From Palaeococcus ferrophilus DSM 13482 (GTDB taxonomy: Archaea; Methanobacteriota_B; Thermococci; Thermococcales; Thermococcaceae): a stretch of DNA of 64,000 nucleotides. How positions within the stretch are numbered: position 1 is the stretch's first letter; every line of letters starts with the position of its first letter. The position numbers and the translations under genes were made by a program. Shown piece after piece: positions 1-64,000 of the stretch. The notes below the pieces were generated by a model. It saw only the letters and a list, made by a program, of their open reading frames with translations, was not told the DNA's origin and did no database searches. The DNA is taken from contig NZ_LANF01000019.1 in assembly GCF_000966265.1 (NCBI RefSeq), positions 124,001-188,000 of the forward strand, read 5' to 3'.

Positions 1-38
1 AACAGGGAAATGCGAAAAAATTTGCGGAAATAGAAACG

Positions 39-860
39 TCAACCCTGAATCGCTCTAAGCCCTTTTCTGAACACCAGCACGTTCGGCTCGTCCGTCTCGT
101 CCCAGAGGCCCAGACCGAGTCTCTTAATGCCGGGTAACACTTCCATCATGCTCGCAGGGAGCATGAGCTCAAATACTTCGTCCCTCTCCTTCGCCACCCA
201 AGCCATAGCTGGAAGCATGGCCCTTATGCACCCGAGGCCGAAGGAGAGCGGCGTGAAAGTGGCCCTTCCTTTCTCAACCAGGAACTTGAAGCCCGATATC
301 TCGTAAACCTCGGCCTTCCTTCTCAGCCACTCAAGGGCCTCCTCGCTCCTGTGGACGAACTTCCAGCCGAGGGGGATGATGCCGAGCGTTAGGTCCTCCA
401 TCGTCAGCTCTGCCGGCTCCGGTTCAACCGGCTCAAAGTCCTTAACTTTCGCAGCAAGGCTGAGGAAGCGGATAAGGACTTTAAAGCCGTCCTTCTTCGC
501 CATCGCTATGCTCTCCCTGTTTAGGAAGTAGGTTGCGAACTCGAGGGCGTCTATCCTGCCCTCCTCCGCCAGCTTCCTTCCCATATCCACTATGAAGTTG
601 TGGAGAAGCCTTCCAAAGCCTCTGCCGCGGTAGTTGGGGTGAACCCTCAACCCCTCCATCCAGCCGACTTTGCTGGGAAGAAACGTGAGCTTGGCCGTTC
701 CGATTATCCTTCTATCGAACTCAAGGACGTAGAAGTTCCCGTCTTCGACCCAGCTATCAAACACGCGCGCGAGGTAGTCTTCCCCGCCCCAGGTAAGGCG
801 CGCTATCTCCTCGATGAAGGGTTTATCTTCAGGTTTGGCCTCGCGGATGATGGGTTCCAT
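39..860 (-). CDS. GNAT-family N-acetyltransferase
   Basis: A 273-residue protein whose N-terminal half is a GNAT acetyltransferase domain that would transfer an acetyl group from acetyl-CoA to an unknown amine. The acetyl-CoA loop is visible as HPNYRGRGFG near residues 79-88, after the strand that ends in LRV. The C-terminal ~130 residues are an extension with no motif I recognise; a comparable two-part layout occurs in the acetyltransferase at 13358-14275. The ATG start has GGTGA a few bases upstream. It is a single-gene unit facing the left edge of the window. Family assignment is firm; the substrate is unknown. Confidence 0.85.
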   Translation of the reverse strand: MEPIIREAKPEDKPFIEEIARLTWGGEDYLARVFDSWVEDGNFYVLEFDRRIIGTAKLTFLPSKVGWMEGLRVHPNYRGRGFGRLLHNFIVDMGRKLAEEGRIDALEFATYFLNRESIAMAKKDGFKVLIRFLSLAAKVKDFEPVEPEPAELTMEDLTLGIIPLGWKFVHRSEEALEWLRRKAEVYEISGFKFLVEKGRATFTPLSFGLGCIRAMLPAMAWVAKERDEVFELMLPASMMEVLPGIKRLGLGLWDETDEPNVLVFRKGLRAIQG

Positions 861-964
861 TGCGGTTCACCGTGATAAACTCTCATTTCTCTATTTTATG
901 CATTATGGCATGAGCGAATATCCCATTTTATCTGCTGGGAAGATGTTCGAAATTTGTTTTTATC

Positions 965-1387
965 TCAATCTTGTATTTTGTCGCTTGCTTTAGAGATCAC
1001 CCTGTACAATACCATCCCCAGAAAAAACCCGCAGTAAAAAAGGAAGGCAACAACCATCACTCCACCACTCTCATCGTAGTATCTAGGATTCAGCATCCTT
1101 GCGATTATGGACTGGGGAAGTATTGTAAGAGGTGTTATCAAAACCGCTAAGGCTCCAAACTCTCCAGCTGGAACATGAAGATATGAAAGAAACAGAAGAG
1201 TTGCAAGGGCAGGCACAAAAATGATAATCCCAATGATAGCCAGATCCCCTCTGCCCGCGGTTATTAAATCCCCTACCTTGCTTAGGGAAAACACTGTCAG
1301 CTCAATAATCGAGATTATAAAAACAACAGAAAAAGCGTATCCCCTCTTCATCATCGGATTCCTTTGTTCTGTCAGCTTTTCGTTCAT
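965..1387 (-). CDS. small membrane protein, paralogue of its upstream neighbour
   Basis: A 140-residue protein with about four hydrophobic segments and a charged C-terminal tail. I recognise no family. Its second half aligns by eye with the protein at 1400-1864: both have an EFG-x-LA motif, then PL(I/T)-x-L, an acidic Asp/Ser-rich loop and a final glycine-containing helix. This suggests a tandem duplication. A GAGGG ribosome site precedes the ATG, and only 12 bases separate it from the upstream gene, so the two are probably cotranscribed. Confidence 0.6.
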   Translation of the reverse strand: MNEKLTEQRNPMMKRGYAFSVVFIISIIELTVFSLSKVGDLITAGRGDLAIIGIIIFVPALATLLFLSYLHVPAGEFGALAVLITPLTILPQSIIARMLNPRYYDESGGVMVVAFLFYCGFFLGMVLYRVISKASDKIQD

Positions 1388-1399
1388 GATGTTCCCTCT

Positions 1400-1864
1400 T
1401 TACCTGTTCATCCTGGCATGTCCATTGTTATGAACTCGAACTGCTCTAAGCGCTTGATACAAAGCCGTTCCCATCAGGAATGAAACAACTGGCATAATGT
1501 ACGCACCAAATATCAGCACCGGATCGTTATCGCTGTAATCGGAATGGCCGGAGAGTGAACTGATGGCAAATGCGAATACTAACGTTATCAATGGGACAGT
1601 TAACGCCAAGACTCCGAATTCCAGAGGGGACACTCTCGTTTTCCACAGGAAGGCCAGTGTGAGCACCGAGAGCAAGAGCGTGGGATACACGAGTTCGTAG
1701 GCTCCGGAGAGGAGGTACCTTCCTGAAATAGTATCGTAGCTAACCCTCACGAGAGGGAGATTGTCTATGGCATTAGGATAATGCTGGGCAAGCTCGGTGA
1801 TTCCGAGTATCGTTAAGGTCCAAAGGGGAGAGACAAGGAGTAAAAAGAAAGCTACCTTTTTCAT
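1400..1864 (-). CDS. small membrane protein, first gene of a paralogous pair
   Basis: A 154-residue predicted membrane protein. It has an N-terminal signal-anchor-like helix (residues 3-24), three further hydrophobic segments and a basic, polar C-terminus. The EFG-x-LA and PLITL motifs near residues 81-96 are shared with the downstream gene at 965-1387. GGGGTGAG lies just upstream of the ATG. The function is unknown. The pair lies between an acetyltransferase and an MFS exporter, with nothing pointing to a pathway. Confidence 0.6.
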   Translation of the reverse strand: MKKVAFFLLLVSPLWTLTILGITELAQHYPNAIDNLPLVRVSYDTISGRYLLSGAYELVYPTLLLSVLTLAFLWKTRVSPLEFGVLALTVPLITLVFAFAISSLSGHSDYSDNDPVLIFGAYIMPVVSFLMGTALYQALRAVRVHNNGHARMNR

Positions 1865-1929
1865 TTTCTCACCCCTTGTTTTGACATGGTTACTTTCTAC
1901 TGTCTGCAGATTATACTGCTTAAAACTAA

Positions 1930-3099
1930 TTAAACTTTGTTGTTATTGTAGACTAAGGTTAAGTAGAGCAAAACCACCCCCGCAAACGCCAGACCTCCCC
2001 CAAGGGCGGCGGAAACCGTGGTACCTATGCCTCCCTCAATCATCCACGCAAAGGTCAACTGCGAGAGCGGAATGACGAGCGTCGCAAGGGCATCGAAGAT
2101 ACCTCTCATTGTTCCGAGGCTTTCGAGGGGGACGTACTTCTGGAAGAGGCTGTCGGCGGAGACGTTAAGGAGCTCCCGACCAAGGCCGAGGACGAAGACC
2201 GCTGGAACCAGGAGGTATACTCCGGAAAGGCCAACGAGGAGCAGTGCGATGCTCTGAAGTACCATTCCGGCGAGGAGCGGCTTCCTCACTCCAGCTCCCC
2301 TCCTGCGGGCGATGTAGGCTATGAGGCCCACCCCGATAATGCTTCCCACCGTTGTGAGCGACTGCAGAGCTCCGTATAGGAACTCGGCCCTTGCGAGCTC
2401 CTTAAGCCGGGCGAACACGAAGATCCTGAAGCTCCCGAGGGCGAAGTTGAAGAGGAGCAGGGACACTAAAACGCCGATGATAAGCCCTCTATTGATGGCG
2501 GGGGCTTTGCTTACCTTTTCGCTTCCCTTCGCTGGCAGGGGCGTGGTTTCGACCTCCAGGTAAGGCAACAGGCTCAGCGCTCCCACCATGAGGAGGGCCG
2601 CGTCAGCGAGCATCGCCCCCACGCCAAAGCGGTAGGCGAGGGCTCCCGCCACGGGAAAAGCAACCAGGGAAGCGATGTTCCCAACGAGTGAGAGGGTCGC
2701 GTTCAGCCCCTGAAGCTCACCCTCCTCAAGGGTCATCGAGGCGATCAGCGAGAAGCCGTAGTAGCGGTGGAGGATATCCAGCGCTGAGATACCGGAAACG
2801 ATGAGGTAGAAGGCCCATATGTTCGAGGAGAGAGGAACTATCAAAATCACCAGGGATGCCTGGAGGAGGAGCGCCAGAAAGGCGAGCCTCACCTTTTTGG
2901 AGGTTCGGTCGAGGGTTCTCCCGAGGAGAGGCGGTAGAAGAACCCACGGAAGGTGCGTGAAGAGGGCGTAGCCGCCCACGCTTACGAGCGAGTTGGTGGT
3001 CTTGAGCAGACCCCAGGGTAGAGCGACGGTCTCGATTGCGTCGCCGAACACCCTAAGCCCCGAGGTGAACAGGTGAAGGCGGTAGAGGCGGCGGCTCAT
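1930..3099 (-). CDS. MFS-type transporter
   Basis: A 389-residue integral membrane protein with about 10-12 hydrophobic helices. It has a GRTLDR-x-(S/T)-KK loop after the second helix (about residues 60-69), equivalent to the conserved loop 2-3 motif of major facilitator carriers. The central cytoplasmic loop is near residues 185-205. MFS proteins of this size without a sugar signature are usually drug or metabolite exporters, but the substrate cannot be read from sequence. No ribosome site is visible; a TTTTAAT box at 3121-3127 lies about 25 bases before the ATG, which suggests a leaderless message. Confidence 0.8.
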   Translation of the reverse strand: MSRRLYRLHLFTSGLRVFGDAIETVALPWGLLKTTNSLVSVGGYALFTHLPWVLLPPLLGRTLDRTSKKVRLAFLALLLQASLVILIVPLSSNIWAFYLIVSGISALDILHRYYGFSLIASMTLEEGELQGLNATLSLVGNIASLVAFPVAGALAYRFGVGAMLADAALLMVGALSLLPYLEVETTPLPAKGSEKVSKAPAINRGLIIGVLVSLLLFNFALGSFRIFVFARLKELARAEFLYGALQSLTTVGSIIGVGLIAYIARRRGAGVRKPLLAGMVLQSIALLLVGLSGVYLLVPAVFVLGLGRELLNVSADSLFQKYVPLESLGTMRGIFDALATLVIPLSQLTFAWMIEGGIGTTVSAALGGGLAFAGVVLLYLTLVYNNNKV

Positions 3100-3120
3100 G
3101 AGATTTAGTGGTCTAGACGT

Positions 3121-3127
3121 ATTAAAA
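3121..3127 (-). promoter_or_regulatory. TATA box of the MFS gene, probably leaderless
   Basis: On the minus strand TTTTAAT is centred about 25 bases from the ATG at 3099. That is the usual archaeal TATA-to-start distance, so transcription would begin at or next to the start codon. No Shine-Dalgarno motif is present. Confidence 0.45.
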
Positions 3128-3209
3128 GAGTTTTCTTTGGTCTCTGATCCGCGGGCTCTGATGGCCTTAGTGTTCTTGTGGATAATAACGCGTGAGTCCT
3201 CTGAATCTG

Positions 3210-3745
3210 TTAAGTCCCTTCATTTCGGATTAGCTCGTAGAACAGCTCATCCACGTATTTCCCATCGCTCCAGACGTGGTCTCTAAGTCTTCCCGCTGGG
3301 GCAAACGCGTTCTTTTCAAGAACCCTTATCGAGGCCCTGTTGTCGGCGTGCACTTTCGCCAGACCTTGTGAAGGTTCAGGTGGTTGAAGGCGTAGTTTAT
3401 CAGAAGGGCCACCACTTCGGTTCCGTAGCCCTTACCACGCTCCTCTGGGGCCAGGTACTAGAATACCTCACCCCACCTCGCCTGGCAGTTCACCCAGTTG
3501 AAGCCCCCCACACCAACGAACTTTCCGCTCCCGTTTTCAACCACGGCAAAGGTGGGCATTTTGTCTTTGTTCTTCTTCATCTCTTCATAGAACTCCTCTT
3601 CTTCCTCCGGAAGGGTGAAGTGGGCTGAGCTGAAGAGTGCCCTGGCGGTGCTCCGCTCGTTGAACCACTCCCAGCTTTTCGGGAGATCTTCCTTGAGGAG
3701 AACTCCGAGGGAAACTTTTTCACCTTTGAGAATTATGGGCCGCAT
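3210..3745 (-). pseudogene. RimJ/RimL-type GNAT acetyltransferase, disrupted by a stop and a frameshift
   Basis: The reading frame opens at the ATG at 3745 behind GGTGAGG and runs to an in-frame TAG at 3458-3460. The same frame then continues with a GNAT acetyl-CoA motif (PEERGKGYG) and a further ~35 codons through LHKVW, where it shifts. The next frame resumes with KVHADNRASIRVLEKN, a typical RimJ/RimL C-terminal stretch, and ends at TAA 3210-3212. Restoring one G in the TGGCG run would rejoin the two parts. A nonsense codon plus a one-base deletion in one gene argues for real decay rather than recoding. The first fragment lacks the CoA loop and should be inactive. Confidence 0.8.
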
Positions 3746-3767
3746 CCTCACCACTCCCCAAGTATTT

Positions 3768-4586
3768 CTAATCCCCTTCGCTCCACTCGTACGCTACTCC
3801 ACCAGCAAGTTCTATAATCTTCTCAATCAAATCCGGTGGAACCTCCCCTTGCGTTCCAATAAGCTCCTCCCGGAGCTGGAACGCGGTATCCTCTCGTTCT
3901 TTCCCACATGATCCGTCAAAGGGGTTCGTAACCACAACCCTTTCGAGCTTCCCGCTCTTCTCATCCACCCATCCTATGACAAACCAGCAGAGGCTCTTCC
4001 CGTTTTCGGCGCATTCGAGTTTAATGTCCACCCAGCTCCCGTTGGCCTTAAAGAGGGCAAATGTACTGCTGCACTCTCTGCTCGCGTTCTCTATTCCCAG
4101 CTCTCTCAGAAGTTTTTGGCGTTTCTCGTAGGGGAAATGCCCCCCGAGTGCGAACTGCGCCGTGGTTCCCGTAACCCCAAGGACTTCGTGGGTGGTGTGG
4201 TTCACCGCGTACTCCACCCATGGAAAGCCCCTCACTGCACTCCAGTTGCTCGGATAGTAGGCTGTAAGCTTAACGTAGACCACGTCATCTTCTTGAGGCT
4301 CTCTGAGTTCGTCGTAGTACACCCAGAAACGCCGCTCCCGAGGATCGTAGGAGGCACTGAAACGACCATGAGTTACATGATCCACTTCAATTTTGACGTT
4401 ATCCCCAAGCTTTTCCACAACATCTGACCTTGTTGCCTTAAAATGGCTTATCGCGGCGTAGATATCGGCCCCGTATTCCACCCAGACAAACCGGGTTATT
4501 TCCTCACTCTGATCGGCACACATCTCCAGCTTGTTCTCGAGTTTTCCTATTCTATGGTGGGAGTCAGCGAGGAGAGCTATGAGCAC
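3768..4586 (-). CDS. hypothetical protein, signal anchor apparently frameshifted off
   Basis: A 272-residue protein with no recognised domain, rich in charged and aromatic residues, with a Cys-containing C-terminal half. As it stands it starts at a GTG with no ribosome site. In another frame, GTG at 4630 follows an excellent GGTGGTTGGA site and encodes a hydrophobic leader (GAVFLLVTV) that runs to a stop two codons after the point where this frame begins. Adding one G at the GTGTG near 4585 fuses leader and body into one exported or membrane-anchored protein. The unmutated gene was therefore probably 3768-4630. A sequencing error would look the same. Confidence 0.6.
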   Translation of the reverse strand: MLIALLADSHHRIGKLENKLEMCADQSEEITRFVWVEYGADIYAAISHFKATRSDVVEKLGDNVKIEVDHVTHGRFSASYDPRERRFWVYYDELREPQEDDVVYVKLTAYYPSNWSAVRGFPWVEYAVNHTTHEVLGVTGTTAQFALGGHFPYEKRQKLLRELGIENASRECSSTFALFKANGSWVDIKLECAENGKSLCWFVIGWVDEKSGKLERVVVTNPFDGSCGKEREDTAFQLREELIGTQGEVPPDLIEKIIELAGGVAYEWSEGD

Positions 4587-4905
4587 ACGGTTACCAGAAG
4601 AAATACGGCTCCCCTGAGCTTTTCATCCACTCCAACCACCAAAATTTAATCGAGTTGAGGGTTTATAAAATTACCTTACATTGGTGTATGCTCCTTATAC
4701 TATGGAAGTAGCTCACTGCCCCCCACTCTCGTCGAAGCCCTTTCGAAGCAGACTCCCCTCTTCACTCATAATTAGGGGGAGCGGCACTTTTTTTACCCAT
4801 CACGATTGTAGGCTTCGCTCCCACCTTAGCCCCTAAAAGGGCAGGAGTTACGAAAGGATAAAGTTTTTTATTATGTTTGTGCTATAAACTCGATGAGGTG
4901 TGGAA

Positions 4906-5379
4906 ATGCCCCCTCAAAAGCACCTCGAAGTCCTCCGCAGGCTCTATGAAAGGTTAAGCCAAAGCGACGTCACATGGGCGGTTACCGGGAGCCTCGGCTT
5001 TGCACTCCAGGGCGTTCCCGTTGAGGTTCATGACATTGACATCCAGACTGACGGGGAAGGGGCATACGAAATCGAGAGGCTCTTTTCGGAGTTCGTGGTC
5101 GAGCCCGTCAGGTTCAAGGAGAGCGAGAGAATCCGCTCGCACTTCGGAGCGCTGATGATTGATGGGGTTAAGGTTGAGATAATGGGCGAGGTACAGAAGA
5201 GGGTGAACGATGAGTGGGAGGAGCCGGTGGACGTAAAGAGGTACAGGCGCTTCGTGGAAGTCGAGGGCATGAAAATTCCCGTTCTCGACTTGGAGTACGA
5301 GTATAGGGCCTATCTAAAGCTTGGGAGGATGGAGAAGGCGGAGATACTGAGGAGGTTTTTAGGTAATGGGAAAGAGTAG
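4906..5379 (+). CDS. nucleotidyltransferase-fold (MNT-like) protein
   Basis: A 157-residue protein. It has GSLGFALQG near residue 27 followed by a DIDIQTD motif, the GS...DxD signature of minimal nucleotidyltransferases of the pol-beta superfamily. Such proteins transfer a nucleotide, often AMP, to a protein or small molecule, and many are halves of toxin-antitoxin pairs with HEPN proteins. No HEPN partner is adjacent here. I chose ATG 4906 over GTG 4900 because GAGGTG sits five bases before it. The gene stands alone in a variable stretch. Target unknown. Confidence 0.7.
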   Translation: MPPQKHLEVLRRLYERLSQSDVTWAVTGSLGFALQGVPVEVHDIDIQTDGEGAYEIERLFSEFVVEPVRFKESERIRSHFGALMIDGVKVEIMGEVQKRVNDEWEEPVDVKRYRRFVEVEGMKIPVLDLEYEYRAYLKLGRMEKAEILRRFLGNGKE

Positions 5380-5757
5380 CTTCCACATTCCCCTCTTTCG
5401 ATGACAAGCCATTCTCTGCTCTAAATGTGAAGGATTCACAAAGAAAAAGTAACCCCTTGGTCATGTCTCTTCTTTTTCCGCTTTTTGAAGTTACATTTTG
5501 AAATTTATGAATATCCACATTTGATATTTATGTATTGCCTGTTAAGGGCCCAAAATTTTTAAATAAATCAAAGTAATATCATGTATTAAATAAGGCCGGC
5601 CTTCACAATAACCTACCTGATAGGATTGCGTGCAGATTTCTATTTTTTGAATTTGGGGATACCGGACTCCTGGGTAGATAAAATAAGGGCAAAAGGACGG
5701 GGAATACACTCATCTTGGCTGTTAAATTGGAATATCCCAAAAGCCGGGGTGTTGGTG
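5380..5757 (+). promoter_or_regulatory. 378-base AT-rich leader with promoter before a lipoprotein gene
   Basis: No convincing gene lies here. A TTTTTAAATA box is at 5556-5565. The lipoprotein frame stays open back to a GTG at 5626, but that stretch has no ribosome site and does not resemble a signal peptide, whereas the downstream ATG at 5758 is followed at once by a lipoprotein leader. The untranslated leader would be about 170 bases, which is unusual in this genome. Confidence 0.4.
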
Positions 5758-7848
5758 ATGTTCCCAAGCAGAAAAAGCAGGCTCCTAAGCCTGTTTTTGA
5801 TGGGAGTTCTTATACTTGGGGTATTCCAGAGCGGGTGCTTGGGAGGCGGAAACGGAGAAACCGTGGTGCCGGACGAAACATCCGCCGCTGGAGAAGAAGA
5901 GTGGGCGGAAACTTCCGGCTCCAGGATTTTAGTCTTAGTGACCCCTCAAGAAGTTGAGCCTGGGGAAAGCGTTCTGATTACCGTGCAGGCACCTGAGAGC
6001 ACAGAGGTAAGGGTGTCCATTGAGAACGAAAACAGCGGGTACACCAAGACGATTTACGTGGGACCAACTAATACCGATGGCAGTCTTACGCTGGAAGTGC
6101 CGATCTCCTCCAAAAACCTCGAAAAAAAGATTGGCAGGAACATTATAATAGTCGAAGCCCCCAGCTTGGGATTATGGGGATCCACTACGTTCGCAATCTC
6201 AGGCACCCCATCACCCCCCGTACTTGCCGAGGTACCGATCAAGAGGGGCAACTGGAACCCTGGACAGGATAGAATGGCAGAACTTCAGAAAGGGTTAGTG
6301 GAGCTCGCGTACCTGTTCAGCGAGGCAGAGATGGTAACGAACTCCGTCGTCTACGTAGACAATGAAAGGATACCCTATGAAGAGTTCAAGAAGAGAGTGG
6401 ATGCGGCGATTTATCTATGGGAAGCCGTCCAAAAAAAGGCTAGCGAAGTGGGAGTCTTGGCTGAAGAACTCGCCTCGGAATCGGAGATGCCGACGTCAAC
6501 CATGGCGCCTTATACTGGGAGCGACTCGTCCGAGGTTCATGCTTTGACTTTTGATGCATACCCAATAACGGGGATTCGGGCTCAAGAAGCTGGGGGAACA
6601 ATAGACATCGTAGCCCATGCGAGGGACAAAAGGATAGCTGAGATTGTGGAGAACTTCGCCCCAAAGATCGGCGAGTCCGCGGCCCGCAGGAGAGCGGCCC
6701 TTATGTGGTTCAACGAATATATTCAGGACGAGGCGGCTTATCAGGCGAAGTTCTACGACGTGGCTTATAAAGTACTTCTGACCCTTGAAACCGCGGGGAA
6801 GTTCGCAGAAGGAGCCATAAGCCTGTATTCTGGGTATACAGGACTTCTCAGCGCCAAAACTACCGGAGAGGCCGCATTTAAACTTGGAACGCTCATACTT
6901 ACAAAGTTTGGTGTCGTCTTCTCCCTTACAGAGCAGGGGGTCAAAATATACACTGGAGGTACCCTTTCAGACGAGAGCTACGCAATCTTTACACCTGGAC
7001 ACTACCTAAACGAAGCTATTGGGATAATCGGAGTCACCACGGGGGAACTCAGCGATCCCGATAACGTTGTTTACATCGCCGGTAAGGTCGGTAACTTGGT
7101 GTCCCCACTGGTATCCGAGGGGATAGAGTGGATAATACAAATGGATCTTGACCCTGAAAGCCACAAGCTCATCCTCCACTACTCCGAACTTCTAACGACG
7201 TCACCGTGGTCATCCGGTTCATCCTTTGAGGACATGGCTCCCAACATATTCCTTCCGGGGTTCTACGTGACGCCTACGGGGGAGCGCTTTAAGGTTGAGT
7301 GGACGTATCCAATTTTTGTGGAGAACCTGAAGAAGCACCTTTCCTCTGAATACGTGGTCATAACCCCCGAAGGCAAGATTAAAGAAGAAAAGACTTCGTC
7401 CACTGTATTTGACCCAAGCAAAAAATACAGGGCTGGTTATGTATTCACAATAGAACTTATGGACGGGGGAGTATACGATGTTATCTTTAACACTAGGGAT
7501 TATGGCGACGGGGTATCTGCCGGTGGCACATACAATGTAAAATACACACATGATATCCTATGGGCAATCCAATACGCAGAGCTGACGGTTACCTTCGATG
7601 AAAACTATAGGATCACGTCTTTGAGGTCATGGTATAGGCTGGTTGACAAGGATGAGGGGGTACGTGAAGAGACCACATTATCGTGCAGTGACCTTAGTTT
7701 AGAACCCATTCCTGGCAAAGACCATGTGGTATACACCGGTGAAGGGGACGAATTGTCCTCATGCATATTGACTACGACTAAGAGTGAACTGCAGATGAGA
7801 AGACCACTCCGTCTACACATTGAGTTTGAGGAGTTGGAGGGGGGATGA
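5758..7848 (+). CDS. large lipoprotein of unknown function
   Basis: A 696-residue exported protein. The ATG at 5758 follows GGGGTG and begins a basic, then hydrophobic leader that ends in a lipobox (SGCLGG), so the mature protein would be attached to the membrane through Cys. The next ~100 residues read as a beta-rich, immunoglobulin-like domain (VTPQEVEPGESVLITV). The middle is helical with small-residue hydrophobic segments (about residues 360-420). The C-terminal 200 residues look beta-rich. I recognise no family. It begins a co-directional group of four genes up to 9162, all apparently envelope or unknown proteins. Confidence 0.7.
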   Translation: MFPSRKSRLLSLFLMGVLILGVFQSGCLGGGNGETVVPDETSAAGEEEWAETSGSRILVLVTPQEVEPGESVLITVQAPESTEVRVSIENENSGYTKTIYVGPTNTDGSLTLEVPISSKNLEKKIGRNIIIVEAPSLGLWGSTTFAISGTPSPPVLAEVPIKRGNWNPGQDRMAELQKGLVELAYLFSEAEMVTNSVVYVDNERIPYEEFKKRVDAAIYLWEAVQKKASEVGVLAEELASESEMPTSTMAPYTGSDSSEVHALTFDAYPITGIRAQEAGGTIDIVAHARDKRIAEIVENFAPKIGESAARRRAALMWFNEYIQDEAAYQAKFYDVAYKVLLTLETAGKFAEGAISLYSGYTGLLSAKTTGEAAFKLGTLILTKFGVVFSLTEQGVKIYTGGTLSDESYAIFTPGHYLNEAIGIIGVTTGELSDPDNVVYIAGKVGNLVSPLVSEGIEWIIQMDLDPESHKLILHYSELLTTSPWSSGSSFEDMAPNIFLPGFYVTPTGERFKVEWTYPIFVENLKKHLSSEYVVITPEGKIKEEKTSSTVFDPSKKYRAGYVFTIELMDGGVYDVIFNTRDYGDGVSAGGTYNVKYTHDILWAIQYAELTVTFDENYRITSLRSWYRLVDKDEGVREETTLSCSDLSLEPIPGKDHVVYTGEGDELSSCILTTTKSELQMRRPLRLHIEFEELEGG

Positions 7849-7875
7849 TGATTTGGTCATAAACTAGGCAGGAAA

Positions 7876-8202
7876 GTGAAAGCTAAAATCCTACCGCCAG
7901 AAGAGGGAAAAGAGGAGACACAGAATGCATACCCCATTGACCTGAACAGAGGAATCGATGCAGTGAGAAACCTGTGGCTGTCTCCTCCCGATGCGGAAAT
8001 CCCCGAGATGATAGGCTTTGTGGGCGGAAGGGCCTTCATCAAGTTCACAAGGCTCCCCAACGGCTACCAGGTGAGGTACGAGAGTCCTGAGGAGGACAGG
8101 TACCCAATAGGAGAACTCACCGAGGAGGAGGCGGTGGAGTGCCTTGAGGACTTCTTTGAGGGGAGAAGCCCGAGGTGGGAGAACAAGTTAGGGGAGTACT
8201 GA
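7876..8202 (+). CDS. hypothetical small acidic protein
   Basis: A 108-residue soluble-looking protein starting at GTG behind AGGCAGGA, 27 bases after the large lipoprotein gene. No signal peptide or membrane segment. The C-terminal half is acidic (GELTEEEAVECLEDFFEG). No family is recognised. Position and strand suggest cotranscription with the lipoprotein upstream and the short exported protein downstream. Confidence 0.55.
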   Translation: MKAKILPPEEGKEETQNAYPIDLNRGIDAVRNLWLSPPDAEIPEMIGFVGGRAFIKFTRLPNGYQVRYESPEEDRYPIGELTEEEAVECLEDFFEGRSPRWENKLGEY

Positions 8203-8211
8203 GGGGTTGGG

Positions 8212-8415
8212 ATGACCTCGTGGAAGAGGGGGGCGCTGGTATCCCTGAGGGCAGTCCTCCTGGTTTCCATTATTTTTGGGGCGTACGCCTACAGGGAGGC
8301 GGAGAATCTAGTCCCTGGAAGCGAGCTTCCGGCGGCCACCACCGAAGTTGAGACGGTGAACGGCTGGATCTGCAGTCTGCCCCTGGGGGTAGATGATCGA
8401 GCTGAGGGTTATTAA
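8212..8415 (+). CDS. short signal-anchored protein, possibly truncated
   Basis: A 67-residue product with one N-terminal hydrophobic helix (residues 8-26) and a short polar remainder. The start ATG has GGGGTTGGG directly upstream and lies nine bases after the preceding gene. The small size and abrupt end suggest either a genuine micro-protein or the 5' stub of a longer exported protein whose rest was lost. No family recognised. Confidence 0.45.
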   Translation: MTSWKRGALVSLRAVLLVSIIFGAYAYREAENLVPGSELPAATTEVETVNGWICSLPLGVDDRAEGY

Positions 8416-8436
8416 TCCTATTCGGGGATGGCGTGA

Positions 8437-9162
8437 ATGAGTAAGCTTAGGTTTTTCCTGGTGGCTGTGCTCCTGGTGCTTTTACTTGGGTGCATTGGCG
8501 GAAGGCCCGGAGTAACAAGGGTGGACTTTGAGCTGATAACGGTGATGAAAGAGGGCTCCACGTACAGGGCGGTCGTGTTCGTCAGGTCGGTTGAGCCAAG
8601 GGAGTCCATACCGGCTTCGGCTTTTTCAGTGGCCACAAGAAACGGGATATTCTTCCTTGATTCAGAGAACGTTTCATTCCTTGGCTTGGAGGGGGCACCG
8701 TACATCGAAGAGGGCAGGATTTTCGTCATCACCCTAAGGAAAGGAGACGGGTACTTCTGGATATACCCAACTCACTACGACGTTGCAATCGAGGGGCACC
8801 TCCTGGTGGTCGTGGGCAATTTGACGGAAGAGGAAGCCGGGGAGATGTCCCATTCTCTAAAGCCCCCCATCTTTCCAAAGCATTCCGTGGCCTACAAGGA
8901 CGGGAGGCTCTTTCTTCTTGAGGACACGGGTTTTGGAAAAGCCGGAGAAGTCATTTCAGGCTTCAAAGAGGAGGAAGCAACGGGGATGGGCAATTTAACC
9001 CTGAGAGAGGGTTACTCCCTCAAAAGGATAACCATTGAAGGTGAAGGGGGTAGCGTGCAGGAGATTACGGTTGCCGTGTACAAAGGAAGCCGTGGCTTCT
9101 GGGTCGAGCCAGGGAACGAGGAGCAGAGGTCCTTTTTATTCCCGGGGGCCGAGGGCTCCTAA
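8437..9162 (+). CDS. lipoprotein of unknown function
   Basis: A 241-residue protein with a clear lipoprotein leader (hydrophobic run ending LLLGCIGG, Cys near residue 19). The body alternates beta-like stretches and contains two similar segments: NLTEEEAGEM around residue 129 and FKEEEATGMGNLT around 177. An internal duplication is therefore possible. It is the last gene of the group beginning at 5758. The function is not known; a surface or membrane-attached location is well supported. Confidence 0.65.
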   Translation: MSKLRFFLVAVLLVLLLGCIGGRPGVTRVDFELITVMKEGSTYRAVVFVRSVEPRESIPASAFSVATRNGIFFLDSENVSFLGLEGAPYIEEGRIFVITLRKGDGYFWIYPTHYDVAIEGHLLVVVGNLTEEEAGEMSHSLKPPIFPKHSVAYKDGRLFLLEDTGFGKAGEVISGFKEEEATGMGNLTLREGYSLKRITIEGEGGSVQEITVAVYKGSRGFWVEPGNEEQRSFLFPGAEGS

Positions 9163-9242
9163 GAGAATGGGAGCGAGAGAGTAGGCTTTAATCTCCAAGA
9201 GTCCTGGAGACGGCCTTCGACGTTTTAGAGCGTGTGGGTTTA

Positions 9243-10178
9243 TTATTTCCCTGTCGATTCAACTACCATGATCACCTTCCCGTCTTCCTCCTTCACCCCC
9301 TCAACGAGGTCTTCGCTCAAGACCTCCACCCAGCCGCGCTCCCAGAGGAGCCTCTTCCAGAAGACTCTCCCTTTAGAGTCGAGCTTCATAACGAAGGCCC
9401 TCCCCTCAACCTCTCCCCCAACGAGAAGGCCATCTCCAAGCGGGAGGAGTGACGTGGCGGCGCCGTTCGGGAGGGTTACCTCCCATTCTTTGCTCCAGAC
9501 CCAGAGGTCGTCTCCCTTGTAGCCGGCTAAAATGAGCCCGCCGTTCCAGAGGGTTGCAGTGAGGGCTATCCCCTCCTCCACAAGGGTCTCCTTGCCCAGA
9601 AGGTTCCCGTCGGAATCGAAGTCAAAGGCAAGGACTTTCCAGCGGTCATCCTTAACGCTCCCGATGAGCATCGGCCTTTCTCCGGGGAGAAGGGATGCCG
9701 GAACAACCTCCTCCCAGTTGCCAAAGTCCTTCAGCCACTTCAGTTCGCCGTCCATCGAGAGCTTCCCAACGAAGAAGCCCATGTTTCCGGGCCGTCCCGT
9801 GTCGCCGGCTATGAACACTGAATCTCCCGCGGGAAGAATGGAGTAGGTAGTCTCGTTGCCCCGTATCTCAATCTTCCGCTCCCAGAGGACGTTTAACTCC
9901 TCATCAAGCCTTGCGACGTAGGCCTTCCAGCCCTCCCCGCCGTCGGGTGTTGCCCTCCCTTCAACGGCCCCTCCGATTAGGTAGCCGCCCTCAATTCTCG
10001 CTATCGAGTGCCCTTCCCAGTCGTCTTTTCCACCCAAAAAGCGGGTTTCGAGGATTTCTTCGCCCTCAACCCTAGCCAGCATGATTCTGTAGTTCCTCCC
10101 GTCGTGGACGCTCCCGATTAGTAGATCGCTGGCCAAAGCAACCGGAACCGTCTCGATGCCGAATGAGTATCTCTCCAT
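9243..10178 (-). CDS. beta-propeller-like repeat protein
   Basis: A 311-residue protein made of repeating beta-rich units carrying phrases such as LLIGSVHDG, GYLIGGAVEG, VFIAGDTG, PMLIGSVKD, LILAGYKG and LLVGGEVEG. Each repeat is about 40-45 residues, as expected for a six- to seven-bladed propeller of the PQQ/WD-like type; the charged tail may complete the ring. I start at ATG 10178, which follows GGTGGTG; the longer frame upstream adds 33 residues that overlap the promoter region. No signal peptide is present from this start, so it is probably cytoplasmic. Ligand unknown. Confidence 0.7.
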   Translation of the reverse strand: MERYSFGIETVPVALASDLLIGSVHDGRNYRIMLARVEGEEILETRFLGGKDDWEGHSIARIEGGYLIGGAVEGRATPDGGEGWKAYVARLDEELNVLWERKIEIRGNETTYSILPAGDSVFIAGDTGRPGNMGFFVGKLSMDGELKWLKDFGNWEEVVPASLLPGERPMLIGSVKDDRWKVLAFDFDSDGNLLGKETLVEEGIALTATLWNGGLILAGYKGDDLWVWSKEWEVTLPNGAATSLLPLGDGLLVGGEVEGRAFVMKLDSKGRVFWKRLLWERGWVEVLSEDLVEGVKEEDGKVIMVVESTGK

Positions 10179-10351
10179 CCTTCGCACCACCCAAATTACA
10201 ACTTCACGTGGTCTTAAATAGTTTTTGTCGGAGATAACGTCTGTTGGAGAACGTGAGAGAACGCACACGTGTACCATGATAACAACAATAAAAATGAAGT
10301 CAGCAACATACGTCTAGTGTTTAAGCAAAATTAAAGAAGAAAGGCCAATCC

Positions 10352-10663
10352 TCACTTTTTGGCCATTGCGAGCAACATCCTCCATACCCTGACGGTGTAC
10401 TCCGGTGTGGGCGGGTAGCTCTGCACGACCTCCACTATCTCCGCGTTCTTCTTAAACGTCGGGGAGTCCTCCAGCAGTTTCTCAATTGTCTCTTTGTTCG
10501 GTGCTCTCCACATCGTATAGGCTCCGAAGTCCGTGTTGTAGCTTGCAAGAAACTCTACGCCTTCCGGCAATGAGGGTATCCGCTCAAAGAAGTCTGCAGC
10601 CTCTTTCACAGCGCTTAGGAGCTCTTCGTCTGGGTACCTGTGGGTTACGAGGTACATCGGCAT
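10352..10663 (-). CDS. hypothetical protein, probable alpha/beta ferredoxin-like fold
   Basis: A 103-residue soluble protein with a beta-alpha-beta pattern (MYLVTHRY, helix, FLASYNTDFGAYTMW, helix, AEIVEVVQSY) like the dimeric alpha/beta-barrel families. GGAGGTG is five bases before the ATG. The start could also be the second Met, two codons later. No catalytic motif is evident. It is a single gene flanked by a poorly coding stretch of 460 bases. Confidence 0.6.
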   Translation of the reverse strand: MPMYLVTHRYPDEELLSAVKEAADFFERIPSLPEGVEFLASYNTDFGAYTMWRAPNKETIEKLLEDSPTFKKNAEIVEVVQSYPPTPEYTVRVWRMLLAMAKK

Positions 10664-11126
10664 GGAAACACCTCCAAGCGTTCATTAATATGTTATACGG
10701 TGCCAGAGGGAGCATCCAGAAGAGGAGAATCCTCCCGTAATCTTGTGCTCCAGGTATCCTAACACTCCCCTTCTTGTGGGACTTTTATTTGGAACTTGTC
10801 CTTGTCATATATAAATTTTTTCATTGATCTACTTGTTACTTTTTCGTATATAATTTTCACATATAACAGCTTTCTGCGGGCTCTGGGAGAAACTTGGGCA
10901 TGCTTAAAACTTGGCTCTTTCTGGAGTATCCTTAAAGTTTTCTATGTGGTTAACCTAGGGCTTTTACCGGAAGCCTTCTGTGGACATGTATGCGATGCAT
11001 CTGCGGTTCTAGCCGATGCGGATAATGCCATGCTTGAAGCGCTTCCTAAAACTGGTAAGCTAAGAAGTTTCAAGGAACAGTTAATAGATGCTGAGGGAGT
11101 CGAAGGAAAAGATAAAAGAAACAATA
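10664..11126. other. 463-base stretch without a convincing gene
   Basis: An AT-rich left half contains several TATA-like strings (10806-10816, 10846-10866). The right half has an open frame on the plus strand (10796-11158) whose last ~60 codons look coding-like (AFCGHVCDASAVLADADNAM). That frame starts in AT-rich non-coding-looking sequence, lacks a ribosome site and overlaps the end of the next gene. I read it as either a decayed gene fragment or chance, and do not call it. Confidence 0.35.
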
Positions 11127-12332
11127 TTAACCTTGTACTAGCCCTACAACTTTATTGATGTTTTTTGCATAACTCGCAGCGCGGATATATAGGGCATAAG
11201 CTAATCTCAGTGCTTCAGTGTTTTCAAATCTTTCAGACTCTATGCTCCTTTTTACTAAGGAATCTGCCGTTTTTATCTCTGAATCAACGAATCTTAAAAG
11301 GTACAGAGACAATACGTTACCATTTGCGTTTTTGATAGCCTCATTCAGTGCTTGAACTGCTTGTTTTTTGGCTTGATAAATATCACCGGCAGTTATTGTA
11401 GCGTTTGCATACCATGGATCGGGGACCTTTGAAAGGGTATCCAGGCTTTCTGCTAGAACAAATGCATGTATAACGTCTATAGTTGCCGATGCCCTAAATC
11501 CCTTGTCAAATCTTGACTCTGCTCTTTTAATAACTCCTTTTGCCTCACGCAAAGTTAGATTTGCAAAGGATTCTTTTGGATAAGTGCTAGTATTAAGCTT
11601 CAACATCACTTCTTTATTGAACCTTGTGTAGATCTCCATGATATTCCCTTCTTGACCAGTTCCATCTTTTTGAAGTGAATTTAGCAAGAATTCTGCGTCC
11701 TCCAAGTTTCCACGAACTGCTTCTAAAGCGCCCAGTGAATAGGCAATTCTAAGCTCCCTTGGTCTATTGTTCAGGTTCAATATTTCCTGAGCTTGGCTTA
11801 GCCAGTTCTCAGCAGACTCAAGACTCCTCTCGACTTCTGCCGTAATAATTAAGGACTGTTCTAGATTCTCTCCATTATACTTTAATCTGGCCTTTAGAAG
11901 CTGTATCTTGCTCCCCCAGTTTGGAACTTCGTTAAGAACATCTTTTTCGCTTAATTCTCCTTCCTTAGCTTGAGTATATGCTATGACTGTTGTTGCCTCT
12001 ACTGAGGCCTCTCTAGCACTTATTAATGCTCTCCATGAGTCCTTTTCAGATTTGGAGATTTCAAGTTTTTTGATGGCACTCTGCATCACTCTTTGGATTT
12101 CTCTGTCATTTAATGTGGTTGACTGGGCCTGAGAGATTAAATATTCTGCACGATTAACAGTGGCCTCAAGGAGTGCGTTATCTACGGCAACGGGGCTTGG
12201 AATTGTTGGGGTTTCTACTTTTAATGTGGACTCCAATATCTCCTTGTTGTCCTTTGTACTCACGGCATATATGCTTACACTTAATAAAAGAACAAAAACC
12301 AATCCGATACCTATAACTTTTTTAATATCCAT
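11127..12332 (-). CDS. exported all-helical protein of unknown function
   Basis: A 401-residue protein with an N-terminal signal or anchor helix (residues 6-24). The rest is long amphipathic helices punctuated by Ala-rich heptad-like runs, reminiscent of TPR or coiled-coil bundles. Codon use is clearly more AT-rich than in flanking genes. The start ATG has GGAGGTC upstream. It lies 15 bases after another secreted-protein gene (12348-13082) of the same base composition, so the two are likely an operon. No family is recognised. The pair appears to have been acquired by transfer and may encode an extracellular two-component system. Confidence 0.65.
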   Translation of the reverse strand: MDIKKVIGIGLVFVLLLSVSIYAVSTKDNKEILESTLKVETPTIPSPVAVDNALLEATVNRAEYLISQAQSTTLNDREIQRVMQSAIKKLEISKSEKDSWRALISAREASVEATTVIAYTQAKEGELSEKDVLNEVPNWGSKIQLLKARLKYNGENLEQSLIITAEVERSLESAENWLSQAQEILNLNNRPRELRIAYSLGALEAVRGNLEDAEFLLNSLQKDGTGQEGNIMEIYTRFNKEVMLKLNTSTYPKESFANLTLREAKGVIKRAESRFDKGFRASATIDVIHAFVLAESLDTLSKVPDPWYANATITAGDIYQAKKQAVQALNEAIKNANGNVLSLYLLRFVDSEIKTADSLVKRSIESERFENTEALRLAYALYIRAASYAKNINKVVGLVQG

Positions 12333-12347
12333 GACCTCCGCCTCCTT

Positions 12348-13082
12348 TCACCGATAAATTTCAAAATCCGCGAAAAGCCATATATCAATATCATCTACAT
12401 GGATAAAGGGGTAATAATTGAATCCTGCTTCAGCAAGAGCATGTACATCCACAAGGTACCATCCTGTGTTTACTGGTGAATCAATATACCAAAGCCAATC
12501 TGCTCCTTGTAAACTTGGTTCAGCGTTATATCTAAATATCCCACCTTTCAAATCATTATCTCTTGTAATTTCTATCCTATCTCCTTCATCTAACTTAATT
12601 AAGCCCCATGGAGATGGGAAGGGTAAACCAACTTGAGAAATTACAAAATCCCAAAGGACATCTAAAGCATATTGAAGCTCATCAGGTAAATTACTTTGAG
12701 TTTGTCCGTTATCAAATCCGACTGGATCCGTAAATCTAACACTAGATGGAGTATTGACTGCTCTTACTGTTATTTTGTGATTTCGTGAGTTTGGATTATA
12801 TGGTTGCCTTCCATCCCATCGAGTATCATCGTAACTCAATCCAAATGTGGTTGCTTGATGAACCTCAACAGTACTATCCGGAGAAGGAGCTTGTTTTCTT
12901 GCTTCACCAGCAGCATCTGCATATGCCTGTACAATAAGCCAATTTTCTCCATTCCAATCATAGTAAACATTCTGACTGTACGGACCGCTAAGTGTCTCTA
13001 ATGCAGTGGCAATAACAGAACAAAGAGGTAATAGTATTAATATGGCCGCTACTAACATATTGCTTTTACTAACAATTTTCAT
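12348..13082 (-). CDS. secreted aromatic-rich protein of unknown function
   Basis: A 244-residue protein with a signal peptide (hydrophobic residues 9-26, probable cleavage after ATA). The mature part is rich in Tyr, Trp, Asp and Asn, has no Cys besides one in the leader, and looks like a beta-sandwich or lectin-like extracellular domain. The ending (DDIDIWLFADFEIYR) repeats alternating hydrophobic residues. GGGAGGG immediately precedes the ATG. It has the AT-rich composition of its downstream partner and is flanked on its promoter side by ~270 bases of very AT-rich sequence. No family recognised. Confidence 0.6.
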   Translation of the reverse strand: MKIVSKSNMLVAAILILLPLCSVIATALETLSGPYSQNVYYDWNGENWLIVQAYADAAGEARKQAPSPDSTVEVHQATTFGLSYDDTRWDGRQPYNPNSRNHKITVRAVNTPSSVRFTDPVGFDNGQTQSNLPDELQYALDVLWDFVISQVGLPFPSPWGLIKLDEGDRIEITRDNDLKGGIFRYNAEPSLQGADWLWYIDSPVNTGWYLVDVHALAEAGFNYYPFIHVDDIDIWLFADFEIYR

Positions 13083-13357
13083 CCCTCCCTTGGGTTTTCA
13101 TAACTATTATTGTAATTCCAATTATTTAACCTTTTTGGTTTATAATAGTAAATTTGACTTTGAAAAAAAAAGTAAGCACTAAAAATGCTCATTCCAGAGA
13201 TTAAAGGAACTTAAAACTTTAGAACTTCAAAAGGTAACCAAATTTTTAATTATTTTTCTAGAATTTAAAAGGATTATTAAAATAAGTTTTCTAAACATTG
13301 TCAAAGCAAGTTGAGAAATGAGATTCAAAAGGGGACTAAAACGTAACATTTAACTAT

Positions 13358-14275
13358 CTACAATCCTCCCCCAATCGAAACCACAAATTTTTCGTTTATC
13401 CTGAATGAAACAACCATCGTCCTGAAGGAGAGGTAGTCAAGAGGAATGTCAAAGTCCCCGGTTTTTCTAAAACCTGCCCTTATCCTTCCGTTGTGGTTTC
13501 TGGATAGTCTTAAAATTTGTTTCTCAATGAGAACCTCCAGACCTTTTGGGTTTAAAGGCTCAACCTCAAAGCTTGAGTCTTCGCCGTGGTTGAAGATTTC
13601 GAGCTCAAATGGATTTTCATGGGCAACCAGATCAAAGGCTCTTTCCCCCTCCATGAAGGATACGCCTGCAATCCTCGGCATTGTCCCCTCCTGCCCTGGC
13701 TGTCCTCTGAAGTAAATTCTTAGACGGGCACCGCTCGTTATATCCTCAAAAGAAGCTCTGTAGAAGTCCTCCCCATGAAAGCTAACCCTCTTTCTGGAAA
13801 CTCTGAACTCGAAGAGGGGATGAGCCCTGATAAAGTCCTCGACAAAGCTGCCCCTTCCAAACCTGAAAAGCCAGAGCTGCTTCCTTTTGGAGAGTATCGC
13901 CGGATAAAAGTTAAACTTTTTATAGAGGTTCAGCGCTGCGGTATTGTCGTAATCTGTCATCAGGAACTGAATATTGTGCCCTTTGCTCTCGGATATTTTA
14001 ATGCACTCCTCTACGAGCTTTGTCCCAACGCCTTTTCCCTGGTATTCTGGATGCACCACCAGATTGACGATCTCCGCATAGGGCGGAAAGGCCGTATCAA
14101 GGGTCACCTTCCCAACGACCCTGCCGTCGAACAGTGCTACCAGAACTTTTGAATACTTCTCCATGCTTTTCCAGATGTCTACAAGCTTTGGACTGAACTT
14201 CCAGCCTAATGTGTCGTAAAGCTCCTCAACGCCATCCGCAAACTCCTCCTTAAACTCAAGGACTTTGAGCTTCAT
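13358..14275 (-). CDS. GNAT-family N-acetyltransferase with C-terminal extension
   Basis: A roughly 305-residue protein. Residues 1-140 form a GNAT domain with the acetyl-CoA motif HPEYQGKGVGT and a following helix, then the usual N-x-x-A-x-x-(L/F)Y pattern (NTAALNLYKKFNF). The remaining ~160 residues are an extra beta-rich domain of unknown role. The ATG at 14275 has GGTGGTG just upstream; a GTG three codons earlier is possible. The acceptor is unknown. It borders the AT-rich secreted-protein island. Confidence 0.8.
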   Translation of the reverse strand: MKLKVLEFKEEFADGVEELYDTLGWKFSPKLVDIWKSMEKYSKVLVALFDGRVVGKVTLDTAFPPYAEIVNLVVHPEYQGKGVGTKLVEECIKISESKGHNIQFLMTDYDNTAALNLYKKFNFYPAILSKRKQLWLFRFGRGSFVEDFIRAHPLFEFRVSRKRVSFHGEDFYRASFEDITSGARLRIYFRGQPGQEGTMPRIAGVSFMEGERAFDLVAHENPFELEIFNHGEDSSFEVEPLNPKGLEVLIEKQILRLSRNHNGRIRAGFRKTGDFDIPLDYLSFRTMVVSFRINEKFVVSIGGGL

Positions 14276-14436
14276 GTGCACCACCAGTTTGATTTTTGAA
14301 TATCTACTTTTAATGTAGCAGATTTAAAGAGTTGGCATTTTGAGGTCTGTATTCTCTGGAGAGGGATGTTCTGAATGTCCCATTCCCATCGCAACGTTTT
14401 AAATTTTTATTCATTGGTGGTAAACGGGCGGTACTG

Positions 14437-14958
14437 ATGAAAAGGAAAGACTTCCTAAAGCTCGCCGCACTCTTGCTGGCCGTCGGTTTTATTACCTCCA
14501 CCTACGCGTGGTGGGAGTGCAGAAATAATGAAAGGGCCCTTCTTGTGATGGTTTATAGTGATGGTCTGAAGGACGCAAGGGGGCTGTCTGATGCAGGAGT
14601 TACTTTCGAGTACCTGCTGAAGGAGAACGCCTCAGACAACCTTATTCTAACCTACGCTCACACCTACTCTGTTAGGGCCGAGCATTTAAAAGACACCGTT
14701 GGTGCCCTTTACGCCGTTACTAAAGACGAGAAGTTCTACCCGGCTTTTTCGGCGATGTCTAACGTTCACCTCTTTTTCCAGATCCTCAGCTTCAGCAACT
14801 CAACCGAGAGGAGCGCCCTCATCGAGAACAACCTGGAGACGCTCAGGGAGCTTGATGCCCTTTTTAAGGCACTAGCCACCTATCAATACCCAGATGATTT
14901 GCCTAAGGAGCTTACGGAGGAATTATTTAAAAAATCTGAGGAGCTGTTGGAACCATGA
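14437..14958 (+). CDS. exported helical protein of unknown function
   Basis: A 173-residue protein with a basic N-terminus and a signal peptide or anchor (residues 8-24, ending TYA-W). The remainder is predicted helical without known motifs. A TTTAAATTTTTA promoter element lies about 40 bases upstream. Its last codons overlap the nitrilase start by four bases (ATGA), so translation is coupled and the two products may act in one process, although one is exported and the other cytoplasmic. Confidence 0.6.
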   Translation: MKRKDFLKLAALLLAVGFITSTYAWWECRNNERALLVMVYSDGLKDARGLSDAGVTFEYLLKENASDNLILTYAHTYSVRAEHLKDTVGALYAVTKDEKFYPAFSAMSNVHLFFQILSFSNSTERSALIENNLETLRELDALFKALATYQYPDDLPKELTEELFKKSEELLEP

Positions 14959-15623
14959 GGGTAGTCCTAATCCCAATGCGCGTTGAGGACGGAAACTTTG
15001 AGAGCAACTGGGAGGAATTCAAAAGGCGTTTTGACGAGGCCTTGGAATACAGCCCCGACTTTCTCGTTTTTCCTGAATACTGCCTTACCGGCTTTGAGGA
15101 GTGGGACTTTTTCGGGGCGGAGCTTTACGATGAGATTCTCAGGAGGGTGAGTGGGCTCGCGAGGGAGAACGGCGTTTATGTGGTCTTTGGCTTGCTTGAG
15201 CCCTACAAGCACTGTGTTTACAACTCGGCCCTGCTCATCGGGCGGAACGGCGAAGTCCTACTCAAGCACCGCAAGTTCCAGGAACCCTACAAGTTCTGCA
15301 CGGGCAACACAGTGAAAACTGCCAAGACCGAGTTCGGCAAAGTTTCTATTATCATCTGCGGCGACCTCTACAACAAGCGCATAGCCAAGTGGGTAAGGCG
15401 GAAGAAGCCCGACTTTCTCTTCGTGCCCATGGAGTATTCGCCCGAATACGGGGAGCCCAATGAGGAGGACATCGAGGCCATGTCGGAGCGGGTTAGGCTC
15501 CTCGGGGTTAGAACGTTCATCGTAAACAGTTATCCTCCGGGCGGTGCGTGGGTATTCGGAAATAATGGTACCCTTGTGGCCCAGAGCGTTGGGGACACGC
15601 CCTTAATTTTTAATCTCGTTTAG
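14955..15623 (+). CDS. carbon-nitrogen hydrolase (nitrilase superfamily)
   Basis: A 222-residue cytoplasmic enzyme of the nitrilase/amidase superfamily. The catalytic triad is visible: Glu in FPEYCLTG (near residue 36), Lys in HRKFQEP (near 98) and Cys in IICGD (near 134). Members hydrolyse amides or nitriles through a Cys-bound intermediate. At ~220 residues it is shorter than the usual 260-270, mainly at the C-terminus, as in several archaeal amidases. It is translationally coupled to the exported protein upstream. Substrate unknown. Confidence 0.85.
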   Translation: MRVVLIPMRVEDGNFESNWEEFKRRFDEALEYSPDFLVFPEYCLTGFEEWDFFGAELYDEILRRVSGLARENGVYVVFGLLEPYKHCVYNSALLIGRNGEVLLKHRKFQEPYKFCTGNTVKTAKTEFGKVSIIICGDLYNKRIAKWVRRKKPDFLFVPMEYSPEYGEPNEEDIEAMSERVRLLGVRTFIVNSYPPGGAWVFGNNGTLVAQSVGDTPLIFNLV

Positions 15624-15688
15624 CACTTTGCTTTTTGTATGCCACAGTGCCCTGCGTGTTTCCTTTGTCTAGAGTGATAAAAATAAAG

Positions 15689-15952
15689 TCAAGCGAGGAG
15701 TATTACAAAACTTAAGATGAAAGCCACAAAATAAAGTCCAAATGCTTTTAACATCGTTCCCTTTTCTTCGGGATAAAATCCTGCAATAGTGGTTTTGTAG
15801 AGAAACCAGCCAATGTACGCTAAAAGACCAGCAACAAAAACCAACGCTGCAAGTGTGGTAGTAACATCATTCCTCGGCCCTGCAGTGATTATTGTCTTCG
15901 TTATAATGGCTCCAATCGGGGGGAGAATGGCAAGCTTATACGCAATGTTCAC
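15689..15952 (-). CDS. small membrane protein
   Basis: An 87-residue protein with three predicted membrane helices (about residues 5-24, 33-55 and 65-86). I start at GTG 15952 because GGAGGGG is six bases upstream; a longer TTG start at 15967 would include that ribosome site in the coding sequence. No family recognised. It is a single gene convergent with the nitrilase pair. Confidence 0.55.
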   Translation of the reverse strand: MNIAYKLAILPPIGAIITKTIITAGPRNDVTTTLAALVFVAGLLAYIGWFLYKTTIAGFYPEEKGTMLKAFGLYFVAFILSFVILLA

Positions 15953-16126
15953 TCTCGTCCCCTCCAATTGGACTAGTGGACTATATTTGCTATTTATCCT
16001 CTATGACTTATAAAATTTTCCCAAATTGCGGAGAAATATTTTAAATAAGTCAAAACTTTTAGGGGAGTATATGGACCCAAAAGTATTTATAATGTAAAGC
16101 TATACCCCACCATTAGGGTGGGCTGG

Positions 16127-16684
16127 ATGGCTGAATTAAAATTCTGCCCGAACTGCGGCCATCCTGTGGAGCCGGGCGACAAATACTGTGCCAACTGTGG
16201 CTACCATCTGGAGGAAGCTATTACACGAAGGGAAATCACTGAAACTCCAGGTGAAGAATATGTTATAGGTGGCATTTCGAGCGGTGATCTCCGGAGGGGG
16301 CTTCTTGCAGGTTACAGCCTGTACGTCACCAACATGAGGGTCGTTGGGGTCAAAAGCAAGAAAGCGGCTCTTCTGGATTTTGTAAAAAGTGGGGGTTTAG
16401 GTGCAATTCCTGCCACTGTGGCGGAGATCAAAAAGGATCCAAACAGAGAAAAGCTTCTCAGAGAACTTGAGAAGGCCAAGAAAGACTTTGAGCTCTATAA
16501 AGACAACATAGTGAGCATTGAGATTAAGAAACCTGGCTTCATAAAAGCGGGACACATAATTTTCAGGACAAGATCAGGGGAGGAAGTGAAAATTCAGCTT
16601 CTCTCATCGCTTGGGGACAGAGAATACAAGTACTTGGTAGAGCTGTTAAAGCACTTTAAACCCGAATCATTGCTCCTAGCCTAA
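16127..16684 (+). CDS. zinc-ribbon protein with PH-like domain
   Basis: A 185-residue protein. An N-terminal double-CxxC zinc ribbon (FCPNCG and YCANCG) is followed by a beta-rich domain with YSLYVTNMRVVGV and a later IEIKKPGFIKAGHIIF strand set, resembling bacterial PH/GRAM-like domains, with a helical insert between. ATG 16127 is preferred over GTG 16118 since GGGTGGG precedes it. It opens a three-gene run (to 17816) of proteins that share the zinc ribbon and/or PH-like fold, which suggests a membrane- or protein-scaffolding role. Function unknown. Confidence 0.7.
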   Translation: MAELKFCPNCGHPVEPGDKYCANCGYHLEEAITRREITETPGEEYVIGGISSGDLRRGLLAGYSLYVTNMRVVGVKSKKAALLDFVKSGGLGAIPATVAEIKKDPNREKLLRELEKAKKDFELYKDNIVSIEIKKPGFIKAGHIIFRTRSGEEVKIQLLSSLGDREYKYLVELLKHFKPESLLLA

Positions 16685-16714
16685 GGGTTGACCCACGTCC
16701 CGGAGGAAGTCACC

Positions 16715-17530
16715 ATGGGGGGCTTCTTCAAGAGGGAAGAGGTTGTTGGAAAACTCGTGATTACACCCAGGGCGGAGGTTATTGGCAAAGTTACAGACAT
16801 AGCTATAGGTTTAGACGGAAGAGTGGGGCTGAACGTTAGGACGAAGTCGGGAGAGGAAATTATAGTAACATTGGACGAGGTAGATGCCATAGAAGATGTC
16901 ATCTTACTTAAACTGAAAAAAGAGGGGGAAGTGGATGTTGCAAAAACCAAAGGTAAGATATGCCCGAACTGTGGAAAGTTGAACAGAGAGACTGCGAAGT
17001 TCTGCACGAACTGTGGATACCCGCTGGAACCAGAATCTGTGGAATCAACAGCGGGAGTTCAGGATGGACTCGTGGGAATTCTTTGTGAGATAGAGCTCAG
17101 TGGCATTTCTACTGATTTAAAAACGTTTACCACGAATAAGGACTCAATAAAACTGGGTAGAAAGTCCCTTAAGGATGCTCTGGCAATTTTTGATCGGTTG
17201 CCGAAAGCGTATCCCAAAGGCTACGAAAAGAAAGTTAAGAAGCAGAAGGCCCTTCCACTGAGCCTGACTATTGATAGAGATGAGGGGACGCTTTTCATAA
17301 CACTCCAGTTTGACGGGACGTACTACGTGGAGGTCGGTGTAAGGGCCTTGGGGGAGGCGATAGCAGTAGCCCCTGAGGCAAGAACCGATGAGGTCAGAGA
17401 ACTGATACACCGCTTTTATTCCGATCCGTCCTTTTTCAAAGAGGTTGAGGAAATGATAGCCGAAGCCAAAAGGGAGCAGGAGAAAGAGCGCGAAAAAAAT
17501 GCGCGTTCTGGCCGAGACCTCATACTATGA
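16715..17530 (+). CDS. PRC-barrel and zinc-ribbon protein
   Basis: A 271-residue protein in three parts. Residues 1-70 form a PRC-barrel-like domain (VVGKLVITPRAEVIGKV). A double-CxxC zinc ribbon follows (ICPNCGKLNRETAKFCTNCG, about residues 81-100). The C-terminal region of ~160 residues has no recognised domain and ends in a charged helix. GGAGG lies eight bases before ATG 16715. The next gene starts inside its 3' end (32-base overlap). PRC barrels occur in RNA-processing and photosystem proteins; here the role is unknown. Confidence 0.7.
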   Translation: MGGFFKREEVVGKLVITPRAEVIGKVTDIAIGLDGRVGLNVRTKSGEEIIVTLDEVDAIEDVILLKLKKEGEVDVAKTKGKICPNCGKLNRETAKFCTNCGYPLEPESVESTAGVQDGLVGILCEIELSGISTDLKTFTTNKDSIKLGRKSLKDALAIFDRLPKAYPKGYEKKVKKQKALPLSLTIDRDEGTLFITLQFDGTYYVEVGVRALGEAIAVAPEARTDEVRELIHRFYSDPSFFKEVEEMIAEAKREQEKEREKNARSGRDLIL

Positions 17531-17816
17531 GGAGGGGGACAGATACCACCTGTGCGTGACGAGGGAAGGCGTAGTCGACACTCGCTCGACTCTTGACTAC
17601 GAGCACATTATCTGGGGCATGAGGGCTTTCTACCCTTTCAAGGACATCGAGCACATTGTGTTAAAAAAGGGCTTCTTAGGGGCCGACATGGAGATAAGGT
17701 ACTTTGATAATAAGGGTAAAGTCCGCAAGATTAAGTACTCCATAGAAAAGGGGGACTACGAGGACATCAAAAACGTGCTCCTCCAGCTTGTCCCTAAGAA
17801 GGTAATGGTGAAGTAG
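17499..17816 (+). CDS. small PH-like domain protein
   Basis: A 105-residue beta-rich protein overlapping the preceding gene by 32 bases in another frame. Its pattern (YHLCVTREGVVDTRS, IEHIVLKKGFLGADMEIRYF, then a C-terminal helix) resembles the PH-like half of the protein at 16127-16684. The coding potential continues well past the overlap, and a purine-rich AGGAG lies upstream of the ATG. It probably works with the two zinc-ribbon proteins in the same operon. Confidence 0.6.
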   Translation: MRVLAETSYYEEGDRYHLCVTREGVVDTRSTLDYEHIIWGMRAFYPFKDIEHIVLKKGFLGADMEIRYFDNKGKVRKIKYSIEKGDYEDIKNVLLQLVPKKVMVK

Positions 17817-17870
17817 CTGCCTAAAAGAAAAGGGTAAATACCCCTTTCCCCAAATTTTTCTGGTGGTCTT

Positions 17871-18200
17871 GTGGAGCTCTACGACGTTAACGAGTTCTGG
17901 AAGTTTGACATGCGCGTCGGCCTCGTGAAGAGGGCCGAAAGAATAAAGCGGACACGGAAGCTCATCAAGCTGGAAGTTGACTTCGGGAACGAGGAGCGGA
18001 CGATAATAACGGGCATAGCCGACCAGTATTCGCCGGAGGAGCTTGAGGGGAGGAAGTTCGTCTTCGTTCTCAACCTCAAGCCGAAGAAGCTGAGCGGTGT
18101 TGAGAGCCGGGGAATGCTCCTCCTTGCGGAGAGCGAAGATGGGAGGGTTTACCTCCTCCCGATTCCGGAAGGGGTACCTGTCGGAACGAGGGTGTGGTGA
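17871..18200 (+). CDS. MetRS beta-subunit-like tRNA-binding protein
   Basis: A 109-residue protein that matches the Trbp111/EMAP-type OB-fold tRNA-binding domain found at the C-terminus of methionyl-tRNA synthetase and as a separate beta subunit in archaea. Signs are the N-terminal DFRVG-like DMRVGLV, IKLEVDFG, TIITGIADQY, and the SRGMLLLAE strand. It would bind the tRNA elbow and raise the tRNA affinity of MetRS. The GTG start follows GGTGGT. Its stop codon directly abuts the agmatinase ATG, so both are in one operon. Confidence 0.85.
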   Translation: MELYDVNEFWKFDMRVGLVKRAERIKRTRKLIKLEVDFGNEERTIITGIADQYSPEELEGRKFVFVLNLKPKKLSGVESRGMLLLAESEDGRVYLLPIPEGVPVGTRVW

Positions 18201-19022
18201 ATGCTCTTCGGAATTTCGGGATCTAACACCCCAAACCTTTTGCTCTTGGGAATCAGGTGGGACGGCTCTTCCTCCTACCGAAAGGGCGCGAGGGAAGGGC
18301 CGGGAGCCATAAGGGAGGCCACCTCCGGGGAGCTCTACAACAGCTACACAGAGAACCTCGTCAACCTTGCGGAGAAGTGGAGGTACAGAGACCTCGGCGA
18401 CGTGGATGGGGAATCCTTCGCGGAGGTTCTTAAGAAGGTGAGGAAGCTCGTGGGGGAGAACTACAGCGGTGGGAGGTTTCTCTTCCTCGGCGGCGACCAC
18501 TCCATAACCTACGCCACCTTTAGAGCCCTCAGGGAGGCGAGCGGTGAAGAGTTTGGACTGATATACTTCGATGCCCACCCCGACCTCTATCCTCATTATG
18601 AGGGCGACCCCTACTCCCACGCCTGTCCAGTGAGGCGCCTCGTGGAGGAAGGGTGGGTTAAGGGCGAAAACGTTGTGCAGGTGGGGATAAGGGCTCCAAC
18701 TACTGAACAGCTCGACTTCGCTAGGAGGGAAGGAATAAGGATTTACTCCGCCTCAGACGTGTGGAGAGGGATTGAGGTGGAGGTGCCCTTCGAGAGGGCT
18801 TACCTCTCCTTCGACCTCGACGTACTCGATCCAGCATTCGCCCCTGGCGTTGGAAACCCGGAGCCCGGCGGACTGAGCACGAGGGAGCTCGTGGAAATAA
18901 TAAAAAGCATTGACGTCGAGGTTGTAGCCTTCGACGTGGTCGAGCTCAACCCGCACTATGACGTGAGCAACGTAACGGCCTTCGCCGCGGCGAAGATAAT
19001 CAGAGAGGTTCTCGGGAGGTGA
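18201..19022 (+). CDS. speB: agmatinase (ureohydrolase family)
   Basis: A 273-residue enzyme of the arginase/agmatinase family, which hydrolyses agmatine to putrescine and urea with a two-metal (usually Mn) centre. All metal-binding motifs are present: GGDHS, DAHPD and SFDLDVLDPAFAPG. Length fits archaeal members. In Thermococcales the family also takes N1-aminopropylagmatine in the spermidine pathway, so the substrate may be that compound rather than free agmatine. It starts right after the tRNA-binding protein gene and is followed by a phosphatase gene four bases downstream. Confidence 0.9.
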   Translation: MLFGISGSNTPNLLLLGIRWDGSSSYRKGAREGPGAIREATSGELYNSYTENLVNLAEKWRYRDLGDVDGESFAEVLKKVRKLVGENYSGGRFLFLGGDHSITYATFRALREASGEEFGLIYFDAHPDLYPHYEGDPYSHACPVRRLVEEGWVKGENVVQVGIRAPTTEQLDFARREGIRIYSASDVWRGIEVEVPFERAYLSFDLDVLDPAFAPGVGNPEPGGLSTRELVEIIKSIDVEVVAFDVVELNPHYDVSNVTAFAAAKIIREVLGR

Positions 19023-19026
19023 GAGG

Positions 19027-19479
19027 ATGTGGCGTCACGCGGTTTTCGTGGATGAGAACGTTGCCTTCTCAAGACGGCCCAGAGAAAAGGAGATCACCGA
19101 AATTTCAAAGGATTTCAACGCGGTAGTTGTCCTTTTGGAGGAGGACGAGTTCCCTTACCCTCTCGAGGAATGGGAGGAAAGGGGTGTTGATGTTTTGCAC
19201 AGCCCCATCCCGGACTTTACTGCTCCCTCCATTGAGCAACTCCTCGAAATCCTTCGGTGGATAGACGAGCGCACCGGGGAAGGAAAAAGGGTTCTAATTC
19301 ACTGCTGGGGCGGCCTGGGAAGGAGTGGCACGGTAGCAACTGCTTGGCTCATGTACTCCCAGAGGCTTTCTCTTCGCGAGGCACTTAGGGAGGTCAGAAA
19401 AAAGAGGCCCGGCGCCGTTGAGACGCGGGAGCAGATGGAAGTTTTGGAAGAGCTTGAAAATGTTTTGAGGGGATGGTAA
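19027..19479 (+). CDS. dual-specificity/tyrosine protein phosphatase
   Basis: A 150-residue protein with the Cys-based phosphatase loop HCWGGLGRSG (nucleophile Cys93, Arg99) and a likely general-acid Asp in IPDF (Asp63). The length and layout match compact archaeal dual-specificity phosphatases. It would remove phosphate from Ser/Thr/Tyr residues or another phosphoester. Four bases separate it from agmatinase and one base from threonine synthase, so it is embedded in a metabolic operon. Confidence 0.88.
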   Translation: MWRHAVFVDENVAFSRRPREKEITEISKDFNAVVVLLEEDEFPYPLEEWEERGVDVLHSPIPDFTAPSIEQLLEILRWIDERTGEGKRVLIHCWGGLGRSGTVATAWLMYSQRLSLREALREVRKKRPGAVETREQMEVLEELENVLRGW

Positions 19480-19480
19480 A

Positions 19481-20629
19481 ATGCTGAAGTGCACGTCCTG
19501 TGGAAGGGAGTACTCCATGAGAAAACCCCACCAGAGGTGCGAATGTGGGGAACCGCTTGAATTCGAGCTGATGAAGGGCCTTCCGGGAATAGGAAGGCGG
19601 GTTTGGGAGCGATTCTCGGAGTTCTTCCCCTTTGAGCTTGAGCCGGAGCTGAGCCTCGGTGAGGGGGATACGCCGCTTGTGAAGTCAAAGCTCTCCGGGG
19701 AGCTTGGAGTGAGGCTCTACCTCAAAAACGAGACCTTAAACCCCACGTGGAGCTTCAAGGACAGGGGTACCTACGTAGGAATTCACAGGGCGCTCCAGCT
19801 CGGCTTTAAAAGAATAGGCACGGTCTCGACGGGCAACATGGCGGCGAGTGTGGCGGCCTACGGCGCCAGGGCGGGATTAAAAACGTACCTCCTTGTTTCA
19901 TCCACCATAGCAGAGGAGAAGCTCAAGGCCTTAGCCCCCTACGGAGCTAAGGTCATCAAGGTTCGCGGCGATTACGGCGAGCTCTACCGCAGGAGCCTCG
20001 AACTCGGGAGGGAGAGGGGAATATACTTCATCAACTCCGACGACCCCTTCCGCGTTGAGGGCTACAAGAGCATAAGCTTTGAAATTGTTGAGGAGCTCAC
20101 ACCAGACTATGTCATCATCCCGACGAGCTCTGGAGGACTCTTCAGGGGAATAGTGAAGGGATTTAGGGAGCTCGCGGAGAGCGGTTTGATAGATGCCCTT
20201 CCACGTTTCGTGGTGGTGCAGGCGGAGGGATGCTCCCCTATATGCAGGGCCTTCGAGAGTGGAGCGGAGAGAATAGAGCGCTTTGAGAACCCAAGAACCA
20301 TGGCCCATGCCATAGAGAACCCCCATCCCCCGAGCGGAAACGCCGTCCTGAGGCTCCTGAGGGAGCTGGACGGCCTCTGCGTGAGCGTGAAAGATGAGGA
20401 GATACTCGAGGCCCAGAGGGAGCTCGGAAGGGAGGGCCTGTTCGTCCAACCCGCCTCCGCCACGGTCGTGGCTGCCCTAAGAAAGCTCGTGGAAAGTGGA
20501 GTGGTTGAGGAGGGCTCCAGAGTGCTCGGGATACTCACGGGCTCGGGCCTCAAGGTGCTCCCCCGGGAGAAGGCATTTGGGGAGGAGGTGGACATCAAAG
20601 ACCTCCTGAGAAGGGCTGATTTATGGTGA
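19481..20629 (+). CDS. thrC: threonine synthase
   Basis: A 382-residue PLP enzyme that converts O-phosphohomoserine to threonine. The N-terminal zinc-ribbon-like Cys pairs (Cys4, Cys7, Cys20, Cys22) typical of archaeal and plant-type ThrC are present, followed by the PLP lysine in SFKDRG (Lys93), the substrate loop STGNMAAS and the phosphate-binding TSSGGLFRG. Its 3' end overlaps the convergent DUF835 gene by 35 bases. It closes the metG-like/speB/phosphatase/thrC run. Confidence 0.9.
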   Translation: MLKCTSCGREYSMRKPHQRCECGEPLEFELMKGLPGIGRRVWERFSEFFPFELEPELSLGEGDTPLVKSKLSGELGVRLYLKNETLNPTWSFKDRGTYVGIHRALQLGFKRIGTVSTGNMAASVAAYGARAGLKTYLLVSSTIAEEKLKALAPYGAKVIKVRGDYGELYRRSLELGRERGIYFINSDDPFRVEGYKSISFEIVEELTPDYVIIPTSSGGLFRGIVKGFRELAESGLIDALPRFVVVQAEGCSPICRAFESGAERIERFENPRTMAHAIENPHPPSGNAVLRLLRELDGLCVSVKDEEILEAQRELGREGLFVQPASATVVAALRKLVESGVVEEGSRVLGILTGSGLKVLPREKAFGEEVDIKDLLRRADLW

Positions 20630-21701
20630 TGAACTCCCTCTGGAGCAGGTGAAGTGTTTTTTCGTCAAGGGCTCTCTCGTCAACATAGACCACCATTAGT
20701 TTTTTCTCCCTTATCACCCTGTCTTTCAAATCCATGAGGAACCTTACTGTGGTCTCGGGGCCGTTTTCCACGATGGAGTACTCGACGGCGTCAATGAAGA
20801 CCGCATCGTAACCGGAGTGGATGTGGGACGTGATTATATCGAGCAGTATGCCGAGTTTGGTGGGTGAGATTGCCGTAACGCTTTCTTCCTCTCCCTCCTT
20901 TGCCCTCGTGAGCCAGAAAACTCTTCCATTGTTTATCTTGGCCTTCGTTCGGGTTATCAAAAGCACGTTTTTCGATCCCTTCAGGAGCCTCTCAAACAGC
21001 TTTCTGCTGGTTACCAGGAAAGCACCGCTTATTATCAGCTCTGAAGGGGTCGCCCTTCCCAAAAACTGGGTTCCAAAGAGGCCCGTGGCCAGAAGAATCT
21101 TACCCGCCGTTTCAAGAACGTAGATATTTTCCATCGCCCCGAGATCCTTGAGGTAGAGGAGCTTCAGAAGTGAAGAGAGACCGAAAAGAAACGCCCCCCC
21201 TGCCAGGGTCAGCGAGTATTTCCTTTCTGTACGGCGGGGGAAGAATACGGTGAGACCCAGGAAGAAGAGGCCCGCCACCTTGGCTATGACGGCAACTTCG
21301 TATGGACGGAGGGGAGGAAGGATCTGGGCCACTGCAAGCGCCATTAGGGCCATCTCGAGAAGGTAGAAGAGGATAACCACCGCGTATCCCATAAAGAGCC
21401 ACTGGGGATATCTAATCTCCATCACGCTACGGTATATGAAAACGCTCTGTACAGCCACGAGGAGGGCCGCGAAGACGAGGAGAACGTTCAGATAGACGAT
21501 TATGTACTGGGGAGGGAGTGGCACGTTCGGGAGTACGATAAGCTGGAAGTACGGGGGGTCAAGAAAGGGCACAAAGAGCTCGAATAGGAACGCGAGCGTA
21601 AGGTAGGAATACGCCGAATTCCTGCGGGACAGTGTGATGTAGGCGGTGGAGAGAAACAGGAAAACTGTGGCGGCAACGTTCACCAGGAGGTATCCAATCA
21701 T
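20595..21701 (-). CDS. DUF835 membrane protein
   Basis: A 368-residue protein with about six to seven N-terminal membrane helices (residues 1-205) and a cytoplasmic C-terminal DUF835 domain. Diagnostic strings are NVLLITRTK, FWLTRA, ISPTKLGILLDII and AVFIDAVEYSIVENG. The last resembles the Walker-B strand region of KaiC-like ATPases, but there is no P-loop. A second family member is at 32523-33614. DUF835 proteins are archaeal and thought to take part in signalling. The 3' end overlaps threonine synthase on the other strand. Confidence 0.75.
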   Translation of the reverse strand: MIGYLLVNVAATVFLFLSTAYITLSRRNSAYSYLTLAFLFELFVPFLDPPYFQLIVLPNVPLPPQYIIVYLNVLLVFAALLVAVQSVFIYRSVMEIRYPQWLFMGYAVVILFYLLEMALMALAVAQILPPLRPYEVAVIAKVAGLFFLGLTVFFPRRTERKYSLTLAGGAFLFGLSSLLKLLYLKDLGAMENIYVLETAGKILLATGLFGTQFLGRATPSELIISGAFLVTSRKLFERLLKGSKNVLLITRTKAKINNGRVFWLTRAKEGEEESVTAISPTKLGILLDIITSHIHSGYDAVFIDAVEYSIVENGPETTVRFLMDLKDRVIREKKLMVVYVDERALDEKTLHLLQREFITINQPFSGGL

Positions 21702-21777
21702 AAGCGCCCTTTATTTAATAGGCTGCCGACGTTTATTAATCTTTCCGGGGGTGTCGAATTCCTGCCACAGCCGCGAA

Positions 21778-21786
21778 GTTTATTAA
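21778..21786 (+). promoter_or_regulatory. TATA box of the HD-domain gene, leaderless spacing
   Basis: GTTTATTAA is centred 26 bases before the ATG at 21808, which predicts a leaderless transcript. A near copy (GTTTATTAAT, 21731-21740) lies ~45 bases upstream in the same divergent spacer. Confidence 0.45.
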
Positions 21787-21807
21787 CCCACCCGGCGAGG
21801 AACTTGC

Positions 21808-22860
21808 ATGAAGCTCATACACGACCCTATTCACGGTCATATAGAGCTCGACGACTTCGCGCTCAAGCTGGTGGACACGCCTCAATTCCAGAGGCTCAGG
21901 CGAATAACCCAGCTTGGCCTCGCCTACCTCGCGTACCCCTCCGCCAGGCACACGCGTTTCGAGCACTCCCTCGGGACCTTCTACATAGCTAGGGTACTTG
22001 CCTCCCATAATGGAAGTATGGAGGAGGGGGTGGAGTACGCCGCCCTGCTCCACGACATAGGGCACTACCCTTTCTCGCATACGCTGGAGGCCATCTACCC
22101 GCGGCACGAGGACAACACGAGGCGTATTCTCGCGGAGGGCGAGATAAGGGACGTCATCGAGGAGCGCTACTCCCTTGGTGAGTTTTTGAAGCTCCTGAAG
22201 CACCCGGCGGTGAGCGGCGATATTGACGCCGACAGGATGGACTACCTAGTCCGCGATGCCTACTACACCGGGGTTGGCTACGGGGTGGTTGACCTCGAGA
22301 GGCTTATAAGAAACCTGATCTATGACGGCAGGAGTCTCCTGATAGGGCAAAAGGGAATTATGGCGGCTCAGTCCCTCCTTCTCGCGAGGAGCATGATGTA
22401 CCCGACCGTCTACCAGCACCACGTCTCGAGGATAGCCAGCGCCATGCTCGTGAAGGCCGTTGAGCTCGAGGGCATCCCCTACGAGGAGATACGCTTTATG
22501 GACGAGGTGGACCTGATAGCGAGGCTCAGGGAAAGCGAGCGCGAGGAAGTGCGGGAGCTTGTGAGGGCTGTAGATGATAGGAAACTTTACAAGCGCGTCC
22601 TTTACTCTCGGGAGGAGCTTGGGAGGCTGGAGGAGCTGAGGGCACTCCTGGAGGACGAGTTCGGCCATCTGGCCCTCCTCGACTATCCGCCAAAGCCGAA
22701 GTTCGAGGAGAGAAACGCCCATGTGGAAGGGGGAGGTAGGCTCAGCGAAGTCTCACCCCTCGTGAGGGCCCTCGTCGAACTCAAGGACACCCACTGGCGC
22801 TGGGGTGTCTACGCGAGGGAGGACGTGGTTGAGAGGGTCAGGGAGTGCTTAGAGCTTTAA
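21808..22860 (+). CDS. HD-domain phosphohydrolase
   Basis: A 350-residue enzyme of the HD superfamily most like the dGTPase/SAMHD1-type group. The metal ligands are visible in TRFEHSLG (His), LLHDIGHYPFSH (HD plus a trailing His) and DADRMDYLVRDAY (Asp). It would hydrolyse phosphoesters, possibly dNTPs. It is the only plus-strand gene between two minus-strand signalling genes (DUF835 and KaiC-like) and overlaps the latter by 12 bases tail to tail. Confidence 0.85.
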   Translation: MKLIHDPIHGHIELDDFALKLVDTPQFQRLRRITQLGLAYLAYPSARHTRFEHSLGTFYIARVLASHNGSMEEGVEYAALLHDIGHYPFSHTLEAIYPRHEDNTRRILAEGEIRDVIEERYSLGEFLKLLKHPAVSGDIDADRMDYLVRDAYYTGVGYGVVDLERLIRNLIYDGRSLLIGQKGIMAAQSLLLARSMMYPTVYQHHVSRIASAMLVKAVELEGIPYEEIRFMDEVDLIARLRESEREEVRELVRAVDDRKLYKRVLYSREELGRLEELRALLEDEFGHLALLDYPPKPKFEERNAHVEGGGRLSEVSPLVRALVELKDTHWRWGVYAREDVVERVRECLEL

Positions 22861-23568
22861 CTTTATCCCTCCCCTTTCTATTGAGAAGGGAACGGTCCGG
22901 AGAACGTGATGCGTCCGGTTCATTCCGTAAACCCTGAGGTAGCGCTGGGGTTGCGGCTCTTCACTTATGCCCAACTCTATGACTCCATCGGCCATGGCAC
23001 TTATGAGGGTCTCCACGGACTCGTTCTCTATCCCCCAGTTCATCTCAAGAATCCACACCTGCCTGCTTTTCCGGGCGAAGTCCCTTAGCGAGACGAGAAA
23101 GTCGTAAACAAGGGAGCGCCTCATACCCCTGAAGAGGGAGTTTACAGAGGACACGAAGCCGAGCATGTAAGGGGGGCTGTGGTCGAGCATCGCCCGGAGC
23201 GTCATCCCCTGAAGGGCCTGAATGAACGAGCCAACGTCGTAGGGATCCTCTATTACGGGCTCTGCACCGGGTTTTGAGTTCAGCCTGCGGGTGAAGATAT
23301 CCACGAGGTATAGATGGCTTTTATAGGGCTGGAAATCAAAGCCAATCCCCCTCCAGTCTTCGAGTGTCTCCTCCGGTGATTGGTCCGCCGCGAGTCCTAT
23401 GACGGGTATCCCCATTTTGACATGGTTGTACAGTGTCTGGCCCGTAAAAACGCTCTTTCCGGCCTTGGGGGCCCCCTTCAGAAGTACGATGCTCCCCAAG
23501 GGGATGCCACCCATGATAAGGTCATCAATGATTCCCGTTGGTACTCTGACGGGGGCTTCATGTTCCAT
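22849..23568 (-). CDS. KaiC-like RecA-superfamily ATPase
   Basis: A 239-residue single-domain ATPase. Walker A is GAPKAGKS near residue 32, preceded by IDDLIMGGIPLGS, the standard KaiC/RadA entry motif. The Walker-B strand is degenerate (MLGFVSSVNSLF, lacking Asp). It is a clear paralogue of the protein at 36518-37273: both share IDDLIMGG(I/V)P, YLRVYGM-R-H-VL and RGIKL at the C-terminus. ATG 23568 is preferred over GTG 23577, as GTGAGG lies before it. A GGTTATAAAAC promoter box lies ~40 bases upstream. Such ATPases are proposed archaeal signalling hubs. Confidence 0.8.
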   Translation of the reverse strand: MEHEAPVRVPTGIIDDLIMGGIPLGSIVLLKGAPKAGKSVFTGQTLYNHVKMGIPVIGLAADQSPEETLEDWRGIGFDFQPYKSHLYLVDIFTRRLNSKPGAEPVIEDPYDVGSFIQALQGMTLRAMLDHSPPYMLGFVSSVNSLFRGMRRSLVYDFLVSLRDFARKSRQVWILEMNWGIENESVETLISAMADGVIELGISEEPQPQRYLRVYGMNRTHHVLRTVPFSIERGGIKLKL

Positions 23569-23733
23569 AGGCCTCACTGGCGCAGGCTATATTTTCAGTG
23601 TTTTATAACCTTTTTGTCAGTAGTATTATTGTGTTTTGGAAAAGTTTACAACAATTTTGTAACGTTTGGTAGTTTCATGGTCATTAAATAGTTCGGCATG
23701 GTTGATTTGCGATTCTTTTCGACCACCATCTAA

Positions 23734-23754
23734 GCGAAAAGATTTTTATACTTT
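23734..23754 (+). promoter_or_regulatory. BRE/TATA promoter of the tldD-tldE operon
   Basis: The purine-rich GCGAAAAG directly before TTTTTATA (23743-23750) gives a textbook archaeal BRE-TATA pair. The expected start is near 23775, leaving a ~19-base leader with the GAGGTGG ribosome site before ATG 23794. Confidence 0.6.
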
Positions 23755-23793
23755 AGGAAGCACTATTCTATGCAGTAAACCGAGGTGGTGTGC

Positions 23794-25215
23794 ATGCATG
23801 AACTCCTAGATTTCGCCGTTGAGAAGGCCCTCGAACTGGGGGCGGATTACGGGGAGGCGCGCTTCGAGGAGAAGAGCGGCACCTCTCTGGCAATGAAAAA
23901 CGGAAACCCGGAGGGTCTTTCGGTAGAGGCGGAGAGGGGCATAGGTATTAGAGTTCTCGTGAACGGTGGCATGGGCTTCGCATCAACCAACGTTCTAACC
24001 AGGGAAAGCGTTGCCGAGGCCGTCAAGAAGGCCGTGAAGTTAGCTAAGGCCGCATCTAAAGTGAGGAACGAGCCGATACGCTTCAGCGAGGAGGACTTCC
24101 ACGAAGTTTACTACGAGGTCAGGATGAGGAAGGACTTCCGCGACGTCTCCCCGGAGGAGAAGCTCGAACTCCTAAGGAAGATCGAAGAGGAGGTAAAAGC
24201 CACCGGCGTCAACGTGCCGATGCGCTATCTGATGTATTCTGACGAGGTGTGGCACAAGATCATCGTCAACAGCGAGGGGGCCCTGGTTGAGAGCGTTATC
24301 CCGCGCGTTTCCACCGTTTACAACCTCGTCGTCTTCGAGAACGGCCAGATGGAACAGGCCCCATTTGTTAAGAGGGCCTTCGCCGGCGGCCTTGAGCTGA
24401 TCGAGAAGGACGAACCCTGGGAGTGGGCGGTCAAGGACGTGCAGGCCCTTAAGAAGTTGATCTACGAGGGACAAACACCGCCGGAGGGGAAGGTAGACCT
24501 CGTGATAAGCCCCGAAGTAGCGGGCATAGCCGTCCACGAGAGCGTTGGGCACCCCTACGAGGCCGACAGAATTTTCGGAAGGGAGGCGGCCCAGGCGGGG
24601 GAGAGCTTCGTGAAGCCCGACATGCTCGGCGAGAGAATTGGAAGTGAAGCCGTTACCGTCATCGAGGACCCAACACTCCCGAACAGCTGGGGCTTCTACC
24701 TCTACGACGACGAAGGAGTGAAGGCCCGCCCGAGGTACCTCATAAGGGACGGAATCATCACCGAGTTCCTCACCAACAGGGAGTACGCGGCGAAACTTGG
24801 CCAGCGCTCAAACGCGGCCGCGAGGGCAATCAACTACAACCGCGAGCCGATAGTCAGGATGGCGAACACGTATTTGGCTCCCGGCGATTATTCCTTCGAG
24901 GAGCTCATCGAGGACGTCAAGCTCGGCGTCTACATGGTGAGCTTCAACGAGTGGAACATAGACGACAGGCGCTACCAGCAGAGGTACATCGGCAGAGAAG
25001 CCTACCTCATCGAGAACGGTGAGATAAAGCACCCTGTTAGGAGGCCCATCCTCGAGATAACGACGAGAGCTTTGTGGAGCAGCGTTGATGCCGTTGGAAA
25101 GGAAGTCGAGTACTATCCGGGAACCTGCGGCAAGGGCGAGCCCGGACAAGGAGTCCCAGTCTGGATGGGCGGAGCGCACGCGAGACTGCGCGATATCCCG
25201 CTGAGGAGGCCGTGA
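23794..25215 (+). CDS. tldD: TldD-type metalloprotease subunit
   Basis: A 473-residue protein of the TldD/PmbA family. The zinc-binding HExxxH motif is present as HESVGH in AVHESVGHPYEAD, which marks this as the catalytic TldD subunit. Family members form a TldD/TldE heterodimer that degrades unfolded or leader peptides, for example in microcin B17 maturation in bacteria. GAGGTGG is five bases before ATG 23794. It is followed after ten bases by tldE, giving the standard pair. Confidence 0.92.
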   Translation: MHELLDFAVEKALELGADYGEARFEEKSGTSLAMKNGNPEGLSVEAERGIGIRVLVNGGMGFASTNVLTRESVAEAVKKAVKLAKAASKVRNEPIRFSEEDFHEVYYEVRMRKDFRDVSPEEKLELLRKIEEEVKATGVNVPMRYLMYSDEVWHKIIVNSEGALVESVIPRVSTVYNLVVFENGQMEQAPFVKRAFAGGLELIEKDEPWEWAVKDVQALKKLIYEGQTPPEGKVDLVISPEVAGIAVHESVGHPYEADRIFGREAAQAGESFVKPDMLGERIGSEAVTVIEDPTLPNSWGFYLYDDEGVKARPRYLIRDGIITEFLTNREYAAKLGQRSNAAARAINYNREPIVRMANTYLAPGDYSFEELIEDVKLGVYMVSFNEWNIDDRRYQQRYIGREAYLIENGEIKHPVRRPILEITTRALWSSVDAVGKEVEYYPGTCGKGEPGQGVPVWMGGAHARLRDIPLRRP

Positions 25216-25225
25216 GGTGGTGGAG

Positions 25226-26548
25226 ATGTTTGACGTTAACGAACTCATCCTTAAGAAGGCGAAGGAACTCGGCTTTGGAGACGTTGTTGTCCTCGGCTAC
25301 GAAAAGGACCGGAGACAGGTCCGCTTCGCCAACAACGAGATAACCGTCGCCAAAAACTGGCACGAGAGGAAGGTCGAGCTCTTTGTGGAGCTTGAGAAGA
25401 GGGTCGCCGGAACGACGATAACCGAGCTGAGCGAGGAGAACATCGAGAAGACCCTCAAAACGCTCCTCTCGAACATGAAGGGCATGGCCCCGAAGGAGGA
25501 CTACTACGGCATAGCTGAGGGCCCCTTCGAGTACAGAGACATCCCTGAGACGTTCGACAAGGCGATAGTTGAGCTCGATGAGCCGAACGAGTACGTCGAG
25601 AGGGCCATAAACGCGGCCCTTGAGGAGGGTGCCAAGAGGGTAGCTGGAGTGCTCTACACCGACCACGACAAAATATACCTCACAACGAGCAACGGAGTGG
25701 AAGCTTTCGACGAGGGAACGGGGATAGAGATAAGCGTCAGGGCATTCATCGGCGACCTCGAGAGCGGCCACGGGACGAACTCCGTAAGAGTCCTCAAGAA
25801 GTTCGACCCAGAATCAGCTGGGCGAAAAGCGGGAGAGATTGCCAAGCTTGCCCAGAGCCCGGAGCAGGGGCCGGAGGGGAAGTTCGACGTTATCTTCGAC
25901 CCGCTGGCCTTCGCCAACCTTCTCAGCTACATGAGCTTCATGACGTCCGCCTATGCCGCCGAAGCTGGTTTCTCCTTCCTCGTCAACAAACTCGGCCAGA
26001 AGGTCGCGAACGAGATAGTAACGATAAAGGACGTCGGCAACATGCCGAACGGCTACGGCACGAGGAAGTTCGACGACGAAGGCGTGCCGACGAGGGAAAC
26101 GACCATAATCGAGAACGGAACGTTCAAGACCTTCCTCCTGAACACGAGCATGGCGAGAAAGTACAAGGTCGAGACGACAGCCAACGCCGGGCTGATAATG
26201 CCGCAAGCCTGGAACATCGTCCTTGAGCCGGGCGACTACTCAAAGGAGGAGCTGTTCAGCGAGGTCAAGCACGGCATCTACATAACCAACGTCTGGTACA
26301 CACGCTTCCAGAACTACGTGACGGGGGATTTCTCAACGATACCGAGGGACGGCATATTCCTCGTGGAGAACGGCGAGCTGAGGCCGATAAGGAACATCCG
26401 TGTAAGCGACAACCTCCAGCACATACTGGAGAGCATAGCTGCACTCGGAAAAGAGTCTCACCACATCCACTGGTGGGAGGTTCAAACACCTGTCTCAACA
26501 CCCTACGTTCTGGTCAAGGACGTCGGGATAACGAGGGCGACGAAGTGA
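25226..26548 (+). CDS. pmbA: TldE/PmbA-type protease subunit
   Basis: A 440-residue paralogue of TldD without the HExxxH motif: the equivalent stretch reads IFDPLAFANLLSY. It is therefore the non-catalytic TldE (PmbA) partner that closes the proteolytic chamber. Conserved C-terminal features (GDFS, GxxFLVENGE, ENL-like DNLQHILESI) are present. ATG 25226 follows GAGGTGGTG. A hairpin plus T-run downstream (26549-26576) probably ends the operon. Confidence 0.92.
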   Translation: MFDVNELILKKAKELGFGDVVVLGYEKDRRQVRFANNEITVAKNWHERKVELFVELEKRVAGTTITELSEENIEKTLKTLLSNMKGMAPKEDYYGIAEGPFEYRDIPETFDKAIVELDEPNEYVERAINAALEEGAKRVAGVLYTDHDKIYLTTSNGVEAFDEGTGIEISVRAFIGDLESGHGTNSVRVLKKFDPESAGRKAGEIAKLAQSPEQGPEGKFDVIFDPLAFANLLSYMSFMTSAYAAEAGFSFLVNKLGQKVANEIVTIKDVGNMPNGYGTRKFDDEGVPTRETTIIENGTFKTFLLNTSMARKYKVETTANAGLIMPQAWNIVLEPGDYSKEELFSEVKHGIYITNVWYTRFQNYVTGDFSTIPRDGIFLVENGELRPIRNIRVSDNLQHILESIAALGKESHHIHWWEVQTPVSTPYVLVKDVGITRATK

Positions 26549-26576
26549 AGCCCTTTCGGGCTCCCTCCACTTTTTT
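26549..26576 (+). terminator. hairpin/T-run terminator after tldD-tldE
   Basis: AGCCC-TTTC-GGGCT forms a short perfect stem at 26549-26562, followed nine bases later by six Ts (26571-26576). It sits directly behind the pmbA stop codon. Confidence 0.55.
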
Positions 26577-26754
26577 AACTCTATGAAGGATTAAAGGGAG
26601 GTATTCCCCTAAGTTATGCTGGAGATCATAGGGTATCTCCATGGAACCCGTTTTCCTTAATCATCCACTTGAGGCAAGTAACAGGCATAACAAACTGGAA
26701 GGCCGAGAAAACGCTTAAAACTTCTTTCACGTTTACCAAGAGTGGGGTGGAAAA

Positions 26755-28035
26755 ATGGAGGCCATTGAAAACTCCCGCTTGAATAAGTTTCACTACAAGC
26801 TTTTAGCGATCCTCGGAACCGTGTGGGCCTTCATAGCGGTCAACACCATAGCGGCGAGCTTCGTTATTGCTCTGCTCAAGAAGGAGCCGGCATTCCGGGG
26901 AAGCCTGACGAAGCTTGGCTCCCTCGGCTCGGCGGCGCTGTTCGGCATGCTCTTCGGGGCGTGGCTCTTCGGCTACGCCTCCGACAGAATTGGGAGGAAG
27001 AAGGCACTGATTCTGGCGGTCTCGACTTTCTCGCTCGGCTCAATAACCAGCGCCTTTGCCGCTAACCTCGACCAGCTCATAGCCCTCCGCTTCATTGTAG
27101 GCCTCGGCCTGGGCGGCTCCCTGCCGGTTGCGAGTTCATACTTCGCCGAGTTCATGCCCCGTTCGGTGAGGGGGGCGATGATTTCCATCCTCGAGAGCTT
27201 CTGGGCGGTAGGGACGATAATAATCGGCGTCGTTGCCCTTCTCGTCAAGGCGGACTGGAGGAGCATACTCCTCTTTGGAGGTGCAGTGGTGCTCCTCGTT
27301 CCGGTTCTCCTAACGCTGCCAGAGTCTCCGCGCTTTCTCCTGTCCAAGGGCCGTGTTAAGAACGCCGAGGAGACCCTCATGAAAATCTTCGGCGTCAAAG
27401 TGAAGCTTGAGAAGCCCGAAGCCGGCAGAAAAGTTTCAGTAGGGGATCTTTGGAGGCGCTACGGGAAGAGAACACTCATGCTGACCATCGCCTGGTTCAG
27501 CATAGCCTTCGCCTACTACGGGTTTTTCATCTGGCTCCCGAGGTTCCTCTCCGCCACCCTTGGAATAACGGTCTTCAGGAGCTTCCAGTACTTCATAGTA
27601 ACGGCCATAGCCCAGCTCCCCGGCTACTGGAGTGCGGCTTACCTCCTTGAAAGGATAGGGAGGAAGAAGACCCTTTCCTACTACCTCCTGCTCTCCGGCC
27701 TCGCAGGACTCGGGTTCTACTTTGCCGCCAGCTCCGGAAACGAGGGGGCGATAATAGCGAGCGCGATAGCCTTCAGCTTCTTCAACCTCGGCGCGTGGGG
27801 AGCCATCTACGCCTACACACCGGAACTTTACCCGACCGAGGTCAGGGGCACCGGCACAGGGTGGGCCGGAGCGATGGCGAGGATAGGAGGCGGAACCGCA
27901 CCAATAATCGCAGGAAAAATCATGGAGGTTAGTGGTGCGGCCCTGGCGGTGCTGGTGATAGCCGTGGTGGCGATAATCGGAGCGCTGGACGTGCTGGCCC
28001 TGGGAGAGGAGACCATGGGGAGGGAGCTCGCGTGA
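26755..28035 (+). CDS. MFS transporter, sugar/organic-acid type
   Basis: A 426-residue 12-helix carrier of the sugar-porter/aromatic-acid type of the major facilitator superfamily. The loop 2-3 motif appears as GYASDRIGRKKAL, the ExxR-like helix 4 motif as LPVASSYFAEF-x-PRSVRG, the post-helix 6 motif as LPESPRFLL, and the repeat of loop 2-3 as LERIGRKKTL, with ELYPTEVRGTGTG in the second half. It is probably a proton-coupled importer, substrate unknown. A GCTTAAAAC box lies ~40 bases upstream, and GGGGTGG precedes the ATG. Confidence 0.87.
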   Translation: MEAIENSRLNKFHYKLLAILGTVWAFIAVNTIAASFVIALLKKEPAFRGSLTKLGSLGSAALFGMLFGAWLFGYASDRIGRKKALILAVSTFSLGSITSAFAANLDQLIALRFIVGLGLGGSLPVASSYFAEFMPRSVRGAMISILESFWAVGTIIIGVVALLVKADWRSILLFGGAVVLLVPVLLTLPESPRFLLSKGRVKNAEETLMKIFGVKVKLEKPEAGRKVSVGDLWRRYGKRTLMLTIAWFSIAFAYYGFFIWLPRFLSATLGITVFRSFQYFIVTAIAQLPGYWSAAYLLERIGRKKTLSYYLLLSGLAGLGFYFAASSGNEGAIIASAIAFSFFNLGAWGAIYAYTPELYPTEVRGTGTGWAGAMARIGGGTAPIIAGKIMEVSGAALAVLVIAVVAIIGALDVLALGEETMGRELA

Positions 28036-28051
28036 GCCTCCCCTCTCCACT

Positions 28052-28519
28052 CTATCCAAACACTCCCAGCGCCGGCCCTATGGTTATCCCCATGCTCAAC
28101 AGTCCGCCGAGGATTAAAGCTGGAACTGTCTGTCTCCTCTCGATGGCAAAGAGGTAGGCTGCTAGAGAGCCTGTCCAGACGCCAGTTCCCGGCAGGGGGA
28201 CGGCAACGAAGATTACGAGACCTATGAACCCCCACCTCTCCACGTAAGGATGCGCCTTGATTCTAACGCCCTCAAGGTAGTACAGGTAGAGGGGGGCCAC
28301 CTTTCTGAGGGGCGTTCCCTCCAGCCAGAGCATGAACCTGTCTATGTACGGCAGAACCGCCGGGAGAACGAAGGAAAGGAGCAGAACACCGAGGGTGGCC
28401 GCTAGAAGGGTTCCCCAGAGAGGATACCCCTTCCCGATGCCGTAGACTATCGCGTAGCGCCCCTCAAAAGTCGGAATCAGCGAGAGCAGGAAGACCTCAC
28501 TGAGATTATTCAACGTCAA
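28052..28519 (-). CDS. small multidrug-export-type membrane protein (COG2426)
   Basis: A 155-residue membrane protein with four to five helices. It matches the COG2426 'small multi-drug export' family by its SLIPTFEGRYAIVYGIG start, a helical hairpin with re-entrant-like P-x-P-GTG motif (VPLPGTGVWTGSLAAYL) and a glycine-rich last helix. The transport claim in the family name has little experimental backing. It overlaps the upstream PAP2 gene by 14 bases, so both are one transcript. Confidence 0.75.
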   Translation of the reverse strand: MTLNNLSEVFLLSLIPTFEGRYAIVYGIGKGYPLWGTLLAATLGVLLLSFVLPAVLPYIDRFMLWLEGTPLRKVAPLYLYYLEGVRIKAHPYVERWGFIGLVIFVAVPLPGTGVWTGSLAAYLFAIERRQTVPALILGGLLSMGITIGPALGVFG

Positions 28520-29156
28520 ACACCCCCAGTTTGAGACCTCTGACTATCCGCCGGTAGTAGGGGAGCCACAGGCTTTCGGTGAGTTCCACGGCCATGCCCG
28601 TCCACGGGCCGAGCACCAATGAAAAGAGGACGTCGCTGAACCAGTGCACATGGAGTAGGAGCCTTGAGAGGGCTATGGCCAAAGCCCAGCCCCACCAGAG
28701 CGGCCAGAGCTTCTTCCAGCGCCCGGCAAAAAAGTAGGCGAGCACCGCGGCCCTGGCCGTGTGGCCTGAGGGGAAGGCAAAGTAGTCGGCGTTCTTCAGG
28801 GATTCTAGCAGGTTCCAGTGAACCTGGGCCTCACCCGGCCGGGGGACGCCGGTCAGAACCTTGAGCAGGCCCACCGCAACCATCGAGGCCACTATTGTAA
28901 TGCCCACCTCAAGGGTGAAGCGGCTCAGCTTTCCCCGCTTTACAACGTCCCAGGCAATAAATACTAGGATGTAAAGCACAACTGCGGCGAAGCTCCCCGT
29001 ATCGGTGAGAATGTTAACAAGGGAGCCTCCGTGGGGAAGCGCAGAGTTCGCCCATGCGTTGGCCCCATTGAACGAACCGAGCCATTCCATAAGGAGCAAG
29101 ATTATCAGGAATGCCGTTAAAGTTAGAAAACTCCAAGAGCCGGGGCGTTCATTCAT
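28506..29156 (-). CDS. PAP2-family membrane phosphatase
   Basis: A 216-residue membrane protein with about six helices and the three-part lipid-phosphatase signature: K-x6-RP (KVLTGVPRP), PSGH (FPSGHTARA) and SR-x5-H-x3-D (SRLLLHVHWFSD). It would hydrolyse polyprenyl or isoprenoid-lipid pyrophosphates, recycling lipid carriers at the membrane. I start at ATG 29156, seven bases after AAGGAGGG. The nearby flippase, glycosyltransferase and deacetylase genes fit a role in envelope polysaccharide metabolism. Confidence 0.85.
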   Translation of the reverse strand: MNERPGSWSFLTLTAFLIILLLMEWLGSFNGANAWANSALPHGGSLVNILTDTGSFAAVVLYILVFIAWDVVKRGKLSRFTLEVGITIVASMVAVGLLKVLTGVPRPGEAQVHWNLLESLKNADYFAFPSGHTARAAVLAYFFAGRWKKLWPLWWGWALAIALSRLLLHVHWFSDVLFSLVLGPWTGMAVELTESLWLPYYRRIVRGLKLGVFDVE

Positions 29157-29301
29157 CCTCTCTTCCCTCCTTGATGGCAACCGCGGCGAAGAGCGGTGCT
29201 ATTGTAAGAAACTCCACTGGATTTCCTCTTATCTTTCTACAAAGTCCTACAGTGCATAGAGCAAAAAGGTCGACGATACTATAAGAGACTTTCTGAACCT
29301 G

Positions 29302-29516
29302 TCCGCCGGTATGCAATTACAATGCTCCTAGACGTGAAGGTTGATGCCGGAAACGGAAAGGTGCTCCACATTGAGAACGGCGACGAGAGGGAGAAAGAGG
29401 ACACTGAAGGCGGCGAAGAGAAAGAACCCGGAAAAGAGCTTGAGAAGGATGAATCCGCTAACTCAGTGGACAACGACACCATAAACGAGGAAGTGCAACA
29501 GGAAGGTGAGAACTGA
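29302..29516 (+). pseudogene. possible fragment of a PepSY-domain protein
   Basis: A plus-strand frame reads AITMLLDVKVDAGNGKVL and then a long acidic tail. The first part matches the last strand of PepSY domains (x-V-x-VDA-x-(T/N)GKV), but the rest of the domain and a signal peptide are missing. There is no ribosome site before the only ATG (29322). It reads as the 3' remnant of an exported gene rather than a small acidic protein in its own right, though the latter cannot be excluded. Confidence 0.4.
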
Positions 29517-29599
29517 GCGTGCCTCATATTCTTATCTTTACATTTTGAAAAACGTACCAGATAGCTTTTAGAGATTGCGTGGTAGGAGAGTTGGGAAGT

Positions 29600-30472
29600 A
29601 TGATGAACATAGCCAGCTATATCTCCGTTATTAGGTCGTTGGACGGCAGGGCCCTGGAGCTCCTGGGGATGGCGGTGGCCACTTATTACCTCAGTGTGCT
29701 TATCTACGCCCTTCGGTGGAAGATAGTGCTAAACGGCATGGGAAGGAGTATCCCCCTAATGGAGCTGTTGAAAATCCATCTCTCCTCGATTTTCGTTAAC
29801 AACGTAACCCCAATGAGCCGCGGGGGCGGCGAGATTCTAAGGGTCACATGGGTTTCAAAGAAGCACAAAGTGCCCGTAGCCCTCTCAACTGCCAGCATAC
29901 TCTACGAGAGGATCTCAGAAGTGATACCCCTGCTTATACTCACCCTTTTGGGGGCTTCATACTTTGCAACGCATATTGTGGCATTTGTAGTGCTTGGAGG
30001 GATCGCTGCGGTACTGCTGTGGTTCAAATGGGACGGAGTAGTGATGCTCTCGGTCAGGCTCTTCAGGGTCAGCCTAAGACAGGATGACCTGGTTAGGATG
30101 CTCGAACTCAAAAAGAAACCAACCGTGAGCATACTTACCGTCGGCCTGAGTTCGGCCGTGTGGCTTTTGGATGTTACCCGGCTGAAGCTTATAGCGATGG
30201 CCTTCGGCTGGGATCCACCGCTCACATTTCTTGCGATAGTCTCGCTGGCCAACCTGCTCTTCGGCCTGATGGCGTTCACACCTGGCGGAATTGGGATAGT
30301 TGAAGGAGGGCTTCTTGGAACCCTTACCTACTTCGGAATCCCATCAACGCTGGCGCTCTCGGTGACGTTAATCGAGAGGTTCATCTCGTACGTATCGAGT
30401 ACGGTAGTCGGTTTCATGGCCCTGGTAGCTTCCGGAGGTGTTGAAGTATGGAAAGCCTTAAGATCGCACTAG
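29600..30472 (+). CDS. flippase-like membrane protein (UPF0104/LPG-synthase TM family)
   Basis: A 290-residue membrane protein of the lysylphosphatidylglycerol-synthase transmembrane (UPF0104) family. Signs are ALRWKIVLNGMG after an early helix, TPMSRGGGEILR and FTPGGIGIVEGG. Members are thought to move lipids or lipid-linked sugars. The usual first membrane helix seems absent from the N-terminus, so the gene may be slightly shortened or the helix lost. GGAGAG lies upstream of ATG 29600. Its 3' end overlaps the glycosyltransferase gene by 25 bases. Confidence 0.75.
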   Translation: MMNIASYISVIRSLDGRALELLGMAVATYYLSVLIYALRWKIVLNGMGRSIPLMELLKIHLSSIFVNNVTPMSRGGGEILRVTWVSKKHKVPVALSTASILYERISEVIPLLILTLLGASYFATHIVAFVVLGGIAAVLLWFKWDGVVMLSVRLFRVSLRQDDLVRMLELKKKPTVSILTVGLSSAVWLLDVTRLKLIAMAFGWDPPLTFLAIVSLANLLFGLMAFTPGGIGIVEGGLLGTLTYFGIPSTLALSVTLIERFISYVSSTVVGFMALVASGGVEVWKALRSH

Positions 30473-31671
30473 TCTCAGACTGGTTCTTTCCAAGTGTGGG
30501 GGGCATAGAATATCACATCCACGACCTCGCCACTCACCTGGTGGAAATGGGTCACGAAGTCCACGTAATAACGAGGTTTGGAAACTATCCCGACGAGAAA
30601 CTCCCCTATGATGTTCACCGGTTTAGGGGTAGGGTAACGATGGATAGCTTCCACGTGAGCATTGGAACGGATGCGTTGAAACAAATAAACGAGCTATACA
30701 AAATGGAGCACTTTGACGTAACCCACGGACACAGCATATACTCACCCCTGGCCGTCGGTGTTGCCAATCTCTCAGCTGGGATAAGGGGGATTCCAAGTGT
30801 TATAACCAATCACTCTCTTCTTGGGGACTCAATTTTAAATCCAGCGTACATCACTCTCCTGCGCATCTCCCTCCGTAAGGTCAGTTCGTTCATCGCCGTT
30901 AGCAGGGCGGTTGAAGGGGACACGCGCTCAATCCTCGGCAGGAACCTTGGAAAGAGGGAAATTTACACCATCCCCAACGGGATAGATGCAGATTTCTGGG
31001 AGCCACCGGAGGATAAGGAGGAACTGAAGGAATCCCTCGGCCTAAAAGGAGTGGTCGTAGCCACGACCTCCCGTCTGACGAAGAGAAAGCGGGTTCATGT
31101 GATTCCGGCGATTGCAAAGAGTGTAAAAGAAGAACACGGCGAAAACATGACGTTTCTGATAATTGGAGATGGACCCGAAAGGGAGACTATCGAACGGCTC
31201 ATCAGGCAGTACCGCGTTGAGGACACCGTGAAACTCCTCGGAAGACAGCCGAGGGAGAAAGTACGGGAGTACCTACAGGCTAGTGACGTATACCTATCGC
31301 CCACAATTTATGAGGCCTTCGGAATAGCCGCGCTTGAGGCACTGGCCTGCGGCGTTCCGGTGGTTGCAAACAACCATGGGGGAATAAGCGAGGTCGTAGA
31401 GCACGGAAAGACGGGTCTGGTGTCTCAGGACGACGGTGAACTGGTGCAAAACCTAATGGCTCTGATTGACGATGAGGAAATGAGGGAGGAAATGGGCAAA
31501 AACGCAAGAAAGAGTGTGGAAGACCGCTTTAGCTGGGAGGCTGTAATTCCAGAGGTGCTGGACGTTTATGAGAGAACAATGAACCGGGGAGGTGGAAATC
31601 CGTTTCTCCTTTACAGGTTCCACCAGGCACTCAAGAGGGGGGTTGCAGATGCTGGTGTCTTTAACCTTTGA
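30448..31671 (+). CDS. GT4-family glycosyltransferase
   Basis: A 407-residue GT-B-fold glycosyltransferase of family 4. The N-terminal acceptor domain has SVGGIEYHI; the donor domain has TTSRLTKRKRV, LIIGDGPER and the E-x7-E-type motif YEAFGIAALEALACG for a nucleotide-sugar. The closest classes are PIG-A/mannosyltransferase-like. It starts within the flippase-like gene and overlaps the deacetylase at its end by 23 bases, so the three form one envelope-glycan operon. Confidence 0.88.
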   Translation: MESLKIALVSDWFFPSVGGIEYHIHDLATHLVEMGHEVHVITRFGNYPDEKLPYDVHRFRGRVTMDSFHVSIGTDALKQINELYKMEHFDVTHGHSIYSPLAVGVANLSAGIRGIPSVITNHSLLGDSILNPAYITLLRISLRKVSSFIAVSRAVEGDTRSILGRNLGKREIYTIPNGIDADFWEPPEDKEELKESLGLKGVVVATTSRLTKRKRVHVIPAIAKSVKEEHGENMTFLIIGDGPERETIERLIRQYRVEDTVKLLGRQPREKVREYLQASDVYLSPTIYEAFGIAALEALACGVPVVANNHGGISEVVEHGKTGLVSQDDGELVQNLMALIDDEEMREEMGKNARKSVEDRFSWEAVIPEVLDVYERTMNRGGGNPFLLYRFHQALKRGVADAGVFNL

Positions 31672-32371
31672 TGTTGAGCAGGACTGCCCGCCCTACCTGA
31701 GCACAACCAGGGGAATGGAAGAAGGTCTTCCAAAAATCCTTGACCTGCTCGAAGAGAAAGGCGTAAGAGGGACATTCTTCTTTACCGCGCGGATGGCGAG
31801 GGAGTACCCCCATTTAGTAAGGCGCGTTGTTGATGAGGGTCATGAACTGGGAAGTCATGCCTACAACCACGAACGGCTGGACAGACTTTCAAAAAGCGAT
31901 GCCGAAAGGGCCGTAAAAAAATCCCTAACTGTGCTGCGAGAGTTTGGGGATGTTGTCTCGTTCAGGGCTCCCAACCTTCAGTTGCCTTCCTGGCTCTATG
32001 GAGTGCTGAATGAGAACGGAGTACTCGTTGACTCCTCCGCTGCCCGCTACAAAGGATATCTGGAGGGCGTGCATTATGTGAACGGCGTTCTTGAGGTGCC
32101 AGCGTCGGTAACCTCCTCAGTTCTTCGCCTTCCGTGGAGCATTCAACGCGCGATACATTCTCACCTCCGGGAACCAAGGGTTTATTTTGCCCATCCCTGG
32201 GAATTCGTTCCGATGGGAGGGGTACGCTTTGACTGTCGTTTTAACACAGGTAATAAAGCCCTTTTGTTGCTTGAAAGGCTTATAGACCACTATAAACGGG
32301 AGAACGTGAAATTTTTATTAATAGGGGAATATCCCGGTATCTTCGCTGATGTGGAATCCGCAAAGGGTTAG
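31649..32371 (+). CDS. polysaccharide deacetylase (NodB homology, CE4)
   Basis: A 240-residue enzyme with the NodB motifs: TFDVEQD (catalytic Asp and metal Asp), the His pair in SHAYNHE, RAPNLQLP, and FAHPWE with the late His. It would remove N-acetyl groups from an amino-sugar polymer or lipid-linked sugar. ATG 31649 follows a GGGGGG run; longer frames upstream lie in the glycosyltransferase gene. There is no signal peptide, so it acts in the cytoplasm, consistent with modifying a lipid-linked intermediate before flipping. Confidence 0.85.
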   Translation: MLVSLTFDVEQDCPPYLSTTRGMEEGLPKILDLLEEKGVRGTFFFTARMAREYPHLVRRVVDEGHELGSHAYNHERLDRLSKSDAERAVKKSLTVLREFGDVVSFRAPNLQLPSWLYGVLNENGVLVDSSAARYKGYLEGVHYVNGVLEVPASVTSSVLRLPWSIQRAIHSHLREPRVYFAHPWEFVPMGGVRFDCRFNTGNKALLLLERLIDHYKRENVKFLLIGEYPGIFADVESAKG

Positions 32372-32493
32372 AACTCCATATTCATTGTGACGGATAAATC
32401 AGGGTATGGGCCCGGGTTGTGCCCCGAAACAGTTACTGGAATATGGGTTTTGAGAAAGAAAAATGCTAGGGGCCTCCCGATTAATTGGCCAAA

Positions 32494-32504
32494 ATGTTTA
32501 TAGC
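32494..32504 (+). promoter_or_regulatory. TATA box for the second DUF835 gene, leaderless
   Basis: ATGTTTATAGC is centred ~24 bases before ATG 32523, and no ribosome site precedes that codon, so the message is probably leaderless. This supports ATG 32523 over the longer open frame from 32463. Confidence 0.5.
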
Positions 32505-32522
32505 TCTAATCCTAAACCTCCA

Positions 32523-33614
32523 ATGGTGAGGTATGTGCTGGAAATATTGAACGTTGTAATGCGGTTTTTCACCTGGGGATTCTCCTTCTACAAGTGGGTG
32601 AAGAAGCGCGAGGAATTCATGCTCTTCTTGAGCGTGGCCCTGTGGATAGACTTTCTGGCCGTCCTTACCCAGAAACCAATCCTGGCGCATTTGGGGTGGG
32701 TCCCTGAAGTAGCGGTTTTAATACCCCTCCTAAGCACGTTTGCGGTGATAGAGGGAACCCTCCTGATAGCAGCGGCCCTCCTTGTTCTCGATAGTCTTAA
32801 AACGCCATGGGGACAGCTTGTGGTCGTTCTCAGTGTCGTCCTCGGTTCGACATACGTTCTTGTGGGGACTCTCCTCAACGAGCCCCCTACGGTTCTCTTC
32901 GCGTTCCCCCTTCCCTTCATGGGGGCCTCCCTCATTCTTGTGGGATACGCCCTTATCAAAGAGGAGGTCGGCGTTAAAAACGTGGCAACGCTGTTCCCCC
33001 TCGGACTGATTCTCTTGGGGAGCATTAACGCTACTTACCCCCTTACAATAAAAACCCCTCTCGCCCCCTACCTCTACGGCGCGGGAGCGGTTTTTAGGGC
33101 CATGGTTTTCGTGGGCATGGCGAGGTACGCCCTCTTCCACGTGGTTCCCCCGAGAAGCACGAGCGTGAACCTGCCGCCCGGAGCGTTCTACGTGGAAACC
33201 CGGAGGGCTCTAAGAGCACTGGTTCATAAAATGCAGCGTTCTGGAAACGGTGTCCTCATAACGAGGAACTCACCGCAGGGAATAACCCCCACGTTCCCGG
33301 TTTTCTGGATTACCAGGGTCATTTCCGGCAGGATACGCGAGAACACGACGGCAATTTCCCCCACTGACATCGGCATCCTCCTCGACCTCGTGAGGAGGCA
33401 CCTTGAGAAGGGCCATTCACTCGTGGTGGTTGATAGCTTGGAATACCTTGTGGTGGAGAACGGCTTTGAAAACGCGTTTAAGTTCCTGCTCTCCCTGAAG
33501 GATAACATCATGCACTTCCACGGCACGCTTATTGTGCTAACATCGCCCTCCATGTACTCGGAAAATCAATGGGCGTTGATTTCAAGGGAGCTGGAAAGGC
33601 TCGACCTCGAATGA
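32523..33614 (+). CDS. DUF835 membrane protein, second copy
   Basis: A 363-residue paralogue of the protein at 20595-21701. Six to seven membrane helices fill residues 1-205, and the C-terminal ~140 residues are the DUF835 domain: GVLITRNSPQ, FWITRV, AISPTDIGILLDLV, LVVVDSLEYLVVENGFE and LIVLTSP. The VVVDSLEYL strand resembles the Walker-B region of KaiC-type ATPases (compare RLVIDSIPSL at 35745-36503) but no P-loop exists. Probably a membrane sensor. KaiC-like genes lie 2 kb downstream. Confidence 0.75.
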   Translation: MVRYVLEILNVVMRFFTWGFSFYKWVKKREEFMLFLSVALWIDFLAVLTQKPILAHLGWVPEVAVLIPLLSTFAVIEGTLLIAAALLVLDSLKTPWGQLVVVLSVVLGSTYVLVGTLLNEPPTVLFAFPLPFMGASLILVGYALIKEEVGVKNVATLFPLGLILLGSINATYPLTIKTPLAPYLYGAGAVFRAMVFVGMARYALFHVVPPRSTSVNLPPGAFYVETRRALRALVHKMQRSGNGVLITRNSPQGITPTFPVFWITRVISGRIRENTTAISPTDIGILLDLVRRHLEKGHSLVVVDSLEYLVVENGFENAFKFLLSLKDNIMHFHGTLIVLTSPSMYSENQWALISRELERLDLE

Positions 33615-33623
33615 CGGGACCCG

Positions 33624-35537
33624 CTACGACCTCCTAACTTCAACCCACGTTGAGTGATAGGCGGAGCCGTTTCCGTAGCCATTAACTGTCTCATCTGTCG
33701 TGAGGAAGTTCGCGTTCCAGCCAAGGAGCCTCGCCCAGAAGGCTTTGTAGAGGAGGACAACTCCCCTTGGGACATCCTCTGTGAGCTTTGCCAGGGTTTT
33801 CACTCTTCCGTTGTCGTTGAAGACCTCCACCTCGTCGCCTTCTTTTATCCCTCTCCCCTCCGCATCGAGCGGGTTGATGTAGAGGCGGGGATCAACCATC
33901 CCGTAGGTGTTGTGGTACTGGCTCGTTATCGTCATCCTGTATGTCGGGGTCAAAAGCCTCAGAGGGTACTTGCCCTCGCGCTTTCTGTACTCCGGGAACG
34001 GTGAAAGGCCGCGCTCAACGGCCCGCTGGGAGTAGAATTCTATCTTCCCGCTGGCCGTCTCCCATTTCTGCGGTTTTTCCGGCACTCTGACGAAGCCCTT
34101 TCTCTTCAGCTCATCCCAGCTCAGGCCGTTGAGCTCGAGGATTTTCCTTATTACTTCCTCGTCGCTCTCGTGGAGGTGGGGGTTCTCTATCCCCAGGGCC
34201 CTCGCGAGGAGCCTCGTTACCTCGCTGTTGCTCTTCCCGTAAAGCTTCGCAACCGGCTCGTTTAGAGCTACGTAGCGGTGGTAGTAGGAATCAACGATAT
34301 CGAGGCGCTCGAAGAATGTATTGGCAGGTAAAACAACGTCAGAGTAAAGGCCAGTGTCGGTCAAAAAGATGTCGTGGGTGACAACGAAGATGTCGTTCTC
34401 CTCCAGCACCTTCCTCAGGCGGTTCTGGTTGGGCAGGCTCGCGAGAGGGTTGGAGTTGTAGACGTAGAGGAACTTTATCTCGCCCTCCTCGATGTATTCT
34501 GCCAGCTTCATCTGGGGGACTCTCTTGGCGGGTTTGGTCCTTAGAAAGGCTCCTTCCGCGTAGGACTTGTCTACGGTTTTCATGTCGTAGATGAAGCCGA
34601 AGCTGTGTCCAACTAAGGCCGGGAGGATCGCTATCGCCCTTATCGCATCCCCTCCTGCCAGGGAACGCTGGAAGCCGTAGCCGATGTGAATAACGCCCCG
34701 CTTTTCCGCGTAATTCCTCGCGAAAGCCTCTATCTCCCCAACCCGCAAACCGGTTTCCTCCGCGATAAAGTCCATTTCGAGGTTCCCAACGTACTCCCTG
34801 AACTCCCCGAAGCCGTGGACGTTCTTCCTCACGAAATCCTCGTCATAGAGGTTCTCTTCGATTAGAGTCTTTGCAACTCCCAGGGCAAAAAGTACGTCCG
34901 TCTCAGGCCTTATCTGGAAGAACCTGTGGGAGCGCTTTGCTGTTTCAGTTCTCACCACATCAACTGTCCAGGTCTCAAGACCGTATCGTTTTGCGAGCAT
35001 GAAGCCGTGAAGGTTCGTCCAGAAGGGATTCACGCCCCAGTAGATTATTAGCCTCTGGTTCCTCAGCTCCTCGGGATCGAGGCCAACTGCGGTGCCGTAG
35101 ACGTCCCTCAAAGCCTCCTGTCCCGCTCTATCGCATATCCCGTGGTCGAGCATCGCCGTGTTCAGGTAGTGAAAGAGCCTCAGGGGGAAGGCGTAGTTCA
35201 CAACCCCCCTATCGCCGGCGTACTGATAGACAAGAACTCTCTCGCTCCCGTAAGTCTCTATAGTTTCCCTCAGCTTACCTGCCACGAGCTCTATCGCATC
35301 ATCCCAGCTCGCCTCTCTAAATTCCCCACTTCCCCTCTCGCCGGTTCGTATGAGTGGAACCTTTAACCTCTCCGCGGAGTGGAACCACTTTGGGAGAAGG
35401 GCGCCCTTTGGACAGAGAAAGCCCCTTGTTATCGGGTGGGAGGGGTTCCCCCTCACCGACAACTTCCCATCTCTTAACTCGCTCACCATCGAGCATGTAT
35501 CGTAACAGTCCCGGGTGCAGACACTGAACATCGCCAT
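33624..35537 (-). CDS. molybdopterin oxidoreductase (formate dehydrogenase/DMSO-reductase family)
   Basis: A 637-residue catalytic subunit of the DMSO-reductase family. It has an N-terminal [4Fe-4S] motif (Cys7, Cys11, Cys15, Cys42), cofactor-binding segments (YWGVNPFWTN, YNSNPLASLPN, DVVLPANTFFE) and a C-terminal domain (TYRMTITSQYHN) that closes the bis-pterin site. Cys135 in DHGICDRAG could be the Mo/W ligand. It has no adjacent iron-sulfur or membrane subunit, so it may act alone with a soluble electron carrier. Thermococcales usually carry tungsten. Substrate unknown. The start could be the second ATG, two codons in. Confidence 0.85.
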   Translation of the reverse strand: MAMFSVCTRDCYDTCSMVSELRDGKLSVRGNPSHPITRGFLCPKGALLPKWFHSAERLKVPLIRTGERGSGEFREASWDDAIELVAGKLRETIETYGSERVLVYQYAGDRGVVNYAFPLRLFHYLNTAMLDHGICDRAGQEALRDVYGTAVGLDPEELRNQRLIIYWGVNPFWTNLHGFMLAKRYGLETWTVDVVRTETAKRSHRFFQIRPETDVLFALGVAKTLIEENLYDEDFVRKNVHGFGEFREYVGNLEMDFIAEETGLRVGEIEAFARNYAEKRGVIHIGYGFQRSLAGGDAIRAIAILPALVGHSFGFIYDMKTVDKSYAEGAFLRTKPAKRVPQMKLAEYIEEGEIKFLYVYNSNPLASLPNQNRLRKVLEENDIFVVTHDIFLTDTGLYSDVVLPANTFFERLDIVDSYYHRYVALNEPVAKLYGKSNSEVTRLLARALGIENPHLHESDEEVIRKILELNGLSWDELKRKGFVRVPEKPQKWETASGKIEFYSQRAVERGLSPFPEYRKREGKYPLRLLTPTYRMTITSQYHNTYGMVDPRLYINPLDAEGRGIKEGDEVEVFNDNGRVKTLAKLTEDVPRGVVLLYKAFWARLLGWNANFLTTDETVNGYGNGSAYHSTWVEVRRS

Positions 35538-35744
35538 CCCTATTTAAGTTCAGAGTGCCTAATTTAAACGTTTTTGCACATACCGCTGGCTCAACATTGA
35601 ATCTTTTGTTAGATTGCTGTCCTATTGTTGCAGGAATTACACGCCTTTCCCCACCATAGCCAAAAATTTTATAACACTCTACCGCGAAGTAGAGAGATAG
35701 AAACGGTGTCCTTTCATTACGGTCACTGTAGGATGGTGATAATG

Positions 35745-36503
35745 ATGATGCCAGTGGATAGGAAGTCTCTCTTTAAGAGAGTGCCGAGCGGAATTCCTGG
35801 TTTTGATGACCTAATCGAGGGTGGCTTCCCCGAGAACACCACGGTTCTAGTGGCGGGTGGAACCGGTACAGGTAAAACCACGTTCGCTGCCCAGTTCATA
35901 TACAGGGGTGCTGAACTCTACGACGACCCTGGAGTCTTTGTAACCCTCGAGGAGAGGGCAAAGGACATCAGAAGGGAGGTTAAATCCTTCGGATGGGACT
36001 TTAAGAAGTACGAGGATGAGGGCAAGATCGTTATAATAGACGGTGTTAGCTCTTCTGTTGGCCTTCCATCAGAGGAAAAGTTCGCCCTCGAAGACAAGTT
36101 CAACGTGGACAACTTCCTCCGCTACGTTTATCGCGTTGTCAAATCAATAAACGCCAAGCGCCTCGTGATAGACTCTATACCCTCCCTCGCCTTCAGACTT
36201 GCCGAGGAGAGGCAGATCAGGGAAGTGCTCCTTAAGCTCAACACCATACTCCTTGAGATGGGCGTCACCACGGTGCTGACCACGGAGGCCCCCGCCCCCC
36301 AGGAGGGCAGGATCAGCCGCTACGGTATTGAGGAGTACATCGCGAGGGGTGTCGTCCTTCTCGACCTCCAGGAGAGGAACATAGAACTCAAACGCTACCT
36401 CCTCATAAGGAAGATGCGTGAGACCAAGCACTCCATGAGGAAGTACCCCTTCGAGATAACCAGTGATGGAATAGTCGTGTATCCGAGCGGAGAGATATAC
36501 TGA
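35745..36503 (+). CDS. KaiC-like RecA-superfamily ATPase
   Basis: A 252-residue single KaiC domain. It enters with SGIPGFDDLIEGGFPE, has Walker A GGTGTGKTT, a catalytic Glu pair in LEER, and Walker B RLVIDSIPSL. All ATPase residues are intact, unlike the two other family members in this window. Of a cluster of ATGs (35742, 35745, 35748), those after GGTGAT are best. A TTTTATAA box near 35667 gives a ~50-base leader. It is 14 bases upstream of a second ATPase gene. Proposed role: ATP-dependent signalling hub, not a circadian clock. Confidence 0.85.
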   Translation: MMPVDRKSLFKRVPSGIPGFDDLIEGGFPENTTVLVAGGTGTGKTTFAAQFIYRGAELYDDPGVFVTLEERAKDIRREVKSFGWDFKKYEDEGKIVIIDGVSSSVGLPSEEKFALEDKFNVDNFLRYVYRVVKSINAKRLVIDSIPSLAFRLAEERQIREVLLKLNTILLEMGVTTVLTTEAPAPQEGRISRYGIEEYIARGVVLLDLQERNIELKRYLLIRKMRETKHSMRKYPFEITSDGIVVYPSGEIY

Positions 36504-36517
36504 ACCGGGTGATATAG

Positions 36518-37273
36518 GTGCTCCCCCTTGACGGCGAGGAAGTTGAAAGAGAGGTCACTCGAGTTGCTACGGGCGTAATTGACGACCTTATTATGGGGGG
36601 TGTTCCCCGGGGAAGTGTTATCCTCGTTATAGGCGACCCCAAGGCGGGCAAGACGACCTTCGTGAGCCAGTTTATGCACAACCAGCTGCACTACGGTATC
36701 CCAGTAATCAGCATCTTTACGGACATCTCGCGCTACGAGTTCGTGAGCAACGCGATGGACTTTGGCTGGGACTTTGAGAAGTACCTCGACGAGGGACTCT
36801 ACATAATAGACGCCTACACTACCAGGCTCCGCGGGAAGCCGAAGTTCGCCTTCGATGAGGCCATGGTAACCAACGTAAGCGACACAACCCAGATAATAAG
36901 CGCCATAAAGGACATGACGCTCAACATAATGACCAGCAGGAACCCGCCGTTCATAACCGGCGTTATCTCCTCCCTCACCCCCATATTCTTTGAGGCGGAC
37001 AGGAAGCAAATCTACAAGTTTCTGGAGGACCTTAAGGAGCTAGCCCACAGGCAGAAACAGGTGTGGCTGCTCGAGATGAACTCGGGGATAGAGGCCCCCC
37101 ACGTGGAGATGATGGTCAAGGCCATAGTTGACGGCATCATCGAGTTCCGCCTCATGGAGGAGGGAAAAACGCTCAGAAGGTACCTGCGCGTCTACGGAAT
37201 GCGCAGAACAAAGCACGTACTCTCGTGGATTCCCTACGAGATAACGTCGAGGGGTATAAAACTCAATCTTTAA
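36518..37273 (+). CDS. KaiC-like RecA-superfamily ATPase, degenerate Walker B
   Basis: A 251-residue paralogue of the protein at 22849-23568. Walker A is intact (GDPKAGKTT) after IDDLIMGGVPRGS, but the Walker-B strand reads FITGVISSLTPIF with no Asp. A conserved C-terminal signature, YLRVYGMRRTKHVL, is shared with the paralogue. The GTG start follows GGTGAT and lies 14 bases after the intact KaiC gene. An intact and a Walker-B-deficient ATPase side by side suggest a heteromeric complex. Confidence 0.8.
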   Translation: MLPLDGEEVEREVTRVATGVIDDLIMGGVPRGSVILVIGDPKAGKTTFVSQFMHNQLHYGIPVISIFTDISRYEFVSNAMDFGWDFEKYLDEGLYIIDAYTTRLRGKPKFAFDEAMVTNVSDTTQIISAIKDMTLNIMTSRNPPFITGVISSLTPIFFEADRKQIYKFLEDLKELAHRQKQVWLLEMNSGIEAPHVEMMVKAIVDGIIEFRLMEEGKTLRRYLRVYGMRRTKHVLSWIPYEITSRGIKLNL

Positions 37274-38258
37274 TCCCGAGCCCCTCTATTTTTCTGCATA
37301 CCTCCAGGTGGAAGTTGAACTCCTCGAACCACTTTCTCGGGTAAACCTTGAGCTCGTCGAGGCGGGACTTTCCGCCGAATTCGCCGAGGATGTAAACGTT
37401 GTTTACGCTCACCACCCCAAACACGGCCGCGAGGTTGAATATCAGGGAGCGCAGCCCGTAGGCACTCGCAAAAACTTCGTCCGGCTCCTCGTGGGGGTAC
37501 TTAAAGAGAAAGTACTCCACCCCCTCCATTCTCGCTATGTCAGTCATCGCCACGTCCGCCGTGAGAAGGACGGTGAGGGGCGCGTTGTTCTTATCGAAGT
37601 TCTTTATGGTCTTCACGATGCGTTCGTCGTTGGAACGGCCGGAGTTTTCCACTGCCTGAACCTCTATGGCCCTGTACTTCAGCTTTTCAAACTCTCTAAG
37701 GGCCACGTAAGCTGCTTTCCTGGAGCGCTTCTTTCTCCTGTTGTGGAACTCGTCGAGGAGCTCTCCGTGGGGGAGAACCTTTTTCAGGGCCTTAATCTCG
37801 GAGGGGCGGTACTTGAAGTTCATGGCGTTCTCTATCTCCGCCTTGACGAGGTCAACGATTATTATCTCGTGGCTCTTTAGCGGCTCGAAGTTCGAGATGA
37901 AGGAGTGGTAGAGGACGTTGGTGTCGGGGGCGAAGACCACCCCCTTGGTGAGGGACTCGTAGAGCCCCAGCTTCTCCTGGAACTCATCGGCGTTGTCGTA
38001 GGTTATTATACCAGCCGCGAGGAAAGCCTCGTGGAAATCGCGGTACTGGGGGAGTTCGTCGTAGAATTCCCTCTTGTCCCGCAGAAACTCCGAGAACTCC
38101 CTCCTCCCAGTGAGAACTTTTATGTGGTAGCCGCCTTCCACAGGGCGTACCTCAAGGAGATGCATCCCGTAGAGGGGGTACTCCACCCTCAAGCCATTCC
38201 TCTGGAGGAGGTTTATGAGCAGCTGAAGTTCCGCCTTCCGTATTATGAGCTCCCTCAT
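37263..38258 (-). CDS. PIN-domain nuclease with novel N-terminal domain
   Basis: A 331-residue protein. Residues 1-105 have no recognised fold. From residue 108 a PIN-like ribonuclease core follows: FAPDTNVLYHSF (Asp112), the acidic helix VKAEIENAM (Glu141), NDERIVKT and LTADVAMTD. These are the metal-binding acids of VapC-type RNases. The last ~70 residues are again unassigned. It overlaps the CARF-domain gene by four bases (ATGA) and ends a seven-gene operon. The partner suggests a nuclease governed by a cyclic-oligonucleotide or other nucleotide signal. Confidence 0.75.
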   Translation of the reverse strand: MRELIIRKAELQLLINLLQRNGLRVEYPLYGMHLLEVRPVEGGYHIKVLTGRREFSEFLRDKREFYDELPQYRDFHEAFLAAGIITYDNADEFQEKLGLYESLTKGVVFAPDTNVLYHSFISNFEPLKSHEIIIVDLVKAEIENAMNFKYRPSEIKALKKVLPHGELLDEFHNRRKKRSRKAAYVALREFEKLKYRAIEVQAVENSGRSNDERIVKTIKNFDKNNAPLTVLLTADVAMTDIARMEGVEYFLFKYPHEEPDEVFASAYGLRSLIFNLAAVFGVVSVNNVYILGEFGGKSRLDELKVYPRKWFEEFNFHLEVCRKIEGLGIKD

Positions 38259-38725
38259 GTCATCTCCCTCATGAAGTCCCTCAAATGCTGAACGTGGAGG
38301 GGGATCATCATGTAGGGCCTGTCTGCGAAGGACAGCTCCGTTATGGCGAGGTAGTAGACATGGTCTATCCCCTCGTGGAGGCCCTTTATCAGCGTGCCAA
38401 CGACGACGGCCTTTCGTCCGCCTGTTATGTCTACCGCGACCTCAAAACCCTCCGACTTGAGTTTTCTTATGATGGGAACCACCCGCTTTTCCGCCTCCAG
38501 AAAGCTGGCGTTTTCGATAACGACGCTCTCAATCTCGGGGTTGATTCCGAAGGCCTCGGAGATTATCCTGAGTGCCTCCTCGGTCTTCTCGAGCTTTGAT
38601 CTGTAGGCTTCCTCAACAACGATGTAGATGCGTTCGGGGCGGTAGTTCTCCCTCATCAGCACCGCGTAGTAGGAGTTGATGGTCGCCCACGAGGAGCGCC
38701 CGAGCATTGTTATGTAGGCCCTCAT
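38255..38725 (-). CDS. stand-alone CARF-domain protein
   Basis: A 156-residue single-domain protein with the CARF signature DITGGRKAV (Asp99, Thr101, Lys105) before a helix, plus an N-terminal TMLGRSSWA loop. These correspond to the ligand-binding loops of CRISPR-associated Rossmann-fold sensors and of CARF ring nucleases such as Sso2081 (whose key residues are a Ser in the first loop and a Lys after the GG motif). It could sense or cleave cyclic oligoadenylate. No CRISPR array or cas gene is in the window. Cotranslated with the PIN nuclease downstream. Confidence 0.75.
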   Translation of the reverse strand: MRAYITMLGRSSWATINSYYAVLMRENYRPERIYIVVEEAYRSKLEKTEEALRIISEAFGINPEIESVVIENASFLEAEKRVVPIIRKLKSEGFEVAVDITGGRKAVVVGTLIKGLHEGIDHVYYLAITELSFADRPYMMIPLHVQHLRDFMREMT

Positions 38726-38726
38726 A

Positions 38727-39188
38727 CTACTCTATCATGACGAGCCCGTACAAAACACTTTCGGAGAAGTTAATCTCCGTGATGCTCGAGAGCTCTATCC
38801 CCACCGCATCTATGCTGGGCCTCACCTTCTCTGGCATCCTGCATTCACCTGTTCTTTCGAAGGGGCAGTCAAGGCAGAGGTTGCAGTTGCCGGGGAAGAG
38901 GGCAAAGGCGTAGGCTTTTCCCTCCCTGAAAAGCTTGTTCTCAAGCTCGAGGAGGTGATTGAGAACCTCACGCTTCTCCTCCTCGAAACGGGAGTAGTCC
39001 ACCTCGAACTTCACGAGGAGGGCCCTTCTGTAGCTCCTCACCCACTCCCTGGCCTCACCCCACGGGGGAGCGTGGGGAGGGCACGAGGGCCTCTTCCCGT
39101 ACATGGGACAGGAGCGGCACTTCCACACGGGGCGGGGCGAGACGGTGATATCCTCCGCCTCAACCTCCCTTGTGAGGATTACTCTCAT
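38727..39188 (-). CDS. DUF2284 metal-binding protein
   Basis: A 153-residue Cys-rich protein matching the DUF2284 family of predicted metal-binding proteins. It has CRSCPMYGKRPSCPPHAPPW near the N-terminus and a second set, CNLCLDCPF...GECRMPEK, in the C-terminal half; nearly all Cys fall in these two clusters. It probably binds an Fe-S cluster or zinc. Overlaps of four bases with the upstream small gene and one base before the CARF gene place it firmly within the operon. Confidence 0.75.
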   Translation of the reverse strand: MRVILTREVEAEDITVSPRPVWKCRSCPMYGKRPSCPPHAPPWGEAREWVRSYRRALLVKFEVDYSRFEEEKREVLNHLLELENKLFREGKAYAFALFPGNCNLCLDCPFERTGECRMPEKVRPSIDAVGIELSSITEINFSESVLYGLVMIE

Positions 39189-39370
39189 TCCTCTCCCTCG
39201 AGCTCATAAACGACCACGCGGACGCGCTTCCCCTTTAGGGCCTCCTTGAGCGTCCACCAGAGCTCGGTTGGCCTTTCCTGTCGGTGTATAATCTCGTCGT
39301 TCTCCCTTATTTTGACGCGCTCCACTTTCACCTCGTAGAAGACACCCTCCCTGTTGAAGAGCTCCTTCAT
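39185..39370 (-). CDS. small conserved-looking hypothetical protein
   Basis: A 61-residue charged protein, probably a beta-beta-alpha-beta fold. It overlaps both neighbours by four bases (ATGA at each junction) and has GGAGGGATGA upstream, which strongly supports translation. No motif is recognised. It lies between the HAD hydrolase and DUF2284 genes of the HPS-PHI operon. Confidence 0.65.
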   Translation of the reverse strand: MKELFNREGVFYEVKVERVKIRENDEIIHRQERPTELWWTLKEALKGKRVRVVVYELEGEE

Positions 39371-40020
39371 GATTCATCCCTCCTTAGGATTCTCATAAGC
39401 TCCGTGAGGGTTCTCAACTCGTAGTCGGCAAAGTGGTAATCTTCTTCACCGGAGCGGTTTATCCACACGGCCCTCATGCCAACGTTCTTGGCGCCCATGA
39501 CGTCCTGCGTTAGCGAATCTCCCACCATCATGGCCTCCTCGGGCTCAACCCCGAGGCGCTTGAGAGCCTCGAGGAATATTCTGGGCTCGGGTTTTATGGC
39601 CTTTACATCGTCGCGGGTTACGATGGTATCGAAGTAGCCGTCGAGTCCCACCACCCTGAGCTTCAGGCGCTGGTACTCGGGCCCGCTCGTTATTATCCCC
39701 AGCCTGTAGCCGTGTTCCCTGAGCCACTCGAGCATGGGTTTCGTGTCAGGGAACACGGTTATCTTGTGGGGATAGGCCCTCAAAAGCTCCTCGAACCTCA
39801 AGTCAACGTTGAACATCCGGAAGAAGAAGTTCCAGTCGTGCCAGTCGTAGGTGTCCCTCCTTCCCATAATCTCGGCAAGAAAACGCTCCCTGGCCTCTCC
39901 CTTCGTGATTCCAAACTTTCTGGAAATCTGCTCGTAGACCTGGGGCAGAAAGAGCATTATGAGGGACCTCTCGGATAGGAGCGTTTCGTCAATGTCGAAG
40001 AAGAGGGCCCTTACGCTCAT
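39367..40020 (-). CDS. HAD-superfamily hydrolase
   Basis: A 217-residue phosphatase of the HAD superfamily (subfamily IA-like helical cap). Motif I FFDIDETLL, motif II ITSGPEY, motif III KAIKPEP and motif IV MVGDSLTQD are all present, so the enzyme should be active on a phosphorylated metabolite. I start at ATG 40020 because GGTGATTGGG precedes it and the FtsZ-like gene stops five bases upstream. Possible substrates include sugar phosphates linked to the HPS-PHI gene at the operon head. Confidence 0.85.
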   Translation of the reverse strand: MSVRALFFDIDETLLSERSLIMLFLPQVYEQISRKFGITKGEARERFLAEIMGRRDTYDWHDWNFFFRMFNVDLRFEELLRAYPHKITVFPDTKPMLEWLREHGYRLGIITSGPEYQRLKLRVVGLDGYFDTIVTRDDVKAIKPEPRIFLEALKRLGVEPEEAMMVGDSLTQDVMGAKNVGMRAVWINRSGEEDYHFADYELRTLTELMRILRRDES

Positions 40021-40025
40021 CCCAA

Positions 40026-40781
40026 TCACCACTTCTTGATTAGAAGCGCGAGGACTTCAACGTCATCGGCGACCTCTTCGTCTATCTGGACGCCCCATAT
40101 GACGTCCTTCTCCTTTAGTATCTCCTGGAACCGGTGGAGCACCGTGTGGGCATGCGTAAGCGGAACGTTCTTCCCGGCGCGGATGCTTATCAGTCCCCTG
40201 TCCCATATTCCCCAGTGCCAGCTGAAGTCCACTTCATGAAGAAGCCTTATTATGCCGACGTTCCCGCCTCTGACCATGGCGAAGAAGTCCGCGTAGTCAA
40301 CGTTAACGAGCATATCGTTCTCGAGGTAACGGTAGAGCTTTGAGAACATCCCGCCTATTCTCTTTCCGGCGTACTGGAAGGCTTCTTTTATCGAGGCCTC
40401 GCGGTACTCGTTGAGGACCTCCCACAGGGAGTCGTAGAACACCGTCTCAAAGTGCCTCGTCCAGGCCGGCCGCTTCATCGTGACGAGCTCCATGTAAGGG
40501 CTCAGCACATAGGCGAAGCGTACAACGTCCCGGGGTGCATAGAAATCCATGAGTTGGGCAATCTCAATATTCACGGGCTTGTTCTCAAAGACCAGCCACA
40601 TTATGGCGTTCTCGGGAATGTTCTTGAAGAACTCCGCGACGCCTTCCACGAAGGTTCTCTTGTCGAGGAGGTAGTCGGAGGTGTCAACGATAACCCTCTG
40701 GGCGTCATTGACCTCGATGTTTCGCACGATGAGGGAGCCATTGTTCCCTATTCCTATGAAAATATGATTGAAAGGAAGCAT
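40026..40781 (-). CDS. degenerate FtsZ/tubulin-superfamily protein
   Basis: A 251-residue protein that aligns by eye with FtsZ from the middle on. SLWEVL...IKEAFQYAGKRI matches the helix-7 region. MLVNVDYADFFAMV (Asn160, Asp162, Asp165) matches the T7 synergy loop NxDFADV. DVIWGVQIDEEVADDVEV matches the C-terminal IIWGA-x-IDE strand. The N-terminus keeps IGIGNNGS. The GTP-binding G-box (GGGTGTG) is absent; that region reads FENKPVNIEI. At 251 residues it is shorter than FtsZ (~370). It may not bind GTP but could still interact with filaments. The gene begins ten bases after HPS-PHI. Confidence 0.7.
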   Translation of the reverse strand: MLPFNHIFIGIGNNGSLIVRNIEVNDAQRVIVDTSDYLLDKRTFVEGVAEFFKNIPENAIMWLVFENKPVNIEIAQLMDFYAPRDVVRFAYVLSPYMELVTMKRPAWTRHFETVFYDSLWEVLNEYREASIKEAFQYAGKRIGGMFSKLYRYLENDMLVNVDYADFFAMVRGGNVGIIRLLHEVDFSWHWGIWDRGLISIRAGKNVPLTHAHTVLHRFQEILKEKDVIWGVQIDEEVADDVEVLALLIKKW

Positions 40782-40791
40782 GCAAAATCCC

Positions 40792-42012
40792 CTACTCGAG
40801 GGTAGCGTGCTTCCTCTTCATATCCTTTTCGGTCTTCTGGAAAGTCGCCATGAGGAGCGCTATGATTCCGTCGAGGAACACCATGGTGGAATCTTCAAAG
40901 AGCGTGCCCATAGGTGCCGTCCACTTGTACTCCGTGAGCATCTGCCTCGCGATGTAGTCGGTTGGAACGTCCGTCTTGGCCCTTCCGGGGATCGTCACCA
41001 CAACGTCCGCTATCTTTCCGAGGGTCGAGTTGGCGTAGGAGGTTATGGCCACGACCTTTCCGCCCTGCTGCTTGGCTATCTCCGCGGCGTCAACTATCGT
41101 CTTGGTCTCTCCCGAACCGCTGATGGCTATGAGGAGGTCTCCCTCGCCGAAGGCAGGAGTTATGGTCTCACCCACGATGTAAACGTTGAAGTCGAGGTGC
41201 ATGAGCCTCATCCCGAAGGCCTTGCCGACGAGACCGCTCCTTCCGGCGCCGTAGATGAATATCTTGTTCGCGCCTATCATGGCGTCAACCATTCCCCTGA
41301 CCTCTTCGAGCTTGAGGGACTCTGAGACGTGCTCGATGTGCTCCGTTATGTCTTTCATCGCCTTCCTCACGGTCATCATGTACTCTCCCCAGAAGAGGTC
41401 TATAATCTGCCTCGTCACCTTTTCAGGGTCCTGGGCCTTTGTTATGGCACCGCCGACGATGATTATAGTGGCTCCAAGCTCTATGACCTTCGGTATCGTC
41501 TCGAGGTTGAGCCCTCCCGCAACTGCCACGGGGATTTTAACGGCCTTGATGACCTTCTCGAGGTCTTCGAGGGGGCTCTTGCCCTGGAGCTGTTCGTCTA
41601 TCCCCGTGTGCACTAGGATGTAGTCAACGCCCATCGCCTCGAGCTCCTTGGCCCTCTTGACCTTGTCCTTGACGCCTATGAGGTCAACCATGACCCTGAC
41701 GCCGTACCTTCTGGCGACCTTGACGGCGTCCTTTATGGTCTTATCGTCGGCGACCGCGAGAATAGAAACGACATCGGCGCCGTGTCTCGCCGCTATCTCC
41801 ACCTCGAGGGCACCTGTGTCCATGGTCTTTAAATCGGCCACTATCTTCCTGTCCGGGAAGCGGCGCTTCATGAGTTCAACCGCCCTCATGCCCTCCGTCT
41901 TCACGAGGGGAGTTCCCACCTCGAGCCAGTGGGCGCCGCCGCGTGCCGCCTTTTCCGCTATGCTCATAGCCGTTTCGATATCCGTTAAGTCGAGCGCAAC
42001 CTGAAGTATCAT
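40792..42012 (-). CDS. hps-phi: fused hexulose-6-phosphate synthase / 6-phospho-3-hexuloisomerase
   Basis: A 406-residue bifunctional enzyme. Residues 1-~215 are a TIM-barrel hexulose-6-phosphate synthase (ADLKTMDTG, DLIGVKDK, VHTGID, VAGGLN). Residues ~230-406 are the SIS-domain isomerase (IYGAGRSG, AISGSGET). In Thermococcales this fusion runs in reverse, from fructose 6-phosphate to ribulose 5-phosphate plus formaldehyde, supplying pentoses in place of the oxidative pentose pathway. The start is ATG 42012, seven bases after GGAGGT; the longer frame upstream is not translated. It leads a seven-gene operon. Confidence 0.92.
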   Translation of the reverse strand: MILQVALDLTDIETAMSIAEKAARGGAHWLEVGTPLVKTEGMRAVELMKRRFPDRKIVADLKTMDTGALEVEIAARHGADVVSILAVADDKTIKDAVKVARRYGVRVMVDLIGVKDKVKRAKELEAMGVDYILVHTGIDEQLQGKSPLEDLEKVIKAVKIPVAVAGGLNLETIPKVIELGATIIIVGGAITKAQDPEKVTRQIIDLFWGEYMMTVRKAMKDITEHIEHVSESLKLEEVRGMVDAMIGANKIFIYGAGRSGLVGKAFGMRLMHLDFNVYIVGETITPAFGEGDLLIAISGSGETKTIVDAAEIAKQQGGKVVAITSYANSTLGKIADVVVTIPGRAKTDVPTDYIARQMLTEYKWTAPMGTLFEDSTMVFLDGIIALLMATFQKTEKDMKRKHATLE

Positions 42013-42166
42013 CTTTAGTACCTCCAGAGGCTGTCGGCTTAACATCAATAGTCCACTTCTTAAGCTTAACCCTTGGACGTTTTGCCATGAAAGTGGCAAT
42101 CAGAAGAGACCTATCTCCATGACCTCCTCCTCGCCCTAAAGGATGGGGTTTTCACAGAGGAAACCC

Positions 42167-42469
42167 CTACCCCAAGGGCGGAGAGGTTCGAGGGGTCTTC
42201 ATTAGAACCCAATTTACGTTGGGTTCTTCGAACTCCTCTGGGGTGGCCATACCCCCATTACCCCTACCCCCAGCTAAAGCTGGAAGGCTCGGGGTTATGC
42301 TTCCTATGGCTTTTTTCAAAATATTGAAAGCACCAACCAACTCAGCATTCATAACGACACCCTCCCTATGGCACTTAAACAAACCTCTAACAAAGCGAGC
42401 ATTCTTATGGCGTTGGCCACAGAGAGGGCAAACCTGAGAAGTGAAAGCCTCATCAACGAGCTTAACCAC
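42167..42469 (-). pseudogene. TnpB C-terminal fragment
   Basis: An open frame of 100 codons starts at an internal GTG. It encodes the TnpB zinc-finger region (SQVCPLCGQRHKN, then FKCHREG) and the last RuvC segment MNAELVGAFNIL. The second zinc Cys pair is broken: only one Cys remains. The RuvC-III Asp of the usual NADLVGAFNIL is Glu here. About 300 upstream codons are missing. The final ~40 codons read through the structured element end. It is not a functional nuclease. Confidence 0.75.
42186..42300 (-). ncRNA. possible omega-RNA relic of the IS605-type element
   Basis: The region behind tnpB has two strong stem-loops: GAACCCAA-TTTACG-TTGGGTTC at 42206-42227 and CCAGCT-AA-AGCTGG at 42271-42284. 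In IS200/IS605 elements the tnpB 3' end and right end are transcribed as the guide (omega) RNA, and this placement fits. Whether it is still expressed cannot be told from sequence. Confidence 0.4.
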
Positions 42470-42515
42470 AATACCTCCTGATTTGAGGCTGATTTTTAGA
42501 ATTCTCTACCCCGCC

Positions 42516-43418
42516 CTAAAAAGGGCGAGGCTTGTTAAAAGAGAAAGTCAGAACCCTCTCCACCTCGAGGAACTCCTCCTCGGAGAGGGGTAGCGTTGGG
42601 CTTCTTGGGTACCCTACCTCAAGCCCGAGGAGCCTCATGGCTTCTTTTATCGCGCTCAGCTGGTTGTGGCTCTTCACGAGAACCTCGTTGAGGAGGTTGA
42701 GCTTGAGCTGGAGCTTTCTGGCCCTCTCGAGCTGGTTCTCCGTGAAGGCCCTGTAGAGCTCAACGCACATCCTCGGGGCCACGTTGGCTATGGCCACAAC
42801 CGCCCCCTGGGCGCCGAGACTAAGCGCCGGGAAAATCATGTCTCCCGTCCCAGCGAGAACGCTCACCTCATCCCCAAGCCGCCTCACGAGTTCCGCTATC
42901 CTCGACACTTCACCACTCGAGTCCTTTATGGCTATTATGTTGGAGTGCTCCTCGGCGAGGGCCTGTATGACATCAAGGGGGATGTTATAGCCCGTGAACT
43001 TGGGCACGTTGTAGAGCACTATAGGGGCGTCAACGCTTTCGGCGATCCTCGAGTAGTGGTGGTAAATCTCCCTCGGGGAGGGCTTGAAGTAGAACGGGGG
43101 AGCTATGAGGAGGGCATCAACCCCGAGGTCCCACGCCTCCCACGAGAACTCCACGGTTTCCTTCGTGGACGGGTAAGCCGTGCCCGCTATAACTGGAACG
43201 CGGCCGTTAACGCTCTCAAGAACCGTTTTAATAACGTGAAGCCTCTCCTCCCGTGAGAGGTAGGGGAATTCGCCGTTGCTTCCGAGGGTTACGAGTCCCG
43301 AAACTCCCGAGAAGATGAAGTACTCAACGAGCTCTCCAAGGGCCTCATCATTGACGCTCTCATCCTCGCGGAAGGGGGTAACGTGGGGAACGAGTATTCC
43401 CTCAAGCAACGGCAACAC
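42516..43418 (-). CDS. DapA-family (dihydrodipicolinate synthase/KDG aldolase-like) aldolase
   Basis: A 300-residue class I aldolase of the DapA/NAL family. The Schiff-base Lys is in AIKDSSGE, the catalytic Tyr in VLYNVPKFTGYN, and the pyruvate carboxylate loop GSNGEFPYLS is present. Members condense pyruvate with an aldehyde (lysine precursor synthesis, KDG cleavage and others), and the exact substrate is not decided here. The last six codons (NKPRPF) and stop lie within the left end of the neighbouring IS605-type relic, so the native C-terminus has been replaced. It should still be active, since the core is complete. Confidence 0.85.
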   Translation of the reverse strand: MLPLLEGILVPHVTPFREDESVNDEALGELVEYFIFSGVSGLVTLGSNGEFPYLSREERLHVIKTVLESVNGRVPVIAGTAYPSTKETVEFSWEAWDLGVDALLIAPPFYFKPSPREIYHHYSRIAESVDAPIVLYNVPKFTGYNIPLDVIQALAEEHSNIIAIKDSSGEVSRIAELVRRLGDEVSVLAGTGDMIFPALSLGAQGAVVAIANVAPRMCVELYRAFTENQLERARKLQLKLNLLNEVLVKSHNQLSAIKEAMRLLGLEVGYPRSPTLPLSEEEFLEVERVLTFSFNKPRPF

Positions 43419-43441
43419 CTGAAAATAAAACGCGGAGAAAG

Positions 43442-44209
43442 TTAAAAAGTGTTTTGCTTTAGAGAGTCCAGCACGACCTTGAGGACCCTCTCATCGTTCA
43501 CCGCTATTATGTTTCCCTTTTCCTCGGCGCTGAGCGAGAACCTTAGCTCTTTCCCCTCGGTGTCCATCACTATGGCCCCGGCTTCCCTCGCTATGAGCAC
43601 CCCTGCGGCTATGTCCGTCGGCCTGACGTAGTTTCTAATGTCGAGAACCCCGTCAATAGCTCCCCTCGCGAGATAGGCTAGCTCGAGAGCCACAGCCCCC
43701 AGAACGCGCGTTCTCTTTACCCGCTTTATGAGTTCCAGTCCCCAACCGCGGGTGTAGAAGCTCAGCGCATACTTACCTTCCTCGGCCTTCCTCACGCGTA
43801 TCCTCTCCCCGTTCAAGTAGGCGCCCTCCCCGGCGATGGCCTCGTAAACGTTGCCCGTTACGAACTCGTATATCATGCCGTAGAGGGGATTCTCGTTTTT
43901 GAATACCGCGAAGCTGAATGCAAAGATGGGAATGCCGCTCACGAAGTTGTAGGAGCCGTCAATGGGGTCAACCACCACAGTGTACTCACTCTCGCCCGTG
44001 ATGGTACCCACTTCCTCGCTAACGATGTTCACCCCGAGAGGCGAAAGCCGGTTGAGTATTACGTTCTCCGCCACACTGTCCACGAACTTCGTCACGTCCC
44101 CACTTGGGCTCCTTCCCACGGTTCTGGCCGCCTTTTTTGTACCGAAGAGCGGCATTACTGCCTTTTCAACCTCCTTTGCGAGCTCAAGAGAGATTTCGTT
44201 CCACTCCAT
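43442..44209 (-). CDS. suhB: fructose-1,6-bisphosphatase / inositol-1-monophosphatase family enzyme
   Basis: A 255-residue Mg-dependent phosphatase with the family motifs VSEEVG (metal Glu), VDPIDGSYNFVSG (metal Asp pair) and the late PTDIAAGVLIAREAGA (metal Asp). Archaeal members act on both fructose 1,6-bisphosphate and inositol 1-phosphate. I start at ATG 44209 after GGGGGTG. The upstream DUF63 gene stops two bases away, so they are cotranscribed. Confidence 0.88.
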   Translation of the reverse strand: MEWNEISLELAKEVEKAVMPLFGTKKAARTVGRSPSGDVTKFVDSVAENVILNRLSPLGVNIVSEEVGTITGESEYTVVVDPIDGSYNFVSGIPIFAFSFAVFKNENPLYGMIYEFVTGNVYEAIAGEGAYLNGERIRVRKAEEGKYALSFYTRGWGLELIKRVKRTRVLGAVALELAYLARGAIDGVLDIRNYVRPTDIAAGVLIAREAGAIVMDTEGKELRFSLSAEEKGNIIAVNDERVLKVVLDSLKQNTF

Positions 44210-44211
44210 AC

Positions 44212-45018
44212 TCACACCCCCATAAGCATTCTGAGCAGGTTCCTCGTCCCGGGGGCGAAGCCCAGTATGAACATCACCGTCTTTATGAAGTCCATGAGTT
44301 CCCTGTCGGCTTCGGTCTCCTCTATCTCGTCCATCAGGTAGAGGGCCACCGCCAGAACGGTGAACTTGAGGAGGTACATGACCGCGGCCGTCCCCGTGAG
44401 GTCTATGAGGTAGCGCGGGAGCACGTGCTGCTCCCAGTAGCCCAGGAAGTCAACCCCAACGAAGGTGGTCGTTGCGTCGTAGAAGTGGGCGTAAAAGAGG
44501 TAGCTGTTTCTCTCGATGAGCGGAAACTCCCTTGAGAGGAAGTAAATCACGGCCAGCGCGATGGATGCCAGGGGCACGAAGTAGAGGAGCACCCTCGTGT
44601 TGAACTCTATCTTGTCGAGGTGGGACAGGAGGAGGATGAACTCGACGCCGACGAGTGTCCAGCCGGTGTAGAGGAAGGCCCTTCTCCAGTCCTCAAATGC
44701 CCTGTGGGTTATGAGGAGTGCTGAGAACGTTATTATGAAGGTTGAGATGTATATCCCCGGCGTTACGGTGAGGTACGTCCTCGGGATTATGCCCGCGTCG
44801 GTGAGGGCCCGTCCAAAGGCACCGAGAATCATGTAGGGGATGAGGGCCCTGAAAAACGCCTTATCATACTTTATGCCCAGCCTCTTGAGGATTTTGTACA
44901 CCCCAAGGGCGGCCAGCCCGAGGATTACGGCGTAGGTGAGCGTGTTGACTGTGTTGTAGCCTTCGTTGTACTTTATCGGGTCCACGAAGTACCTCTGGAA
45001 GACTTCCCAAGCTCCCAT
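44212..45018 (-). CDS. DUF63 membrane protein
   Basis: A 268-residue archaeal membrane protein with about seven to eight helices, matching the DUF63 family. Signs are WEVFQRYFVDPI at the start, ALIPYMILGAFGRALTDAG and the characteristic DATTTFVGVDFLGYWEQHVLP. Function unknown; in other archaea it is also often next to the FBPase/IMPase gene. ATG 45018 follows GGTGATAGA; the 20-residue extension upstream lacks support. It is divergent from egsA. Confidence 0.8.
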   Translation of the reverse strand: MGAWEVFQRYFVDPIKYNEGYNTVNTLTYAVILGLAALGVYKILKRLGIKYDKAFFRALIPYMILGAFGRALTDAGIIPRTYLTVTPGIYISTFIITFSALLITHRAFEDWRRAFLYTGWTLVGVEFILLLSHLDKIEFNTRVLLYFVPLASIALAVIYFLSREFPLIERNSYLFYAHFYDATTTFVGVDFLGYWEQHVLPRYLIDLTGTAAVMYLLKFTVLAVALYLMDEIEETEADRELMDFIKTVMFILGFAPGTRNLLRMLMGV

Positions 45019-45081
45019 TCTATCACCAGCCCATATAGGAGTGGGAGGGTTAAATGCTTTTCCTACGGGTGAAGCCAATTA

Positions 45082-45090
45082 TTTTTTAAG
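45082..45090 (+). promoter_or_regulatory. TATA box of egsA
   Basis: TTTTTTAAG lies ~36 bases before ATG 45123, preceded by a purine-containing GAAGCCAA. The expected start leaves a ~10-base leader with the GAGGTG site. Confidence 0.4.
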
Positions 45091-45122
45091 GTCTGAGGGC
45101 GTAGGAATAAGAGGTGATGCTC

Positions 45123-46163
45123 ATGCACTTAATGGAGCTTCCCAGGGAGGTCCTTCTCGGCGAGAACCTGAAGGACAGGGTTGGTGAGGTTGCGAGAAGG
45201 CTCAAGTTGGGAGAAAACGCTCTCGTTCTCTACGGGCCGAAAACCAAGGAAATAGCCGGAAGAGAAGTGGAGGAAAACCTCGAGGGAGCCTACAACGTAA
45301 CCCACGTTGAAATACGGGAGGCCTCTATGGAGGAGATAAGGAGGACGGAGATGCTGATAAAAGAGGCCGCGATAAACTGGGCCGTGGCGGTCGGCGGGGG
45401 AAGTGTGATAGACGTTGCGAAACTCGCCTCCTACCGCGCGGACATACCATTCGTAAGTTTCCCAACGACAGCGTCCCACGACGGAATAGCGAGCGCGAAC
45501 GCCTCCATAAAGGATTTAGGGGCGAAAACCTCCGTCAAGGCCCGCCCGCCCATAGCGGTCATAGCGGACGTTAAGGTTATTAAGACAGCGCCCTATCGTT
45601 TTCTGGCCGCGGGAGTGGGTGACATAATAAGCAACCTAACGGCCGTCAGGGACTGGCAGCTCGCCCACCGCATCAGGGGAGAGTACTACAGCGAATACGC
45701 CGCTTCGCTCTCTCTCATGAGCGCCAAGATGATAATAAAAAACGCCGACATAATACGCCTCGGCAACGAGGAGTCCGTAAGGAAAGTGGTGAAGGGCCTC
45801 ATCTCGAGCAGCGTCGCAATGAGCATAGCAGGTTCTTCAAGACCGGCCAGCGGTGCGGAACACCTCTTCAGTCATGCGCTCGATGCCATAGCACCAAAAC
45901 CTGCCCTCCATGGGGAGCAGACGGGGGTGGGCACGATAATAACCGCCTACCTCCACGGCCTCAAGTGGGAGCGCATAAGGGACACCCTGAGGAAGGTAAG
46001 GGCCCCAACGAACGCCTACGAACTCGGTATTGAGCCCGAGTACATAGTGAAGGCCCTCACGATTGCACACACCATAAGGCCAGAGCGCTACACAATACTC
46101 GGCCGGGACGGCCTCACATGGGAAGCGGCAGAAAAAGCCGCAAGAATAACGGGAGTAATATGA
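45123..46163 (+). CDS. egsA: sn-glycerol-1-phosphate dehydrogenase
   Basis: A 346-residue NAD(P)-dependent enzyme that reduces dihydroxyacetone phosphate to sn-glycerol 1-phosphate, the backbone of archaeal membrane lipids. The nucleotide loop is GGGSVIDVAK. The Zn ligands are the Asp in TTASHDGIAS and the His residues in GAEHLFSHAL and LHGEQTGVGT. Length matches the family. ATG 45123 is seven bases after GAGGTG. It is followed by UPF0179 27 bases downstream. Confidence 0.93.
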   Translation: MHLMELPREVLLGENLKDRVGEVARRLKLGENALVLYGPKTKEIAGREVEENLEGAYNVTHVEIREASMEEIRRTEMLIKEAAINWAVAVGGGSVIDVAKLASYRADIPFVSFPTTASHDGIASANASIKDLGAKTSVKARPPIAVIADVKVIKTAPYRFLAAGVGDIISNLTAVRDWQLAHRIRGEYYSEYAASLSLMSAKMIIKNADIIRLGNEESVRKVVKGLISSSVAMSIAGSSRPASGAEHLFSHALDAIAPKPALHGEQTGVGTIITAYLHGLKWERIRDTLRKVRAPTNAYELGIEPEYIVKALTIAHTIRPERYTILGRDGLTWEAAEKAARITGVI

Positions 46164-46190
46164 CTATCATCGTTCACGGAGGTGTTTAAA

Positions 46191-46622
46191 ATGGTGGTCA
46201 CTCTGGTTGGGGAAAAACTTGCAAAGCCGGGAGTCGAGTTCATTTTCTACGGCCCGGCTGACCCCTGCAGGACGTGCAAGCTCGCAAGGGTCTGCGTTGG
46301 AAACCTCGAAAAGGGAAGGCGCTACAAGGTGGTGAGGATACGCAACATAGAGCACTCGTGTCCCCTACACGAGGGGAAGGTCAGGGTCGTTGACGTCGTC
46401 GAGCCGGCCATAGACATAGCTATCGAACCGCGCTACGCCATCGTTGGCTCTAAGATGCGCCTCTCCTTTGTTAACTGTAATGATGAGGATAAGAGGGAAG
46501 TGATAAGGCCGGAAGGCCTCTTTGAGGGGGACACGGTTAAGATAGTCGAGCTCGTCGGCGACATCGAGTGCGGCGGGAAGCACTACAAGATAGCCCGCGT
46601 CATGAGGGAGAAGGAAGAGTAA
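46191..46622 (+). CDS. UPF0179 family protein
   Basis: A 143-residue archaeal protein of the UPF0179 family. Four Cys in the first half ([11 protein letters not shown], then SCPLH) could bind a metal or Fe-S cluster; the C-terminal half is beta-rich and also holds Cys (NCNDED, ECGGKH). GGAGGTG precedes ATG 46191. Function unknown. It lies between egsA and ahcY and is co-directional with both. Confidence 0.8.
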
Positions 46623-46683
46623 CCCTTCTGCCGTAACCGGCAACCTTTTTAATTTTCCCTCCCAGCTTTTCTCGGTGAAGGTT

Positions 46684-47949
46684 ATGAACTGCACGAAGGA
46701 TTACTGCGTTAAGGACATCTCGTTAGCGCCGAGCGGGGAGAAAAAGATAGACTGGGTCTCCCGCTTCATGCCCGTTCTCCAAAGCATCAGGGCCGATTTT
46801 GAGAAGAGGAGGCCTTTCAAGGGAGTCCGGATAGCGGCAACGCTCCACCTTGAGATGAAGACGGCCTTTCTCCTCCTAACGCTCAAAGCGGCCGGAGCCG
46901 AGGTTTCAGCGGCCGCGAGCAACCCGCTGAGTACGCAGGATGACGTTGTCGCTGCCCTTGCGAAGGCAGGCGTCAAGGTCTACGCGATTAGAGGAGAGGA
47001 CAGGGAACAGTACTACGAGTTCATGCACAAGGCCCTTGACATCAGGCCGAACATCATCATAGACGATGGAGCAGACATGGTTTCAACCGTTCTCAAGGAG
47101 AGGGGGGAGCTCATCCCTGACCTCTGGGGCGCGAGCGAAGAGACCACAACCGGCGTCATAAGGCTCCGCGCCATGGAGAAGGACGGCGTTCTGAAGTTCC
47201 CGATCATAGCCGTGAACGATTCCTACACCAAATACCTCTTCGACAACCGCTACGGGACGGGACAGTCCACTTGGGACGGCATAATAAGGACGACGAACCT
47301 CCTGGTGGCTGGTAAAAACGTCGTCGTTGTCGGCTACGGCTGGTGCGGAAGGGGCATAGCCATGCGCGCCCGCGGACTGGGGGCAACTGTTATCGTCGTC
47401 GAGGTTGACCCGATAAGGGCCCTTGAAGCTAGAATGGACGGCTTCCTCGTCATGAACATGATGGAAGCGGCGAAGGTAGGCGACATCTTTGTGACCTCGA
47501 CCGGAGATATCAACTGCATACGCAGAGAGCACTTCGAGGTCATGAAGGACGGAGTTATAATGGCCAACGCCGGCCACTTCGATGTGGAGATTTCCAAGCC
47601 CGACCTTGAGGCCCTCGCGGTTGAGATAAACGAGCCGAGGCCGAACATCACGGAGTACAAGATGGCCGATGGAAGGAGACTGTACCTCTTAGCCGAGGGC
47701 AGGCTGGTGAATTTAGCGGCTGCGGACGGTCACCCCGCGGAGATAATGGACATGAGCTTTGCCCTCCAGGCGAAGGCGGCAGAATACATCAAGGAGAACC
47801 GCGGAAGGCTTGAGCCAAAGGTCTACGTCCTCCCGAGGGAGATAGACGAGATGGTGGCGAGGATCAAGCTCGCCTCGATGGGGATTAATATTGAGGAGCT
47901 CACGGAGGAGCAGAGGCGCTATCTGGCCAGCTGGGAGCACGGGACGTGA
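46684..47949 (+). CDS. ahcY: adenosylhomocysteinase
   Basis: A 421-residue NAD-dependent S-adenosylhomocysteine hydrolase that splits SAH to adenosine (or inosine in some archaea) and homocysteine, relieving methyltransferase product inhibition. Conserved elements include HLEMKTAFL, the TGVIRLRAM segment, [18 protein letters not shown], the NAD-binding [11 protein letters not shown] and the [25 protein letters not shown]-terminal region. GGTGAAGG is just before ATG 46684. Several methyltransferases are encoded nearby (49.3, 52.5 and 55.3 kb). Confidence 0.95.
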
Positions 47950-47965
47950 TTTTTCTTTTCCATTT

Positions 47966-48322
47966 TCAGAATTTGTTTTGACTGGCGACCCATGCGATTA
48001 GTATTCCACCAGGGAGACCAATGACGACAGCTTCAAGGAGCACTCTGGAATACTGCATATGTCCAAGCACAACCATGGTAACGGCCAGCAGTAATTCCAC
48101 ACTAGCAGCCGCGAATATTGCAGCGTAAAGGGAAGTTCGCTTTATTAGACTTGCAGTCACAATAAATGGGATCACCAGCACACTGAAACCCATGAAGAGG
48201 CCTTTTAAGATACCGCGTATAGGGTCATTCCAGAAGTCACCGGTAACTATTCCTGCATGAGATGTGAAAATCATTAGAAAAACAACAAACAACATTCCGA
48301 GTGCAAGCTTTTTGGCCTCCAT
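47966..48322 (-). CDS. membrane protein paired with the Cys-rich precursor gene
   Basis: A 118-residue protein with four hydrophobic segments (about residues 6-25, 45-62, 66-88 and 94-113); the first may be a signal anchor. No family is recognised. GAGGTGAAGG lies before the ATG, 12 bases after the stop of the halocin-like gene, so both are on one transcript. If the neighbour is a secreted antimicrobial peptide, this would be a candidate immunity or export protein; that is inference from position only. Confidence 0.6.
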   Translation of the reverse strand: MEAKKLALGMLFVVFLMIFTSHAGIVTGDFWNDPIRGILKGLFMGFSVLVIPFIVTASLIKRTSLYAAIFAAASVELLLAVTMVVLGHMQYSRVLLEAVVIGLPGGILIAWVASQNKF

Positions 48323-48334
48323 TGGCCTTCACCT

Positions 48335-49066
48335 CTAAGCTCCATGATACTCGCACCCAGTGCCCCACTCGAGACAACTTTCTTCGATACAGAAATAGCA
48401 ATTTGCAACTACGCAAGCAGTACATACTAGACATCCTATCGGATTTATCAGACATATTGTTGCTCCTGCACCACATACTAACCCACACCGTCCAGCATTA
48501 ACACAACAATCAATTGCGTAATTCCTGTTATAGGAACAGCAATATTCGGTACAGAATTCTCGGGGATATGAACAATCTGAGTTGCTGGTGCATTTATGTC
48601 TACAACTACTTAATACTGTGAGCTTGCCTCCATTCACGCTTACCAATTTAGGTCTCAGTTTACCCTGAGAAAGTTCAATTAGGTATCCTCTTACTTTCAC
48701 CCCTTGCACCGGCTTTGAGAACTCGTAGAGGGCTATGACATGCTTCTTGTCCTTCAGTGGGATTCCCATGGCGAGCATTGTTATATTCTCTCCATTGTAC
48801 TCAAGAGTGTGTTTTACAATCTTGACGTGGGAGTAATCTACCTGCCAAGGTTTTGCCAGCTTCCGGAAGTCCCTGCTCATTGCCAGCTTGAAGAATACAT
48901 GAACCTTAGAAAAATTCTCTTCGACATTATTGACAGGTTTAACAGCCTTAAACGGGTTCACACAGCCTTCAACTTCCGGGTACTTGGGGTAGCTGACCAC
49001 GTATGCTCCATACGCTCCAACAATAAGGAAGATCACAAATACGGCCAGCAGTGCACGCCTCCGCAT
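48335..49066 (-). CDS. halocin-C8-like Cys-rich peptide precursor
   Basis: A 243-residue protein with an N-terminal Arg-rich signal or anchor (residues 2-23), a ~130-residue middle region without motifs, and a C-terminal ~90 residues with 18 Cys (from Cys155 to Cys238). The C-terminal order, a CxxC-rich start, then CGLVCGAGATIC, hydrophobic INPIGCLVC, and ...C-x4-C-x2-C, resembles the halocin C8 microhalocin. That peptide is cut from a precursor whose N-terminal part gives immunity. Base composition is more AT-rich than the neighbours. TATA at 49112-49118. An alternative is an unrelated Cys-rich surface protein. Confidence 0.6.
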   Translation of the reverse strand: MRRRALLAVFVIFLIVGAYGAYVVSYPKYPEVEGCVNPFKAVKPVNNVEENFSKVHVFFKLAMSRDFRKLAKPWQVDYSHVKIVKHTLEYNGENITMLAMGIPLKDKKHVIALYEFSKPVQGVKVRGYLIELSQGKLRPKLVSVNGGKLTVLSSCRHKCTSNSDCSYPREFCTEYCCSYNRNYAIDCCVNAGRCGLVCGAGATICLINPIGCLVCTACVVANCYFCIEESCLEWGTGCEYHGA

Positions 49067-49110
49067 CGACCCCCCCCAACAAGATTTTGCATTAGAATTT
49101 TTTCACCCAT

Positions 49111-49120
49111 CATATATAAC
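49111..49120 (-). promoter_or_regulatory. TATA box of the halocin-like operon
   Basis: On the minus strand CGAAAGT followed by GTTATATATG makes a strong BRE/TATA, about 50 bases before the ATG at 49066. A GGGGGGGG run directly before the start codon serves as the ribosome site. Confidence 0.5.
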
Positions 49121-49322
49121 ACTTTCGCTTGAAATAAGTCTGGATTTTGGGAGTTTATTTTTAATCGGATTTACTATCGTAATGACCAATTTCGACCACA
49201 TCAAAACGCTCTTATAGTGAAAACACAATCTCTCCGTGGCCGCTATAAGCAAGTGGGCAGCCCCTGAAGTGGTGGCAGTGAAAAGTGTTTGGGGTTTTTA
49301 AACTACATTCACAGTGATGCCT

Positions 49323-49733
49323 ATGGAGTTTGAGCCCTTCAAAATCACTCCAGTCGGCTACGTGAGAAAGGACGAGGAGCTTCAAGAGACATTCATCGAA
49401 ATCCTCCCGGAGTTCAGAGAAGCCATTGAAGGTCTTCGAGAGGGCGACTGGATAAAGCTTATCCTCTGGTTCCATCTTAGCGACACGCCCGAGAAAAGGA
49501 GAACCCTCAAAGTCCACCCGCGGGGAGATCCGGAGAACCCCCTTAGGGGCGTTTTTGCCACGCGCTCGCCCGTCAGGCCCAACCCCATAGCGCTCTACAC
49601 CGTCCGGATACACAGCGTCGAAGGAAACCGGCTCTACATAGACTGGATTGACGCACATGATGGAACGCCGGTCGCCGACATAAAGCCCTTTGTAGCGAGG
49701 TTCGACTGTCCGGAGAAGACTGTTGGGGAGTGA
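49323..49733 (+). CDS. trmO: TrmO-family tRNA methyltransferase
   Basis: A 136-residue protein of the TrmO (UPF0066/YaeB) family, which methylates N6 of threonylcarbamoyladenosine-37 in tRNA using SAM. Its motifs are PVGYVR, LWFHLSD, the Arg-rich VHPRGD...GVFATRSPVRPNPIAL and DGTPVADIKPF. The TATA element GTTTTTAAAC (49294-49303) lies ~25 bases upstream, so the transcript is nearly leaderless; ATG 49317 and GTG 49314 are alternative starts. Confidence 0.88.
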   Translation: MEFEPFKITPVGYVRKDEELQETFIEILPEFREAIEGLREGDWIKLILWFHLSDTPEKRRTLKVHPRGDPENPLRGVFATRSPVRPNPIALYTVRIHSVEGNRLYIDWIDAHDGTPVADIKPFVARFDCPEKTVGE

Positions 49734-49820
49734 ACTCTTAAAGGCCCTCATCTTTTCGATTGGGCTCTTGAAAGGGCCAAAGGGAGCTGGCCCATTGGAT
49801 TTCCTCTGCCCTCTTTAATT

Positions 49821-49837
49821 CCGAAAATTTTAAAAAG
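49821..49837 (+). promoter_or_regulatory. BRE/TATA promoter, leaderless spacing
   Basis: CCGAAAATTTTAAAAAG is centred ~28 bases before ATG 49858. No ribosome site precedes that ATG, so the mRNA is probably leaderless. Confidence 0.5.
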
Positions 49838-49857
49838 TTCGCTTTTTACGTTAAATC

Positions 49858-51030
49858 ATGGTCAACAAATCCGGAGTGATATTCGTTATAATGGCAATCG
49901 CCTCACTCGGCCTGCTTTATGCGGTGGGGGAGGACGTACCACCTAAAACGCTCAGCACGGCGGAAGAGGGGGACATTGTCGTCTTCAACGGCCTCTGCGT
50001 GTACAACGGCAGCTTTTCCGTGCTCTTCAATGGGAGTGATGATGTAAGGCTTTCCCGGCGGCTCGAGGTGGGGAAGGTCTACACCGTGAGGGGGAAGCTC
50101 TCTGGTGAAAGCTGGTTGAGGCCACTTGAGGTGAACGAAAGCGAACCGGGGTTCCCCCTCGAGACGTTCGAGGGCGCGCTGTGGAAGGGGCGCCTTATAA
50201 CCGAAGGGGGAAAGTTAAAGCTCAGCAGGCCCATCGGGGAGGATGGGCACCTCGTGGTAATCAAAGGGCTCCTGTACGGTTCCACTCTCTTTCCCCTCGA
50301 GTGGAAGGACTTGGAGAAGCCAAAGGAACCCACGGACGGCTACCCCTTCGAGCTCAGCGGCACCGTTCTCTACGGCGGAAACCCCGCAACCCTCTGGAGC
50401 GACGAGGAGGTTAGGGTTTACCTGCCCTACGGCTTAAGCCTCTCCACGGGCGAGCGCGTTAGGGTTAGGGGTATAGCCGCGCTCCGCTCCGTGCTGACCG
50501 TGTATGTGGAGGATATTGGGGACGTCGAGAGGCTCGGTGAGCCCCTGGAGAGACCCCTGGGGGAGGAGAAGGTGGGGGAGGTGGCAGCATCCACGTGTGC
50601 CGTGATCTCCTCCTCGCGCTTCCTGAGGCTCAACTGCACGGATTTAAGGCTCTACAACGCCCGCGCCCGCGTGGGGGATGTTATAAAGTTCCGGGCCCTG
50701 AGGAGGGAAAACTCACTCTACGCCCTCGACTACACCGTTGTGGTGAAGCGGGAGGCCCTCCCCAACTCCATATGCTCCCCCCGGGAAGGGGTGGTTAAAA
50801 TCGCTGGGAAGGTTGAGTGGGGGAGGGAGTACAAAAACGGGTTCGGACTGGCAAACGTGAGTGAAAACGGCTGCTGGGTCCTGCTGAAGCTCCCAAAGCG
50901 TCTTGGGGTCACCGTGAAGGAGAACGATAGCGTTACGGCCTTTGGGGAGTTCACGACCTATCGCGGGATGCCGGCCTTTGAGGTGAGGGGAAGGGAGGAC
51001 GTATGCTTGGCGAGCTCCTCCTCGGGATAG
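49858..51030 (+). CDS. signal-anchored OB-fold-like repeat protein
   Basis: A 390-residue protein with an N-terminal membrane anchor (residues 7-23). The rest is a chain of beta-barrel-like units, each with a phrase such as GDIVVFNGL, GKVYTVRGKLSG, GHLVVIKGLLYG, GERVRVRGIA, GDVIKFRAL and NDSVTAFGEF. The G-D/E-x-V-x-(V/F)-x-G pattern is what OB folds of the nucleic-acid-binding type show, so three to four tandem OB-like domains outside the membrane are likely. It overlaps the TctA-like permease gene by 28 bases; the two probably act together. Confidence 0.65.
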   Translation: MVNKSGVIFVIMAIASLGLLYAVGEDVPPKTLSTAEEGDIVVFNGLCVYNGSFSVLFNGSDDVRLSRRLEVGKVYTVRGKLSGESWLRPLEVNESEPGFPLETFEGALWKGRLITEGGKLKLSRPIGEDGHLVVIKGLLYGSTLFPLEWKDLEKPKEPTDGYPFELSGTVLYGGNPATLWSDEEVRVYLPYGLSLSTGERVRVRGIAALRSVLTVYVEDIGDVERLGEPLERPLGEEKVGEVAASTCAVISSSRFLRLNCTDLRLYNARARVGDVIKFRALRRENSLYALDYTVVVKREALPNSICSPREGVVKIAGKVEWGREYKNGFGLANVSENGCWVLLKLPKRLGVTVKENDSVTAFGEFTTYRGMPAFEVRGREDVCLASSSSG

Positions 51031-52130
51031 CCGGGGGAAGCGTTACGGGAATAACCCCGGGAATACACACGAACACGCTCTCCTCCCTCGTCCGGGGTGT
51101 GGACTTCGGGGTTTTCCTTATGCTCTACGCCATGGGGCTGACCCACACGTTCCTCGATGCGGTTCCCTCGGCGTTTTTAGGGGTACCCGATGAGGGCACA
51201 GAGCTCGCCGTTCTCCCCGCCCACAGGCTTGCCCTCAAGGGGAGGGCGCTTGAGGTGGTGGCCATAGCCCTCAGGGCGAGTCTGATGGCGGTGCTGTTTT
51301 CCCTGGCCTTTCTGCCCCTCTATGCCCTTATAGCCCCCCTCTACCGGCAGGGGATGGGAAGGTACCTCGTTTTCCTCCTCTTTTTTCTGCTCGTGGCAAC
51401 GGAGAGGGGCGTAAAGCGGCTGGCCGCGGTTACAGTCTTTCTACTATCCGGGGCCTTTGGCATTCTTCTCGAGGGTCTGCCCCTGAAGCAGGCCTACTAC
51501 CATGCCTTCGCGGGCCTCTTTGGCGTCCCCACGATAGTTTTGAGCGGGGAAGGCAGGATTGAAGGGAACGATACGGAGATACTCATGCCGCGGGCACGGT
51601 TTGTTGTTTATTCCTTTCTGGGGACGCTTCTCGGGGGTGCCGCTTCACTGTTTCCTGCGTTCACATCCTCGCAGGCGGCCATGCTGGCGACTTTCTTCTC
51701 ACGTGACGAGAGGGCTTTCCTCACCGTGGCCTTCTCCGTGAACACGTCCAACTTCGTGCTCTCCCTTGCGAACTTCTACCTAACTGGCCGAACCAGAAAC
51801 GGCGTTCTCGTGGCCCTTCGCGAATACCCCCTTGCCGCCGCCGAGTTCAGGGCCCTTCTCGTAGCTTCCCTCTTTGTGGCGTTCCTCGTGAACCTCTACG
51901 GCATTCATCTGGCGCGGGCATTGTTGCGCATAATCTCGCGCCTTGACTACAGGAAGCTGAACATCTCAACGCTCCTGATGCTGATTTTCCTATCGCTGTA
52001 TTTTGATGGGTCTCTGGGTCTCCTGACGCTCTTGACAGGCTCTCTGATAGGGCTGAGCGCCGTAAAACTTGGCGTCAAGAGAACAAACTGCATGGGGGTG
52101 CTCATGCTCCCTATAATGCTTGGAAAATGA
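51003..52130 (+). CDS. TctA-like integral membrane protein (COG1784)
   Basis: A 375-residue membrane protein with about ten helices. It matches the archaeal COG1784 group related to the TctA permease of tripartite tricarboxylate transporters: the N-terminal GSVTGITPGIHTNTLSS loop and the internal repeat with LFPAFTSSQAAML are characteristic. No TctB or TctC partners are present, so a transport role for tricarboxylates is uncertain. It overlaps the OB-fold-like protein gene upstream by 28 bases. Confidence 0.75.
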   Translation: MLGELLLGIAGGSVTGITPGIHTNTLSSLVRGVDFGVFLMLYAMGLTHTFLDAVPSAFLGVPDEGTELAVLPAHRLALKGRALEVVAIALRASLMAVLFSLAFLPLYALIAPLYRQGMGRYLVFLLFFLLVATERGVKRLAAVTVFLLSGAFGILLEGLPLKQAYYHAFAGLFGVPTIVLSGEGRIEGNDTEILMPRARFVVYSFLGTLLGGAASLFPAFTSSQAAMLATFFSRDERAFLTVAFSVNTSNFVLSLANFYLTGRTRNGVLVALREYPLAAAEFRALLVASLFVAFLVNLYGIHLARALLRIISRLDYRKLNISTLLMLIFLSLYFDGSLGLLTLLTGSLIGLSAVKLGVKRTNCMGVLMLPIMLGK

Positions 52131-52155
52131 AGAGGACAAAGGGGAACAAAAGAGT

Positions 52156-52464
52156 TCAGGCCCTGTGGCTTTCGGCGATCTTCCTAAACTCGGAGTAGTC
52201 CGTTACAATCCTCTTTCCATCTAAGGTCTCAAAATACACCTTCTTTATTTTAACGTTCTTCACAGAAGTGTACTTCATCTCGGGCGGGTCGTAGGAGCCG
52301 GGCTCCACGACGGTGTCCTCGACGAAGTATGTCTCGAGGTCGGGCTCCCCGACGTATTTCCAGACCTCAAAGAAGGTCTGGGGGTCGAGGTGGATTTCTC
52401 CATCAAGCTCTGTATACACAGCCCCGACATCCTCCAAGAACTCCTTTATTACCTCGAAGTGCAT
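52156..52464 (-). CDS. hypothetical protein
   Basis: A 102-residue soluble acidic protein, alpha/beta in pattern, with no motif I recognise. ATG 52464 is preferred because GGTGGT lies just before it; the longer frame covers the promoter. It is divergent from the methyltransferase at 52537 and shares a near-symmetric TATA region with it (52496-52506). Confidence 0.55.
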   Translation of the reverse strand: MHFEVIKEFLEDVGAVYTELDGEIHLDPQTFFEVWKYVGEPDLETYFVEDTVVEPGSYDPPEMKYTSVKNVKIKKVYFETLDGKRIVTDYSEFRKIAESHRA

Positions 52465-52495
52465 AGAAACCACCGGTAACATATACGGGCCCAAA

Positions 52496-52506
52496 GGTTA
52501 AATACC
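52496..52506. promoter_or_regulatory. near-palindromic TATA shared by divergent genes
   Basis: GGTTAAATACC reads GGTATTTAACC on the other strand, with TATA-like TTAAATA/TATTTAA cores. It lies ~36 bases from each start (52464 minus, 52537 plus), so one box could serve both directions. Confidence 0.5.
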
Positions 52507-52536
52507 TATCGCCTCAAGTGGGGGGTGGGTGAGAGG

Positions 52537-53727
52537 ATGGCTAAGGTGTTCGTGGATGCACAGGCTGCGAGGGCCATTGGAAAGGGCGCGATGATAGTTT
52601 TCAAAGCCGGGGTGGTGAGAACTGAAGGCTCAATAAGGCCGGGCGACGTTGTGGAGGTTTACACGCGCGCGGGCCGCTTTCTCGGAAAGGGCTTCGCAAA
52701 TCCGAACTCCAACATCATGGTGAGGCTCGTAACGAAAGACCCCGATACGGATATTAACAAAGAGCTCTTCCGCGAGAGGATAAGGAAGGCAAACGAGTAC
52801 CGGAAGAAGGTTCTCGGCTATGATAAGGCCTACCGAATGGTCTACGGCGAGGCCGACTACCTTCCGGGCCTCATAGTTGACCGCTTCAACGAGATAGCCT
52901 CCCTCCAGATCTCCAGCGCGGGGATGGAGCGCTTCAAGATGGACGTGGCGGAGGCCATAATGGAGGCCGAGCCCGAGATAGAGACCGTCTTTGAGAAGAA
53001 CACGGGGAGGGCAAGGAGGAGGGAAGGCCTTCCGGAGGTGGAAAGGGTTCTCCTTGGAAAGAAGAAGTACAGGACTGTCATCAAGGAGGGGCGGGCGAGG
53101 TTCATAGTGGACATGCGCGGGCAGAAGACGGGGTTCTTCCTCGACCAGAGGGAGAACAGGATAGCCCTCGAAAAGTACGTTAAGCCCGGAATGAGGGTGT
53201 TAGATGTGTTCACCTACACCGGCGGCTTCGCAATCCACGCAGCAGTTTCAGGCGCTGAGGAGGTCGTGGCGGTTGACAAATCTCCAAAGGCCATAGAAAT
53301 GGCGAGGGAGAACGCAAAGCTGAACGGCGTCGAGGAGAGGATGGAGTTCATCGTGGGGAGCGCCTTCCAGGTCATGGAGGACATGATAAAGAGGGGGGAG
53401 AAGTTCGACATCGTTATCCTCGATCCTCCAGCCTTCGTCCAGCACGAGAAGGATCTTAAGAGGGGATTAAGAGCTTACTTCAACGTCAACTACTCCGGTT
53501 TGAGGCTCGTTAAGGAGGGAGGAATACTGGTTACGGCCTCCTGCTCCCAGCACGTGGACATGCAGCTCTTCAAAGACATGATCATAGCGGCGGCTGCAAA
53601 GGCCGGAAAGTTCCTCAAGCTCCTCGAGCCCTACAGGACGCAGGCGCCGGACCATCCGATACTCATGGCCTCCAAGGACACCGAGTACCTCAAGGCCCTC
53701 TTCTTTTACGTGGAGGAGGCGAAATAA
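52537..53727 (+). CDS. RlmI-type class I SAM-dependent rRNA methyltransferase
   Basis: A 396-residue protein of the RlmI/PH1915 family. It has an N-terminal PUA-type RNA-binding domain (GDVVEVYTRAGRFLGKG), a central EEHEE-like domain (YGEADYLPGLIVDRF) and a C-terminal Rossmann methyltransferase (VLDVFTYTGGFAIHAA for SAM, DPPAF as catalytic motif, TASCSQH). It would methylate a cytosine C5 of 23S rRNA. GGTGAGAGG precedes ATG 52537. Its stop codon shares a base with the next start (TAATG). Confidence 0.88.
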   Translation: MAKVFVDAQAARAIGKGAMIVFKAGVVRTEGSIRPGDVVEVYTRAGRFLGKGFANPNSNIMVRLVTKDPDTDINKELFRERIRKANEYRKKVLGYDKAYRMVYGEADYLPGLIVDRFNEIASLQISSAGMERFKMDVAEAIMEAEPEIETVFEKNTGRARRREGLPEVERVLLGKKKYRTVIKEGRARFIVDMRGQKTGFFLDQRENRIALEKYVKPGMRVLDVFTYTGGFAIHAAVSGAEEVVAVDKSPKAIEMARENAKLNGVEERMEFIVGSAFQVMEDMIKRGEKFDIVILDPPAFVQHEKDLKRGLRAYFNVNYSGLRLVKEGGILVTASCSQHVDMQLFKDMIIAAAAKAGKFLKLLEPYRTQAPDHPILMASKDTEYLKALFFYVEEAK

Positions 53728-55184
53728 TGGACATCCTGGTGAGGGAGGTCCTCTTCCACGAGCTGAGGCACAACCTGTCGAGGATGGACGACGAGAGGTT
53801 TCGCCGGCTTATACGGAGGACGCCGCTCCTTCAGCTTGCCTTCGCGTCGGCCGTTTTTCTGATCTTCTCCCTCATCTTTCTGAGGGCAGAGAAACTTCTC
53901 GGCGGCGGGGAGGTGGTCTTCACATCCATAGTGGCATCCATGCTCGTCTTCATGCTCCTGCTCTCGGCGCTCCTCGCGGTGGAGTTCCTCCACGCCCTCG
54001 GTAAAACAAGAGCGCTCGCTCCCCTCCTGAGCCATCCCCTGCGCCTAACCCTCCTTCCCTTCAGGGCGTGGCTCCTCTACTACGCCTCGCCCCTCCTCTT
54101 CATGATGCTCCCCTTCTACTGGCAGGGACTCTCCTACGGGTTCGAGGTCTTCATCGTCGAGCTCCTCTGGAGCGCCGTCTCCATATTCCTCGGCTACGCC
54201 ATAGGTGCTTTCTTTGCCCTTCTAGCCTTCAGGATGAAGAAAAGAAGCCCGCTGTGGGCCTTTCTTAGACTCCTTGGCCTCGGCACTGCGGGGCTCGCGG
54301 TGATGCTCTTCATATTCTACGGCATACTGTTCCCCCAGGCCTTCACGGGGATAACGGCCCTTAAGCTCTCTTCCTACCTCTTCCCAGTCGTTCAGAGCCT
54401 CAGCGTATACTACGCGGTTGAGGGGATCATTAGATGGCCGCCGTTGGGCGCTTACCTGACCCTCTCGGTGGCCCTCTTCGCCCTCGCCAACCTTCTCGTA
54501 GAGCGCAGGCTCATCGAGGGAGTTTACACCGGGAAAACCGGGGGAGAGTTCAAAGCCTCACCGACCTCATCCATGGGAGCGCTCGTCCTCAAAGACCTCA
54601 AGCTCGCCTCCCGTAGAACCTCGTCCCTCTTCATAACCCTCCTCCCCGTGGTCTTTCTGCTCCCGATGGTCTTTCTCGAAAGGGGCGACCCCGTTACGTG
54701 GACGCTCATCGTGGGGAGCACGGCCCTCATGGAGGCGCTCAACACGCAGGTTCTCCTCATTGAGGAGCACAAGAGTGGCTGGTTCCTCTTCTCCCTCCCC
54801 CTCACTGAGAAGGATTTCAGAAACGCCAAGTCCCTTACGGTGGCCCTCCTCTACACGCCATCCCTTCTCGTCGGACTCGCGGTGGCCCGCTACAACGGTG
54901 CCTCCACCCTTCCCTACCTCGCGCTCTTCGGGGTTCTCTCCAACCTGCTGATGGCCAAGTTCATGACGCTCTGGCTCACGAGGGGAGCGAAGGGGGAGTA
55001 CACGTTCATGCCCGCCTATTTGACAATAGGGGACAACCTCGTGATATTTGGCCTCGCGGCCCTGCTCGTAAACACCCCCGCGCTCCTCCTGAGGTTCACA
55101 CACCGCTTCCTCGGCCCGCTTCTCGGCTATGCTTTCCTCGTCCTTGAGGCTTTCATCCTGGTCCTGCTCTGGAGAGAAGACTAG
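53727..55184 (+). CDS. multi-helix membrane protein, ABC-2-permease-like
   Basis: A 485-residue membrane protein with about twelve helices, a long soluble N-terminal region (residues 1-30) and a second amphipathic linker (around 270-300) that repeats the character of the first. Two halves each of an N-terminal cytoplasmic helix plus six membrane helices resemble paired ABC-2-type exporter permeases, but no ATPase gene is adjacent. It starts within the stop codon of the methyltransferase gene (one-base overlap), so it is cotranscribed. Function unknown. Confidence 0.6.
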   Translation: MDILVREVLFHELRHNLSRMDDERFRRLIRRTPLLQLAFASAVFLIFSLIFLRAEKLLGGGEVVFTSIVASMLVFMLLLSALLAVEFLHALGKTRALAPLLSHPLRLTLLPFRAWLLYYASPLLFMMLPFYWQGLSYGFEVFIVELLWSAVSIFLGYAIGAFFALLAFRMKKRSPLWAFLRLLGLGTAGLAVMLFIFYGILFPQAFTGITALKLSSYLFPVVQSLSVYYAVEGIIRWPPLGAYLTLSVALFALANLLVERRLIEGVYTGKTGGEFKASPTSSMGALVLKDLKLASRRTSSLFITLLPVVFLLPMVFLERGDPVTWTLIVGSTALMEALNTQVLLIEEHKSGWFLFSLPLTEKDFRNAKSLTVALLYTPSLLVGLAVARYNGASTLPYLALFGVLSNLLMAKFMTLWLTRGAKGEYTFMPAYLTIGDNLVIFGLAALLVNTPALLLRFTHRFLGPLLGYAFLVLEAFILVLLWRED

Positions 55185-55299
55185 CGGGAGCATCGGCCCG
55201 TGGGCGTCTCCCCATCCACGCCGGGGTCAGTGGAGGTGCATTCTCCTCATCTGCCCCCGCCGTTAGCCTCTCGGTGCGGAAGTATAAGAGGCTTTTTGC

Positions 55300-56043
55300 T
55301 TAGAGGCTCAGGATTAAACTGTGTCTCCACCGCGTCCCCACTTTGAACTTGACGTCCCTAACGGAGTAGCCGAGTTCTTTTCCCCTTTCGGATATTTCCT
55401 CTATCAACGCTCCTTTGTCCGGAAGGAAGAGCGCAACCCTCCCGCCGGGCCTTAGGTGGTCAAGGGCCTCCTCGATCAGCCTCACCGAGAACCCTTCCCC
55501 GTACCTTCCCCCGCCGACACCTTCCCTCTCGGTCAGAACGCCCCTCGTCGGGGCCTCGTAGTAGGGGGGTGCCGAGAAGATTGCGTCGAACCTCTCACCT
55601 TTGAGGATGACACCCTTAATGATTCCACCGTTACTCTTGATGAGCCTAACCTTTGCCCCGTTCCTCTCTATATTTCGACGCGCGTACTCGAAGAACTCCT
55701 CGTCGAGCTCCGTCGCGGTAACGTCGCAGTTGAAGAGCTTCTCCGCCATGAGTGCCATCATGGCCGTGTGCCCCGTTCCAATCTCAAGAATCCTCTCGCC
55801 TCCCCTCAAAAACGTCTTGAGAAATAGGTAGCGCGAAACCGGGGTGGTCACAAGACCACGCGGGTGGTACTCTATCTCCAGCCCGAAGACGGCCTTGGCT
55901 ATCGCCCTGTTGTAGAGTATCCTCGCTTCCCTGTTCGAGAGGTCGAGCCTTCCTCTCTCGTCGAGGTATTTTTCGAGCTCGGGGAAGAGCCTGACGGCCT
56001 CTTTAACCGGCAGTCCGAGCTTTCCGTCCTTCCACGCTGGCAT
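55300..56043 (-). CDS. SAM-dependent methyltransferase
   Basis: A 247-residue Rossmann methyltransferase. The SAM loop is LEIGTGHTAM, motif II is TATELDEEF, and the catalytic motif SAPPYYEAP is of the (N/D/S)PP(Y/F) kind used by N6-adenine or glutamine methyltransferases. It resembles RlmF/YfiC-type RNA methyltransferases. TTTAAA at 56065-56070 is ~25 bases before ATG 56043, with no ribosome site: a leaderless gene. The target is likely RNA, not certain. Confidence 0.8.
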   Translation of the reverse strand: MPAWKDGKLGLPVKEAVRLFPELEKYLDERGRLDLSNREARILYNRAIAKAVFGLEIEYHPRGLVTTPVSRYLFLKTFLRGGERILEIGTGHTAMMALMAEKLFNCDVTATELDEEFFEYARRNIERNGAKVRLIKSNGGIIKGVILKGERFDAIFSAPPYYEAPTRGVLTEREGVGGGRYGEGFSVRLIEEALDHLRPGGRVALFLPDKGALIEEISERGKELGYSVRDVKFKVGTRWRHSLILSL

Positions 56044-56073
56044 GGGAAACACTTGGAGGGGAGGTTTAAAAGC

Positions 56074-57327
56074 TCACCCCTTGGGATTCATTAAGCGTCC
56101 CATGAAGAGCATCGCGCCGGTCGTTCTATCGTAGATGACGAAGATGAACGGATGGTCCGCTCTGAATATCTTGGGCTCCTCCTTCTCCACGGGGGCACTA
56201 AGGGTCATCGTGACCGCGGTGGCCGCAGCCGCCTCCGTTCCGTTCTCGGCGACGCTTATGAAGCTCTTGTGAACGACCTGGCTTATGGCGAGGGGTCCAT
56301 CGGAGATTCCCGAGAAGTCGGCGTTTGTGAATGCCCTCTCCATCCCCATGTCCATGAGAACGTCCCTGAGCCGGTAGGTCTTCTCAAACTGGAACTTCGG
56401 GATGATCACCTCAACGCTCTCGGGCTTCATGCTTTTCAGCGCGGATTCTATGAGCCCCGCTTTTAGGCTGTCTTCCACCAATTCAAACTTGCCCTTCCTG
56501 GGCAGGATTATCAGCATGCTCAGCCTCTCGCCCTCGTAGGGAAGCTCGAGGGCCTGAATGTCGTCGTTTTCGAAGTAGGGGAATCTTCCGGTTTGATGCA
56601 TCATGGGGACGATGACGGTCTCGTTAGGCGCGTAGAAGGTTTCGTTCCGGGTATTGATTGCCTCGAACCTGCTGGACCAGTTGGCCTTGAAGTAAATGGC
56701 GTTCGTCAGGATGAGCCTCGTATCCGGAGTTAGTCTACCCACGATGTCCCTAATCCTGCCGTTCGTCTGGTTCTCCACCCATTCGTTTATCTCCTTTGCA
56801 GCCCCCTCCGGGTCGCCCTGGAAGTTAACTTTCCTGACCTCGCCGAGGTAGAACTCCCTCACAACCCATAGGTACTTCTCCCGCAGTGGATATCCCTCCT
56901 GAACCCAGAGGGCGTTGGCGCTCCTGAGGATGAAGGGCGAGCCTTCGGGGCTTTTCAGGGAGAGTACCAGGTACCTGAAGCCCGTCCACCTCGTATCCTC
57001 ATCCAGTGGAAGATGGAGGACGCTTCCCATCCCCTCCGCGGTTTCGCCCCTTGCCCCCTCGTAGGCCATGGCCAGCGCGACCTCGATGCTGTAGGGGGAG
57101 AAGAAGACGTTGTCATCATCCTTTGCCAGCTCGCGGTAGAGGTCGAAGGCGAAGGCGTTGAGCGCTTTAACCACCGGCTTCTCCTGCCCCTCCTCCAGAA
57201 CGTCGTACTTCGTCATCGGGGGCGTGAATTGGGGCTCCGGGCTGCTTGTTGGCGTCCCACCATCCCCACCGAGGCATCCCCCGATGAGGACGATTAGAAT
57301 TAACGCGAATAGGACGGCACGCCTCAT
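56074..57327 (-). CDS. serpin (lipoprotein)
   Basis: A 417-residue serine-protease inhibitor of the serpin fold with a lipoprotein leader (LIGGCLGG). Conserved elements include NVFFSPYSIEVALAM, LTNAIYFKANW, ALELPYEG and the C-terminal FRADHPFIFVIYD. The reactive-loop hinge ENGTEAAAATAV is of the inhibitory kind; counting from the hinge puts P1-P1' at about Ser-Ala in TLSAP, so subtilisin- or elastase-like proteases are plausible targets. ATG 57327 follows GGTGAGGG; TATA at 57358-57365. Probably protects the cell surface from extracellular proteases. Confidence 0.9.
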   Translation of the reverse strand: MRRAVLFALILIVLIGGCLGGDGGTPTSSPEPQFTPPMTKYDVLEEGQEKPVVKALNAFAFDLYRELAKDDDNVFFSPYSIEVALAMAYEGARGETAEGMGSVLHLPLDEDTRWTGFRYLVLSLKSPEGSPFILRSANALWVQEGYPLREKYLWVVREFYLGEVRKVNFQGDPEGAAKEINEWVENQTNGRIRDIVGRLTPDTRLILTNAIYFKANWSSRFEAINTRNETFYAPNETVIVPMMHQTGRFPYFENDDIQALELPYEGERLSMLIILPRKGKFELVEDSLKAGLIESALKSMKPESVEVIIPKFQFEKTYRLRDVLMDMGMERAFTNADFSGISDGPLAISQVVHKSFISVAENGTEAAAATAVTMTLSAPVEKEEPKIFRADHPFIFVIYDRTTGAMLFMGRLMNPKG

Positions 57328-57357
57328 GCCCTCACCGGAATTACTATGCAAGGAAAG

Positions 57358-57365
57358 TATAAATA
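57358..57365 (-). promoter_or_regulatory. TATA box of the serpin gene
   Basis: TATTTATA on the minus strand, ~34 bases before ATG 57327, leaving a short leader that contains GGTGAGGG. Confidence 0.55.
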
Positions 57366-57571
57366 CATGGCGATGACTTCAGTCGGTTTTGAAGCAAAGT
57401 GTGCCATCACTATCGGCCTCTCTTCTGAAAAGTCCGTAGAACACGATATCGGTCAGATTAAGGGTTGGTTACTTTTTGTAGTAACACTTATCAGCTGATG
57501 TGCAGGAATAGGAAATAAAAATCACAAAAGTTAAAAATCTCTCTGAGAATGGAACTGTTGGGGTTGAACGC

Positions 57572-57802
57572 ATGGAAGGGGTAAAACAGAGCAGCCATCC
57601 AACGATAGTGCTTCCATGTGGCGCGGTGGTTGACCACCTCAGCGTGGACGTCCTAAAGATGTACCTGGAAACCTACGGGGGAATCCCTATGGAGAGGGAG
57701 GAATGTAAAAGGTGCCCCTTTGTGGATTGGGTTATCGTTGACTTCGGTTTTTCGGTTCAGGTGTGCAGGGCGATTGAATGGATGAACTACGAGGAATTTT
57801 AG
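57572..57802 (+). CDS. small Cys-containing protein
   Basis: A 76-residue protein with four Cys (LPCG, CKRC and VCRA). These could bind one metal ion, as in short zinc-finger-like archaeal proteins. A GGGGTTGA sequence lies before the ATG, and an AGTTAAAAATC element ~40 bases upstream may be the promoter. It converges with the M20 peptidase gene. No family recognised. Confidence 0.55.
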   Translation: MEGVKQSSHPTIVLPCGAVVDHLSVDVLKMYLETYGGIPMEREECKRCPFVDWVIVDFGFSVQVCRAIEWMNYEEF

Positions 57803-57816
57803 CCCAAAAAAGAAAG

Positions 57817-59082
57817 TCAGAGGAGCGCTAAGGCCGCCATCACCTTTGCGTCCTCCACAAGGTTTTCTATCTTGGCGTACTCGTTGGGCTGGTGGGCCAT
57901 CTCGTCCAGCGTGGCCCAAACCACCGCTGGAATCCCTAACTTTCTGAAGTATGCCGCGAAGGTTCCTCCGCCGATTCCTCCAACCTTTGCATCCTTTCCG
58001 CGGAGCTTCTTGAGCGCCTCCTTGAGGAGAACCACTATCTCGCCCTTCGGGTCGGTTGGAGCGGGAGCGTCGAGGCGCTGGAGGATTTCAATCTCTATCT
58101 CCGGGAGAACCATGCCCTCTATCTCCTTCCTGTACCTCGCTTTAACCTCTTCGGCTAAGGCCTTAACGTCGTTGAGTACCTCATCGAGGCTGTACTCAGG
58201 CAGAACGCGGCAGTCGAAGACGACCTCGTGTTCACCGGGTGCTATGTTTGGAGAGTCTGCTGGATTTTTAACCATCGTGGGCTCGAAGGTGCTCTCTGGG
58301 GGCTCAAAGAGCTCGTTCCTCTTGTTGTACTTCTCGTGGAGGAGTTTATCGAGGTGGTAGGCCAGGTCGAGGGCGACGTGGTGGGCGTTCAACCCTTTGT
58401 CGGGCATGCTCGCGTGAACCTGCTTTCCCCTCACCTTGAGCTTGAACCAGAGTATGCTCTTCTCGGCAACCTCTATGAAGGTCCCGTCCTCGTTTCCTCC
58501 GTCCGGGACGAGAACGAGGTCGTCCTTCCTGAAGAGCTCGGGGTGGTTCTTCATGAGCCACTCGACACCGTACTTGCTTCCGGTCTCCTCATCGGCCACG
58601 AAAGCTAAAACCACCGTCCTCTTCGGCCTGATTCCGAGGTTCATGAGCGCCCTGACGGCATAGAGAGAGGCAACAAGGCTCTGCCCGTTGTCCTCGCTTC
58701 CCCTGCCGTAAATCTTTCCGTCCCTGACGACGGGCTTGAATGGGTCGCTCTCCCACTTGCTCAGATCTCCAGGCGGGACGATGTCGAGGTGTGTCAGAAT
58801 CCAGAGGCGCGGGCTTTTTTCGCCCTCCTGACCGTAGTAGTACGCCAGAATGCTCGGTCTTACCCCCTTCTTGGCCCTCTCGTCCGGGGCCTCGTAAACC
58901 TCGACCTTGTCGAAGGGCCAGTCCGTTATTATCTCGAGCAGCTTCTGGGCCTTGTCGTATTCCCCTTCTCCCCCGTAGTCGGGGCTCATCGCAGGGATTT
59001 TTATAAGCTCCATGAGGGTGTTCACCATCTCGTCGCGGAGCTTCTCAACCTCTTGGGTGACTTTTTTGAGGGCTTCACTCAT
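57817..59082 (-). CDS. M20-family metallopeptidase
   Basis: A 421-residue zinc peptidase/deacylase of family M20 (ArgE/DapE/carboxypeptidase group). The metal ligands are visible: His and Asp in THLDIVPPG, Asp in GRGSEDNGQ, the catalytic Glu pair in ADEETGSKYG, Asp in VPDGG and the late His in DEMAHQPNEY. A dimerisation or lid domain occupies residues ~210-340 (GKQVHASMP). It cleaves an acyl or peptide bond. ATG 59082 follows GGTGATACC. It is the last gene after OPT and PqqD-like genes, which fits peptide uptake and breakdown. Confidence 0.88.
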   Translation of the reverse strand: MSEALKKVTQEVEKLRDEMVNTLMELIKIPAMSPDYGGEGEYDKAQKLLEIITDWPFDKVEVYEAPDERAKKGVRPSILAYYYGQEGEKSPRLWILTHLDIVPPGDLSKWESDPFKPVVRDGKIYGRGSEDNGQSLVASLYAVRALMNLGIRPKRTVVLAFVADEETGSKYGVEWLMKNHPELFRKDDLVLVPDGGNEDGTFIEVAEKSILWFKLKVRGKQVHASMPDKGLNAHHVALDLAYHLDKLLHEKYNKRNELFEPPESTFEPTMVKNPADSPNIAPGEHEVVFDCRVLPEYSLDEVLNDVKALAEEVKARYRKEIEGMVLPEIEIEILQRLDAPAPTDPKGEIVVLLKEALKKLRGKDAKVGGIGGGTFAAYFRKLGIPAVVWATLDEMAHQPNEYAKIENLVEDAKVMAALALL

Positions 59083-59097
59083 GGGTATCACCTTCAT

Positions 59098-59430
59098 TCA
59101 TTTCTCCCCATGTCTCTTAAACCTAATCAAATTTCTCCTGTGGAGGTCGAGCAGAAAAACAACGAGACGCTCGTAGAGGGGTTCAACCTCATCCCCAAAG
59201 CGGGCCCTCAGGGCCTTTCCTACCTCCTCCACACTTCTCCGTCCGTCGCAGAGCTCCCAGATGTAGGCGCCAACTTCGTCGAGCTCAATCCTCCTGTAGT
59301 CACCGTGGAGCCTTCTCGCGAGAACGTCGAGGGGTGAGTCCATAGGGATGAGGAGGTAGTACTTTCCCTCGATTTTCCTGAGCTCGACGTTCTCGTTGCG
59401 CACCGGGTGGAGGTGTAGATAATTCTCCAT
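59098..59430 (-). CDS. PqqD/RRE-like protein
   Basis: A 110-residue protein that fits the PqqD family: a beta strand with L-x-(P/A)-x(3) near the middle, then ELDEVGAYIWELCDG, SVEEVGKALRARFG and a final helical pair. This fold is the RiPP recognition element that binds leader peptides. No radical-SAM or other RiPP enzyme is nearby; instead it lies between an OPT transporter and an M20 peptidase, 15 bases before the latter. GGAGG precedes ATG 59430. Confidence 0.72.
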   Translation of the reverse strand: MENYLHLHPVRNENVELRKIEGKYYLLIPMDSPLDVLARRLHGDYRRIELDEVGAYIWELCDGRRSVEEVGKALRARFGDEVEPLYERLVVFLLDLHRRNLIRFKRHGEK

Positions 59431-59482
59431 GGGTATTCCTCCGACCTTCAAAATTTAAAGGTTGGGAAAAAGAGTAAAGGCC

Positions 59483-61369
59483 TCACTGGCTCCTCTTGCC
59501 GATGGTGTAGAGCCAGCCGAGCAGTCCGAGGAGGAAGACGACACCGAGGACGTTGCCGATGAGGGTCGTCGGGACAGAGGGTGCCACGTTCGCAACTATG
59601 AGGCCCGCGAAGGTTATACCCATGAGGGCCTCGCCGGCTATGAGTCCCGCCGCACCGAGGATTCCGGCGTCGGTGACATCCTCTTCCCTCTTGCCGGTCG
59701 CCTTATCGACGGCGTACCTGACGATACCGCCGAGGAGTATCGGAACGCCGAGCTCGAGCGGCAGGTATATGCCGACCGCCACGGGCATGACCGGTGTCCT
59801 GAAGCTTGAGCCCTTCTTGGCGAGTATCTCGTCGAGGATTATGAGGACGACCGCTATGCCCGCGCCTATGAAGACCATGCTCCACTCGAGGGTCCCCTCA
59901 AATACACCCTCTGTGACCTTGGCCATGAGGAAGGCCTGCGGGGCCGCGAGGGCGTTCTCGGTGGCGGTCGGGGTTCCCGCTATACCGTAGGCCCTGATGA
60001 GGAGGTTGAGCACCGGGGCCATGACGAGGGCGGCGGCGAAGACACCGACGACCTCGAAGACCTGCTGCCTCTTGGGTGTTGCACCGACGATGTAACCGGT
60101 GGCGAGGTCCTGCATGGTGTCACCGGCTATCGCCGCGGCGGTACAAACAACTGCCGCCACGAGGATTGTAGCGGCCATTCCCCCGGTTCCCGAGAGCCCG
60201 AGCCCCTTGAGAACGAGGGCGGTGAAGAGGAGGCTCATGATGGTGATTCCCGAGACCGGGTTGTTGGAGGAGCCGACGACACCCGCGAGGTAACCGGCTA
60301 TCGCGCTTCCGAAGAAGCCGAGTATGAGCATCAGGACCGCCATTATTGCCGCGATGCCTATTGAGTCGAGGATGTGGGCGTAGAGGAGGAACAGCGGAAC
60401 CACGAAGGCCACTATGAGGGCGATGACGTAGTTCAGAGGCATGTCCTCCTCGGTCCTGAGGAGGGTTCCCCCGGCCTGTCTGTGCTTTGCTGCTTCAAGT
60501 CCTGCCCTGACACCCCTTGATATCGGTCCCCTGAGCTTGACGAGGCTCCAGAGACCACCGACGACCATCGCACCGACACCCATGTACCTGATCTTGGTGC
60601 TCCAGATGGTCCAGGCGAGGTCTACCGCGCTCAGGCCGTTGGGGTTGCCTGTCTTGGCGGCGTAGATTGGTATTGCCACGAACCAGGCTATCGCACCGCC
60701 GAGGAAGACGAGGAAGGCTATGTTGAGGCCGACGATGTAGCCAACGCTTATGAGCGCCGCCGAGAGGTCGCTTCCGAAGTAGAAGACCCTCTTTCCAAGG
60801 AACTTGGCGCTCTCAAGGGTTCCCCTCCAGACTCCGAGGCTTCCGAAGAGCTTGTAGAGGGCACCGAAGAGTCCGCCGAAGAATATCGGCTTGGCGTGGC
60901 TTCCTCCCCTGTCACCGGCGATGAGGACTTCCGCACAGGCGGTACCCTCTGGATAGGGGAGCTTTTCCTCGGCTATGAAGGCCCTCCTGAGAACGATGGT
61001 GAAGAGGGCACCGAGGGCTCCACCGAGGGCCGCTATGATGGTCACGATGTAGTACGGGAACGTCGTGTAGTACTCGAGCACGATAAGGGCGGGGAAGGTG
61101 AATATGACTCCTGCCGCGAGTGACTCACCTGCGGACGCCGCCGTCTGAACCATGTTGTTCTCCAGGATGTTCCTATCCTTGAATGCGAAGAGTATTGCCA
61201 TGGATATGACCGCCGCTGGAATGCTCGCGCTCACGGTCATTCCCGCGTACATTCCGAGGTAGGCGTTGGCGGCACCCATGATAATCGAGAGTACGATGCC
61301 CAGCACAAACGCCTTGGCGGTGTACTCAGGTAGGGATTTTTCCGGGGGGATGTATGGTTTAAACTCCAC
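59483..61369 (-). CDS. OPT-family oligopeptide transporter
   Basis: A 628-residue transporter with about 15-16 membrane helices, matching the prokaryotic OPT/EspB branch. Signs are an early GAANAYLGMYAGMTVSASIPAAVI motif, PEGTACAEVLIAGD, the NNPVSGITIMS loop and APQAFLMAKV. It moves small peptides or metal-chelates by ion coupling. The GTG start follows GGAGGTGA at seven bases. A TATA box is at 61448-61457. It heads a run with the PqqD-like and M20 peptidase genes. Confidence 0.88.
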   Translation of the reverse strand: MEFKPYIPPEKSLPEYTAKAFVLGIVLSIIMGAANAYLGMYAGMTVSASIPAAVISMAILFAFKDRNILENNMVQTAASAGESLAAGVIFTFPALIVLEYYTTFPYYIVTIIAALGGALGALFTIVLRRAFIAEEKLPYPEGTACAEVLIAGDRGGSHAKPIFFGGLFGALYKLFGSLGVWRGTLESAKFLGKRVFYFGSDLSAALISVGYIVGLNIAFLVFLGGAIAWFVAIPIYAAKTGNPNGLSAVDLAWTIWSTKIRYMGVGAMVVGGLWSLVKLRGPISRGVRAGLEAAKHRQAGGTLLRTEEDMPLNYVIALIVAFVVPLFLLYAHILDSIGIAAIMAVLMLILGFFGSAIAGYLAGVVGSSNNPVSGITIMSLLFTALVLKGLGLSGTGGMAATILVAAVVCTAAAIAGDTMQDLATGYIVGATPKRQQVFEVVGVFAAALVMAPVLNLLIRAYGIAGTPTATENALAAPQAFLMAKVTEGVFEGTLEWSMVFIGAGIAVVLIILDEILAKKGSSFRTPVMPVAVGIYLPLELGVPILLGGIVRYAVDKATGKREEDVTDAGILGAAGLIAGEALMGITFAGLIVANVAPSVPTTLIGNVLGVVFLLGLLGWLYTIGKRSQ

Positions 61370-61447
61370 TTCGGTTCACCTCCGAATTAAGCATAAAACC
61401 CTGTGCATCTTGTGTTAAAAATGTTTCTATAATTTTCCTATACGGCA

Positions 61448-61457
61448 CATATAAATT
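61448..61457 (-). promoter_or_regulatory. TATA box of the OPT gene
   Basis: AATTTATATG on the minus strand lies ~83 bases before the GTG at 61369, giving a leader of ~55 bases. Confidence 0.4.
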
Positions 61458-61508
61458 ACTATTTGCGTGTATTATGTTACAAAATGTCATGTTATTCTTC
61501 CATGTATT

Positions 61509-61555
61509 GCCGACGGCATAACAACATGTTAGTTTAATGAGTCCATGAATTCATG
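61509..61555. promoter_or_regulatory. palindrome cluster between the OPT and MBL genes
   Basis: In 292 bases of divergent spacer three perfect palindromes fall within ~50 bases: TGCCG-A-CGGCA (61508-61518), AACATGTT (61523-61530) and CATGAATTCATG (61544-61555). They lie upstream of both promoters and could be regulator binding sites. No regulator gene is adjacent. Confidence 0.35.
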
Positions 61556-61605
61556 ACTTCATGCGCGGATGTGCGTTCCTGTGCTTTTTGCCCCCGGCCA
61601 ATGCC

Positions 61606-61614
61606 CTTATATAG
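61606..61614 (+). promoter_or_regulatory. TATA box of the MBL-fold gene
   Basis: CTTATATAG lies ~52 bases before the TTG at 61662. A start near 61635 excludes the longer frame from 61569 and supports the TTG. Confidence 0.5.
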
Positions 61615-61661
61615 TGGCGGGGGGATATAGAGACGTCTGCAAAAGAAAAGGGGGTGCAAAG

Positions 61662-62477
61662 TTGGTAGAGATAACATTCCTCGGAAGCGGGGGCGGGCGT
61701 TTTATAACCATAACCCAGATGCGTTCCACCGGTGGCTTTCTCATAAACTCCAGTGTTCGCCTCTACGTTGACCCCGGTCCCGGAGCACTGGTGAGGAGCT
61801 GGCGCTACAAGCTCGACCCCAGAAAGCTCGACGCCATCTTCGTCTCCCACAGGCACGTTGACCACTGCAGCGACCTCGAGGTGATGGTGGAGGGGATGAC
61901 GATAGGCGTTACCAAGAAGCGCGGCGTCCTGATAGCATCCAAGAGCGTCATCGAGGGTGATGAGACCCACACCCCTGCCGTATCCAAGTACCACACGGAC
62001 TCCCTTGAGGAGGTACACGTGGCCAACCCCGGCGACAGGTTCGTTCTCGGGGAGGACGAGCTCATAATAACGCCCTCTATTCACTCGGACCCGACTACGG
62101 TCGGGTTTCGCATGAGGACGGCGGAGGGGGATATATCCTACATTCCCGACACCGAATACTTTGAGGGTCTCAAGGAACTCCACGACGGGGCGAGGATCGT
62201 GATAGCCTCCGTCACAAGGCCCCAGGACATGAAGATACCCTATCATCTCACGACCGAGGATGCTGTTTACTTCCTCAGGGGGCTAAAGAAGAAGCCCGAG
62301 CTCTTCGTGATGAACCACGTGGGTATGAAGATGCACTTCGCCAATCCCCACAAGGAGGCAAAGTTCATCGAGAACGTCACTGGGGTCAAGACGATAGTGG
62401 CCAAGGAAGGGCTTAAGGTCATGGTTCACGGCGACGAGGTCGCTTTGAGAACCCTCCGGCCGGTGCGCTTTGTTTAA
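61662..62477 (+). CDS. MBL-fold metallohydrolase
   Basis: A 271-residue metallo-beta-lactamase-fold hydrolase with the HxHxDH motif (SHRHVDHCSD), a later His in IHSDPTTVGF, the Asp in IPDTEYF and a C-terminal MNHVGMKMHF. It resembles archaeal UlaG/YycJ-like hydrolases rather than RNase J, since no beta-CASP domain is present. The TTG start has GGGGGTG six bases upstream and agrees with the promoter position. Substrate unknown. It is divergent from the OPT gene. Confidence 0.85.
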   Translation: MVEITFLGSGGGRFITITQMRSTGGFLINSSVRLYVDPGPGALVRSWRYKLDPRKLDAIFVSHRHVDHCSDLEVMVEGMTIGVTKKRGVLIASKSVIEGDETHTPAVSKYHTDSLEEVHVANPGDRFVLGEDELIITPSIHSDPTTVGFRMRTAEGDISYIPDTEYFEGLKELHDGARIVIASVTRPQDMKIPYHLTTEDAVYFLRGLKKKPELFVMNHVGMKMHFANPHKEAKFIENVTGVKTIVAKEGLKVMVHGDEVALRTLRPVRFV

Positions 62478-62504
62478 TCCCTTTATTTTTGGAAAAATGG
62501 AAAA

Positions 62505-63866
62505 TCAGGCCTTTGCGGCCCTTTCCACGGCCCTTCTAACGGTTTCGTACGCGAGTTCAAAGAGCTCGTCCCTCCTCCTCTCGCTCGGGGCCTCAACGAC
62601 CACCCTTATCTTGGGCTCGGTTCCACTCGGCCTGACGAGAACCCAGGAGCCGTCCCGGAGGTTGAAGCGAACGCCTGATATCGTGAGGAGTTCCTTCGTC
62701 TCGTCCCGGAGCTTTTCTTCAAGCTCTACCGTTGCACGCTCCATCACGGCCTTCTTGAGCTCATCGGGACAGGGAACGTTCTTCTTTGTGAGGTAGAAGT
62801 CGGGGATGTTCTCCTCGATGATCTTCGAGAGGGGCTTCCCCTCCTCGTCTATGAGCTTCAGCAGGAGGCCCATTGTGACAAAGGAATCTATCCAGGGCCC
62901 GAAATTTGGATGAACCAGCTTCCAGGGCTCGGCCGCGAAGATTGCACCATAGCGCTTTATCCCGTCGTGAGGCTGGCCGAGGGGTATCCTGACGACCTTC
63001 CCTCCACCTTTCTCAACGACGGTGTCTATCCTCGAGCCGGTGTCTATGGAGACGACAACGGTTCCCCCGCCGTGTTCCTCTACGTAGAGCTTCGCGAAGA
63101 GCGCTATCACGGTATCCTCGCCCACGTAGTTGCCCTTCTCGTCGAAGACTGCTATCCTGTCCGCGTCGCCGTCCTGGGCAATAACAATATCCACCCCCAG
63201 CTCCCTCGCGAGTTCTCCAAGGTAGGCTATGTTCTCGTACCTGGGTTCGGGCTTCCTTCCCGGGAAGTGGCCGTCCACGTGGGCGTTGACGCTTATCACC
63301 TTCGCCCCCATCTCGCGGAGGAGGTACGGCGCGAGGACGCTTCCGGCACCGTTTGCCCCGTCGTAGAGAACCCTAAGGTTTGTCTCGTGGTTCACGAAGT
63401 CCAGAACCGCGTTTATATAATCGTCAATTACTTCCAGCTTCCTGACGGTTTTTATCTCATTCCAGTCCGCTTTTTTGAAGTTTCTGGAAAAGACCACCTC
63501 TTCAAGCTCGCGCTCCTGCTCGACGTAGAACTCCGTTCCATCGGAGTTGAAGACCTTTATCCCGTTGTCGGTCGGAGGGTTGTGGGAGGCCGTTATCATG
63601 ATTCCCCCGTCCGCGTACTCCCTCGTGGCCCATGCCAGCGCTGGAGTGGGGAGCAGACCGAGGTCGAGAACTTCCTTGCCCGTGCTTAGAAGCCCGGAAA
63701 TCATCGCGTTTTGGAGCATGACGCTCGACGTCCTGCCGTCCCTCGCGACGGCAATCCTCTCACCGTCTATGTACGTTCCAACCGCCCTGCCAATGTCCAT
63801 GGCGAGTTCAGGGGTGACCTTCTCCCACAGCGTTCCACGGATTCCAGCGGTTCCGAAGAGTCTCAT
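62505..63866 (-). CDS. alpha-D-phosphohexomutase-family enzyme
   Basis: A 453-residue mutase of the PMM/PGM/GlmM superfamily. The active-site Ser loop is TASHNPPTDNG, the Mg loop DGDADR and the phosphate loop RPSGTEP, all intact. The sugar-specificity loop, usually GGExSG, reads AAEPWK here, which sets it apart from common phosphomannomutases. A superfamily member in Thermococcus kodakarensis is a phosphopentomutase, so a pentose substrate is possible. Start ATG at 63866. Confidence 0.85.
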   Translation of the reverse strand: MRLFGTAGIRGTLWEKVTPELAMDIGRAVGTYIDGERIAVARDGRTSSVMLQNAMISGLLSTGKEVLDLGLLPTPALAWATREYADGGIMITASHNPPTDNGIKVFNSDGTEFYVEQERELEEVVFSRNFKKADWNEIKTVRKLEVIDDYINAVLDFVNHETNLRVLYDGANGAGSVLAPYLLREMGAKVISVNAHVDGHFPGRKPEPRYENIAYLGELARELGVDIVIAQDGDADRIAVFDEKGNYVGEDTVIALFAKLYVEEHGGGTVVVSIDTGSRIDTVVEKGGGKVVRIPLGQPHDGIKRYGAIFAAEPWKLVHPNFGPWIDSFVTMGLLLKLIDEEGKPLSKIIEENIPDFYLTKKNVPCPDELKKAVMERATVELEEKLRDETKELLTISGVRFNLRDGSWVLVRPSGTEPKIRVVVEAPSERRRDELFELAYETVRRAVERAAKA

Positions 63867-63896
63867 GGTACCACCAAGAGCTACTTCGGGGCATGC

Positions 63897-64000
63897 TTAA
63901 ATACCTTTGCTGTATATCGCCAGACCCCTGTAGTTCTCGAGCCTCATACCTCTGGGAACCCTATCTCCGGAGAGGGGGAGGATGATAACGGGAACCTCTA
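63897..64000 (-). CDS. 3' end of an unidentified gene
   Basis: The last 34 codons of a minus-strand gene that continues beyond the window. It reads VPVIILPLSGDRVPRG and ends YSKGI before TAA at 63897-63899. Codon use is like that of its neighbours. The stop lies 30 bases before the mutase ATG, so the two may be one operon. Too short to assign. Confidence 0.5.
   Translation of the reverse strand, partial: EVPVIILPLSGDRVPRGMRLENYRGLAIYSKGI

Follow-up and report, generated by a model that had tools for sequence, protein, structure and literature searches.

The window analyzed in this study, a stretch of 64,000 nucleotides from Palaeococcus ferrophilus DSM 13482, carries on its minus strand a gene for a small FtsZ-like protein, which is enclosed in a compact operon of four genes (positions are those of the window; upstream gene first):

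40792–42099, minus strand: hps-phi, the upstream operon gene, encoding a bifunctional 3-hexulose-6-phosphate synthase/6-phospho-3-hexuloisomerase (NF041755, 545.1 bits; cut-off, 500)
40026–40781, minus strand: gene for the FtsZ-like protein, a putative pseudo-GTPase, product P0001 (open reading frame with ATG start; 251 aa)
39367–40032, minus strand: downstream operon gene for a HAD-family phosphatase (TIGR02253, 188.7 bits; cut-off, 169.75)
39185–39370, minus strand: downstream and last operon gene, encoding a protein of 61 aa (assigned by conserved gene order)

The hps-phi reading frame as listed begins at an upstream TTG, with the family match beginning at residue 29, and the FtsZ-like gene and the HAD phosphatase gene as listed overlap at the 3′ end of the former. 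The 61-aa protein gave no Pfam or NCBIfam match; it is conserved, and has a motif resembling PTxLWWxLKEAxKGKxVxIxxYE. Within the FtsZ-like gene, the following elements were located:

40737–40760, minus strand: FIGIGNNG, residues 8–15, leftover of strand S1 and loop T1 (alignment)
40665–40667, minus strand: residue 39, the site past which about 27 FtsZ residues (T3 loop region) are absent (joint alignment)
40587–40592, minus strand: residues 64/65, the site at which the eight-residue G-box is deleted (joint alignment; motif count)
40560–40589, minus strand: FENKPVNIEI, residues 65–74, aligned with the part of FtsZ that follows the G-box
40287–40304, minus strand: T7 catalytic loop NVDYAD, residues 160–165 (N160, D162, A164, and D165 identical in 89/89 relatives)
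40203–40220, minus strand: family-specific motif WHWGIW, residues 188–193 (W188, W190, G191, and W193 invariant)
40092–40100, minus strand: IWG of strand S9, residues 228–230 (invariant in 89/89)

The family counts refer to 89 sequences, which were left from 95 after four duplicates (L001, L002, L004, and L064) and two fragments of the locus L098 had been dropped; they include two copies from one genome (G066), and the partial copy of another (G064) is not among them. An earlier note on this DNA, made from the letters alone, had described a 251-residue protein with an NVDYAD loop and an IIWGA-x-IDE-like strand, keeping the T7 loop of FtsZ without its G-box. The reading frame, the loop, and the strand (IWGVQIDE, residues 228–235) are all borne out, and the pattern extends to the whole family; the T7 motif NxDxAD is present in 89/89 relatives, and the G-box GGGTG[T/S]G in 0/89, versus 31/31 canonical paralogues, by motif count. 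The position of FENKPVNIEI, which the same note had equated with that of GGGTGTG, has to be revised. When 17 family members were aligned jointly with 27 FtsZ1/FtsZ2 sequences, the G-box proved to be cut out by the absence of eight residues between residues 64 and 65, and FENKPVNIEI, including N71 that is invariant in the family, lies after this deletion and aligns with the start of the next helix, by which its role as a G-box substitute is ruled out.

Compared with FtsZ, the joint alignment also shows the T3 region shortened by about 27 residues, helix H9 by sixteen, and the segment following T5 by seven; no C-terminal tail is present. The Asp of T2, the Asn of T6, and the Asp of H7, among which are positions contacting the guanine in FtsZ, are all replaced. 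At the H7 position, all the aligned FtsZ rows have Asp, whereas the family has Ser (60), Ala (18), Thr (8), or Gly (3), accounting for the 89 sequences. Besides T7, the IWG strand and remnants of T1 (F8, G10, and G12 invariant in 89/89; G15 in 88/89) and T5 (P95 and E98 invariant in 89/89) are kept. Altogether, 48 residues are invariant, 30 of them in the second half, and are densest in T6, T7–H8, S7, and S9; the Trp-rich WHWGIW is among the most conserved stretches, and is absent from the aligned FtsZ rows. The pattern NxDxx[D/E] occurs in 27/31 canonical rows, the four without a match being the CetZ rows of Thermococcales (L101 and L148–L150), unlike FtsZ1/FtsZ2 and the FtsZ-like protein. 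We infer that the FtsZ-like protein does not bind GTP. An ordinary small FtsZ that binds GTP or another nucleotide via the T1 remnant GIGxxG and via P95/E98 of T5 would agree with the invariance of F8, G10, G12, P95, and E98 and the near-invariance of G15, but, with the G-box, T3, and the above residues of T2, T6, and H7 all lost, it is very improbable.

In searches with family models, the protein gave only sub-threshold matches to FtsZ_C (Pfam PF12327, 19.1 bits; cut-off, 27) and FtsZ (NCBIfam TIGR00065, 22.7 bits; cut-off, 295.2), and a Pfam search of the genome gave no PF00091 match at this gene. Three canonical FtsZ/CetZ genes are located elsewhere in the same genome. A profile built from 33 relatives of the FtsZ-like protein matched M. 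jannaschii (Methanocaldococcus) FtsZ in the PDB with an E-value of 2.3e-7, in three collinear pieces corresponding to S1–T1–H1, H7–T7–H8, and S8–H10–S9, the first of which is not significant alone. In profile–profile comparison with paralogues found in Thermococcales and elsewhere in the class, for which the FtsZ1/FtsZ2 labels were given by similarity, the best match was FtsZ2 (E-value, 1.4e-13; probability, 98), followed by FtsZ1 (3.5e-9) and CetZ (0.042). Taken alone, the N-terminal half gave a weak match (best p, 0.0035), though in the correct order. Because of the E-values to the PDB entry and to FtsZ2, and the identity of the T7 residues in every relative, the observation is far above chance. 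The protein belongs to the tubulin/FtsZ superfamily as a novel variant, and is not classed as FtsZ because the G-box was searched for and is absent. In a tree, the family adjoins the FtsZ2 of Thermococcales, but its branch, at 7.27 changes per column, is so long that the placement is a hint only; the CetZ rows in the tree, cut at fixed positions, are unreliable. Judging from these sequence comparisons, the FtsZ2 branch is probably the source of the FtsZ-like family.

Two AlphaFold models were generated with five sequences only, the second one being that of a relative (L003) instead of the window protein. Both are of low confidence (mean pLDDT, 54.0 and 61.8; pTM, 0.54 and 0.62), which is lowest in the T7/C-terminal part. 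With the first model, the best 50 PDB matches in Foldseek are all FtsZ (best E-value, 7.3e-8; TM, 0.31–0.47; rmsd, 11–20); with the second and better one, ranks 1–31 are all FtsZ (best E-value, 1.4e-5); CetZ2 comes at rank 35, and some unrelated glycosidases are among the ranks from 32 down. The best 50 entries by VIA are only FtsZ or CetZ, the CetZ rows coming from other archaea, and E. coli FtsZ was aligned over 213 residues of the low-confidence model with a Z of 13.2 and an rmsd of 5.0. The order of the predicted elements is that of FtsZ without the T3 region and helix H9. The FtsZ-type fold expected in the earlier note thus holds, the best Foldseek and VIA matches being FtsZ/CetZ and not of an unlike fold, and a two-domain tubulin/FtsZ fold is shown for the 251-aa protein at the level of predicted models.

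In a search of the order, all 94 genomes gave some match at E ≤ 0.1; with true relatives defined by E below 1e-50, the FtsZ-like gene is present in 89/94 Thermococcales genomes, one copy being partial (G064). Among the five genomes without the gene, two (G061 and G063) have an hps-phi truncated where the contig stops, and G035, G049, and G056 have neither the FtsZ-like gene nor hps-phi, with only partial matches to related sugar-isomerase domains. Since hps-phi is truncated or likewise absent in them, an assembly gap or joint loss fits these five cases. A search of 21 genomes from the other families in the class (Thermococci) revealed no family member; 17 of them gave any match at E ≤ 0.001, with a best of 2.4e-6, versus 1.8e-110 or better for full-length members, and among the matches listed for these genomes, the rows of G108 and G112 cover the C-terminal half, like canonical FtsZ. 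The plasmids and phages searched contained no relatives of the FtsZ-like protein, none of 36 pattern matches in viral contigs was confirmed as a relative, and a PHROGs search gave nothing for it. Across 106 close pairs, dN/dS has a median of 0.063 and ranges from 0.021 to 0.195, indicating purifying selection; with this value and the presence of the gene in 89/94 genomes, a chance reading frame or pseudogene is ruled out.

The gene order hps-phi > FtsZ-like > HAD phosphatase is kept in 94/94 loci carrying the gene, and the 61-aa gene is next in 93 of these, the exception (L073) stopping at a contig end; the 94 loci include four second fetches of the same place and the broken locus L098 of G069. 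The genes are closely spaced, with a median of 9 bases between hps-phi and the FtsZ-like gene, a median overlap of 8 bases between the FtsZ-like and HAD genes (n = 89), and the 61-aa gene beginning 4 bases inside the HAD gene in 66/88 loci; two spacing values were outliers (−756 and 864, the former being probably G074). No near-complete hps-phi without the FtsZ-like gene was found in eight genomes checked. The invariant operon of hps-phi, FtsZ-like, HAD, and 61-aa genes is newly found here, and the only fixed gene neighbors are metabolic genes, not division genes. The fused Hps-Phi of Thermococcales converts fructose 6-phosphate to ribulose 5-phosphate and formaldehyde, feeding nucleotide synthesis, according to the available text of PMC12628685.

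It is possible, if somewhat doubtful, that the FtsZ fold was co-opted for a regulatory or scaffolding task within the operon, in which it would bind Hps-Phi, the phosphatase, or the product of the 61-aa gene and, e.g., sense sugar phosphate or formaldehyde, while playing no part at the division ring. This is the main alternative to the cap reading proposed below, and the operon is equally compatible with it. The kept gene order, the short spacing and overlaps, the constant company of hps-phi in the genomes checked, and the new invariant Trp motif and T6 region are all in favor of such an operon partner. It leaves unexplained, however, the invariant T7 catalytic residues in an otherwise variable protein (mean pairwise identity within the family, 59%), and is at odds with the much faster divergence of the FtsZ-like protein than of Hps-Phi (mean identity to the window, 51% versus 87%).

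Based on the parts lost and kept, we tentatively propose, with a probability of about 0.45, that the protein is an FtsZ2-derived pseudo-GTPase, whose surviving T7 face would dock on GTP-loaded FtsZ and cap it or trigger hydrolysis, with its dose tied to the pentose supply. In an FtsZ filament, each subunit holds GTP on its upper face, and the active site is completed by the lower-face T7 loop of the subunit that follows; in those of Staphylococcus aureus, the catalytic water is positioned by the T7 Asp belonging to the top subunit (as given in the available part of PMC8936486). In the FtsZ-like protein, the nucleotide pocket (upper face) has been lost and the T7/C-terminal (lower) face retained. 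In its plainest, one-sided use, this lower face may attach to the end subunit of an FtsZ1 or FtsZ2 filament, on the side where GTP lies exposed, and would supply N160, D162, and D165 in trans, so that the GTP of the terminal subunit would be hydrolyzed. With no pocket for a further subunit, the protein would serve as a chain terminator or GTPase-activating cap, leading to shorter filaments. Because it is co-encoded with the enzyme making ribulose 5-phosphate, its level would follow the pentose/nucleotide supply, and would tune division to that supply. We infer the docking, the capping, and the metabolic coupling alike, and capping or depolymerizing of FtsZ filaments, as suggested in the earlier note, would be consistent with the anatomy of the protein. 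The invariant operon with hps-phi, which that note does not mention, opens the way to a metabolic reading.

Alternatively, a GTP-independent structural subunit may polymerize or co-polymerize within the FtsZ filament, acting as filler or as a point of branching rather than as a cap, as would suit the FtsZ fold and the retained T7 face; but the upper face is devoid of T3, the G-box, and part of T5/H6, and the next subunit therefore has little to bind, making this improbable. The cap reading itself is opposed by the absence of helix H9 and the C-terminal tail, because of which the lower face is altered too. The low confidence of the models, the weak match of the N-terminal half, and the metabolic nature of the only fixed neighbors count against it as well. 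Also, the presence of WHWGIW in this family and not in FtsZ suggests a partner different from that of FtsZ, and folding may instead be what preserves the T7 residues. In its fullest form, which we consider unlikely, the proposed cap would amount to a built-in FtsZ chain terminator: a decayed FtsZ with the catalytic face only, which would cap the filament at its GTP end, activate the GTPase there, and, through its place in the pentose-synthesis operon, make division of Thermococcales follow the supply of nucleotide precursors.

Among known systems, archaeal FtsZ2/FtsZ1 are the best profile matches and have in common with the FtsZ-like protein the two-domain fold, helix H7, the T7 motif NxDxAD, and the IWG of strand S9, but are larger (~370–415 aa versus 251 aa) and possess the G-box, T3 loop, H9, and C-terminal tail that it lacks. 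The CetZ of Thermococcales shares the superfamily fold, yet keeps the G-box and is matched only at the above E-value of 0.042. Plant ARC3 is an FtsZ-like, multi-domain plastid protein that opposes Z-ring assembly. FtsZl1 and FtsZl2 are, like the present family, divergent FtsZ-like families; as far as the available text of PMC2875224 goes, both keep GGGTG(S/T)G and FtsZl1 is without identifiable T6–H7, whereas in the present family the situation is reversed, with the G-box gone and H7–T7 kept. The same source (Makarova and Koonin 2010) mentions functional motifs missing in some archaeal FtsZ paralogues. SulA and MciZ, caps that are not FtsZ proteins, block filament ends, the outcome also proposed for the FtsZ-like protein; they bind the T7/C-terminal side of FtsZ (excerpts of PMC4929429), whereas the FtsZ-like protein, itself an FtsZ relative, would bind the opposite GTP face. 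In a survey of CetZ covering 550 archaeal superfamily proteins, the available part of PMC9856176 gives one CetZ per species for Thermococcales, and divergent superfamily proteins in two strains only. UgtP and OpgH, as far as described in the available excerpts, tie division or cell size to the nutrient state, comparable to the coupling proposed here, but are bacterial glucosyltransferases and not FtsZ relatives. No description of the FtsZ-like family or its operon was found in the open-licence PMC literature, with subscription papers and preprints outside the scope of this search. The family may already bear a cluster number in some database.

To our knowledge, the regulation of archaeal FtsZ is largely open. 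A conserved relative of FtsZ whose hydrolysis face is separated would offer a natural means of testing T7 action in trans, and the FtsZ-like protein could regulate the turnover of FtsZ inside the cell. Such a regulator would also connect central carbon metabolism with division in a group that has a genetically tractable member, Thermococcus kodakarensis.

Several loci and flanking genes deserve brief mention. One genome of 88% completeness (G066) has two full FtsZ-like copies with hps-phi, on contigs C33 and C157, which could reflect mixed strains in the assembly. Besides an intact operon copy elsewhere, G069 has a second operon region (L098; contig C2, ~360947–361853), in which the FtsZ-like gene is frame-broken and hps-phi is a 32-residue remnant. 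A fusion of hps-phi and the FtsZ-like gene in G074 (open frame of 662 aa) was rejected as evidence; compared with the close relative L018, it has one extra A in an A run, and is likely a sequencing error. Just upstream of hps-phi in the window, an open reading frame of 100 aa on the minus strand (42167–42469) has a zinc-finger-like end, and resembles a remnant of a TnpB-type transposon protein. A 156-aa Csa3-N/CARF-like protein is encoded on the minus strand at 38255–38725, adjoining a DUF2284 gene and a PIN-domain gene; among the loci, many of which had short flanks, it is near the operon only in L005 and L010–L012. Two adjacent genes on the plus strand (35625–36503 and 36518–37273) encode KaiC/RadA-like ATPases with P-loop motifs, named by eye.

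Follow-up and report, generated by a model that had tools for sequence, protein, structure and literature searches.

Two adjacent genes in the window, the 64,000-nucleotide stretch of the Palaeococcus ferrophilus DSM 13482 genome analysed here, very probably form a bacteriocin-immunity pair which belongs to a polymorphic family confined to Thermococcaceae. Based on the comparison of homologous loci, we also consider it likely that, in this family, one conserved precursor and promoter deliver no fewer than 13 ultra-disulfide peptide toxins, which are exchangeable and are each matched by a separate, unrelated membrane protein for immunity. Such toxins would be exchanged as cassettes, would serve warfare between strains and would be unrelated to halocins and sulfolobicins. 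The preliminary description of this DNA had taken the first gene for the precursor of a secreted Cys-rich peptide of the antimicrobial type, and the comparative evidence for a toxin-immunity pair argues strongly for this reading.

Precursor gene, promoter and downstream gene

The precursor gene occupies positions 48335-49066. These coordinates stand as first reported; the strand, which had not been given, is the minus strand, as it is for all features of the window described below. The gene encodes 243 aa, composed of a signal, a pro-domain, a linker and a Cys-rich toxin module. Residues 1-23 (48998-49066) form the hydrophobic segment already seen at the N-terminus, a signal peptide or signal anchor according to the alignment. 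The residues at positions 18 and 20 are small (AYG/AYA is found in most relatives), as would suit a signal peptidase I site at which the protein may be cleaved. By eye, the start of the protein (MRRRALLAVFV...) does not contain the S/T-R-R-x-F-L-K pattern of a Tat (twin-arginine) signal.

Residues 24-124 (48695-48997) constitute a pro-domain which is conserved in the alignment. It is followed by a variable linker (residues 125-153, 48608-48694), a candidate processing region, which ends in Asn-Gly about 9 residues ahead of the first Cys; in the alignment, this end is nearly constant among relatives. The last 90 residues (154-243, 48338-48607) are the toxin module, with a calculated mass of 9.74 kDa. 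Our count confirms the 18 Cys reported for this part, and the precursor has one more Cys in the pro-part. AlphaFold models built on a 4-sequence alignment reached a mean pLDDT of 43 for the whole precursor and 49 for the pro-domain, which is predicted with low confidence as a helix followed by a beta meander. Foldseek searches with these models, which are too weak to use, gave no match at E ≤ 0.001.

Starting 12 nt past the precursor stop codon, a second gene (47966-48322) encodes a hydrophobic product of 118 aa with several transmembrane segments predicted from hydropathy. This is the small membrane-protein gene mentioned in the preliminary description, and we regard it as the cognate immunity candidate. 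No dedicated exporter or protease gene was recognised in the two-gene unit, and no secretion-system gene among the flanking genes checked. Searches of Pfam, NCBIfam and PHROGs gave nothing above noise that would place either protein in a known family. A Pfam 'PilS-like' match of the 118-aa protein fell below its cut-off, and PDB sequence matches to Omwaprin (E=0.09) and vicilin show a weak likeness in Cys pattern which we do not take as homology.

The promoter and ribosome site attributed to the gene are both present. A BRE/TATA promoter, CGAAAGTG-TTATATAT, is found at 49112-49127 and a G8 ribosome-binding tract at 49070-49077, 3 nt ahead of the precursor ATG. The locus comparison finds promoter and G-rich tract in nearly all homologous loci. 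In most loci the ribosome site is rich in G, frequently with 5-12 G in a row, and translation might slip or be switched on and off here.

The neighbours of the locus are the housekeeping genes for adenosylhomocysteinase (ahcY) and TrmO (trmO). The precursor gene has a GC content of 44.7% and the downstream gene of 45.1%, compared to 57% in ahcY, 55% in trmO and 53.4% in the window, in agreement with the earlier remark that the gene is more AT-rich than its surroundings.

Variable modules and co-varying membrane-protein genes

We searched for the precursor family in 94 genomes belonging to the order and in 115 belonging to the phylum. Homologues occur in Thermococcaceae only, in 44 of the 115 phylum genomes at E ≤ 0.001 (fragments and relics counted). 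Searches of plasmids, phage records and viral contigs yielded none. The distribution is patchy: the precursor family is absent from both of the other genomes in the genus of the window, and in G001, the completely sequenced one of these, a nucleotidyltransferase-like gene is found between ahcY and trmO instead. The precursor ORF is not a product of chance, because about 30 intact homologues exist.

In these intact precursors, which are 230-245 aa long, the alignment of the first 122-124 residues is nearly free of gaps; the signal is missing from one member, L069. Median pairwise identity is 74% for this conserved N-terminal carrier compared to 44% for the C-terminal module. Carrier similarity is 0.87 within and 0.73 between genera, an excess which neither the toxin nor the downstream gene shows. 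The dN/dS of the conserved part is 0.05-0.23 where computable. In the comparison made for positive selection on the toxin or immunity gene, synonymous sites are saturated in most pairs.

Among 25 loci, 12 clusters of C-terminal modules can be distinguished. Together with the type found in L052, L053 and L068, this gives at least 13 types, as delimited by clustering thresholds of our own choosing. Across the family, the mature peptide region contains 14-20 Cys in 70-90 residues. The count per module is 14, 16, 18 or 20 and is thereby even in 29 out of 29 modules, and also in L068 and L069. This result suggests that disulfide pairing is complete.

All 28 non-redundant loci tested have a small hydrophobic ORF downstream of the toxin or overlapping its end. 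The overlap is found in L052, L053 and L068, for which the ORF is short and two-span, and suggests translational coupling. The presence of this ORF led us to reject the notion that the type represented by these three loci is devoid of an immunity gene.

Similarity between toxins is correlated with similarity between the downstream proteins (r=0.78 with 25 loci and 0.81 with 28). Partial correlations given the carrier are again 0.78 and 0.81, with 0 of 5000 permutations reaching either value (partial Mantel) in a test which partials out carrier similarity, leaves phylogeny unmodelled and takes loci as exchangeable after removal of near-identical copies. The carrier itself correlates with the toxin at r=0.11-0.15 and with the downstream gene at r=0.06-0.08. 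Restricting the comparison to pairs of loci from different genera gives r=0.74 for toxin and immunity gene. The co-variation is imperfect: three toxin pairs of 0.6-0.7 similarity, L051 compared with L057 and L065, L041 with L039 and L040, and L042 and L044 with L058, have unrelated downstream genes, with partner similarity weak or absent.

Based on this co-variation, the downstream membrane protein is a candidate for the immunity protein. The pro-part stays the same whatever the toxin type and is therefore unlikely to confer type-specific immunity. The preliminary description had left two roles for the middle region of the precursor; we retain that of a pro part and consider that of an immunity part unlikely, given that the region hardly changes while toxin types do.

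Two loci from different genera, L036 (G011) and L040 (G036), display the replacement directly. Their DNA is 92-99% identical over the promoter and on through the larger part of the pro-domain (L036 5690-6289), 34-55% identical over the toxin and immunity gene (L036 6390-7180) and 82-90% identical in the next gene (L036 7181-7480). Accordingly, the exchanged unit is the toxin module together with the membrane-protein gene.

About half of the loci (L036 4331-5824 and about 19 others) adjoin a divergent PmbA/TldD metallopeptidase gene. The PmbA/TldD family matures microcin B17. The window locus has no adjoining PmbA/TldD gene, and the adjacency may therefore reflect a mere insertion hot spot.

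Many of the homologous loci contain broken precursor genes. For example, stubs of only the first 20-24 precursor codons are found in G013, G015, G021 and G022 and are apparently leftovers of lost loci. The precursors of L038 (G087) and L049 (G066) have a single in-frame stop (TAG and TGA, respectively) and otherwise conserved ends, the result of either recent inactivation or sequencing error.

Homologues of the cognate membrane proteins are also found unpaired, with the toxin absent, in at least 11 cases. In L050, L055, L057, L058 and L059, such a gene follows a different toxin as the second of a tandem; in L070, L075 and L076 it lies beside a dead precursor, and in L067 (G060) three immunity-type genes of different types follow each other downstream of a broken precursor. 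The second immunity gene of L057 shares 95% identity with the cognate gene in L062, a locus from another genus.

The window-type immunity family is present in 11 of the 94 genomes, with weak matches in G003 and G007. It accompanies all 4 window-type toxins and is unpaired elsewhere. For example, G086 has an intact window-type immunity gene (L115 2030-2480, minus strand) directly behind a 17-codon remnant of the end of a window-type toxin, and this gene adjoins ahcY, as in the window. Here a deletion has apparently left an immune non-producer. Judged by their arrangement, the unpaired and stacked membrane genes have the character of protection genes that were retained when the weapon was lost.

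Proposed mode of action and alternative readings

From the sequences, we infer export, a cleavage point, disulfides, a membrane target, killing and protection in the following form. The precursor would be exported by its N-terminal signal, and the constant pro-domain would keep the peptide inactive or aid its folding. The linker would then be cleaved, probably close to the conserved Asn-Gly, to release a peptide of about 9-10 kDa held by about nine disulfides. In this peptide, a conserved mini-domain with Cys would precede hydrophobic segments rich in Cys which attack the envelope of closely related strains, and the adjacent membrane protein would block its own toxin type only. New specificities would arise through joint replacement of the toxin module and the immunity gene, with promoter, signal and pro-domain kept.

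A toxin-immunity pair could also function with the N-terminal segment uncleaved, so that the Cys-rich module stays on the surface of the producer and acts by contact. We consider this rather unlikely. A clear cleavage site is wanting in some members (AYG, AYA and GAYGVY variants), and apart from this the protein has the orientation of a type II membrane protein. Nonetheless, most members have small residues at -3 and -1, as suits signal peptidase I, and the linker that separates pro-domain and toxin is long and variable, which points to release; these two arguments fall short of proof.

Co-variation and joint swapping would also be obtained if the two genes encoded a peptide ligand and its membrane receptor for kin recognition or adhesion, with no toxin involved. 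Hypervariable archaeal surface modules are indeed known in Thermococcales: the VARTIG module is a hypervariable locus with C-terminal shuffling (PMC8416519). VARTIG centres on a large immunoglobulin-domain surface protein (PMC8416519), whereas no Pfam Ig match was found in any of the 29 members of the window family at E ≤ 1. A ligand-receptor pair is less likely because the membrane genes persist and stack without the peptide: they are kept beside dead peptide genes and accumulate to three types in L067, as would be the case for protection. Furthermore, the membrane proteins have only about 75-135 aa and no signalling domain. Overall, we regard this alternative as quite improbable.

The toxin-immunity reading is also to be weighed against true membership in the halocin C8 family, with the pro-part as immunity protein, to which we assign a very small probability. 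The layout is alike, since both are archaeal secreted precursors in which a pro-region is combined with a hydrophobic, Cys-rich peptide of 75-95 residues at the C-terminus, and by eye the pro-regions share a look of helix then strands. A probe of the mature halocin C8 sequence was used in tblastn and was confirmed by matches to annotated halocin C8-like proteins on haloarchaeal plasmids. Such plasmid loci (Halobacterium and Haloferax larsenii) also have a small hydrophobic ORF just downstream, 20-25 nt 3' of the precursor (L079 3304-3510 and L080 3299-3505), possibly an extra immunity gene of the halocin C8 family.

Despite this likeness, no sequence relation could be detected in any part. The halocin C8 domain model TIGR04449 (halocin_C8_dom) matched 0 of 29 family members (the window protein and 28 relatives) at E ≤ 10. 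It also gave no match in the six genomes searched, including that of the window, with the Haloferax volcanii control being positive; this is the search which the preliminary description had proposed for its halocin link, and the link is not borne out.

Profile-profile comparison remained at noise: hhalign with local settings gave a probability of 0.04% for the mature peptide and 0.15% for the precursor, and for the pro-part 0.5% (local) and 1.1% (global) over about 13 columns, with halocin alignments of only 3-4 sequences, which would leave room for a very remote relation. The window family has 14-20 Cys compared to 10 in halocin C8, and its pro-part does not change with the toxin type. The Tat-type signal, looked for by eye as a halocin C8 feature, is not seen in the window precursor. 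An ordinary Cys-rich metal- or redox-binding secreted protein with a neutral variable tail would agree with the many Cys and with the AT-rich, patchily distributed gene, but we find it scarcely credible as it leaves unexplained the even Cys number in every module, the type-specific partner gene and the cassette swapping.

Significance and comparison with known systems

Little is on record about hyperthermophilic archaea that antagonise each other directly. The pairing of toxin and immunity can be read from genomes, and cross-killing would therefore be predictable strain by strain. The mature peptides, active, if at all, near 80-100 C, would be extreme disulfide-stabilised peptides. The family offers a ready set of natural peptide variants together with matched resistance genes. 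The literature searched, other than the main survey of antimicrobial peptides in archaea (Makarova et al. 2019, mBio 10:e00715-19), yielded no bacteriocin of Thermococcales. The novelty of the precursor family is uncertain because this survey may list it.

The system would work like an archaeocin, with membership in the halocin C8 family unsupported by sequence. In its organisation, it resembles the polymorphic toxin systems, which likewise combine a constant N-terminal carrier, an exchangeable C-terminal toxin and an adjacent cognate immunity gene, and which also have unpaired immunity genes in tandem. Among the hallmarks of those systems, we found a conserved N-terminal region with exchangeable C-terminal modules and a type-specific gene directly downstream, and did not find a large delivery protein or dedicated secretion apparatus. 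Polymorphic toxin systems rely on a large multi-domain delivery protein, whereas the window family has a small peptide precursor in which no enzymatic toxin domain was recognised.

Peptide bacteriocins with dedicated membrane immunity proteins consist of a short secreted peptide and of small multi-span immunity proteins which are little alike between types. The window family differs in its precursor of about 240 aa, its folded pro-domain of about 100 aa and its up to 10 predicted disulfides. Neither a double-glycine leader nor an ABC exporter was seen in it, and its hosts are hyperthermophilic archaea. Peptide bacteriocins also include strains with immunity only, and the two systems are alike in this loss of the toxin with the immunity gene kept.
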